From: Parvibaculum sp.
GTDB lineage: Bacteria > Pseudomonadota > Alphaproteobacteria > Parvibaculales > Parvibaculaceae
Assembly: GCF_002684405.1 (NCBI RefSeq)
Contig: NZ_NYVD01000171.1
Location: 1-36,449 of the forward strand
Length of the DNA stretch: 36,449 nt
Direction of reading: 5' to 3'
Part shown: positions 1 to 36,449 of the stretch, in pieces
How positions within the stretch are numbered: position 1 is the stretch's first letter
How the letters are laid out: each line of letters starts with the position of its first letter
Notes under the pieces: model-generated
What the model saw: the letters and a program-made list of their open reading frames with translations, nothing else
What the model was told of the DNA's origin: nothing
Databases searched by the model: none
Translations under genes and position numbers: made by a program

Positions 1-249
1 GGCCCGGCATGGGCCGGGGTCTCTCGGTCGATATCCAGATTCCATTGTCGAGGAGCATGGCGCGCGCGGTATGCGTATAGGGAACGGGCGCGCATTTTGC
101 CCCGATTTTCCGAAGCTGGCCAGCAAGGCCGCGTGTCGTCGAATTTAATGCTAAGTAAGACTGTGAATGCTATATGCGTTTCTGCCTCTGCACAGGCGGA
201 GAGGCCCCGTTCCCAACGACAAACCGGGCATTATTCCCGTGAGCAAGAT

Positions 250-1710
250 ATGAGCGACATTTCAAGGCAGGTTCAGGTCGGCGCATTGAGCGGTGCGCGT
301 GTCGTCTGCGTCGGGGATGTGATGCTCGACCGTTTCGTCTATGGGCAGGTGGAGCGGATTTCGCCCGAAGCGCCTATTCCGGTTCTCAGGGTTCGCGACG
401 AGAGGTCGATGCCGGGCGGCGCGGGCAATGTGGTGCGTAATCTCGCGGCGCTGGATGCGACGGTCTCCTTCGTTTCGGTTGTGGGCGATGACGAGGCGGG
501 CCGGTCCCTTTCGGAGATTTTCGACGAACTGCCCGGCGTGACGGCGGATCTTGTGGCCGATCCCGGTCGCCCGACGACGATCAAGACGCGGTATATTTCG
601 ATGGGCCAGCAAATGTTGCGCGCCGACCGGGAGACCGTGGAAGCAATCGCCGACGAGACCGCCGATGTCGTCGCCGCCGCCGTTGCCCAGCATCTTCCGA
701 AGGCGGACATTCTGGTTCTTTCCGACTATGGCAAGGGCGTCTTCACGCCTTATGTCTGCGAGGTGGTGATCAAGGCTGCGAGGGAAGCGGGCGTGCCGGT
801 GCTGGTCGATCCCAAGGGGCGCGATTATGGGCGCTATCGCGGTGCCGATGTGATCACGCCGAACCGGCAGGAACTAGCCGAAGCGAGCGGTATGCCGGTG
901 GATAGCGATGCGGCGGTTATTGCTGCGGCGCGCGCTGTCATGGATGAAGCCGGCATTGGTGCGGTCGTTGCGACGCGCAGCGAGGACGGCATGTCCGTGG
1001 TGAGCGGTAAGGGCGATGCGATCCATTTCCCCGCCGAGGCGAGAGAGGTTTTCGATGTGTCCGGCGCGGGCGACACAGTGGTCGCCACGCTGGCGGCTGC
1101 GCGGGCGGGCGGGCTTTCGCTGCCGCAGGCGGCGCTTCTTGCCAATGCCGCGGCAGGGATCGTCGTCGGCAAGGTGGGAACGGCGGTCGTCTATCGCGAA
1201 GAGCTTGAGGCGAAGCTTCGCGACGAGGAGCTGTCGAGCATCGAGGAACAGGTGGTCGGCCTGCCCACGGCCTGCGATCTGGTGGCTGGCTGGCAGGCGG
1301 CCGATCTGCAGGTCGGGTTTACCAATGGCTGTTTCGATCTGCTGCATCCGGGCCATGTCACGCTGCTGGAAAAATCGCGCGCGCTTTGCGACCGGCTTGT
1401 CGTCGGCCTGAACAGCGATGCCTCGGTGAAGAGGCTCAAGGGGCCGGAGCGGCCCGTGCAGCCCGATATTGCGCGGGCAACCGTGCTGGCGGCGCTGGGC
1501 TCCGTCGATCTCGTAGTGATCTTCGAGGAAGACACGCCCGCTGAACTGATCGAAGCCTTGCGTCCCGACGTGCTGATCAAGGGCGGGGACTATACCGTCG
1601 AGACGATTGTCGGCGCGGAGTTCGTGAAGGCGCAGGGCGGCCGTGTCGAGATCGTCGATCTGGTGCCTGGCTTTTCGACGACACAGACCATCGAAAAACT
1701 CGGAAAGTAG
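250..1710 (+). CDS. hldE: Bifunctional heptose-7-phosphate kinase / heptose-1-phosphate adenylyltransferase HldE
   Basis: A cytoplasmic two-domain enzyme for ADP-heptose synthesis, the inner-core LPS sugar donor. The N-terminal half phosphorylates D-glycero-D-manno-heptose 7-phosphate at C1; the C-terminal half transfers AMP to the 1-phosphate. Of 486 residues, about 1-320 are a ribokinase/PfkB fold: a GDVMLDRF start near residue 22, a GGAGN motif at 56-60 and the catalytic GAGD at 272-275. Residues about 350-486 are a nucleotidyltransferase with the [13 protein letters not shown] signature (HPGH at 366-369). The frame is open 51 codons further upstream to position 97, but that stretch does not resemble the family. 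The ATG at 250 gives the usual length and begins just before the first conserved strand, so I chose it. The ribosome-binding site is weak. The gene converges on gmhA, an earlier enzyme of the same pathway, with 8 bases between stops. The phosphatase GmhB and epimerase HldD are not in the window. Confidence 0.95.
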
Positions 1711-1718
1711 GCCAGCGC

Positions 1719-2300
1719 CTATTCCTCGACCAGTCCCAGCTTCTGCTCGATGGCCGCGCACAGCATGTGGCCGAGCGTGATGTGCATCTCCTGGATGCGG
1801 GCCGTGGTGCGCGAGGGAACTTCCAGAATGTGATCGGTGAAGTCCTTCATGGGACCGCCATCGGCGCCGGAAAGGCCGATGGTGACCATGCCTTGCGTCT
1901 TCGCCCTGTCGAGCGCGCGCAGCACATTGGGGCTCTTGCCCGAGGTCGAGATGCCGATGGCGACATCGCCCGGTCGACCCAGAGCCTCGATCTGGCGGGC
2001 AAAGACCTCTTCATAACCCATGTCGTTGGCCGTGGCGGTCAGCACCGAGCTGTCGGTGGTGATGGCGATGGCGGCGATGGCCGGACGGTCCTTGATGTAG
2101 CGCACGGAAAGCTCGGTCGCGAGATGCTGGGCATCCGAGGCGCTGCCGCCATTACCGAAGAACATGATCTTGCCGCCCCCTGAGATCGCCTCCACGCAGG
2201 AAGCGGCCGCGTGGGCGAATTCCTCTTCCAGCGCGTCCATCTCCTCCATCACGCGGCGGTGCTCGGCAAGGTTATTCCGGAAGATCGTTGAGAAGAGCAT
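1719..2300 (-). CDS. gmhA: Sedoheptulose-7-phosphate isomerase GmhA
   Basis: A 193-residue SIS-domain enzyme that converts sedoheptulose 7-phosphate to D-glycero-D-manno-heptose 7-phosphate, the first step of ADP-heptose synthesis. The phosphate-binding stretches FGNGGSASDAQH (48-59) and STSGKSPN (118-125) are intact. H59, E63, Q170 and H178 fall where the known family places its zinc and catalytic residues. The frame is open much further upstream, to 2750, but that extension is low-complexity and lies opposite the bactofilin gene. The ATG at 2300 gives the family's normal length and has a GAGAGACC purine stretch upstream. The gene diverges from the bactofilin gene, so promoters for both should lie between 2300 and about 2490. 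Confidence 0.95.
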   Translation of the reverse strand: MLFSTIFRNNLAEHRRVMEEMDALEEEFAHAAASCVEAISGGGKIMFFGNGGSASDAQHLATELSVRYIKDRPAIAAIAITTDSSVLTATANDMGYEEVFARQIEALGRPGDVAIGISTSGKSPNVLRALDRAKTQGMVTIGLSGADGGPMKDFTDHILEVPSRTTARIQEMHITLGHMLCAAIEQKLGLVEE

Positions 2301-2490
2301 TCGCTGGGTCTCTCGATGGTTTGTGCCTCGGGCCCTCAATCTATCCAATGCGGAGGCAAGAGGCGAGGCCAAGGGAGGCGCTCCGGCCATCGAGGGGTGC
2401 GGCGGAACCAAAATGAACCCGACTCCCATATGCGAGCGCGGTCGGCCTGCTACTGATTCCAGATTGGATCGCGAGCCGGGAGGGACGACC

Positions 2491-3126
2491 TTGAGTATTG
2501 CCGACAACAAATCATCCCCTGAAAAACTGCCGCCGGAGAAACTGTCGTCCGAAAAAGCATCATCCGAGAAATCCCCGTCCGATGCGAGACGTGCGGCCGG
2601 CGCCGAGCACCGGTCTGCGAATGTCCACGTCCTGCGGGCCGGCAATGAAGACATTGTGGTCGGCGACAACAGTTCGCTGGAAGGGTCTTTCGATACGAAC
2701 GGTTCCATGTTCGTGGACGGGCTCGTCCGGCGGGCCGAATTGCGCGCCAATCTCCTCTCGATCAGTGCCTCCGGGCGCGTCGAGGGCGAGGCCTTCGTTC
2801 AGCGGGCGGAGATCGCCGGCGAGTTCGAAGGAACGCTGACCTGCGCGGGCGAGGTCATCATGCGGTCCACCGGCCGTGTCAGCGGTCATATCACCTGCGG
2901 GCAGCTGGTCACCCATCGCGGGGCCGGCGTCGATGCGCATATCAACGTCACGGGCGTCGAGGCGCTTGGCGAGGCGCAGCCAGGCTCGTCGCCGGGGTCC
3001 TCGCGCAAGGCCGGCGGGCGGCGTTTCAGGCCCTCGTTGCGCTGGCATATGCGCCAGATGGCGCCGATCATGTTTGGTGTCATCATCGCGCTGGGCTCCA
3101 TCGGCCTTCTCTCCCTGATGCCCTAA
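2491..3126 (+). CDS. Bactofilin with a C-terminal membrane anchor
   Basis: A polymer-forming cytoskeletal protein of the bactofilin (DUF583) family, 211 residues from the chosen start. Residues about 45-155 have the repeated right-handed beta-helix pattern: short strands with regularly spaced glycine and valine, such as GDNSSLEGSFDTNGSMFVDG, then alternating R/E turns. The N-terminus (about 8-30) is a low-complexity tail built from repeated S/P-E-K units. The C-terminus is unusual: a basic stretch at 173-188 followed by a hydrophobic helix at about 191-210 ending two residues before the stop, which predicts a tail anchor. I chose TTG at 2491 because GGGAGGG sits about 7 bases upstream; ATG at 2413 is in frame but poorly spaced from any Shine-Dalgarno sequence. 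The gene lies between LPS genes and a GT10 glycosyltransferase, which suggests it scaffolds envelope or polysaccharide enzymes (inference). Confidence 0.85.
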   Translation: MSIADNKSSPEKLPPEKLSSEKASSEKSPSDARRAAGAEHRSANVHVLRAGNEDIVVGDNSSLEGSFDTNGSMFVDGLVRRAELRANLLSISASGRVEGEAFVQRAEIAGEFEGTLTCAGEVIMRSTGRVSGHITCGQLVTHRGAGVDAHINVTGVEALGEAQPGSSPGSSRKAGGRRFRPSLRWHMRQMAPIMFGVIIALGSIGLLSLMP

Positions 3127-3250
3127 CCCCGCCCGATGCTCGATTGCGCCTGATTTCGGGACCGGACCCCGATATCCTCCAGGCGCTTGAGCTGGCGGGA
3201 AACCCAGTCTTGTCTTGCACTTTCAACGCATGGGCCAACTATATGCGCAC

Positions 3251-3267
3251 GGACCGGATACCGGTCC
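3251..3267. repeat. Perfect short inverted repeat upstream of the GT10 gene
   Basis: GGACCGG, a three-base ATA spacer and CCGGTCC form a perfect 7-bp dyad 21 bases before the GT10 gene. It could be a terminator stem for the bactofilin transcript (it is followed by TTGTCTGAT, not a true T-run) or an operator for the GT10 gene. The sequence does not decide between these. Confidence 0.45.
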
Positions 3268-3287
3268 TTGTCTGATCGGTTCTTGCG

Positions 3288-4199
3288 GTGAGAGGAATGC
3301 GGCTGAAGCTGGCCCTTCGGGATGTCTATTCCGGTTATGTCGATAGCCTGGTGCCGACCGTCATAAGGGCGGTCTGTGGCGGTTCGGTCGATATCGTGCC
3401 GGAGGATCGGGCCGAGCTGGTGATTGTCGGCCCCTTCAGGAAGAAACGCGGCTTTTTCGAAAAACTGAAGAAATCCGACAGGAACAGGAACGCGACCTAC
3501 CTGTTTCATACCGGTGAAAATGTCCGGCGACACGCCGTTCCGGCGGATTTTTCGATCTCGTTCGATCTTGGCGTCGATGACGATACCCACCTTCGCTGGC
3601 CTCTCTGGACGGACAGTCTGGTGTGGCGGGAAAGGGGCATCGTCTATGAGCCCGAGAATGGCCGCTTTGGCGGCGGCATCGAGATAGAGCGGCTGCTGGA
3701 ACCGTTGGGTCCGCGACCGCTTGAGCGGGAGTTTCGGGCCGCCATCTTCAGCTGGCATTTGAACGAGCCCCGCGGCTCGCTCATCGAAGCGCTGTCTAGC
3801 GTGATGGAGGTCGACGGTTTCGGCCGGGCCTTCGACAAAAGTATCGCCTCCCACGACAGCAGCGGCTTCTACAAATACGATGTGCTTCAGCGTTACATGT
3901 TCAATCTGTGTCCGGAAAACAGTCTTTATCCGGGCTATTACACCGAGAAAATCGTCGAGGCCTATGCGGCCGGGTGCATTCCCATCGGCTGGGCGGATCC
4001 GAACCTCGACGCCGATTTCAATGCCGGTGCTTTGATCAACAGCCTCCCATTTGCCAAGGCGGGATATGCAAAGGGAATGGCGGAGGCCGTCGCTCCCGAG
4101 AAGCTGAGGCGGCTCGTCGAGGTGCCGCTGCTGGACCAGGCGCCAAGCCTAGAGCCGCTCGTGCGTTTCATCGGGAAAGTCGTTCGCGCGAGCCGATGA
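3288..4199 (+). CDS. Glycosyltransferase family 10 (fucosyltransferase-like) protein
   Basis: A 303-residue cytoplasmic protein whose C-terminal half carries the alpha-1,3/4-fucosyltransferase (GT10) signature: FNLCPENSLYPGYYTEKIVE followed by AYAAGCIPIGWAD. In this family the stretch binds the GDP-sugar. Upstream, YLFHTGENVR and FSISFD resemble the family's acceptor-side segment (normally like F.GEN....D.SI.FD). The reaction is probably transfer of fucose or a related 6-deoxysugar from its GDP form to LPS or another glycan, but the exact substrate cannot be read from sequence. Two starts are possible, GTG at 3288 and ATG at 3297; GAGAGG at 3290-3295 is too close to the ATG to serve it well. 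No GDP-fucose synthesis genes (gmd, fcl) are visible in the window, so the donor must be made elsewhere. Confidence 0.75.
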   Translation: MRGMRLKLALRDVYSGYVDSLVPTVIRAVCGGSVDIVPEDRAELVIVGPFRKKRGFFEKLKKSDRNRNATYLFHTGENVRRHAVPADFSISFDLGVDDDTHLRWPLWTDSLVWRERGIVYEPENGRFGGGIEIERLLEPLGPRPLEREFRAAIFSWHLNEPRGSLIEALSSVMEVDGFGRAFDKSIASHDSSGFYKYDVLQRYMFNLCPENSLYPGYYTEKIVEAYAAGCIPIGWADPNLDADFNAGALINSLPFAKAGYAKGMAEAVAPEKLRRLVEVPLLDQAPSLEPLVRFIGKVVRASR

Positions 4200-4206
4200 C
4201 AGCGAT

Positions 4207-4229
4207 GCGCGGATGGCGGAAATCCGCGC
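4207..4229 (+). terminator. Hairpin downstream of the GT10 gene, possible terminator
   Basis: GCGCGGAT at 4207-4214 pairs perfectly with ATCCGCGC at 4222-4229 around a 7-base loop, starting 8 bases after the GT10 stop. There is no T-run after it, so it could be a factor-dependent terminator or an RNA 3'-end stabiliser rather than a classic intrinsic terminator. Confidence 0.35.
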
Positions 4230-4370
4230 GATCCCGCCGGATCATGCATTCATAGCCCAAATGGATCATGCGGGCAGAACAGCGATTTCACTAGGTTGGC
4301 CCTCGTTTTCCGGACCCCCTTGGCGACTCGGGTTTCCGGATAAGTGATTGATGTGACGGGGGTGACATAG

Positions 4371-5786
4371 ATGAATATCGGGAAAGCTTCCCTGCGCCGG
4401 GTTGGGTCCCGCTGCGGGACCGTGCCGCTCGGGCGGGGGATGGCGCGGCCTTTGATGCGGTCGGGTCTGCTGGGCGCGGGGCTGGCCATCGCGGCGGCAC
4501 TTTCCGCGATCGGGGTAGCCGCTGCGGGTACGCTTGAGGATGCGCAGGCGCTGATCGACAAAGGTAATGGGCCGGCCGCCTACAGGATATTGAAGCCCGA
4601 AGAACGTGCCCGGGCGGGTGAGCCGGATTTCGACTATGCGCTGGGCCTTGCCGCCATGGATAGCGGCAAGCCGGCGGAGGCTGCCGCCGCTTTCGAGAGG
4701 GTTCTGGCTGTCGATCCGGATCATCTGCAGGCGAGGGCGGAGCTGGGACGTGCCTATATCGCGCTCAACGAGCCGGAGGCGGCACGTCGCGAACTTGCCA
4801 CGGTCAAGGCGCAGGAAACAGTGCCCCCGGGCGTCAAGGAGGCGATCGCGCGTTATGTCGATGCGCTGGATACCGGACTTTCCGGCGGCGGAACGACACT
4901 CAAGAGGCATCTGGAGCTTAGTGCGGGCTACGATTCCAACGTCAATAATTCGACCGCAGACAACCGCATCCTGATCCCTGCTTTTGCCGGGCTCGGCTAT
5001 GCGACGCTTTCTTCGAGTGCCACAGGGCAGGAGGATGCGTTTGCGCAGGTGGCGGGCCGGATGTCGCTGACGCACGGCCTCTCCATCGGCCGGTCGCTCT
5101 TTGCCGATGTGAACGCCTCCTATCGGGGGAATGCGGAATACGATCAGTTCAACCAGGCAATTGCCGGGTTCAATGTCGGCGCGGCGCAGCGCACGCCGGA
5201 TTGGGGCTCCTTCTCGCTTTCCATGCAGGGGCAATCCTACTGGATCGACGGCCAGCCCTATCGCTATACGGTGGGCGGGCTCGGTCAGTGGAACTATCGC
5301 AGCGAGGGTCAGACCGACTATGGCGTCTATCTGCAATATGCCCATCTGAGCTATCCCTCCAATCAGGGCCAGAACGCCAACCGATACACGGCGGGCGCGA
5401 CCATCGGGCAGAGCTTTGCCGGTTCGCGTGAGCCATACGCCTATGCCGGCATATATGGCGGCTATGAGAAGGTGACGCATAGCGGTTTCGACCATTTGTC
5501 GAACCGGTTTCTCGGTGGACGGCTGGGCGGTGAGATCACGCTTGTGTCGCAGCTGCGCGGGTATGCGAGCGCCTCGATCGAGGTTGCCGATTACAAGGAC
5601 CCGGACCCGCTTTTCCTGACCGAGCGGCATACGGTGCGCAGCGATGCCTCGATCGGCCTGCGCTATGCGCTGAACGATGCCGTCACGCTGGGCGCAAACG
5701 TCTCCTACACCAATTCGGACAGCAACATCGTGCTCTACGAGTATGACCGCGTCGTCGCCGGTCTCTCGCTGGGCGTGGATTTTTGA
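4371..5786 (+). CDS. TPR plus outer-membrane beta-barrel protein, Slam/SlipAM-like
   Basis: 471 residues: a signal-peptide-like hydrophobic stretch (about 33-52, ending AIGVAAAG), TPR-like helical repeats (about 54-165; e.g. GKPAEAAAAFERVLAVDPDH) and a C-terminal barrel of about 290 residues. The barrel starts near ELSAGYDSNVNN and ends in an aromatic residue (VDF), as outer-membrane barrels do. This order matches surface lipoprotein assembly modifier (Slam, DUF560/SlipAM) proteins, which move specific cargo across the outer membrane. The ATG at 4371 has GGGGG about 8 bases upstream. A start at 4440 would give a more compact signal peptide and cannot be excluded. The next gene, an exported beta-rich protein, begins 16 bases after this stop, which is the expected position for a Slam cargo. 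Alternatively it could be a polysaccharide-related TPR-porin of the PgaA type. Confidence 0.75.
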   Translation: MNIGKASLRRVGSRCGTVPLGRGMARPLMRSGLLGAGLAIAAALSAIGVAAAGTLEDAQALIDKGNGPAAYRILKPEERARAGEPDFDYALGLAAMDSGKPAEAAAAFERVLAVDPDHLQARAELGRAYIALNEPEAARRELATVKAQETVPPGVKEAIARYVDALDTGLSGGGTTLKRHLELSAGYDSNVNNSTADNRILIPAFAGLGYATLSSSATGQEDAFAQVAGRMSLTHGLSIGRSLFADVNASYRGNAEYDQFNQAIAGFNVGAAQRTPDWGSFSLSMQGQSYWIDGQPYRYTVGGLGQWNYRSEGQTDYGVYLQYAHLSYPSNQGQNANRYTAGATIGQSFAGSREPYAYAGIYGGYEKVTHSGFDHLSNRFLGGRLGGEITLVSQLRGYASASIEVADYKDPDPLFLTERHTVRSDASIGLRYALNDAVTLGANVSYTNSDSNIVLYEYDRVVAGLSLGVDF

Positions 5787-5802
5787 AGCGAGGATATTCG
5801 AC

Positions 5803-8800
5803 ATGACCAGGCATTTTCGTAACGCTCTGCTGGCTTCGGCTCTTCTCGTTCCGATGGCAGGTATCTCCGGCGCACAGGCGCTCCCGGTTCTGTTCGGCAG
5901 CGATGCTGCGAATATCGAACCGGGCGAGACAGTGACGGTGGAAGGTTCCGTCCTGCAACTGGAGGCGCCCGACGGATCGATCATTTCCGTCGCCGAAGGG
6001 TCGACCTTCACTATTACGGGCGAGGGAGATTCGCTGTCCTTCAATCTTGTCTCCGGCTCCATGCGGGTTGCCTCGCAAGGCATGCCGATTTCCGTGACGC
6101 GCGGCGGTGTGACCGTGTCGTCCACGGGCGGCGCCTTTTCCGCCTTTGCTTCCGACAGCGGCGGGCTCGACGGTCGCGTCAACGAAGGGACGGCCAGCGT
6201 CTCCAATGGTGGCGAGACACGGGAATTCGCGCGGGGGGGCGGTTATGAAGCCAGCGACACGGATGTCGCGGGCACCTTCACGCCACCCGTTCCGACGACG
6301 ACGCAGGTCGCCTCTAACACTTCTGGCGACACCGATTACTCGCCGGCGGACGAGCAGGGAGGCAGCGGCGGGTCGTCCGTTGCGCAAGAAGCCTCCGGTG
6401 GCTCGGGCGGTTATGGCGGCACGCCGCCCGTGACCGGTGTCGTCAATCCGGTAACGGGTACGGAGGATACCGGCTATTCCATCGCCTATGCGGGGGACGC
6501 CATCGGCATCGACACGCGCACCGATGTAACCGTGACGGTCGGCAGTGGCGGCGAACTCAACCGCTACAAGGTCGGGACCGGCACGGATGAGGATCTGGAG
6601 CGCAATTCAAATGACTCGCTTGAGCGCGGCAATGCCGGCAATGCGATCTTCATCGAACGTTGGGCGGGCGGTGAGACGCATGGCAATTACTACAACGCCT
6701 ATAACGGCACGACCTATTCCAGTTTGCCACGGACGAGCCATCAGGGGCTCCATCTGGCCTATGGCCAGCCGGCGACCAATTTGCCGACGCAGGGAGTTGC
6801 GCTCTATTCGCTGGCCGCGGCGACATCGCCGACTATCGATGACGGGAGCTTTGCGCCGGGCACGTTCACCGGCACGCTGGGTATCGCCTTCGGTCCGGCC
6901 TTCAAGGTGGGGGTGGATTTCGCAGTCGATATGCCCGGTGATCACACCTATGCGATCCAGACGAGTGGCGGATCGGCCACGCCGAGTGGCGCGGTGAACT
7001 ATTCCGACCTTGCCAATGGCGTTTTCGTGCTCGAATCCGTCAACATGGCGCAGGGTGGTGCCGCCTGTCCGAGCGCGAACTGCAAGGCATTCGTCGACGG
7101 TATTCTGGGCGGCACGACCGGCGACTATGTCGGGATCGCCTACAACATCTACGATTCCTCGGTAACGACCGATAGCACCTTCCGCGGCAAGCACATTTCC
7201 GGCACGGCGGCCTTTTCGCAATCCTCCTATGATGCAGGTGCAAGCGGCGGTGGTGGCAGCGGCGGCGTGACGCCGCCGGAAGCAAGCGGTTCGCTTGACG
7301 CGCCCTTGATCCGGCAAAATCGGCAGAGCCTCACCCCCTTCATCGTTTTCTATGCGCAGGACACGCATATGGAGCGTCCAGGCGCCTATCAGAATTACGT
7401 CTTTGGTTCCGATGGCGCATTTGCCGGGTTTGCGACGGCCGGGGCGAACAATGACGTGTATGACAGGAACGATGCGGTGACTGCCGATCTTGCCGGCAAT
7501 GCCTATTTCCAGATCGGCCGATGGAATGGCGGCGACATCGAGCAGACCGGTGCGACCACCGCGACGCATACGGTTTCCGGCGGCGACGGCCTCGTCTATC
7601 TCCTGCGCAGCGGTTACGACAGCAATCTCATCCCCATTTCAGGTACGGCACACTATGCATTGAAGGCTGCGACGCGGCCGATCTACAAGACGGGTATCGG
7701 GTATGACGGCAGTTTCGCAGGCGAGATGTCGGTCGCGTTCGCGCCCTCGACGGCCAAGGTAGGGCTCGATGCCGTCGTCACCATGCAGGAGCCGGGGGGC
7801 GACGCGGTCTACAACTTCTCTACCGCAGGTGGGGCGGCCGATCCGTCAACCGGGGGACTGGACCTCTATCTCTCGAATGGCAGCTTCAGCACCTACGACA
7901 ACATGACCTCGAACGGTATTGCCTGTGGCGGGAGCTGTTCCTACCAGATCATCGGCTATGTGAACGGCTCGGGCGGTAGCGATGCGGGGCTCGCCTATGC
8001 TATCGGGAGCGGATCGGAAAGCCTTACCGGCTCAGTCCTCTTTCAGCGCGACGATAATCCCGCCCTGCTGAACCAGATCGCCTATATGAGCGGATTGGTT
8101 GTTAGCCCGGGCACGTCGATCGTGACGAACGGTATCGGCAGCTACGCCTATTCGTCCAACGGGCTTGTTACCTTCAACACAAATGGCGAGGTCGCTGGCC
8201 TGGAGTCTCCAGGGGACGCGAATGTCGTGATCAATAACGGCGCGGCCAGCATTGTCGATGCGGGCAATGACGGCCCGGTTTCCTGGGCACGCTGGACCGG
8301 CGGAGCGTTGGGCGGCACTGCCTATTCGAATCCTGCGCCGACCATGCCCGCGGATGGCGGCATGCATATCGCGGTCGGATCGGATGCCACGAATATTCCG
8401 GTTTCAGGCACCGCGCAGTATGGCCTCGTAGGGGCAACCAGGCCGACTATCGATGATGGATCGGTCTCACCCGGCACATTCACGGGCACGCTGGGCGTTG
8501 CTTTTGGCGCAAACTCGTCGACCGCGCGGGTCGGTATCGACTTCAACGTTTCGATCGGCGGACATGATTATGCGTTCGCCTCCCAGGGCGGGAGCGCCGA
8601 CCCGACCCAGTCGGACATCAATCTCTACGGGGCTATTTTTGGTAATAGTTTCGGCCATGCCGCCGAGGGGCGCTACGACATCACGCCGGGCGGACCGGCC
8701 TGCCAGGGCTCGAGTTGTCGGGCCGTCGTCTCTGGCTTCCTGTCGGGCAATGGAGCGAGCCATGCCGCGGTCAGCTATACGATTTCGGATTCAGGTTCGC

Positions 8801-8865
8801 CGAACAATGCAGGGGCGGTGCAGGGCACGGCGGTGTTCAGCCAGGCCGCAGCATCGCCTCCGTGA
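5803..8865 (+). CDS. Large exported protein: FecR-like domain plus three repeated beta-rich modules
   Basis: 1020 residues. A cleavable signal peptide (about 1-26, ending GAQA) has no lipobox cysteine, so the product is probably soluble rather than a lipoprotein. Residues about 36-115 resemble a FecR domain (GETVTVEGSVLQLEAPDGS, then GSMRVA and GVTVSSTGGAF). A Gly/Ser-rich linker at 185-206 leads into three units of about 260 residues. Each contains RW.GG, then SGTA.Y.L..AT.P, then a G.F.G.L..AFG....VG.D strand pair, then a closely spaced cysteine pair (422/427, 708/712, 967/972), ending near GTA.FSQ. The strand pattern recalls the C-terminal barrel of TbpB-like Slam cargo, but I do not recognise the exact family. 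ATG at 5803 has AGGA 8 bases upstream. The frame is open further upstream, but only inside the preceding gene. Co-transcribed with the Slam-like gene; likely its secreted substrate (inference). Confidence 0.82.
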   Translation: MTRHFRNALLASALLVPMAGISGAQALPVLFGSDAANIEPGETVTVEGSVLQLEAPDGSIISVAEGSTFTITGEGDSLSFNLVSGSMRVASQGMPISVTRGGVTVSSTGGAFSAFASDSGGLDGRVNEGTASVSNGGETREFARGGGYEASDTDVAGTFTPPVPTTTQVASNTSGDTDYSPADEQGGSGGSSVAQEASGGSGGYGGTPPVTGVVNPVTGTEDTGYSIAYAGDAIGIDTRTDVTVTVGSGGELNRYKVGTGTDEDLERNSNDSLERGNAGNAIFIERWAGGETHGNYYNAYNGTTYSSLPRTSHQGLHLAYGQPATNLPTQGVALYSLAAATSPTIDDGSFAPGTFTGTLGIAFGPAFKVGVDFAVDMPGDHTYAIQTSGGSATPSGAVNYSDLANGVFVLESVNMAQGGAACPSANCKAFVDGILGGTTGDYVGIAYNIYDSSVTTDSTFRGKHISGTAAFSQSSYDAGASGGGGSGGVTPPEASGSLDAPLIRQNRQSLTPFIVFYAQDTHMERPGAYQNYVFGSDGAFAGFATAGANNDVYDRNDAVTADLAGNAYFQIGRWNGGDIEQTGATTATHTVSGGDGLVYLLRSGYDSNLIPISGTAHYALKAATRPIYKTGIGYDGSFAGEMSVAFAPSTAKVGLDAVVTMQEPGGDAVYNFSTAGGAADPSTGGLDLYLSNGSFSTYDNMTSNGIACGGSCSYQIIGYVNGSGGSDAGLAYAIGSGSESLTGSVLFQRDDNPALLNQIAYMSGLVVSPGTSIVTNGIGSYAYSSNGLVTFNTNGEVAGLESPGDANVVINNGAASIVDAGNDGPVSWARWTGGALGGTAYSNPAPTMPADGGMHIAVGSDATNIPVSGTAQYGLVGATRPTIDDGSVSPGTFTGTLGVAFGANSSTARVGIDFNVSIGGHDYAFASQGGSADPTQSDINLYGAIFGNSFGHAAEGRYDITPGGPACQGSSCRAVVSGFLSGNGASHAAVSYTISDSGSPNNAGAVQGTAVFSQAAASPP
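6655..8841 (+). repeat. Three divergent intragenic copies of a beta-rich module
   Basis: The core of the repeated module lies at about 6655-7218 (residues 285-472), 7510-8046 (570-748) and 8284-8841 (828-1013). Copies 1 and 3 are closest: both carry PTIDDGS..PGTFTGTLG.AFG. Copy 2 has diverged (PIYKTGIGYDGSFAGEMSVAF) but keeps the same order of landmarks and a cysteine pair. The copies are recognisable in protein but not near-identical in DNA, so the triplication is old. Confidence 0.8.
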
Positions 8866-8889
8866 GCGTGACGAGGGTAGATAAAATGG

Positions 8890-8917
8890 AAATGGCCGGG
8901 CGATTGCCCGGCCATTT
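8890..8917. terminator. Strong bidirectional rho-independent terminator
   Basis: AAATGGCCGGGC at 8890-8901 pairs perfectly over 12 bp with GCCCGGCCATTT at 8906-8917 around the loop GATT, then TTCGTTTG. On the opposite strand the stem is likewise flanked by A/T. It sits between the stop of the repeat protein (+) and the stop of kdsD (-), so it can end both transcripts. Confidence 0.8.
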
Positions 8918-8940
8918 TCGTTTGTGGGATATCATGTGCC

Positions 8941-9969
8941 CTACATCACACCGGCGCGCAGGAAGTCGTGGATATGGACGAGGCCGACGGGCTTGTCGGC
9001 ATCGACCACGAAGAGGCTGGTGATCTTCTTGTCATTCAGGATGTTGAGCGCTTCGGAGGCCAGCATGGAAGGCGGGATCGATTTGGGCCCAGGTGTCATG
9101 ACCTCGCCCGCGGTCTTGGTCAGCAGGTTTTCGCCCATGTGACGGCGTAAATCGCCATCGGTGATGATGCCGGCCAGTGCGCCCTTTTTGTCCGTGATGC
9201 CGATACAGCCAAAGCTTTTCTCCGACATGATAATCAGGGCCTGGCTCATCGGCATGGACTGGTCGGCGAGTGGCAGCGACGCGCCTGCATGCATGATTTC
9301 GCGGACATGGCGGAGCATCGCGCCGAGCTTGCCGCCGGGATGGAAGACGCGGAAATCGCTTGCCGTGAAGCCCTGACGTTCCAGCAGGGCGATGGCCAGC
9401 GCATCGCCGAGCGCAAGCTGCATCGTGGTCGAGGTGGTGGGGGCGAGGCCGTTGGGGCAGGCCTCCTCGGCGCGTGGAAGCACCAGCGGAACGGTCGCAG
9501 CCTTGCCGAGCGCGCTCGTGTCGACCGAGGTAATCCCGATCAGCGGTATCGAAAAACGCTTGGCGAAGGTGATGATCGAGGTGAGTTCGGCGCTTTCGCC
9601 CGACCAGGAGAGCGCCAGAATGGCATCGTCCGGCGTGATCATGCCGAGATCGCCATGGGAAGCCTCTCCGGGATGAACGAACTGGGCCGGTGTGCCGGTG
9701 GAGGCAAGCGTCGCGGCAATCTTGCGGCCCACATGGCCCGATTTGCCCATGCCGGTGACGACGACGCGCCCTGCGCGGCGCTGGCCGTCGCCATCCTCGC
9801 CCCGCACAGCCGCCAGCAATTCGACCGCATCGGAAAACGGACCGTCCAGCGAGGCGGCCATCTGCTTCAGCCCGTCGATTTCCAGCTCCAGTGTCCGCCG
9901 GGCGGAGGCGAGGTGATCGTGTGACTGGCTTTCATCCGGTGAGGCGGCGCCGGCCTTGCTCTTCGACAA
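8941..9969 (-). CDS. kdsD: Arabinose-5-phosphate isomerase, KpsF/GutQ family
   Basis: A 342-residue cytoplasmic enzyme that converts ribulose 5-phosphate to arabinose 5-phosphate, the first step to Kdo for lipid A/core or capsule. Residues about 30-215 are a SIS domain with GMGKSGHVGRKIAATLASTG (73-92), the FVHPGEASHGDLGM stretch (97-110) and LSWSGES; a pair of CBS domains follows (about 225-342), the standard KdsD order. The start is TTG at 9967-9969: AGGAG lies 6 bases upstream and the length fits the family. It is transcribed toward the repeat protein gene and diverges from the YbhN-type gene with about 218 bases between starts. KpsF paralogues are often tied to capsule; here the surrounding LPS genes make a general Kdo role likely. 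Confidence 0.93.
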   Translation of the reverse strand: MSKSKAGAASPDESQSHDHLASARRTLELEIDGLKQMAASLDGPFSDAVELLAAVRGEDGDGQRRAGRVVVTGMGKSGHVGRKIAATLASTGTPAQFVHPGEASHGDLGMITPDDAILALSWSGESAELTSIITFAKRFSIPLIGITSVDTSALGKAATVPLVLPRAEEACPNGLAPTTSTTMQLALGDALAIALLERQGFTASDFRVFHPGGKLGAMLRHVREIMHAGASLPLADQSMPMSQALIIMSEKSFGCIGITDKKGALAGIITDGDLRRHMGENLLTKTAGEVMTPGPKSIPPSMLASEALNILNDKKITSLFVVDADKPVGLVHIHDFLRAGVM

Positions 9970-10187
9970 ATCGATCTCCTGAAAGGGTTGCGTTTCTCTT
10001 CGGCCAGTTCGTCTATGGCCGCAGGGTTGCCTGTTGTTTGCCTCACCTTATAGCAGGGGACAGGCGATCAACGGAATCGTCCAGAACGGTACAGGAAACA
10101 GCCGGTTCACACGGTATCGGCCGGTTTCTTTGTTAACCCCTGTGCTCTACACTTTCGCCGAGTGATCAAGCGAGGGTTCAGTATCAG

Positions 10188-11192
10188 ATGCAGCGTATCT
10201 CCCCACGCTGGCGGCAGGGGGCAATCACGGTCACAGTGCTGGCCCTAGTCGGCTATCTCGCGCTGTCGGTCATGGCCGATGGCGACCGTCTCATGGAGTC
10301 CGTGGCGGTGATCGGCTGGGGGCGGCTTGCCCTCGTCTTGATGCTTTCCCTTGCCAATTACGCGCTGCGCTTCTGGCGCTGGCAGCTATATCTCGGCTGG
10401 CTCGGCCATGCCGTTCCGGCATGGCGCAGCCTTCTCGTCTATCTGAGCGGCTTTGCGCTCACCGTGAGTCCCGGCAAGGCAGGCGAGGCGGTACGGTGCC
10501 TCTATCTGCGCCGCGACGACGTTCCCTATTCCACAGGGTTGGCGATGATGTTCGTGGAGCGGCTGCTCGATCTTATCGCCATTCTGGTTCTCGCCTCCTT
10601 CATCCTGCTGGCGCGTCAGGACCTCGCCTGGGCGGTTGGTTTCTTTGCCCTTTGCGTCGCGTTGGGGCTTGCCGTGTTGCATCATCGTCGGACACCGGAT
10701 CTGCTTGTCGCGCTGGGCTCGCGTTTGGGAGCGCGTGCCGCCAATGCTGGGGCCTGGCTGTCCACGACGCTCATGCACGCCCGCGCGCTGCTGCGCTGGG
10801 GACGTCTTGTGCCTGCGCTGGCGATCGCGATCGTCTCTTGGGGCGCGGAGGGTGTCGGTGTCTGGTTGCTTGCCAGCGCTTTTCCTGCCAGCCCCGATCT
10901 TGTCTTTTCCATCGGCGTCTACGGACTGGCGATCCTGGCCGGCGCGGCGGCGGTGTTCCTGCCTGCCGGGCTCGGCGGCACCGAAGCTGCCATGACTGGT
11001 CTTTTGCTGGCCGCCGGGCTCTCCCTGCCGGAAGCGGTGGCGGTCACTTTGATCTGTCGGCTTGCAACGTTGTGGTTTGCCGTTGGCTTGGGCGCGGTCG
11101 CGCTTCTCTGGCTCGAATATCGCGGAGACGACGGTGAGGATTTGGGCAAAGATCGCTCTGCCGAACTGCATCCGGGGGAGGCATCCCAATGA
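10188..11192 (+). CDS. YbhN/LPG-synthase-TM family integral membrane protein
   Basis: 334 residues, mostly hydrophobic, with several inner-membrane helices from residue 13 onward. Two family landmarks are visible: SPGKAGEAVRCLYLRRDDVP, matching the family's 'P.r.GE..R...L' loop, and FLPAGLGGTEAAMTGLL, matching its second glycine/glutamate loop. This is the membrane part of lysylphosphatidylglycerol synthases (UPF0104/YbhN), here without a soluble transferase domain. Such stand-alone proteins often occur beside lipid-linked sugar genes and are suspected flippases. GAGGG lies upstream of the ATG. Its TGA overlaps the ATG of the HAD-UbiA gene by 4 bases, making it the first gene of a coupled four-gene operon. 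By context it may flip or handle the polyprenyl-phosphate sugar made by the operon (inference). Confidence 0.85.
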   Translation: MQRISPRWRQGAITVTVLALVGYLALSVMADGDRLMESVAVIGWGRLALVLMLSLANYALRFWRWQLYLGWLGHAVPAWRSLLVYLSGFALTVSPGKAGEAVRCLYLRRDDVPYSTGLAMMFVERLLDLIAILVLASFILLARQDLAWAVGFFALCVALGLAVLHHRRTPDLLVALGSRLGARAANAGAWLSTTLMHARALLRWGRLVPALAIAIVSWGAEGVGVWLLASAFPASPDLVFSIGVYGLAILAGAAAVFLPAGLGGTEAAMTGLLLAAGLSLPEAVAVTLICRLATLWFAVGLGAVALLWLEYRGDDGEDLGKDRSAELHPGEASQ

Positions 11193-12631
11193 ATGAAACA
11201 CCCCAGTTCGCTGCGGAATCTGTTCTCTGCGTCGATCTCGACGGCACGTTGTCGCGTACCGACACGCTGATCGAAACCCTGCTGATGCTGCTGAAACAAA
11301 AGCCGCTGGCGGTGTTGCTGTTGCCGTTCTGGCTGATGCGCGGTCGGGCGGCCTTCAAAGCGGCCGTCGCACAAGCGGTTCGTTTCGATCCGGAGAGCCT
11401 TGCCTATAATGAGGAACTGGTCGACTGGCTGCGCACTGAAAAGGCGGCGGGGCGGCGTATCGTGCTGGCAACCGCGGCAGATGAGCGGATCGCCCGGCCC
11501 ATCGCGGCGCATCTGGGTATCTTCGACGATGTGATCGCCAGCGACGGCTCGGCCAATCGCAAGGGCAGGGCCAAGGCGGAGGCGCTGCGCAATGCCTATG
11601 GCAGTTTCGTCTATGTTGCGAATGCCGATGTGGATGTGCCCGTCTGGGAAGCGGCCGACGGGGCCGTGCTTGTCGCGGGCTCGCCGCGTATAGCACGGCG
11701 TCTTTCCGGCCGAGTGTCGTTCGCGCGTGTCTTCGGTCCGTCTTCGGAGCGTCCGGCCTGGCGTTTGTGGCTGCGGCAGTTGCGGGTGCATCAATGGGCG
11801 AAGAACGCGCTCATTTTCGTGCCGCTGGTACTCGCGCATCAGATCACGAATCCGGAAAAGCTTTCCATCGCCGCAATGGCGTTCCTTGCCTTCAGCCTTT
11901 GTGCCTCAAGCGTCTATGTGCTGAACGACCTTCTGGATCTGGGGTCGGACCGCAGGCATGTCACCAAGAAGAACAGGCCCTTCGCAGCCGGCGTTCTGCC
12001 GCTGGCGGCAGGGTTCACGATGATCCCGCTTCTGCTCGTGCCGGCCTTCGCGATTTCGCTCGCTATCGATATCGGTTTTGCAGGTGTGCTTGTGGGCTAT
12101 TACGGACTGACGCTGGCTTATTCGCTCGAACTCAAGCGACAGGCGGTGGTCGATGTCTTCACGCTGGCGGGTCTCTATACGATCCGGCTTTTCGCAGGTG
12201 GCGTGGTTGCCGGTGTGTATCTCTCCCCATGGCTGCTGGCGTTTTCGATCTTCCTTTTTCTGAGCCTCGCCATCGTAAAGCGTGTAGGCGAATTGCAGGG
12301 GCTTCCCCGCGACAGCGCGGGTGCGCTGCATGGCCGGGGTTATGGGCGGGACGATCTCCCGATACTGACCGCGTTGGGCGTTGCCTCGGGCTATGCGAGC
12401 GTGGTGATCTTTTCGCTCTATATCAATGCGCCCGACAGCCGGGCGCTTTATCCCCATCATGAGTTTCTATGGCTTTTCGTGCCTCTTATTCTCTTCTGGA
12501 TCAGCAGGGTCTGGCTCAAGACCTGGCGCGGCGAGATGCATGACGACCCCATCGTTTTTGCGCTGAAGGACAGGGTGAGCCAGTTGACGGCTTTGGTCGC
12601 CGCTGGCGTTCTTCTGGGATCGGCACTTTAA
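11189..12631 (+). CDS. HAD phosphatase-UbiA prenyltransferase fusion, DPPR synthase-like
   Basis: 480 residues. The N-terminal domain (about 10-175) is a haloacid-dehalogenase-type phosphatase: DLDGTLSRTD supplies the two catalytic aspartates (D16, D18), ATAADER is motif II and NRKGRAKAEAL provides the lysine. Motif IV is degenerate (VANADVDVPVW). The C-terminal domain (about 190-480) is a polytopic UbiA prenyltransferase with RVHQWAKN (199-206) and the Asp-rich NDLLDLGSDRRHVTKKNRP (246-264), the pattern of decaprenyl-phosphate phosphoribose (DPPR) synthase of mycobacteria. Known family chemistry: PRPP plus polyprenyl phosphate gives polyprenylphosphoryl-5-phosphoribose, which then needs a 5-phosphatase. 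The fused HAD domain is a natural candidate for that step (inference). The gene overlaps its upstream neighbour by 4 bases and is one base from the DprE1-like gene. A quinone-type prenyltransferase role is less likely in this company. Confidence 0.85.
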   Translation: MNETPQFAAESVLCVDLDGTLSRTDTLIETLLMLLKQKPLAVLLLPFWLMRGRAAFKAAVAQAVRFDPESLAYNEELVDWLRTEKAAGRRIVLATAADERIARPIAAHLGIFDDVIASDGSANRKGRAKAEALRNAYGSFVYVANADVDVPVWEAADGAVLVAGSPRIARRLSGRVSFARVFGPSSERPAWRLWLRQLRVHQWAKNALIFVPLVLAHQITNPEKLSIAAMAFLAFSLCASSVYVLNDLLDLGSDRRHVTKKNRPFAAGVLPLAAGFTMIPLLLVPAFAISLAIDIGFAGVLVGYYGLTLAYSLELKRQAVVDVFTLAGLYTIRLFAGGVVAGVYLSPWLLAFSIFLFLSLAIVKRVGELQGLPRDSAGALHGRGYGRDDLPILTALGVASGYASVVIFSLYINAPDSRALYPHHEFLWLFVPLILFWISRVWLKTWRGEMHDDPIVFALKDRVSQLTALVAAGVLLGSAL

Positions 12632-12632
12632 A

Positions 12633-13943
12633 ATGTCCAACGACTTCCAAAGCTGGGGGCGCTTTCCGGCAGCCCCCCACCAGAAAGCGGTCGCATGGCG
12701 CGACCGCCGCCACATGCCCATGCTTGGCGACGGTCCGGTTCTCGCGCGCGGCAATGGGCGTTCCTATGGTGATGTCTGCCTGAACGATGGGGGCACGCTT
12801 CTCACCACGCGCGCTCTCGACAAGTTCATCCTGTTCGATGCAGAAGCGGGCGAGCTGGTGTGCGAGCCGGGTGTGCTCCTCTCAGACATTCTCGACCTTA
12901 TCGTGCCGAAGGGCTGGTTTCTGCCGGTCGTGCCGGGAACCCGGCTTGTGACGGTCGGTGGCGCAATTGCAAATGATGTTCATGGCAAGAACCATCACCG
13001 TTTTGGTACCTTCGGCACCAATGTTCTCGACTTCCGCCTGCTGCGGTCCGATGGGACGGCGCTTAGCTGCTCACGGGACGAGAACGCCGAGCTTTTCACC
13101 GCGACGATTGGCGGGCTGGGGCTGACCGGGCTCATTGCCGAGGTCCGGCTGAAGCTCCGCCCCATCGCCTCGAGCTATCTGGAAGGCGAGCAATTCCGTT
13201 TCGATACGCTGGACGAGTTCTTTGCCCTGTCGGAGGGATCGGAAGCGTCTCACGAATATACGGCCGCCTGGATCGACTGCCTGGCGGAAGGCGACAGGCT
13301 GGGGCGGGGACATTTCATGCGCGCCAATCATGCGGCGGATGGGGGGCTCGATCCGGCCACCCGGTCCCTGCCTCTTGCCGTGCCGCTGACGCCGCCCTTG
13401 TCGCTTGTGACCCGGGTGAGCCTGCGCGTCTTCAACACGCTCTATTACGAGCGCCAGCGGGTGCATGAGGTGTCGCGGCGCTGGCATTTCGACCCTTATC
13501 TCTTTCCGCTCGACAGCATTGCGAACTGGAACCGGCTCTACGGACCCAAAGGGTTCCTGCAATATCAATGTGTGGTGCCGGACAATGAGGCGCGGGCGGC
13601 TTCCGCGGAACTGCTCAAGGAAATCAGCCGATCGGGCCAGGGCTCGCCGCTGGTCGTCTTCAAGACTTTCGGCGATGTCGCGTCGCCCGGCCTGCTGTCC
13701 TTCCCCATGAAGGGCGCGACGCTGGCGCTCGACTTTCCCATTCTCGGCAAGCGCACATTTGAGCTGCTTGATCGGCTGGACGGAATCGTCGCGGAAGCCG
13801 GCGGGCGGCTATATCCGGCCAAGGATGCGCGGATGAGTGTGGAGATGTTCGAAAAGGGCTTTCCGGCGCTGGACCGTTTTATGAAACAGATCGATCCGGC
13901 ATTCGAGTCCGGCTTCCAACGCCGTGTGATGGGGAGGGCGTGA
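12633..13943 (+). CDS. FAD-dependent oxidoreductase, DprE1-like
   Basis: 436 residues with a VAO/PCMH-type FAD domain: ARGNGRSYGDVCLNDGG (38-54) binds FAD and GGAIANDVHGKNHHRFGTFG (109-128) is the hallmark of decaprenylphosphoryl-ribose 2'-oxidase (DprE1). Near the C-terminus, GGRLYPAKDARMS contains K397, which aligns from memory with the catalytic Lys418 of the mycobacterial enzyme. At the position I align with mycobacterial Cys387 (the benzothiazinone target) the residue is Ala365, in LALDFPI. Likely reaction: oxidation of the ribose 2'-OH of the lipid-linked sugar to the keto form, on the cytoplasmic or periplasmic face of the inner membrane. It starts one base after the UbiA stop and overlaps the SDR gene, so stoichiometric co-translation is expected. 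A generic alditol or sugar oxidase is the alternative. Confidence 0.87.
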   Translation: MSNDFQSWGRFPAAPHQKAVAWRDRRHMPMLGDGPVLARGNGRSYGDVCLNDGGTLLTTRALDKFILFDAEAGELVCEPGVLLSDILDLIVPKGWFLPVVPGTRLVTVGGAIANDVHGKNHHRFGTFGTNVLDFRLLRSDGTALSCSRDENAELFTATIGGLGLTGLIAEVRLKLRPIASSYLEGEQFRFDTLDEFFALSEGSEASHEYTAAWIDCLAEGDRLGRGHFMRANHAADGGLDPATRSLPLAVPLTPPLSLVTRVSLRVFNTLYYERQRVHEVSRRWHFDPYLFPLDSIANWNRLYGPKGFLQYQCVVPDNEARAASAELLKEISRSGQGSPLVVFKTFGDVASPGLLSFPMKGATLALDFPILGKRTFELLDRLDGIVAEAGGRLYPAKDARMSVEMFEKGFPALDRFMKQIDPAFESGFQRRVMGRA

Positions 13944-14680
13944 TGACGCGCATTGTGATTTTCGGTGCCACATCGGCGATCGCGCAGGCCGCCGCCCGGC
14001 AATGGGCGGCCGCTGGCGGTGCCTGCTTTGTGCTGGTGGGACGTAATGAGACCGCGTTGGGCGATATCGCCGCCGATCTGACCGCACGCGGAGCGGAGGA
14101 TGTGATCGCGAAGCCTGCCGATTTGGCGGTGCTGGACGGGCTCAGCCGTCTCTGTGCGGAGGCGGAAGAGGCGCTTGGCGGGATCGATATCGCGCTCATC
14201 GCCCATGGCGTCCTGCCCGACCAAGTCGAGGTGACCGCCTCGGCAGACAATCTTCTGGAAAACCTCGGTGTCAATGCGTTGAGTCCGGCCGCGCTGATGG
14301 TCGAATTTGGGCGGCTCATGAAGGATCGCGGGCATGGCAGTCTTGTTGTCATATCCTCGGTGGCCGGTGACCGGGGACGACCGAGCAACTGGGCCTATGG
14401 AGGCGCGAAGGCCATGCTCTCCGTCATGGGCGAGGGCATGGGCCTGGAGCTCGACAGCGCCGGGGTTAATGTCGTGGTCGTGAAGCCCGGCTTCGTCGAT
14501 ACGCCGATGACGGCGGATTTCCCGAAGGGGCCTTTATGGGCCTCGGCCGATCAGGTGGCCGGGGCCATCGTGCGGGCGGTCGGGAAAAGACGAAATGGTG
14601 TGATATATGCGCCGGCATGGTGGCGATTTGTCATGCTGATCGTCCGTTTCGCACCTGCCTTTATCGTGCGCCGACTGTGA
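13943..14680 (+). CDS. Short-chain dehydrogenase/reductase, DprE2-like
   Basis: 245 residues. The N-terminal Rossmann motif reads IFGATSAIAQAAA (the usual TGxxxGxG is degenerate, as in DprE2 proteins). NAG is replaced by IAHG, the catalytic Ser is in VVISSVAGDRG, and YGGAK supplies the YxxxK pair. The hydrophobic, basic C-terminus (VMLIVRFAPAFIVRRL) could touch the membrane. Expected role with the preceding flavoenzyme: NAD(P)H-dependent reduction of the 2'-keto lipid-linked sugar to the arabino form, completing a 2'-epimerisation. Two overlapping starts exist: GTG at 13940 inside the upstream stop and ATG at 13943. I chose ATG because GGGGAGGG ends about 5 bases before it. Last gene of the four-gene operon. 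Confidence 0.87.
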   Translation: MTRIVIFGATSAIAQAAARQWAAAGGACFVLVGRNETALGDIAADLTARGAEDVIAKPADLAVLDGLSRLCAEAEEALGGIDIALIAHGVLPDQVEVTASADNLLENLGVNALSPAALMVEFGRLMKDRGHGSLVVISSVAGDRGRPSNWAYGGAKAMLSVMGEGMGLELDSAGVNVVVVKPGFVDTPMTADFPKGPLWASADQVAGAIVRAVGKRRNGVIYAPAWWRFVMLIVRFAPAFIVRRL

Positions 14681-14776
14681 TGACGTGGTTTCATTGTGCC
14701 GGGCGAACCAGGGCATCGGGGAACGGGCCCTTGTCTGAGAGCCGAGAAAGGCTAACCTCTTATGGATAGATGGTTT

Positions 14777-14840
14777 TCCAACCCGACCGTTGGTAGAGAA
14801 ACGGGTTGGACGCGCGTAAATGTAGTGTCAGGGACCTGAC
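14777..14840 (+). promoter_or_regulatory. Structured leader before the metallophosphatase gene
   Basis: TCCAACCCG (14777-14785) pairs perfectly with CGGGTTGGA (14802-14810). CCAAC in its left arm can instead pair with GTTGG at 14789-14793, giving two mutually exclusive stems. Directly before the GTG start lies the palindrome GTCAGG-GA-CCTGAC (14827-14840), which contains the AGGGA that would act as the ribosome-binding site. This looks like an operator or a translation-controlling hairpin; no known riboswitch class is recognised. Confidence 0.4.
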
Positions 14841-15650
14841 GTGGGACTAAAAAATCTCGTTCATCGTATCCAAAGCGCTCTGGGAGACAGCGGCGGTACA
14901 CCGCCCTCGGCCCCGGAAGGCATGCGCATCTATGCGATCGGCGATATCCATGGACGGGCCGATCTGCTGGAAGGACTTCTGGCACGCATCGAAAAGGATG
15001 CGCGGGACTTCTCCGGGCGCAAAGTGATCGTGTTTCTGGGCGACTACGTCGATCGCGGGATGGATTCGAGAGCGGTACTGGACCGGCTCGTGGCGGGGCC
15101 CCCGACGGCTTTCGAGGCGGTTTATCTCAAGGGCAACCACGAAGAAGCGATGCTGCAATTCCTCGCCGATGCCGAATTCGGCCGGACGTGGAAATATTAC
15201 GGCGGGCTTGAGACGCTTCATTCATATGGCGTCCGGGACCTTATGCGGCACGACAGCGCCGACGAATTCGAGCAAGCGCGTGAAAAGCTTGAGGCTGAAT
15301 TGCCCGAAGCGCATAAGAAGTTTCTCCAGCGGCTCGAGACGAGCGCCGAGTTGGGGGATTATTTCTTTGCACATGCCGGGGTTCGGCCGGGCGTTCCGCT
15401 ATCGAAACAAATTGACGAAGACCTGCTATGGATACGCGAGGACTTCCTCCTTTCGGAGAGTTCCTTCGGCAAAGTTGTCGTTCACGGACATACCCCGGAA
15501 GAGAAAGCCGTCTTTCGAAACAACAGAATTGGTGTGGATACGGGGGCGTACATGACCGGCGTCCTGACCGCTCTGGTGCTTGAGGGCAGGTCGCAGCGGC
15601 TCTTGCAGACCGGGCAGGACGATGCCCGCAGGCTTGCCGTTGCGAGTTGA
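14841..15650 (+). CDS. PPP-family metallophosphatase (Ser/Thr or Tyr protein phosphatase-like)
   Basis: 269 residues with the full calcineurin-like PPP signature: GDIHGRADLLEGLL, GDYVDRGMDS, KGNHEEAM, then FFAHAGVRPG and VVHGHTPEEKAV, which together supply the two-metal site. The family includes bacterial protein phosphatases that remove phosphate from Ser/Thr and Tyr, and dinucleotide polyphosphatases. The start is GTG with AGGGA about 8 bases upstream, inside a palindrome. A later in-frame ATG at 14922 would remove 27 residues before the first motif. The gene lies immediately upstream of a polysaccharide export set that contains a tyrosine autokinase but no Wzb-type or PHP-type phosphatase, so it may be the opposing phosphatase (inference). 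The alternative is housekeeping Ap4A or cell-wall-precursor hydrolysis. Confidence 0.85.
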   Translation: MGLKNLVHRIQSALGDSGGTPPSAPEGMRIYAIGDIHGRADLLEGLLARIEKDARDFSGRKVIVFLGDYVDRGMDSRAVLDRLVAGPPTAFEAVYLKGNHEEAMLQFLADAEFGRTWKYYGGLETLHSYGVRDLMRHDSADEFEQAREKLEAELPEAHKKFLQRLETSAELGDYFFAHAGVRPGVPLSKQIDEDLLWIREDFLLSESSFGKVVVHGHTPEEKAVFRNNRIGVDTGAYMTGVLTALVLEGRSQRLLQTGQDDARRLAVAS

Positions 15651-15690
15651 ACGACCGAGGTTTGCGGAATTTTCATTTCTTTTTGCGATC

Positions 15691-15763
15691 TTCGCCGGGA
15701 CGGTTTCGGCGAACAGAGCCCGCAGCCAATGGTCTTGGCAATCTACGGTGTGGTAGATTTGCC
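15691..15763 (+). promoter_or_regulatory. Two-hairpin leader upstream of the polysaccharide export gene
   Basis: Stem 1: TTCGCCG (15691-15697) with CGGCGAA (15707-15713). Stem 2: GGCAATCTAC (15737-15746) with GTAGATTTGCC (15753-15763), ten pairs and one bulged T. GCCAA at 15725-15729 can also pair with TTGGC at 15735-15739, which would open the base of stem 2. No T-run follows either stem. A leader-based control element or transcript-end structure is plausible. Confidence 0.35.
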
Positions 15764-15802
15764 GTAAGTACTTCTTGGCGTTGACAAATATGAGGACCAT
15801 CG

Positions 15803-16471
15803 ATGACCAGTCTGGCGCAATCTTCTTCGTCGTTCCGCAGGGACGCGGTATCGCGGCACGGATCGGCCATACAGCGCTGGTTACCCCTGATCGCAGCAGG
15901 GTTGCTGGTTCTCTTTTCGCTGGCAGGGTGTTCGGACGGTCCGAGAGAGAACCTGCCAGGGCCTCAAGCCGCGCCCGTGGCTGCGGGCGAGGTCCCGCTG
16001 CCGGAAGATGCCAATGTCGATTATACGCTTGGATCCGGCGACAAGCTTCGCGTCATCGTCTATGGCGAGAAGGATTTGTCCGGCGAATTCGACATTTCAG
16101 GCGCCGGGAATGTGGCCCTGCCGCTTGTGGGGCAGGTCCGCGCGCAGGGGCTGACGGTCGGTCAGTTCGAGACGGCGGTCGAGAACGCCCTCAAACAGGG
16201 TTATCTGAATGAGCCCCGGGTCAGTGTTGAGGTGTTGAATTATCGCCCGTTTTACATCTACGGAGAGGTTGGTGAGGCCGGTCAGTACCCCTATTCGAGT
16301 GGGATGACCGTGCTCAATGCCATAGCCGTTGCGGGGGGGTACACCTATCGCGCGGCCAACGACCGGGTCTACATCACACGCGGCAAGGGCAATGAGGTCG
16401 AGTATCCGGCCAGTCAGGCCGTGAAAATCCTGCCCGGGGACGTCATTCGAGTACCCGAGCGGTTCTTCTGA
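15803..16471 (+). CDS. Short polysaccharide export outer-membrane lipoprotein (OPX, GumB-like)
   Basis: 222 residues. An N-terminal signal with lipobox FSLAGC (Cys near residue 43) predicts a lipoprotein. A Poly_export domain follows (YTLGSGDKLRVIVYGEKDLS through VSVEVLNYRPFYIYGEV), then one SLBB domain (GEAGQYPYSSGMTVLNAIAV), ending ILPGDVIRVPERFF. The protein stops there, without the long C-terminal part that in Wza forms the outer-membrane alpha-helical pore. It is therefore like GumB-type short OPX proteins, which need a separate porin. The start is ATG at 15803 with GAGGACC upstream. It heads the export set (unknown secreted protein, barrel, autokinase) and probably forms the periplasmic collar between the ExoP-type kinase and the barrel (inference). 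Confidence 0.9.
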   Translation: MTSLAQSSSSFRRDAVSRHGSAIQRWLPLIAAGLLVLFSLAGCSDGPRENLPGPQAAPVAAGEVPLPEDANVDYTLGSGDKLRVIVYGEKDLSGEFDISGAGNVALPLVGQVRAQGLTVGQFETAVENALKQGYLNEPRVSVEVLNYRPFYIYGEVGEAGQYPYSSGMTVLNAIAVAGGYTYRAANDRVYITRGKGNEVEYPASQAVKILPGDVIRVPERFF

Positions 16472-16817
16472 GTGAATCTGGTTGACGATAATTTTGTGGT
16501 GACCTGCCTAGAAGCGCCCGCCGGACGGCGGCGTGAGCGCTGCTTATAAGCCTTTGTATCTAAAAGGCTAATTTCGCCCCTCAAGCGACGCATTTTTACA
16601 ACAGCGGGGAGGAAACCGTCATTCACATGGCGAATCGCCGGTACTTTAAAAATTTGGCGGTTCGGTGCACCGCAGCAGCTATGATACTTTACCATCAATT
16701 AATTCAGGTAAGTACGATCCGGGCGTCGTCAAAGGCTGGATCGGGTATGGATTTCCGGTTTTGCGCCGCAGCAATGAGCGCAGGTCCGGCAACCTCAAAA
16801 AGAGGGGAGTTCTTGTC
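16472..16817 (+). other. 346-base gap with stem-loops, no gene
   Basis: I see no convincing gene. Just after the export gene come a G+C-rich stem (AGCGC..GCGCT, 16513-16541, with an inner CCGCC-GGAC-GGCGG hairpin), the palindrome GCTTATAAGC (16542-16551) and a third stem, AGCCTTT (16549-16555) with AAAGGCT (16563-16569). They may end the upstream transcript, though no T-run follows. TATGAT at 16680-16685 resembles a -10 box for the next gene, but no -35 box sits at the right distance. The open frames at 16627 and 16665 have no family resemblance. Confidence 0.45.
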
Positions 16818-17372
16818 ATGCTCAAGAAGATGATCACCGCGGCTGTGCTCGGCCTGGGACTTGGGGTGTTCATGACGCCTCTGGTTGTGCCGGTTTCTTC
16901 GGCCAACGCCGCCACCGCAGATGAACTTGCGACCATGCAGACCGCTATCGAGGCCCTGATTGTCGCGAATGCCGGCGACGAAGCCGCTCTCGAGGCCGCG
17001 ATCAAGGATTACGTCGCTAATTCCGACGATCCGGAAGGCGCCGCTCAGGCATTTGTCCAAGCAGTCACCAATCCGAAAAGCCCTGCGGCGCAGACCGCGC
17101 TCGCCAATAATGCCGGCCTGAAGGCCGCCGCTTCCCGCGGCCTCGGTGCCGCAATCGCCTTGATTGGGGTAGAAAATCCGGACGTGGCCAGCAGCATGCA
17201 GGCGGTGGTCGAAGCCTCCGACGATCCGACGCTGGTGGCGTCTGTTTCCGAGGGCAATGCCACGGAAACGAAGTCGATCACAGGTGAGGGCGTCTCGGAT
17301 GAATCGTCCGAAGCCGTCGATGACGCTAATGAAAATGACACAACACCGGAAAGCCCGGCGAGCCCGAATTAG
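16818..17372 (+). CDS. Small secreted acidic Ala-rich protein of unknown function
   Basis: 184 residues. ATG at 16818 follows AGAGGGGAG at 8-base spacing. The N-terminus is a clear signal peptide (MLKKMITAAVLGLGLGVF, cleavage probably after SANA near residue 31). The mature part is Ala-rich and helical, with recurring short units (DELATMQTAIEALI, DEAALEAAIKDYV, DPEGAAQAFVQAV), then an acidic, Ser/Thr/Glu-rich tail with no fold prediction. It has no lipobox, cysteine or transmembrane helix after the signal, so it should be free in the periplasm or outside. I recognise no family. It sits between the export lipoprotein and the outer-membrane barrel, so a part in polymer export (plug, chaperone, gate) or a matrix protein is possible (inference from position only). 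Confidence 0.8.
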   Translation: MLKKMITAAVLGLGLGVFMTPLVVPVSSANAATADELATMQTAIEALIVANAGDEAALEAAIKDYVANSDDPEGAAQAFVQAVTNPKSPAAQTALANNAGLKAAASRGLGAAIALIGVENPDVASSMQAVVEASDDPTLVASVSEGNATETKSITGEGVSDESSEAVDDANENDTTPESPASPN

Positions 17373-17481
17373 GGCTCGTCTTTCCGGCGACTATAGCGAC
17401 TTTACGTTCCGTATACGCTGCGCCTGACGCCTATTCGTTCGCGTGGCAAGGAAGACAACTCGACTTTGGAGGTCACATCAA

Positions 17482-18753
17482 ATGGGACGAGCCCGGATTT
17501 ATTTCGCCTCGGCGGCACTCGTAGGCCTGACCTGCGCCGCTCTGCCGACCCTGGCGCAGGCCCAGGAGGCCGATACCAATCTTGCCGACGTTCGTGACCA
17601 GGGCGTTATGGAGCGTGCGCGGCCCGGTTATGATCCCGTTGGTATCCGCGCCGGCAGTTTCATGGTGTTCCCCACTGCTTCTGTGGGCGAGAGCTACAAC
17701 GACAATATCTATGCGACCAGCAACAACACGGTCGATGATTTCATCACCACCCTTTCGGCGGGGATATCGGCCAATTCGGTGTGGGGCCGGCACGCCCTTT
17801 CGCTGAGCGGCGGCGTAACCCAGCAGCTCTATGCCGACAAGTCCGACGAAGATCGGTTCAACTGGAACCTGGGCGGAGCCGGGCGGCTGGATATCAGCCG
17901 CGACACGGCGCTCAATGGGTCGGCGCGATATGCGCAGCTGCATGAGGATCGCGGCAACCCGAACTCTCCGACGACCTCTCAAGAACCCATCGAATACAAT
18001 CTGTTCAACGCCGCGACGAATTTGAGCCACCGCTTCAATCGCGTCAATGCGAGCGTGGGGGTTGAATACAACAATTACGACTACAAGGACGCTACCACCC
18101 TGGGCGGCGCCAATATCGACCAGGACTATCGCGACCGTGACGAATACACCGAAACCGCCAGGCTTGGTTATTTCGTTTCCCCCGACACGAATGTCTATGT
18201 CGAAGGTCGGTTCGATCAGCGTCGCTACGATCTCACCACGCCCGCCGGCAACCGGGATTCCGATGGCTGGGCCGCGCTGGTCGGTACGGAATTCCAGATT
18301 TCGCGCCTGACTCAGGGCAATGTCTATGTCGGTTACCAGGAACGTGACTACAAGGCCGCCGCGCTGAGCAGCACTCAGGGTCTTGCCTATGGTATCGATG
18401 TGGAATGGTTCGCCACGCCTCTGACCACGGTCACGGTGTCCGGTGACAGCCGCGTCGAGGAAACGACCGTTGGCGCCGCATCGGGTTATGACCGCAATAG
18501 CCTGTCGGTGAATGTGGATCATGAGCTGCTCCGCAACGTGATCCTCTCCGGCGGGGTCAGCTACACCAACAATGATTTCAACGACAACCCGCGTAACGAC
18601 GATACGACCGGGGCGACCGTAGGGGTCAAGTATCTGATCAACCGGAATTTCGACCTGGGACTGAACTACACCTACACGAACCGGGACTCCAATACGGCTG
18701 GTTTTGATTACACCCGCAACGTGGTCGGCCTGAAGCTGACCGGCAAGCTCTGA
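17482..18753 (+). CDS. Outer-membrane beta-barrel protein, BBP2-like, probable polysaccharide porin
   Basis: 423 residues: a signal peptide ending near TLAQAQ (about residue 27), a short periplasmic segment, then a long series of amphipathic strands with alternating aromatic and polar residues (e.g. ASVGESYNDNIYATSNNTVD, GVTQQLYADKSDEDRF, NLGLNYTYTNRDSNTAGFDY) to the end. This is the putative beta-barrel porin 2 pattern (GESYNDNIYAT is the typical first strand). ATG at 17482 has GGAGG 9 bases upstream; the frame is open 13 codons earlier without an RBS. Position and size fit a porin partner for the short export lipoprotein at 15803. It could instead be a glycan-binding or general barrel. Confidence 0.82.
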   Translation: MGRARIYFASAALVGLTCAALPTLAQAQEADTNLADVRDQGVMERARPGYDPVGIRAGSFMVFPTASVGESYNDNIYATSNNTVDDFITTLSAGISANSVWGRHALSLSGGVTQQLYADKSDEDRFNWNLGGAGRLDISRDTALNGSARYAQLHEDRGNPNSPTTSQEPIEYNLFNAATNLSHRFNRVNASVGVEYNNYDYKDATTLGGANIDQDYRDRDEYTETARLGYFVSPDTNVYVEGRFDQRRYDLTTPAGNRDSDGWAALVGTEFQISRLTQGNVYVGYQERDYKAAALSSTQGLAYGIDVEWFATPLTTVTVSGDSRVEETTVGAASGYDRNSLSVNVDHELLRNVILSGGVSYTNNDFNDNPRNDDTTGATVGVKYLINRNFDLGLNYTYTNRDSNTAGFDYTRNVVGLKLTGKL

Positions 18754-18777
18754 TCGCAAGAGCGTTCGAACAAGTCG

Positions 18778-18816
18778 AGCAGGGCAGGCAGGGCGGAAGT
18801 CTTGGCCTGCCCTGTT
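18778..18816 (+). terminator. Strong hairpin after the barrel gene, probable terminator
   Basis: AGCAGGGCAGGC (18778-18789) pairs with GCCTGCCCTGTT (18805-18816), 12 pairs including one G-T, around a 15-base loop. It starts 24 bases after the barrel stop. The T-run is displaced (GTTTTT about 20 bases on), so termination may be partial and let some transcripts reach the kinase gene. Confidence 0.6.
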
Positions 18817-18908
18817 CCGTTATGGCTGTTTTTGGCTGTCGTATGGGATGTGCAGGGTCCGCGATCATGTATATTGCGGTGCAATGTTCGGCGATTGGGG
18901 TTTAGAAG

Positions 18909-21188
18909 ATGAACGCACCGTCTAAAGGTTCTGGCATGTCGTCGGCTAAATGGACTCCCCCCGGAGCGACGGAGGTGCAGACCGACTCCTTCCTGGAGTT
19001 CGATCTGATGGCCATCCTGCGGATCATGCGCAAGCGCGCTGGCGTTATCATCGGTATTACCGTTGTTCTGACGGCGCTAATCGTGCTTGCCATTACCCAG
19101 ATGCGTCCTCTCTATACCGCTCAAACTCTGGTTCTGGTCGACAGCCAGAAGAGCAACGTCGTGGATATGGAGGCGGTCGTCTCCGGCATCCCGGCCAATG
19201 ACGCCGCTTTGGACAGTGAAGTAGAGGTCATCAAGTCCCGCAATCTCATCGAACGGGTTGTGGATAACGAGAACCTGATCGACGATCCGGAGTTTAATTC
19301 AGCGCTGCGGGAGCCTTCGGCGCTTCGCTGGCTTAATCCGCGCTATCTGCTGGGCCGTCTTTTCTCCCTGTTGTCTCCAAGCGACCAGACCGACGCTGTT
19401 GAGCAGAGTGCCTCTCAGGAAGAGATGACGCAGAGATCCGTCGTGGACTCGGTTTTGTCCGATCTGGAAGTCGCAAGGCGCGGCCTCACCTATACGATTG
19501 AAATCAATTTCACGTCGGAGAATCGCTACAAGGCCGCCAAGATCGCGAATGCGATTGCTAATGCCTATATCGTCGACCAGCTCGATGCGAAGTTCAACGC
19601 GACCAAGCAGGCCAATGAATGGCTTGCCGGGCGACTGGACGATCTGCGCCGTCAGGTTACCGATTCCGAGCGCGCTGTGGAGCTCTATCGATCGCGGCAC
19701 GGGCTTGAAGAATCGAAAGGTATGACCGTTACGGAGCAACAGCTCTCCGAACTCAACGCTCAACTGATCCTGGCGCGGACCAATCTCGTTGAAGCAAGGG
19801 CCAAGTATAACCGCGCCCGGCAGTTGAGACGGGAAGGAAAGGGCGTCGAAACGGTCGGCGATGTGGTCCAATCGGGGACGATCTCGGCACTGCGTCAGAA
19901 GCAGGCGGAGCTGACCCGGGAGGAAGCCAATCTTTCCGCCAAATACGGGCCGCGCCATCCCGCGATCGTGAATATCGAGGCGCAGCAGAAAGACATTCAA
20001 TCGCAGATCGCCGCAGAAGCCGGGCGAATTATCGAGAGTCTGAGAAACGACGTTTCCGTGGCCTCGACCCGTGTCCGGGCCCTTGAAAGCAATCTCAAAG
20101 AGATCAAGGGCGAAACCGGCACCAATAATGAAGCGCTGATCCAGTTGCGCGAGCTGGAGCGCAAGGCGACGGCGAACCGGCAGGTCTATGAGGCATTTCT
20201 CAAGCGCTTCAAGGAAACCAGCGAGCAGGAAGACATTCAGACCCCCGATACCCGGGTCATTTCCAAGGCGGTGGTACCGGGCGGGCCGTCCTTCCCGAAG
20301 ACGTCACTTTTCGTGATGCTCGGCTTTGCACTGTCGCTGATGACAGGCGTTGGCGCGGCCTTCCTGCTTGAACATCTCGATAACGGCATTCAGACATCCG
20401 GCGACCTGGAGAGGCTTCTGGCGCTGCCCAACCTGGCGTCGATCCCGCTGACGCCGAAGGAGCGCGGGCCGGATGGAAAGGTATTGTCTCCGCAGGACTA
20501 TCTGGTCATGAAGCCGCTTTCGTCCTATTCGGAGGCATTCCGAAGCCTGCGAAGCGCGCTTCAGTTTTCCAATGTGGACAATCCCCCAAAGGTCGTTCTT
20601 TTCACATCGGCGCTGCCGAATGAAGGCAAGACGACTTCGGCGGTGTCCTTTGCGCGCGCTGCTGCGTCGGCCGGTCTGAAAGTCGTTCTCCTTGATTGCG
20701 ACCTGCGTCACCCGTCGGTGGCGGAAGCGTTGAAGATCAGCCGGCCCGAACAGGGGTTGGTGGAACTTCTTGCCTCGCGTCTCGACTTCAAGGAAGTCGT
20801 CATCGAAGACGAGAAGACCGGGATGGAGGTCATCCCGGTTGCCAAGGGAACGGCCAACCCGCCCGACATTTTCGGGTCATCGCAGATGAAACTTCTGTTT
20901 GAGCGGCTCCGCGAAGCCTACAACCTTGTTGTTGTCGACAGCCCGCCGGTCATGCCCGTGTCGGATGCCCGCGTCCTGTCACAGATCGTCGACGAGACAG
21001 TGTTCGTTGCGCGCTGGAACGAAACCCCGCGCGATGCGCTGCAGAACGCGGTGAAGCAGTTGCGCGATTTCGGCGCACCTCTAGCCGGCACTGTGCTTTC
21101 CATGGTCGATACGGCCAAGCAGGCAAAATACGGCTATGGCGACGGCGGTTATTATTACAGCCGCTACAGCAAGTATTATGTCAACTGA
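18909..21188 (+). CDS. Polysaccharide co-polymerase with tyrosine autokinase (ExoP/GumC-Wzc type)
   Basis: 759 residues, inner membrane. The Wzz domain begins near residue 30, with transmembrane helix 1 at about 44-64 and helix 2 at about 465-487 enclosing a long periplasmic region rich in coiled coil (about 220-440). The cytoplasmic C-terminus is a BY-kinase: Walker A SALPNEGKTT (567-576), Walker A' VVLLDCDLRHP (592-602), Walker B VVVDSPP (674-680), then an eight-tyrosine tail at Y741-Y757. Known role: cycles of Tyr autophosphorylation control chain length and export of Wzy-dependent polymers. Kinase and membrane parts are in one chain, as in proteobacteria. ATG at 18909 is close to a weak RBS. 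The next gene overlaps its end by 11 bases. Confidence 0.93.
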   Translation: MNAPSKGSGMSSAKWTPPGATEVQTDSFLEFDLMAILRIMRKRAGVIIGITVVLTALIVLAITQMRPLYTAQTLVLVDSQKSNVVDMEAVVSGIPANDAALDSEVEVIKSRNLIERVVDNENLIDDPEFNSALREPSALRWLNPRYLLGRLFSLLSPSDQTDAVEQSASQEEMTQRSVVDSVLSDLEVARRGLTYTIEINFTSENRYKAAKIANAIANAYIVDQLDAKFNATKQANEWLAGRLDDLRRQVTDSERAVELYRSRHGLEESKGMTVTEQQLSELNAQLILARTNLVEARAKYNRARQLRREGKGVETVGDVVQSGTISALRQKQAELTREEANLSAKYGPRHPAIVNIEAQQKDIQSQIAAEAGRIIESLRNDVSVASTRVRALESNLKEIKGETGTNNEALIQLRELERKATANRQVYEAFLKRFKETSEQEDIQTPDTRVISKAVVPGGPSFPKTSLFVMLGFALSLMTGVGAAFLLEHLDNGIQTSGDLERLLALPNLASIPLTPKERGPDGKVLSPQDYLVMKPLSSYSEAFRSLRSALQFSNVDNPPKVVLFTSALPNEGKTTSAVSFARAAASAGLKVVLLDCDLRHPSVAEALKISRPEQGLVELLASRLDFKEVVIEDEKTGMEVIPVAKGTANPPDIFGSSQMKLLFERLREAYNLVVVDSPPVMPVSDARVLSQIVDETVFVARWNETPRDALQNAVKQLRDFGAPLAGTVLSMVDTAKQAKYGYGDGGYYYSRYSKYYVN

Positions 21189-21882
21189 CATGCCTGCAGC
21201 GGGCCGGTGGACGGCGATCTTTTTCGCCGCCATCGGTCTTTTCACCATATCGCTCGCTGTGCCGCGGGTGCTGGCCTACGGCGTCATCGCCCGGGACGCC
21301 GGACAGGCGCCCACTGCGCTGGCGAATGGGAGCAGGCTGTCGTCAGAGGCCATCGAACAGGCGCGCCGGGCCTACCGAAATGCGCTCGCAGTGCATCGCT
21401 CGGACGGTCAGATCGCACAGGATCTTGCCAGGTTCGACCTCCTGGCGCTGAAAGACGGAGACGGCGCGGCGCTACTCGATGCCAGTTCGCATTTGCGCTC
21501 GGCGGCCGCCCTTATGCCCAACAATGCCTTTGTCTGGAGCCTGCTGGCTCGAACGGCGCAGCGCCGGCAAGCGCCTGCGGACGAGATCATAGCCTTTCTG
21601 CGACTGTCGAAGCTGACCGGACGTTTCGAGGCGTCGAGCATGCTCCTGCGCGTTCATGTTGCCATGCTTATCTGGAAAGACGTTCCGCCCGACCTGCAGC
21701 GGGACATCAGGCAGGATGTCGGGCGCTTCACGTCAAATGGGAAGCTTCTCCATGCCCTTTTCCGCGTCTATCTCTCGCTGCCCTATGACGCCCGAGCGAC
21801 CTTCCTCGATGTTCTCTTCGATACGCCTGCCAGGCGAGGATGGTTTCAGCGGCGAATAGTTGATTGGACCAAGCTGCGATAG
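21178..21882 (+). CDS. Single-pass membrane protein with helical repeats, unknown function
   Basis: 234 residues. One N-terminal transmembrane helix (about 10-30, TAIFFAAIGLFTISLAV) is followed by an all-helical soluble part with TPR-like spacing (e.g. RSAAALMPNNAFVWSLLART, then VHVAMLIWKDVPPDLQRDI), ending FQRRIVDWTKLR. I do not recognise a named family. The start at 21178 overlaps the autokinase stop by 11 bases; a start at 21190, just after that stop, is also possible. The overlap implies translational coupling. It converges on an O-antigen ligase/polymerase-like gene with 15 bases between stops. Placed between kinase and ligase, it is probably an accessory of polymer assembly facing the periplasm (inference). 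Confidence 0.75.
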   Translation: MSTDMPAAGRWTAIFFAAIGLFTISLAVPRVLAYGVIARDAGQAPTALANGSRLSSEAIEQARRAYRNALAVHRSDGQIAQDLARFDLLALKDGDGAALLDASSHLRSAAALMPNNAFVWSLLARTAQRRQAPADEIIAFLRLSKLTGRFEASSMLLRVHVAMLIWKDVPPDLQRDIRQDVGRFTSNGKLLHALFRVYLSLPYDARATFLDVLFDTPARRGWFQRRIVDWTKLR

Positions 21883-21897
21883 CCGAAATGCGGCTGG

Positions 21898-23337
21898 CTA
21901 CCGGGTCCGGTTCGAAGAGGGCCAGGACTGGCTCACCGCCAGCCCCATAATGAATGCATAGAGAACTGCGACGGCAGGTATTTGCAGACTGAAATCGAGA
22001 AGAGAGTGCAGCCCGACAAGAATAGTGGCCGCTACGCCGATTGCCGAATAGGTGCGCTGGCGTCGCCTGCGCCAGAGGCCGCGCAAGGCCTCCCATGCCA
22101 GAAGCAGGATAGAGATGTTGAGAGCGAGCGCCGCCGGGATGCCGAGTTCCAGCGCGTTTTCGAGATAAACCTGATGGGCCTTGTCCCAATAGAATCTGGA
22201 CGACAGTGAACTTGGCCGGTAGGCAGCGAAAACGTTTCGATAGGTGCTGTAGCCCGTTCCTGTCCATGGAACTGTTTCGATGGCATCAAGCGTTGAGCTG
22301 TACACGATGCCTCTGTCGATCGCGCTCAGGTCATTGTCGAGCCCGGCAAGGCGGGATGACAGCAGGCTGCCGCTGAGAAAAACGATGATACCGACGATTG
22401 AAATCGCTAGGATCGCGGCGGCCGCTGCGTGGGGAGCCCGGACGTTTCTGCCCCGGGCATAGGTCAACAGGAGCAGGAAGAAAGCGGCCAAGCTGCTGGC
22501 AATGCCTGCCCGCGAGCCGGTAAGTACCAAGGCGACGAGAAGCATCAGTGCTGCAAGGGTCCGCAGCAGAGCCCGGCTGAATATCGTCTCGACGATCATG
22601 ACGATGCGTTGGCGCAGAGGCCGGTTGATGGAGAGGAAGTGCCGAAAGCTGTCGATGAACCACACCGTCGCACAGAGCAGACAGAGGCCTGCAAAGGTGG
22701 CGTAAGAGTTGCGATTCACGAAGGTGCTGGAGAGCGCATCCTGATAGGCCCATTTCCGATAAAACAGTATCCACTCATTGCCGGTGAAGTAGATGAGAAG
22801 ACCGTAAAACGCGTAGGCGCCGCCGATCAGGGCGATGGCCGCCAGTGCGCGTCGGGCATGGTGGGGATCGCGGTTGAGCTGCAGGGACAGCCAGAAAATG
22901 GCGGCGTAGGAGAGGAGGCGCATCAGGCCTGTCAGGGTGGCTTCCGGGTTGACCGAGAGGCTGCCCGCCAGAGGCTTGCCGAGCGCTTCCGCGGCCAGCC
23001 CCCAGATCGGATCGGCCCAATCCTGGGGCATGATCGGCATGGCCTGAACGAGAATCCAGAGGGCTACGGCGCCAAACAGAATGAGCGGCCAGCGGAGCCG
23101 CGAAACAGTCACGGCGATCGTGCCTGGTCCCTTTGTCGCCACGCGAATTGCCCAGATGCTGAGCAGGGTGCCGGCGCATAGAGCGAGGAGCGCCGCCGGT
23201 AGCGGCCTGTTGCTTGCCAGTGGCAGCGGCGCCAGCGCCACAAGCGCAATGAGGGGCCAGAACAGACTGTCGGTTCTGTTCGATGATATTCGAGGAGCGG
23301 TGCGGACAGATTCGGCTTTCACGGGCTCAGGCTTCAA
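21898..23337 (-). CDS. O-antigen ligase/polymerase-like (Wzy_C) membrane protein
   Basis: 479 residues, polytopic inner-membrane protein. Helices are spaced over the whole length, with the family's large periplasmic loop at about 345-400. Its landmark GTGYSTYRNVF and the following HQVYLENALELGIPAALAL match the O-antigen ligase/Wzy superfamily, as does NRNSYATFAGLCL earlier. Known roles: joining finished polymer to lipid A-core (WaaL) or polymerising repeats (Wzy); sequence alone does not separate these. The first start in frame is TTG at 23337 with no clear Shine-Dalgarno; GTG 15 bases further in is an alternative. It diverges from the GT4 gene at 23606 across a 268-base gap. Nearness to the autokinase favours the polymerase role. 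Confidence 0.85.
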   Translation of the reverse strand: MKPEPVKAESVRTAPRISSNRTDSLFWPLIALVALAPLPLASNRPLPAALLALCAGTLLSIWAIRVATKGPGTIAVTVSRLRWPLILFGAVALWILVQAMPIMPQDWADPIWGLAAEALGKPLAGSLSVNPEATLTGLMRLLSYAAIFWLSLQLNRDPHHARRALAAIALIGGAYAFYGLLIYFTGNEWILFYRKWAYQDALSSTFVNRNSYATFAGLCLLCATVWFIDSFRHFLSINRPLRQRIVMIVETIFSRALLRTLAALMLLVALVLTGSRAGIASSLAAFFLLLLTYARGRNVRAPHAAAAAILAISIVGIIVFLSGSLLSSRLAGLDNDLSAIDRGIVYSSTLDAIETVPWTGTGYSTYRNVFAAYRPSSLSSRFYWDKAHQVYLENALELGIPAALALNISILLLAWEALRGLWRRRRQRTYSAIGVAATILVGLHSLLDFSLQIPAVAVLYAFIMGLAVSQSWPSSNRTR

Positions 23338-23499
23338 TTGGCGAGGCGGATGAGGTCTCGTTTATCCATCCAAGCCGAAGCCTATTTCGGTCGGGGCGAG
23401 TGGCCAAGAGCCACGATGTGCGCGCCGACGTCGCAGAAAGGAAGACATGTCCGCCATTCCCGCAGCTATGGCTCATTTTTTGCTCGGCATGCAGATTTG

Positions 23500-23528
23500 T
23501 TGACATAGAGTGTCGCTATAAATCTATT
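23500..23528 (+). promoter_or_regulatory. Candidate sigma-70-type promoter for the low-G+C cluster
   Basis: A perfect TTGACA at 23500-23505, a 17-base spacer and TCTATT at 23523-23528 (4 of 6 to consensus) lie in an A+T-rich stretch about 78 bases before the GT4 gene at 23606. The rest of the gap (23338-23605) holds no gene I can support. A TATAAA at 23517 is too close to the -35 box to serve as its -10. Confidence 0.45.
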
Positions 23529-23605
23529 GGGGCATTTGCCTAGGGAGGGATCCTCGGTTCATTGGATTTCTTAGTTGTAGCACTGAATTCAAGGTCTGGA
23601 GCAGG

Positions 23606-24718
23606 ATGAAGATTGCTTACGTTCACACCGCTCCCGTGCCGAGCCCGGCGGCGAATGCTGTTCAGGTCGCGCGAATGTGCGCAGCGTTTTCCGCAGAGGG
23701 AGTGGAAACGTGTTTGGTCCAGCCTTGGGGCGGAGGCGGTGATGCCGGCGAAATAGCCTCCGAGTACGGCTTGGACACGCAATTTGAAACCAGGAAGTTG
23801 CCTCTTCTTTCGGTGCCGGGCTCCAAGTTCCTCTACGGTGCACTCGCGTCGCTTCTATACGGTCCGGGCCGGGAGGGAGTGGTTTATACGCGGTCGGTTT
23901 CAGTCGCAGCTGCGGCCTGCATGCTGTGTCAGCCGGTTGCTCTCGAAATGCACGTCTCGGCGGCTTCATTGCGACCGCGTCTGGCGAAGAGGTTGGAGTG
24001 TGTCATCGATTCTCCCTATTTCGTGGGAATGATAGCAATAAGCGGTCGATTGAGAGATGATTTTGAGAAGCGCTACCCTGCGCTTGATGGGCAGATTATT
24101 GTAGCGCATGATGGCGCGGAATCGGCAGCAGAGGTTCCAGCTGAGCCTCTCTCTGGCAGGTTCCGCGTTGGGTATGTCGGAAATTTATACCCTGGCAAGG
24201 GCATGGAGCTCATTGCAGAACTTGTTCCGCTTTGTCCATGGGCAACCTTTCACATTGTTGGTGGCGCGCCCGACCAAGTCAAAGTGTGGCGCTCAGCGCT
24301 TGCTAACAATCGGAATATCGTATTTCACGGCTATGTTCGCCATGCTGAGACCGCCGCTTATCTAGAAGGTATGGAAGTGGTTCTAGCACCCTATCAACGC
24401 GTGGTTCGTGGCGTGGGCGGTGGCAGTCAAAACCTCGCTGACTGGATGTCGCCGCTCAAGATTTTCGAATATATGGCTTGCGGCAGGGCCATAATCGCTT
24501 CCGATTTAGAGGTCTTGCATGAAGTCTTGACGCACAATCAAAACGCTCTTCTCTGTCTGCCGGAGGAACCGGCAGCTTGGGTCGTGGCCCTAAAGAGGCT
24601 CAGGGATGAAGAAGTGTTTCGGAGCCGGATTGGATTGCGTGCGAGGGAGGACTTCCAGTTGAATTACACTTGGGAGCAGCGCTCGCGAACGATCCTCAAA
24701 ATGATAGACAAAGTGTGA
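23606..24718 (+). CDS. GT4-like glycosyltransferase
   Basis: 370 residues, GT-B fold, cytoplasmic. The N-terminus MKIAYVHTAPVPSPAANAVQ is the first strand and acceptor-side loop. GYVGNLYPGKGMEL opens the donor domain, and DWMSPLKIFEYMACGRAIIA is the nucleotide-sugar-binding helix of the subfamily that carries SPLKxxEYMA in place of the E-x7-E motif. ATG at 23606 has GGAG 4 bases upstream. The donor sugar cannot be read from sequence. The gene is the first of a lower-G+C block and is followed after 24 bases by a methyltransferase on the same strand, suggesting a two-gene transcript from the candidate promoter at 23500. Confidence 0.85.
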   Translation: MKIAYVHTAPVPSPAANAVQVARMCAAFSAEGVETCLVQPWGGGGDAGEIASEYGLDTQFETRKLPLLSVPGSKFLYGALASLLYGPGREGVVYTRSVSVAAAACMLCQPVALEMHVSAASLRPRLAKRLECVIDSPYFVGMIAISGRLRDDFEKRYPALDGQIIVAHDGAESAAEVPAEPLSGRFRVGYVGNLYPGKGMELIAELVPLCPWATFHIVGGAPDQVKVWRSALANNRNIVFHGYVRHAETAAYLEGMEVVLAPYQRVVRGVGGGSQNLADWMSPLKIFEYMACGRAIIASDLEVLHEVLTHNQNALLCLPEEPAAWVVALKRLRDEEVFRSRIGLRAREDFQLNYTWEQRSRTILKMIDKV

Positions 24719-24742
24719 TTACTTTATTTGAAGGTCTGAAAG

Positions 24743-25495
24743 ATGACTACCACACCTGATATTCAGCATATTCAGCGAGAGCAGTATGTCTTTCCCTATC
24801 ACCATATCTCTTTCATAGATGATCGTGGTCAGGGCAGCCGTGTTCGAATTTTAAGTTGGGGGTTTGAGTATCTTATCTATAATACTCGTTTGGCTAGCAT
24901 CGTTCAATCCCTAGAGCCGAGGTCGGTCCTTGATGTCGGATGTGGTGATGGCTATTTTCTTGGTCAGTTACATGACAAAATCCCAACACGGGTGGGCGTG
25001 GACATTGACGAGCGCGCGCTGAAATTCGCCCAAGCCTTCCACCCTCATGTGGACTATCGAAAGGCTGATGTGAAAGATCTTTCAGAGCGATTTGATGTTG
25101 TGTGCGCGGTCGAAGTTCTTGAACATATTCCGGATAATGACATTTCATCCTTCCTTCGGGCGATGGCTAGTAGAGTGGCTGCCGATGGTTCGATAGTCGT
25201 ATCAGTGCCTACGGTGAACGAGCCGCTGAATAGGAAGCACTTTCGGCACTACGATTTGCCTTTGCTAGAAAAGCAGTTTGCCGAGGCGCTGCCAGAATAT
25301 GTTTTGGAGCATAGCGAGTATTTCTACAGGAGGACTTTTGCTGAACGCTTGTATCGTCGTTTGACGTCTAGCTTCCTCTTTAGGGGGGAGATTCCACTTC
25401 TACGCCGCTTTGTGTGGGGGGCGGCAAAGCGGAGTGCGATCTCGGCAGACAGTAGAAATGGTCTCCATCTTATCGCGAGGTTTGCCTGCCGGTGA
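24743..25495 (+). CDS. Class I SAM-dependent methyltransferase
   Basis: 250 residues. The SAM-binding motif I is LDVGCGDGYFLGQL, motif II has VGVDIDERALKFAQAF, and VVCAVEVLEHIPD is the post-motif with the usual LEH. VVSVPTVNEPLNRKHFRHYD follows, a form common in methyltransferases of polysaccharide clusters. The target is probably a sugar or sugar-linked group in the repeat unit (inference). GAAGG lies before the ATG. Codon use is A+T-richer than in the flanking operons. Converges on the flippase gene, 17 bases between stops. Confidence 0.85.
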   Translation: MTTTPDIQHIQREQYVFPYHHISFIDDRGQGSRVRILSWGFEYLIYNTRLASIVQSLEPRSVLDVGCGDGYFLGQLHDKIPTRVGVDIDERALKFAQAFHPHVDYRKADVKDLSERFDVVCAVEVLEHIPDNDISSFLRAMASRVAADGSIVVSVPTVNEPLNRKHFRHYDLPLLEKQFAEALPEYVLEHSEYFYRRTFAERLYRRLTSSFLFRGEIPLLRRFVWGAAKRSAISADSRNGLHLIARFACR

Positions 25496-25512
25496 TCAGT
25501 CGCACTGCATGT

Positions 25513-27003
25513 TCAGTGGACACGCCACCCTATTTTTTGTGCAAACGGCTTAGCGACAGTTGCAAGAATTTCAGTGACGAGGTTGCCGAGTAGGAATGAT
25601 GGTTTGAGGTAAAGGGCAACACCCAGCGGCAGCCCGAATGCAACAATAGCGCAGCCAATCACTGTGATGGGCTTGGCCTCAGGCATCGCAAGTTTTAGGC
25701 CGGTTCCTATGGACAGCACGAACAGACCAATTAGAATCGGGCGTATGTGAACGGATGCAAACTCTAGAATGGTGACTTTCGCGGTACGATTGCTAATTAT
25801 CGCATAGCCACCATAGCTCACGATGGCGGCAGTGCATACAGCGATACACACCGTGTTCAAACCATATGAAGCGCCAATGAGTGCTCCAGCAACAATCATA
25901 ACAGCGTTTGCTGTCTGCAATATGGCAAGTGTATAGGCATGTGCTTTCGCGAGCAGGATATTCGCGCAAGTTTTTGCGCCAACACGAAAATATATCGCTG
26001 TGGAAAATACTGCGAACGGTATGGTCGCTTTGGTCCATTGTGAGCCGAGGATAATGGAGACAATCTCACCTGAGAACACCGCAAGGAACACGCTTGTCGG
26101 TATAGCCATGAGAGCGGTCAGCGAAATACCCTTGAGATACGCTTGTCGCATGCGGGATTCGTCATCCTGAATATGCGCCATTGCAGGAAAAACAACCATG
26201 CGACTGGCTGTGCCGAACATGTTCGTCGGCAGAGAAATCATATAGAATGCTCTCGAGTATATACCAAGATCGACGCTACCGAGCGCGCGTCCAACAATAG
26301 TATTATCCGCATAAATAGAAATGTAGTTCATGAACTGAGTGACTGAAAATCCAGCCCCCGTTCGGAAGAGTTCTTTCGCCGCCCTAAAGGAGGCGTCGCC
26401 GTTGGAACCAATGTTTCTGGCAAGCAAAAGATAGGTAGCTGCTGAAAAGAATGTTTGGCTGAGAAACCCGGCGGCCAGCGCCCAATATCCGTAGCCGAGA
26501 TAGGCTAGAGGAATTGAAACGCCGAATGATGATGCGATCCAAACGCCTAGTTTAGTAATACTGACTTGCCTAAAGCGTAGGCACCGTGCCATCCAGGCCT
26601 CGTAAAGGGACGCAAGCGGTTGGACAATCAGCGCAAGACTCGTAACCCTAGTAACGTTGATCAATTCGGGCATGCGCATGAACGCGGCAAGATAAGGCGC
26701 GCAGAGCCATTGCAGCGTCATCAGTGTAAGACCAATGCCAAGACTTGATACGAGAGCGGTCGCCAGATGGTCTTCGGTCAGGTCTTTCTTCTGAATGATT
26801 GTTGGGGCGAGTCCCAGCCCTGAAAGTGTGTTCCCAAGAGCTACAACAATGAAGACGGCGGACATGAGACCATAGTCCTGCGGCGTAAGTATTCTCGCGA
26901 GGATAGAAACGGAGATGATATTTAATAGCATCTGGACCAATAAGGAGGTTAAGGACCAGGAAAGTCCTTTTAAAGTTCTCTCCGTTAGCTTCTTATCCGA
27001 CAT
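25513..27003 (-). CDS. Wzx-like oligosaccharide flippase
   Basis: 496 residues, about a dozen or more hydrophobic helices across the inner membrane. The N-terminus (RTLKGLSWSLTSLLVQMLLN, then ILARILTPQDYGLMS) is the characteristic first pair of helices of the PST/Wzx (WzxC-type) exporters in the MOP superfamily. Known role: moves undecaprenyl-diphosphate-linked repeat units to the periplasmic face. It is the only Wzx-like gene here and would serve both ligase/polymerase-like proteins. ATG at 27003. Markedly A+T-rich compared with genes outside the 23.6-27.8 kb block. On the minus strand between two plus-strand methyltransferases, so transcribed separately. Confidence 0.9.
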   Translation of the reverse strand: MSDKKLTERTLKGLSWSLTSLLVQMLLNIISVSILARILTPQDYGLMSAVFIVVALGNTLSGLGLAPTIIQKKDLTEDHLATALVSSLGIGLTLMTLQWLCAPYLAAFMRMPELINVTRVTSLALIVQPLASLYEAWMARCLRFRQVSITKLGVWIASSFGVSIPLAYLGYGYWALAAGFLSQTFFSAATYLLLARNIGSNGDASFRAAKELFRTGAGFSVTQFMNYISIYADNTIVGRALGSVDLGIYSRAFYMISLPTNMFGTASRMVVFPAMAHIQDDESRMRQAYLKGISLTALMAIPTSVFLAVFSGEIVSIILGSQWTKATIPFAVFSTAIYFRVGAKTCANILLAKAHAYTLAILQTANAVMIVAGALIGASYGLNTVCIAVCTAAIVSYGGYAIISNRTAKVTILEFASVHIRPILIGLFVLSIGTGLKLAMPEAKPITVIGCAIVAFGLPLGVALYLKPSFLLGNLVTEILATVAKPFAQKIGWRVH

Positions 27004-27095
27004 TGACTAGACCAGAGCAGATTTGAGTTGATGGTATTGTTAGGATGCACCGTTAGGCTCTCGCAGAGAAGAGGGTTTTGAGATGGGAGTAGGTA

Positions 27096-27794
27096 ATGGG
27101 GCAGTGGAAATTTGTAGTACGTGCGTCGAAGCGTTTGTCCCGCAAAGGGCTTGCTAATTTCTTAGAGCGCGAACTCTCGTCTGTTGGCAATGGCGTTCGC
27201 ATTTTGAGTGTTGGTGCAGGGGGAGAGGTTCAGGACTTGGTTTGCCGCTGCGCGGATGAAGCCGGAGGCGTGGTTGTTAGCTCCGATATCGATGCGTCTA
27301 GAGCCCCTGACATAATTGATGATATTACCAAGTCTTCTCTTCCAGATGAAAGCTTTGATATTGTTGTGATGATGGAGGTGTTGGAACATGTGAGTGATCC
27401 ATTCGCAGCTGCTTCCGAGGTGTACAGGCTGTTGCGACCAGGGGGGAAGCTTGTACTGTCTTCACCATTTATATTCCCGATTCATGATCGCCCATATGAT
27501 TTTTTTCGATATACGAAGTACGGACTTAAGCTAGTACTCAGTCAATTTGACGAGTTGGTTATTGTAGAAAGGAATACATGGGCGGAGGCAATTCTCGTGT
27601 TGTTTGCGCGTGCTATGGGGGAACTTCGCAGGGCAAAGCGCCTACTTTCGCCGTTTATCATACTGTTAATTCTCCTTTGTTTGCCTGGAGCGCTCCTTCT
27701 GGGAAGGTTGTTGAGGAGTGACTTCCTGACCACAGGCTACATTGTGACCGGGATCAAGTCTCAAGCGCGGCGGCGAGTTTCTGAAACCGTTTGA
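27096..27794 (+). CDS. Class I SAM-dependent methyltransferase with C-terminal hydrophobic helix
   Basis: 232 residues. Motif I is ILSVGAGGEVQDL (the usual GxGxG is loose), SSDIDASRAPDIIDDI replaces motif II, and DIVVMMEVLEHVSDP then YRLLRPGGKLVLSSPFIFP are the later conserved strands. IHDRPYDFFRYTKYGL is typical of this subgroup. The region at about 182-208 (FIILLILLCLPGALLLG) is strongly hydrophobic, so the protein may be membrane-bound. The substrate is unknown, probably a lipid-linked saccharide (inference). Diverges from the flippase gene (92 bases between starts). Last gene of the A+T-rich block. Confidence 0.82.
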   Translation: MGQWKFVVRASKRLSRKGLANFLERELSSVGNGVRILSVGAGGEVQDLVCRCADEAGGVVVSSDIDASRAPDIIDDITKSSLPDESFDIVVMMEVLEHVSDPFAAASEVYRLLRPGGKLVLSSPFIFPIHDRPYDFFRYTKYGLKLVLSQFDELVIVERNTWAEAILVLFARAMGELRRAKRLLSPFIILLILLCLPGALLLGRLLRSDFLTTGYIVTGIKSQARRRVSETV

Positions 27795-27954
27795 TCGCCG
27801 CTTAACAAGAGCGGAAGCCATATGCTGCTTGCTTGCAGAGGTGATGGAATTCGACTGCTAAATTTCTGCGTCGCAATTGAGATAGAAGCCGCCTTCGCTA
27901 GGCCACAGCCGTTGGCCTTCTTACACGATGATCTGAAGTCTCTTGAGGCCGACC

Positions 27955-28926
27955 ATGCCACCTTCCCGCGACGTTACGGTTATCGTCACCTGTTACAATC
28001 TCGAAGATTACATCCAGTCTGCTATCGAAAGCGTTCTGGCGCAGAGTGCTATCGACCATATCCAGAAAGTCTTGGTTGTGGATGACGGATCGAAGGACCG
28101 CTCAAGAGAAAAGATAGAGGAATACGCCAGTCGGGATCCGAAGGTGGTGCCGATCTTCAAGGAGAATGGCGGTGCCTCCAGTGCCCGCAATGCCGGTTTG
28201 GCGCGGGCCAGGGGAGTGTATGTCGCCTTTCTGGATGGAGACGACATCTGGCACGCGAACATGACCGAGCGCCAGCTGGCGGCCGCGGCTGAATTTCCCC
28301 GCGCAGGTCTCTATGTCAGCGATTTTCTCGAGGTCAACGAGGAGCAGGGAATATCTCGCGTGCACTGGGCGCACGGATTTACGCAGGATGATCCGGACAC
28401 ATTGAAAACCCTTTTTGCGTTTTCCGGGCCGATATTACCGTCTACCTCCATGATCCGACGGTCTGCTTTCGATGATTGCGGCGGCTTCAACGAGCAACAA
28501 AAATATATGAACGATACCGAGATGTGGCTTCGGCTCGCGCAGAGGGTAAGCTTTCACCGGATTCCGGAAGTTCTGGCAACGAAACGAACCATCGCAAATT
28601 CCATCAGTTCGAACTTCAGAGAGAGAGTTGAGGCGCGGCGCGAACTGGGGCGGCGTGTGCTGGAGTGGAGGCCCGACCTCGTGCCGTGGGCGGACCGCTG
28701 GGCCATGAAGACCGAGATCGAGGCTGGGCTCGCCGCAATCGAGTTAGGGGCCTACGGAGAAGCCCGTGCAAGTTTCTGCAAGGCAGTCCGTTTGCGGCTC
28801 ACCGATCCCTTGCCCTGGTTCTATATGCTTGTCAGCCTGCTCCCCGGCGACCCGCGTGGCCGACTGGCTTTCGGCAAAAACCTGACGACGGGGTTGCGCA
28901 AGAAGCTCAGGACGAGGCAGGTGTAG
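27955..28926 (+). CDS. GT2 family glycosyltransferase
   Basis: 323 residues, GT-A fold. Ordered motifs: VTVIVTCYNLEDYIQSAIES (start of the Rossmann-like fold), VVDDGSKDRS (first acidic motif), ENGGASSARNAGLARARG, then FLDGDDIW (the DxD metal/nucleotide site) and a W-rich NDTEMWLRLAQ that serves as the catalytic ED-type motif. C-terminal helices follow (about 240-323). ATG at 27955 has GAGG 6 bases upstream; a TTG at 27943 is in frame but overlaps that RBS. Base composition returns to high G+C here. Ends 3 bases before the stop of the next, convergent gene. Confidence 0.87.
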   Translation: MPPSRDVTVIVTCYNLEDYIQSAIESVLAQSAIDHIQKVLVVDDGSKDRSREKIEEYASRDPKVVPIFKENGGASSARNAGLARARGVYVAFLDGDDIWHANMTERQLAAAAEFPRAGLYVSDFLEVNEEQGISRVHWAHGFTQDDPDTLKTLFAFSGPILPSTSMIRRSAFDDCGGFNEQQKYMNDTEMWLRLAQRVSFHRIPEVLATKRTIANSISSNFRERVEARRELGRRVLEWRPDLVPWADRWAMKTEIEAGLAAIELGAYGEARASFCKAVRLRLTDPLPWFYMLVSLLPGDPRGRLAFGKNLTTGLRKKLRTRQV

Positions 28927-28929
28927 CGG

Positions 28930-30156
28930 TCATTGCGCGGCGGTTGCATTTTTGTCTATGAGGCCGCGATATAGTTCAAGGTGGCGCTCGACCACCATAT
29001 CAAGACCGAAATTCCTCGAGATGGTGTTGCGCGCTTCGTCGCTCATCTCAAGATAGCGTTCCGGAGACAAGGCGGCGGCCCGGCGTATTGCCTCGGCACA
29101 GGATGCGGTGTCGCCGGCTTCGAAGAGGAAGCCGTTCTTGTCGTCGGAGACCATATCTTCCACGCCGCTCACACGTGTTACGATGGGGATCGCCCCGAAG
29201 CTCATCGATTCGAGCATGGAGTTCGACATTCCTTCGGAAAGAGATGTCGAGAGGTAGAAGTCAGCCTTCAGGATAGCGGGGGTGACGTCTTCCATGCGCC
29301 CGGTGAACTCGACGCGCTCGTTCAGTCGGAGCTCGTCCGTCAGCGCGACCAGTGCCTCGCGTTCCGGCCCGTCGCCAACAATCATAAGTCGAAGGGGAAT
29401 ATCCGCGTGCGAGGCGGCGATGCTCCGCAACATGACGTCAATCGCCTTTCCCTTGTCGAGGCGGCCCATGAAAAGAAAAACGGGGTTCGATGGCGCGGGC
29501 CTGTCGGAGCGTTTCTCCGGAGGCAATATGGCGCCATTGGGGATGCGGTAGACGCGTTCGGTGGCGATGCCATGACGCGCGGTATCGGTTGTCATTTCGG
29601 CGCTGTTGGCAACGAAGCCGGTAGTGTAGCGCTTGATGATCGATGCGAACTGAGGGCCGAGCAAGCGCTTGCGCTCCACAACGTCTATGTCGAATTCCGA
29701 TCCGCCCCGGCCGAACTTGATGATACATGGTTTGCCGACGAGCCGGCTGCCCAGAACAGGTCCGACGGCGTGGAGCCGCGCATGGATGACGTGGACGATG
29801 TCATAGTCGGTGCGGTTCAGCCATAGCCACCAGATGATACGCAGCGTCCACCACAGGAACGAAAAGAAATGACGCCCGCCCAGATTTGGAAAACTCCTTA
29901 ACGTAAAACGCTTAATCCGGACCCCATCTTTGACTTCGTGTCCTGGGGTATCAGCGAAGGTGCGCGGGGCCAATATCGTGGCCTGGATGCCCTGGCCGGC
30001 CAGAAGGGTGGCAAAGCGCCGGCTTTGCTGCTGGGCGCCGCCGAAGGATTCCGGGAGATATGCAGGCAGGACCAGGACGACACGGGGCGCCTCTTTCGCG
30101 CCGCGGGCAGAGATGTTCCCGGCCGGGGCGGACTCTGTACAAATGCTTGCGGTGAT
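28930..30156 (-). CDS. GT4 glycosyltransferase with no conventional start codon
   Basis: The conserved GT4 product is clear: GRLDKGKAIDVMLRSI, IVGDGPEREALVAL, and SEGMSNSMLESMSFGAIPIV with an intact E-x7-E. The longest frame from an ATG, GTG or TTG begins at 29973 and would lack the whole first strand and acceptor loop. I translated further upstream: the same frame runs without a stop to 30186 and encodes a perfect GT4 N-terminus, RVVLVLPAYLPESFGGAQQQ, then SRRFATLLAGQGIQATILAP. No ATG, GTG or TTG occurs in that stretch. An ATC at 30154-30156, 8 bases after GGAG, is the best-placed candidate start and would give 408 residues. Either a non-standard start, a damaged start (ATG to ATC) or an upstream frameshift explains this. 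I give 30156 as the left limit of sense; the firm part is 28930-29973. Confidence 0.7.
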   Translation of the reverse strand: MTASICTESAPAGNISARGAKEAPRVVLVLPAYLPESFGGAQQQSRRFATLLAGQGIQATILAPRTFADTPGHEVKDGVRIKRFTLRSFPNLGGRHFFSFLWWTLRIIWWLWLNRTDYDIVHVIHARLHAVGPVLGSRLVGKPCIIKFGRGGSEFDIDVVERKRLLGPQFASIIKRYTTGFVANSAEMTTDTARHGIATERVYRIPNGAILPPEKRSDRPAPSNPVFLFMGRLDKGKAIDVMLRSIAASHADIPLRLMIVGDGPEREALVALTDELRLNERVEFTGRMEDVTPAILKADFYLSTSLSEGMSNSMLESMSFGAIPIVTRVSGVEDMVSDDKNGFLFEAGDTASCAEAIRRAAALSPERYLEMSDEARNTISRNFGLDMVVERHLELYRGLIDKNATAAQ

Positions 30157-30319
30157 GGGCTTGTCTCCGGGGGTTAACTGCTGGCGTCAATCAGTTCCAA
30201 TATGACGACATGCTTGAGGGTTTTATCAATACTGCGACAGCAGAATTTGCTACAATTCCGGCCAATTAGGCTGGATATTCGGTTGCAGCGCAATTCAGGA
30301 ACTTCAGACAATCTCCCAG

Positions 30320-31513
30320 ATGCGTATCGTGCATATCATCACCCGCTTTGTGGATGGCGGCGCCGATGAAAACACCATGCTGACCTGCAACCATCAGGCT
30401 GAGGCCGGGCATGATGTTTGGCTGGCTCATGGCGGTCAAGCGACGGAACGCATGCTGAAGCTGCTTCATCCGAATGTCAGGGTTGCGTGCATTGAGCCCC
30501 TGGTGCGTGAAGTTTCGCTTTTCCGGGACTTTTCCGCTCTCCTCGCTCTCTCCCGCCTGATCAGGGAGGTGCGGCCGGATGTGGTTCACACTCATACGAG
30601 TAAGGCAGGTGTGATCGGCAGGCTGGCGGCTATTGCCGCGCCAGAAGCCCGTGTTGTTCATGGGGTGCATATTCTTCCCTTTACCAGCGAGCCTTTCCTG
30701 AAGCGTTCGATCTATGTTGCGCTTGAGAAAATTGCAGCGTTGCGGACACACGCTTTTATCGACGTCAGCGAGGGCATGCGGGATTTGTGTCTCGACTATG
30801 GTTTGGGGAGTATCAAGAACCATTTCGTGATCTATAGCGGGATGGATGTCGCACGTTTTCGCGAGGCCGAGCCATCGGACGATCTGGCACAATTGCGCCG
30901 CTCAATGCAGAACCCCGTTCTGATCGGTTATGTGGCCGTGCTCGAGCGTCGCAAGCGGCATCGTGAAGTGCTTTTCGGCCTGTTGCCGCTGCTTGAAAAA
31001 TATGACGATGTGCGGCTCATTCTCGCCGGCGAGGGGCCCGAGCGTTCGATCATCGAGGAGATGATCGCGGAGAAGGGGCTTGCTGATCGTGTTCACCTTC
31101 TAGGTTTTCGTGATGATGTCGAAAGGGTTCTGGCCGGGTGCGACATTTGCGTGTTTGGTTCGGAGCGTGAGGGCTTGCCCCGGTCTATGGTTCAGTATGT
31201 CCTCGCGCGTAAACCTGTGGTCGCGATGACGCTTCCCGGTCTCGAGCGTGTCGTTCATCATGGAAAGAACGGCTTTGCAATATCCTCCGGATCGTTCGAC
31301 GAATTTGCCGAGAAGGTAGGTCAACTTGTGGAAGACGACCCTTTGAGGGCGACTTTCGCCGCAGGCAGCGCCGCTATAGACCTTTCAGCCTGGGACGCGG
31401 ACGAGATGGCCGGGCGTATTGAACAGGTGTATCGGCAGATTCTTTCATCCGCGCCGACTCTATCTTCAGGACGGAAACATAGTGGAAGAGGCGTAGGGGG
31501 CGGCGTCCAATGA
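30320..31513 (+). CDS. GT4 glycosyltransferase with altered E-x7-E motif
   Basis: 397 residues, GT-B fold, cytoplasmic. MRIVHIITRFVDGGADENTM is the N-terminal strand and acceptor loop; THTSKAGVIGRLAAI is a conserved stretch of WcaL/Cap-type GT4s. GYVAVLERRKRHREVL and LAGEGPERSIIEEM open the donor domain. The usual E-x7-E reads EGLPRSMVQ, so the second Glu is Gln, followed by YVLARKPVVAM. This may be a subfamily form rather than loss of function. The C-terminal 20 residues are Ser/Gly-rich. The RBS is weak. Its TGA overlaps the ATG of the next gene by 4 bases, so the two are coupled. Confidence 0.87.
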   Translation: MRIVHIITRFVDGGADENTMLTCNHQAEAGHDVWLAHGGQATERMLKLLHPNVRVACIEPLVREVSLFRDFSALLALSRLIREVRPDVVHTHTSKAGVIGRLAAIAAPEARVVHGVHILPFTSEPFLKRSIYVALEKIAALRTHAFIDVSEGMRDLCLDYGLGSIKNHFVIYSGMDVARFREAEPSDDLAQLRRSMQNPVLIGYVAVLERRKRHREVLFGLLPLLEKYDDVRLILAGEGPERSIIEEMIAEKGLADRVHLLGFRDDVERVLAGCDICVFGSEREGLPRSMVQYVLARKPVVAMTLPGLERVVHHGKNGFAISSGSFDEFAEKVGQLVEDDPLRATFAAGSAAIDLSAWDADEMAGRIEQVYRQILSSAPTLSSGRKHSGRGVGGGVQ

Positions 31514-32787
31514 CCTATCTTGTGCCGCTTGCCTTTCTCAGCCTGTTCACCGCGGTAAGGTTGAATGCCGGTATCGTTCAACTGCGTCCATTCGACGGGC
31601 TGGTTCTCCTTATGATCGTCTGGACGTTTTTCGTTCTGCGAAAGATGAACCTCAAATTCACCGTCGGCGCGGCAATGGTGGTTCCGTTTTTTGCATGTCA
31701 TGCGCTATCCGCTTTCTCGGTCGGGGCGGAGAACGGCGTACGAGAGGCTTTGCAGGTCGGTCTCATGTTCGCCTTCGTCGCGATGCTGTCCACACATCTG
31801 GACAAAGCGGATGTGCTCAAGGCCGGCAGGGTTATGGTGATCGGTCTCGGCATCGCACTGATCTATAATATCCTGTGGCACGTTATCGTTCTGGACGCGT
31901 GGTATGGCTGGAAGAAACTGAATAACCCGAAAGCGGTTTTTGGCTATTTGCCCATGGCTCTGGGCTGTCTGCTCCTGTTTGCGCAGCCTGCCCAGAGGCG
32001 CCTGTACTGGCTGTTGTGGGGCGGGCTGTTCGTGGTGACGCTTATGTCGGGTGAACGCAAAGCGCTTCTGATTTACGGTCTTTTGACTGCAATGCTGCTT
32101 GCACGGGGCCGCATCGCCGCCTCTTTGCCGGTACTTGGGGCAGGCGCGCTCGTGCTTGTTCTTGTCATGAATATCTTCGCAGGCGACAAGTTCGTTAAGC
32201 AGTTGAATACACTGTTGAACCCGATCCAGTCGGCCGGTTCTCTGCAAGGCATTTATGCAGGCGTCAATCCCGACTCCCTAAGCAATGCCCAGCGGGTTTT
32301 CGCATTCAATGTTGCCTCGGACTTCATCTCGGAGAATCCGATTTTCGGCGTGGGTACCAACGAATATGTGACCAAGGTGGCCGAGCGCTACAAATACCTT
32401 CCCGGTTACCTGTTGATCGGCATTCACGGCGAGTTCCTGCGGGTGCTTACAGAAAACGGCATCATTGGACTGGCGGCCTATTGCGCGATCTGGCTCGTCT
32501 CAATAACGAGGCTCATCAAAGTGCTTCGTTATTTCTACTCTCGCGGCGAAATAAGCCAGGCGCAGAAAGATGTCGCTCCCTTTGTGCTCTTAGCGTCGCC
32601 CTTTATGTATCTTGCACTCGACGCTAGCGGTACGCCCTCATTCGCGGTTCTCATTCTCGTCTCCATGCTGCCGGAGATTGTCTTCTATGCCTTGCGACAA
32701 AGGGCGATAAGGCAAAAGGAAGTTGCGAAGGGGGGCGAATCCGTGAACTCCCTTTCCGGTCAGACTGTTTATGGGACGCAGGGGTAG
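31510..32787 (+). CDS. O-antigen polymerase/ligase-like membrane protein (second copy)
   Basis: 425 residues, polytopic. Hydrophobic helices (e.g. TYLVPLAFLSLFTAVRL, VLVLVMNIFAG) surround a periplasmic loop; NPIFGVGTNEYVTKVAERYK and the later IHGEFLRVLTENGIIGLAAY carry the Wzy_C/O-antigen ligase signature (a G-G-N/H loop, then 'H...L..L.E.GI.G'). Either Wzy polymerase or ligase; with the one at 21898 the window has two such proteins, so one may polymerise and the other ligate. Translationally coupled to the upstream GT4 by a 4-base overlap. Its C-terminal tail is polar and cytoplasmic. Confidence 0.82.
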   Translation: MTYLVPLAFLSLFTAVRLNAGIVQLRPFDGLVLLMIVWTFFVLRKMNLKFTVGAAMVVPFFACHALSAFSVGAENGVREALQVGLMFAFVAMLSTHLDKADVLKAGRVMVIGLGIALIYNILWHVIVLDAWYGWKKLNNPKAVFGYLPMALGCLLLFAQPAQRRLYWLLWGGLFVVTLMSGERKALLIYGLLTAMLLARGRIAASLPVLGAGALVLVLVMNIFAGDKFVKQLNTLLNPIQSAGSLQGIYAGVNPDSLSNAQRVFAFNVASDFISENPIFGVGTNEYVTKVAERYKYLPGYLLIGIHGEFLRVLTENGIIGLAAYCAIWLVSITRLIKVLRYFYSRGEISQAQKDVAPFVLLASPFMYLALDASGTPSFAVLILVSMLPEIVFYALRQRAIRQKEVAKGGESVNSLSGQTVYGTQG

Positions 32788-33048
32788 ATTCGATCGCCTT
32801 TCTCGGGGAAGGGGGGGTGTTCGCGATGCATGTGCTGGAAATGATACCTGCGAAAAATGTAGAGAACCGGAGAACTTCAACCTGTGTTAAGTGCAATTCG
32901 TTCAAATCCGATCCGGTAGTCTCCCGTCAGGACAATTGCTGAGGCAGTCTGTTTGTGTGTGCGTTGTCAGGGCAGGTTGCTGCCTTCGTTATCTTTAGCG
33001 CTGGCGTAGAGCATGCTTCAGGGGACATGTAGGGCGTGTTGAAGAAAA
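32788..33048 (+). other. 261-base gap, no supported gene
   Basis: Holds G-rich and A+T-rich stretches but no clear promoter, stem-loop or repeat. It contains one short frame, 32826-32942 (38 codons, with a CVKC pair and a C-terminal Cys), after a run of G. The frame is too short and isolated to accept. Confidence 0.3.
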
Positions 33049-34317
33049 ATGGGGGCGGCGATGGTCAATGAGTATGCTCGATGGAGCGGTGTCCGACAAT
33101 ATTTGCCGGAGATAACTGTTCTTCTTCTGATCAATGCTGCCGTCATCGGCGCGGTGCTGGTCAACCCATTTGCACTGGGGCTCGATTTCTGGGCTGTGAA
33201 GGCTGCCGAAATTGCATCGTTTCATATTCCCGGGAGCAACTTTTACCCGATCGGTCCTGCGCTCTTGTGTCTTCCCTTCTTCCTGGTCGGTTTAGGGTCC
33301 CTCGGCGCTCTTTTCTTCTATCTGAATGCGGGAGTGGTTCTCTATGCTCTGATTTGCAGGCGCATAGAAGATCGGCTCATAGCCAGAATAGCGCTCTTCT
33401 CGATCCTTCTGAATCCCTATTTCTTTTGGCTTGTTGTTTCCTCGCATGACTGCGTTCTGCAATTTTTTACCCTCTCCCTCGCCTTTTATCTGCTGATAGA
33501 AGCAAGGCCCGTTCTCTTTGCCCTTGCGGGGATTCTCGCTGCTACCGTCAGGTCGACGGATTTGTTCGTGTTCGGAGGGCTGGCAATCCTCATGTTCGCA
33601 ATGTGGAGGAAGTCGATCTGGTTATTGTCCCCGGCGCTCTACCTCTTTGTGGCCTTTGGCAATCTCGCCCTCTATGACAGCCCATCGCCTTCGACGAACG
33701 GGGGGTACAATATTTTCCTCGGTCAGCATCCGCTGTTTGCCGTTGCCTATCCCAGCTACGACATAGACCAATTTTTCGAAACCAAAGGATTGAGCAGTCC
33801 GGAGCATCTGTTCGGTATGCACCGGACGCCTCAGACAGAAGCGGAGTTGGATACGCGGTATCGCGAGATGGGGTTTTCCTTTGCGAAGGACGATCCGGTT
33901 CGCGCGGCCCAGAATGCTCTATCGAAAGCAGCGCTCTGGCTCTTCAATTTTCAGAAAGTGCCCGAGGTTTCGGGGAAGATCTACTTGGAGGAAGGCGGAC
34001 ATTCAATCGCCATCGAGTCCCTGCGCGGCGGCAAGCTGTTATTGGGACAGATGGCGTATACCCTCTACAAGTTCGTCTACAATATTCTCTTTGCCGTGAC
34101 GATTTTCTATGTGTGTTTGCGCCCAAGCGATTTTCTATCGGAGCGGCATTTCTTTCTTATCCTACCCGTCTTTTTTGTGCTTCCGGTGGTTCTGCTGTCG
34201 TTTCCCGATACAAGGTTCAAGATCGTTTATGAGGTAATGGCTGTGCCGGCTATTCTCCTGTTTGCATTCAGGGCGGCAGCGCAGATCGTCAACCGGGAAA
34301 GTGCGAATCGGGAGTGA
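33049..34317 (+). CDS. Polytopic membrane protein, possible GT-C glycosyltransferase
   Basis: 422 residues, about 9-11 helices. The first periplasmic loop contains LGLDFWAVKAAE, a stretch with acidic residues at the position where GT-C enzymes keep the catalytic Asp. Further on come a long loop rich in charged residues (about 205-300) and the C-terminal LSFPDTRFKIVYEVMAVPAI, which resembles the 'R(Y/F)..P' close of ArnT/PMT-like proteins. Such enzymes use polyprenyl-phosphate sugars on the periplasmic face. I am not sure of the family; O-unit modification or an unrelated transporter remain possible. Two starts: ATG at 33049 and ATG at 33061. Next gene follows after 23 bases. Confidence 0.7.
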   Translation: MGAAMVNEYARWSGVRQYLPEITVLLLINAAVIGAVLVNPFALGLDFWAVKAAEIASFHIPGSNFYPIGPALLCLPFFLVGLGSLGALFFYLNAGVVLYALICRRIEDRLIARIALFSILLNPYFFWLVVSSHDCVLQFFTLSLAFYLLIEARPVLFALAGILAATVRSTDLFVFGGLAILMFAMWRKSIWLLSPALYLFVAFGNLALYDSPSPSTNGGYNIFLGQHPLFAVAYPSYDIDQFFETKGLSSPEHLFGMHRTPQTEAELDTRYREMGFSFAKDDPVRAAQNALSKAALWLFNFQKVPEVSGKIYLEEGGHSIAIESLRGGKLLLGQMAYTLYKFVYNILFAVTIFYVCLRPSDFLSERHFFLILPVFFVLPVVLLSFPDTRFKIVYEVMAVPAILLFAFRAAAQIVNRESANRE

Positions 34318-34340
34318 TGTTTCGACCGGAGTTTAGCCTG

Positions 34341-35441
34341 ATGCGTATTCTCTATTTCATAAATGGGTTCGATCCCGGTGGTGCAGAACACGGGCTTTAT
34401 ACGCTGGTGGAGAACGGTTTTTTCGAAGGGCATGAATTAGAGGTCGTCGGCATGTGCCGGGGGCGGGGAGAGCTCGCGAGCAAGCTTCAGAATGCTTTGG
34501 GGGAAGAGCATTTCCGTATTGCTGATGACCGGGAAAGCCTTTCTTTGTGGGGCGTATTGTGCGGAGCGTATCTTCTTGTTCGCGAACTTCGCCGTTTCCG
34601 TCCCCGGACGGTTGTATTGTCGCTGAAGCAGGCCAACCTGATAGGCCGCCTCGTTTTGAGATTCTTTCCGAGCGTACATTGTGTCTCGTTCGAGCATATC
34701 TCGCGATACCGGGCACGACGAGTGGAGCGGATTTACGCTGTATTGCTCAAATGGACGTCCGGCCGGGTTGACGAGGTCTGGTCGGATTGCGGGGAGACGC
34801 TTGAGGCGACCAGAGGCTATTTCCTGCCTCGCTGGCGGTGCGAGAATGTGGTCCCCCTGTTCTGCCTGGACGAGGCGGTGCCGGAGAAGGGAAGCTACGA
34901 GCCGGGAAGCATCTTGAAGCTTGCTGGTGCGGGTAGGCTCGTTGGCCGGAAGAATTTCGATCGGCTGATCGAAGTCGTGCGCAAGCTCGATGAAGAAGGG
35001 GAGGCGGTGGAGCTCACCATTCTCGGGGACGGCCCTGAATATTCTGCTCTGGAAGCCTTGTGCAAGAAACATAATCTACAGGGAAAGGTCCATCTGGCAG
35101 GCTACCGGGCGCAGTGGTATCGGGAGGCCCTTGAAGCCGACATCTTTCTCAACACAAGTGATACGGAAGGTTTCTGCATCGTTGTCGCGGAGGCTTTGGC
35201 CATTGGCCTACCTGTGATTGCAACCAATGTTGGTGGTATTCGCGAATATGGTCGTGACGGCATCAATATGCTGAAGTTGCATGACGACGGTGTCGAAGAG
35301 ATCGAACAGGCAATCAGACGTCTGCGCGAGGACGAAGGTCTTCGGCGCCGGCTGGGGCGACAGGGCCGGGCCGATATGAAGGCAAGTTACAGTTCCGAAA
35401 CGCTACGAGAAAGAGGGACAGCGGTTCTGTCCGGCCGCTGA
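34341..35441 (+). CDS. GT4 family glycosyltransferase
   Basis: 366 residues, GT-B fold. MRILYFINGFDPGGAEHGLY is the GT4 N-terminus with the GGAE motif. AGRLVGRKNFDRLIE and ILGDGPEYSALEAL begin the donor domain; SDTEGFCIVVAEALAIGLPV has an intact E-x7-E, and ATNVGGIREYGRDGINML follows. ATG at 34341 has GGAG 9 bases upstream; GTG at 34314 and ATG at 34317 are in frame but their extra residues look non-conserved. Cytoplasmic; donor not identifiable. It converges on ugd, with 55 bases between stops that include the palindrome CTGGCGCCAG (35484-35493). Confidence 0.88.
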   Translation: MRILYFINGFDPGGAEHGLYTLVENGFFEGHELEVVGMCRGRGELASKLQNALGEEHFRIADDRESLSLWGVLCGAYLLVRELRRFRPRTVVLSLKQANLIGRLVLRFFPSVHCVSFEHISRYRARRVERIYAVLLKWTSGRVDEVWSDCGETLEATRGYFLPRWRCENVVPLFCLDEAVPEKGSYEPGSILKLAGAGRLVGRKNFDRLIEVVRKLDEEGEAVELTILGDGPEYSALEALCKKHNLQGKVHLAGYRAQWYREALEADIFLNTSDTEGFCIVVAEALAIGLPVIATNVGGIREYGRDGINMLKLHDDGVEEIEQAIRRLREDEGLRRRLGRQGRADMKASYSSETLRERGTAVLSGR

Positions 35442-35496
35442 TAGGCGGCGTTCCGTAATCTTCGGTTGTGCCTGGTGACTGAGCTGGCGCCAGTTG

Positions 35497-36449
35497 CTAC
35501 CGGCCCACACTCGTATAAGCGAACCCTGCCTCGGTCATTTCGTCCCTCTGATAGATGTTGCGAAGGTCGACCATGATGGGCTCTTTGGCATCGCGTGCCA
35601 GTCGGTCGAGATCGAGCGCGCGATATTCGTTCCACTCGGTGACGATGACGATGGCGCTGGCATCCTTCGCTGTCTCATACGGATTGTCGCAATAAACGAC
35701 GCTGTCAGGCAACAGGTGCTTTGCTTCCTTGACGCCTTGCGGGTCGTGCGCCTTTACGGTGGCGCCGCGTTCGATCAGGCCGGGTACGATGTCGAGCGAT
35801 GGGGCATCGCGCATGTCGTCTGTCTCGGGCTTGAAGGTCAGGCCCAGAATACCGATGGTCTTGCCCTTCACGGAGCCGCCGCAGGCGTTCTCGATCTTGT
35901 CGACCATGTTCTTCTTGCGATCCGCATTGACCTCGACGACGGCTTCCACGATCCGGGTCGGTGCCTGGAATTGCTGTGCGGTTCGCACTAGGGCCAGCGT
36001 GTCCTTGGGAAAGCAAGAGCCGCCATAGCCGGGGCCCGCATGCAGGAACTTGGAACCGATACGCCGGTCGAGACCGATGCCGCGGGCCACGTCCTGCACA
36101 TTGGCGCCTGTCTTCTCGCAGATATCGGCCATCTCGTTGATGAAGGTGATCTTGGTCGCCAGAAATGCGTTGGCGGCATATTTGATCAGTTCCGAGGTGC
36201 GGCGATTGGTGAAGACGATCGGTGTCTCGTTCAGGAAAAGAGGGCGATAGAGGGCGCGCAGCACTTCCTTGGCGCGGTCGTCCTCCACGCCAACCACTAC
36301 GCGGTCGGGACGCTTGAAGTCGTCGATGGCCGCTCCCTCCCGCAGGAATTCCGGATTGGAGGCGACGGAAAAGTCTCCCTCCGGTGCCGCCTTGCGGATG
36401 ATGGCTTCCACCTCGTCGGCGGTGCCGACGGGAACGGTCGATTTGGTGA
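35497..36449 (-). CDS. ugd: UDP-glucose 6-dehydrogenase, partial (5' end beyond the window)
   Basis: The visible 316 residues are the middle and C-terminal parts of the enzyme that oxidises UDP-glucose to UDP-glucuronate with 2 NAD+. The catalytic Cys is in GYGGSCFPKDTLAL, the Lys/Asn pair in KYAANAFLATKITFINEM, and the UDP-binding domain runs from GLTFKPETDDMRDAPS to the end (FAYTSVGR). The frame continues left to the window's last base (TKSTVPVGTADEVEA), so the start and the Rossmann NAD domain are outside. UDP-glucuronate is a precursor of acidic exopolysaccharides and of pentoses such as xylose. The gene fits as a nucleotide-sugar supplier for the polymer built here. Confidence 0.95.
   Translation of the reverse strand, partial: TKSTVPVGTADEVEAIIRKAAPEGDFSVASNPEFLREGAAIDDFKRPDRVVVGVEDDRAKEVLRALYRPLFLNETPIVFTNRRTSELIKYAANAFLATKITFINEMADICEKTGANVQDVARGIGLDRRIGSKFLHAGPGYGGSCFPKDTLALVRTAQQFQAPTRIVEAVVEVNADRKKNMVDKIENACGGSVKGKTIGILGLTFKPETDDMRDAPSLDIVPGLIERGATVKAHDPQGVKEAKHLLPDSVVYCDNPYETAKDASAIVIVTEWNEYRALDLDRLARDAKEPIMVDLRNIYQRDEMTEAGFAYTSVGR

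Follow-up and report, generated by a model that had tools for sequence, protein, structure and literature searches.

A probable donor-synthesis cassette for lipid-linked D-arabinose in Parvibaculum, with a YbhN-type protein in the probable flippase position

Introduction

Lipid-linked D-arabinose is made in mycobacteria by the DPA pathway (Rv3806c, Rv3807c, DprE1, DprE2, Rv3789), in which the phosphatase is a separate protein, Rv3807c, and Rv3789 is the proposed flippase. In rhizobia, the noeC/H/O pathway gives D-arabinosylated Nod factors. The operon of Rhizobium IRBG74 is ordered noeC-N-H-O-P; noeN was proposed to encode a DPPR phosphatase, and its deletion lowered arabinosylation without abolishing it (PMC5080398). 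Citrobacter youngae ORF15, a HAD(PRP)-UbiA fusion, makes farnesyl-P-ribofuranose from PRPP, and its HAD mutant D18A gives mostly the 5-phosphate product and little dephosphorylated product (PMC11127046). This system adds ribofuranose (Ribf, O1) or, through ORF13, xylofuranose (Xylf, O2), and it combines a MATE flippase with a linked GT136 GT-C enzyme. No protein has been directly proven by experiment to flip polyprenyl-phosphate pentoses, including the candidates of Citrobacter and mycobacteria (PMC11127046).

Here we analyse a related locus of the alphaproteobacterium Parvibaculum sp. Its lipid-linked D-arabinose pathway seems to be the one already known from mycobacteria, rhizobia and Citrobacter; what seems less expected is a YbhN-type protein replacing the usual flippase.

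Results and Discussion

Gene content and relation to known systems

The window, meaning the whole stretch of DNA analysed, comprises 36,449 nucleotides of contig NZ_NYVD01000171.1 (assembly GCF_002684405.1). Four genes at 10188-14680 follow each other tightly head to tail; neighbouring genes overlap by 4 bases at two of the junctions and are 1 base apart at the other (Table 1). Their identities had been proposed in an earlier note, with which ORF positions and Pfam/NCBIfam families agree. The same gene order is seen again in many genomes and is therefore not due to chance. We conclude that these genes very probably form a donor-synthesis cassette for lipid-linked D-arabinose destined for a cell-surface polysaccharide.

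The earlier note had compared the cassette with mycobacterial UbiA, DprE1 and DprE2, and these are the nearest solved proteins: Rv3806c for the HAD-UbiA fusion (8j8j, E 2e-29), M. tuberculosis DprE1 for the DprE1-like protein (4fdn, E 4e-72) and M. tuberculosis DprE2 for the DprE2-like protein (21gq_C, E 6e-26). The likeness to the noe genes, also drawn there, holds for the UbiA domain, DprE1 and DprE2 (46%, 39% and 34% identity to NoeC, NoeH and NoeO of the Sesbania symbiont Sinorhizobium alkalisoli) but not for the phosphatase: S. alkalisoli NoeC lacks a HAD domain, and no trace of one was found upstream of it either.

The cassette shares with the mycobacterial pathway homologues of UbiA, DprE1 and DprE2 in which the active sites are conserved, and with the rhizobial noeC-(GtrA)-noeH-noeO-noeP operon the UbiA-DprE1-DprE2 order. 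It differs from the former in a HAD domain fused to UbiA, whereas Rv3807c is an unrelated protein, and in YbhN where mycobacteria have Rv3789. The noe operon has GtrA, a linked NoeP transferase and a Nod-factor acceptor; here there is YbhN and no recognised linked transferase. Common to this cassette and the C. youngae system (PMC11127046) are the type of HAD(PRP)-UbiA fusion that makes polyprenyl-P-ribofuranose and the addition of an epimerase to diversify the sugar. This cassette differs in having DprE1/E2, a YbhN-type protein instead of a MATE flippase, and no identified linked GT-C.

Table 1. Features of the window and of the noe operons used for comparison
Feature	Position	Strand	Basis and remarks
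KdsD/KpsF arabinose-5-phosphate isomerase	8941-9969	-	Conserved left neighbour, divergent
YbhN-type polytopic membrane protein (PF03706 LPG_synthase_TM, TIGR00374)	10188-11192	+	334 aa; Pfam/NCBIfam and slot exchange with GtrA
HAD-UbiA fusion	11189-12631	+	480 aa; Pfam/NCBIfam, Rv3806c alignment, 106 homologues
HAD phosphatase domain of the 11189-12631 product	N-terminal, about residues 10-180		Pfam PF12710
Predicted phosphoribosyl:polyprenyl-phosphate transferase domain of the 11189-12631 product	C-terminal, about residues 190-475		Pfam PF01040 UbiA
DprE1-like FAD oxidase (predicted polyprenyl-P-ribose 2'-oxidase)	12633-13943	+	436 aa; NCBIfam, 4fdn match
DprE2-like SDR reductase (predicted 2-keto reduction to arabinose)	13940-14680	+	246 aa, GTG start; NCBIfam, 21gq_C
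Calcineurin-like phosphoesterase	14841-15650	+	Conserved right neighbour, with or without cassette
Exopolysaccharide export/assembly genes (Wza-like, BBP2 porin, Wzz/BY-kinase, VpsP-like)	15803-21882	+	Pfam/NCBIfam
Orphan polytopic protein, candidate GT-C arabinosyltransferase	33049-34317	+	Sequence appearance only
GtrA family genes at the noeN position	L173:6891-7313, L176:6161-6583		noe operons

The HAD-UbiA fusion

The fusion matches NF006088 over its full length (636 bits, cut-off 351), a family whose name says nothing of phosphoribosyl function. Its alignment with Rv3806c shows the UbiA NDxxDxxxD motif and the PRPP-binding residues to be present. The phosphoribosyl-transfer residues, on which the earlier note had staked its interpretation, are intact: R22, K28, Y70, N73, D77, D81, K87, R90, Y138, K143 and Y157 of Rv3806c are identical (11/11) in the fusion, as R199, K205, Y243, N246, D250, D254, K260, R263, Y311, K316 and Y330. 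All of these except D81 are among the substrate and Mg residues named in the available part of PMC10994848. Rv3806c K208, in a loop of uncertain alignment, has no Lys opposite it. Across 106 homologues, the PRPP and Mg residues of the UbiA domain are invariant or nearly so.

The HAD domain keeps D16 and D18 of motif I, K129 and D149, with N145 replacing the first Asp of motif IV. The phosphatase motif is conserved with three exceptions among the 106 HAD-UbiA proteins, since D16 and K129 are each found in 103 and D149 in all. Other HADs have Asp at this position, which counts against the pathway reading, but Asn is common to 65 of the 106 relatives (38 have Asp). We rejected the idea that motif IV Asn marks a dead phosphatase because Asn is the majority state. 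An apparent association of this Asn with DprE1 was unsupported by independent pairs on the tree. The earlier suggestion of a 5'-phosphatase role for the fused HAD has a direct precedent in C. youngae ORF15, which performs the first two steps; this activity is therefore established for a homologue (PMC11127046).

The genome that carries the window also encodes a second, stand-alone PRP-like HAD (G000:C91:19828-20223; L083:9281-9997), whose gene adjoins an RgpF-like gene and the gene for a 373-aa protein without a Pfam match. This locus is possibly a cytoplasmic ribofuranosyltransferase system.

Proposed pathway and identity of the sugar

The names DprE1-like and DprE2-like are used because both proteins miss the NCBIfam equivalog cut-offs (NF053785, 358 bits against 500; NF053786, 166 bits against 250), which counts against the pathway proposed below; the DprE2-like protein also scores below the cut-off of PRK07102 (233 bits against 267). 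The DprE1-like protein keeps active-site H117, K119 and K397, and the DprE1 and DprE2 genes are paired. Residue 365 of the DprE1-like protein is Ala, in place of the Cys with which benzothiazinones react in M. tuberculosis DprE1.

From gene content, gene order, conserved catalytic residues and co-occurrence, we infer each reaction, arabinose as the sugar, YbhN as the flippase, and the nature of acceptor and transferase. The UbiA domain would use PRPP to load a polyprenyl phosphate carrier, probably undecaprenyl phosphate, with 5-phosphoribose, giving polyprenyl-P-ribose-5-P, from which the fused HAD domain would remove the 5'-phosphate. The DprE1-like enzyme would then oxidize polyprenyl-P-ribose at C2 and the DprE2-like enzyme reduce it to the arabino form, polyprenyl-P-D-arabinofuranose, which the YbhN-type protein would flip to the periplasm. 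A GT-C enzyme, unlinked or unrecognised, would finally pass the arabinose to the exopolysaccharide of the neighbouring Wzx/Wzy-type locus. The cassette would thus be the donor-synthesis part of a pentofuranose 'three-component' glycosylation system. We regard this full route, from PRPP to lipid-linked D-arabinofuranose that is flipped and transferred to an exported polysaccharide, as highly likely.

It is improbable that the lipid carries ribofuranose or some other pentofuranose and that the DprE-like pair performs some other redox reaction, such as one at C3 leading to xylofuranose. HAD-UbiA loci without DprE1/E2 do exist, DprE1 being absent from 30 of 91 loci, and ribose is expected there; the sub-threshold NCBIfam scores point the same way. 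However, systems for xylofuranose rely on one SDR epimerase (ORF13) and candidate Araf systems on DprE1/E2 homologues (PMC11127046), NoeH/NoeO homologues act in D-arabinosylation, and the DprE1 active-site motifs are kept. The presence of both DprE1 and DprE2 makes arabinose, as predicted from the genes, much likelier than ribose. We give equally little credence to the HAD domain being a fused remnant whose 5'-phosphatase role is filled by another enzyme, as in mycobacteria. This would accommodate the Asp-to-Asn change in motif IV, the lack of HAD in NoeC, the activity left in ORF15 D18A (PMC11127046) and the loss of the HAD motif in three relatives. Two of these (L073, L074) still have DprE1/E2, so the HAD domain is apparently dispensable there, presumably with another phosphatase. 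The near-universal nucleophile and Lys, together with the prevalence of motif IV Asn, argue instead for an active HAD. In L073 and L074, a PMT/PMT_2-type protein is encoded near the fusion that has lost its HAD catalytic motif.

The probable flippase position

The product of the first gene matches PF03706 with 137 bits (Pfam cut-off 33.4), and TIGR00374 too; phmmer gave no credible match to a solved homologue. Within the genus, 7 of the 8 genomes with the cassette encode a PF03706 protein over the cut-off, against 0 of the 19 others (Fisher 9e-6, kinship ignored), and six of the seven hold the PF03706 protein inside a cassette. YbhN is missing beside the HAD-UbiA cassette in three genus genomes, which counts against the pathway reading: G003 has no PF03706 protein at all, G004 has a larger one about 27 kb from the cassette, and that of G007 sits in a second, HAD-less UbiA-YbhN-DprE1-DprE2 cassette. 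YbhN also occurs in the HAD-less UbiA-DprE1-DprE2 cassettes L082 and L084.

A wider set comprised 91 loci with both flanks, 61 DprE1-positive and 30 DprE1-negative. YbhN lies near 21 of the former and 2 of the latter. No DprE1-positive locus has both YbhN (21) and GtrA (11) within 3.5 kb (p 0.011, uncorrected); both are out of range in 29 of the 61, again counting against the pathway reading. GtrA lies between HAD-UbiA and DprE1 in five loci (L061, L062, L070, L128, L167). On the UbiA-domain tree the YbhN/GtrA slot changes at least 8 times, with too few phylogenetically independent pairs for significance.

Given its restriction to cassette genomes in the genus and its absence from loci with GtrA, YbhN probably fills the flippase slot, and the 10188-11192 product is probably a polyprenyl-P-arabinose flippase, a function predicted from these patterns. 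The broader proposal, that PF03706 proteins form an additional class of polyprenyl-phosphate-pentose flippases and can change places with GtrA in Araf cassettes across Proteobacteria, whether HAD-fused or not, is one we favour by a little. It is less probable, though well worth considering, that YbhN is an accessory or unrelated membrane protein and that an unlinked transporter does the flipping. That would explain the HAD-UbiA cassettes of the genus without adjacent YbhN (L053, L054, L056), and it gains from association statistics that ignore kinship, from the shortage of informative pairs and from a literature that gave no flippase assay for this YbhN branch. Against it stand the strong co-occurrence of cassette and YbhN in the genus, the exclusion of GtrA and the repeated exchange of the slot. 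The PF03706 family also takes in the MprF flippase domain, which further argues for YbhN as the flippase. No description of YbhN in this role turned up in the literature searched, though Fig. S11 in the supplement of PMC11127046 may already show YbhN. A cassette that repeatedly has PF03706 where others have GtrA offers a directly testable flippase candidate.

The comparison also bears on noeN. Both the IRBG74 plasmid and S. alkalisoli have a gene annotated as GtrA family between those for UbiA and DprE1, and the S. alkalisoli protein at this position scores 150 bits against a GtrA profile; the equation of the GtrA gene with BN877_p0343 (noeN) is by position only. For the noeN-position gene of these two Sesbania symbionts, a flippase fits the sequence evidence better than a phosphatase. 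This suggests that noeN encodes a flippase and not the phosphatase that the pathway still lacks.

Possible acceptor and transferase

Right of the phosphoesterase gene comes an exopolysaccharide locus of the Wza/BBP2/Wzc type, which also encodes glycosyltransferases, Wzx and Wzy-like proteins. The neighbouring genes fit exopolysaccharide better than LPS as the acceptor, which may also be a protein. The kdsD product on the left probably serves Kdo and not the arabinose-lipid pathway. We set KdsD aside as a D-arabinose source since kdsD is also present in cassette-less genomes and the known route starts at PRPP.

No GT-C arabinosyltransferase was recognisable beside the cassette or confirmed in the window, which counts against the pathway reading. 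Searches with the orphan candidate at 33049-34317 against Pfam (up to E 10), NCBIfam and PDB sequences gave nothing, and neither did comparing its profile with those of PMT_2-type proteins and of NoeP; two AlphaFold models (pLDDT 44 and 36) were no more informative on GT-C identity. Also counting against the pathway reading, relatives of this candidate in the genus are confined to one member (G006), and it is missing from the closest relative, G019. Among 385 genomes of the class, no relative was found outside its own genome. The genome encodes two PMT_2-type proteins, on contigs other than that of the window; one adjoins a divergent glycosyltransferase-2-like gene, a neighbour that suggests another role.

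Distribution within the genus

Of the 27 genomes of the genus, 8 carry HAD-UbiA (over cut-off), and these 8 and no others carry DprE1. There are 16 cassette-less genomes in which kdsD and the phosphoesterase gene share a contig, and 15 of these have them as divergent neighbours 158-384 bp apart. This gap is 4871 bp in the window, with the cassette inside, and 7492 bp in G019, where the cassette is followed by an IS1595-type transposase gene and a TnpB-like gene. The cassette lies on the other side of kdsD in G006 and G015, and elsewhere, beside a partial second kdsD, in G023. This varied presence and position around kdsD indicates that the cassette is an exchangeable module of the surface-polysaccharide region, and suggests more broadly that D-arabinose donor synthesis is such a module in Gram-negative surface-polysaccharide loci.

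Two details of this site may be added. In G019 (L051:13252-15740), the IS1595-type transposase gene that immediately follows the cassette overlaps the TnpB/Cas12f-like gene (TNB domain). The site is also variable in G018: between kdsD and the phosphoesterase gene there are about 10 kb of other DNA (L179, G018:C7:73536-83531), which include the gene for a 1164-aa protein with several glycosyltransferase domains.
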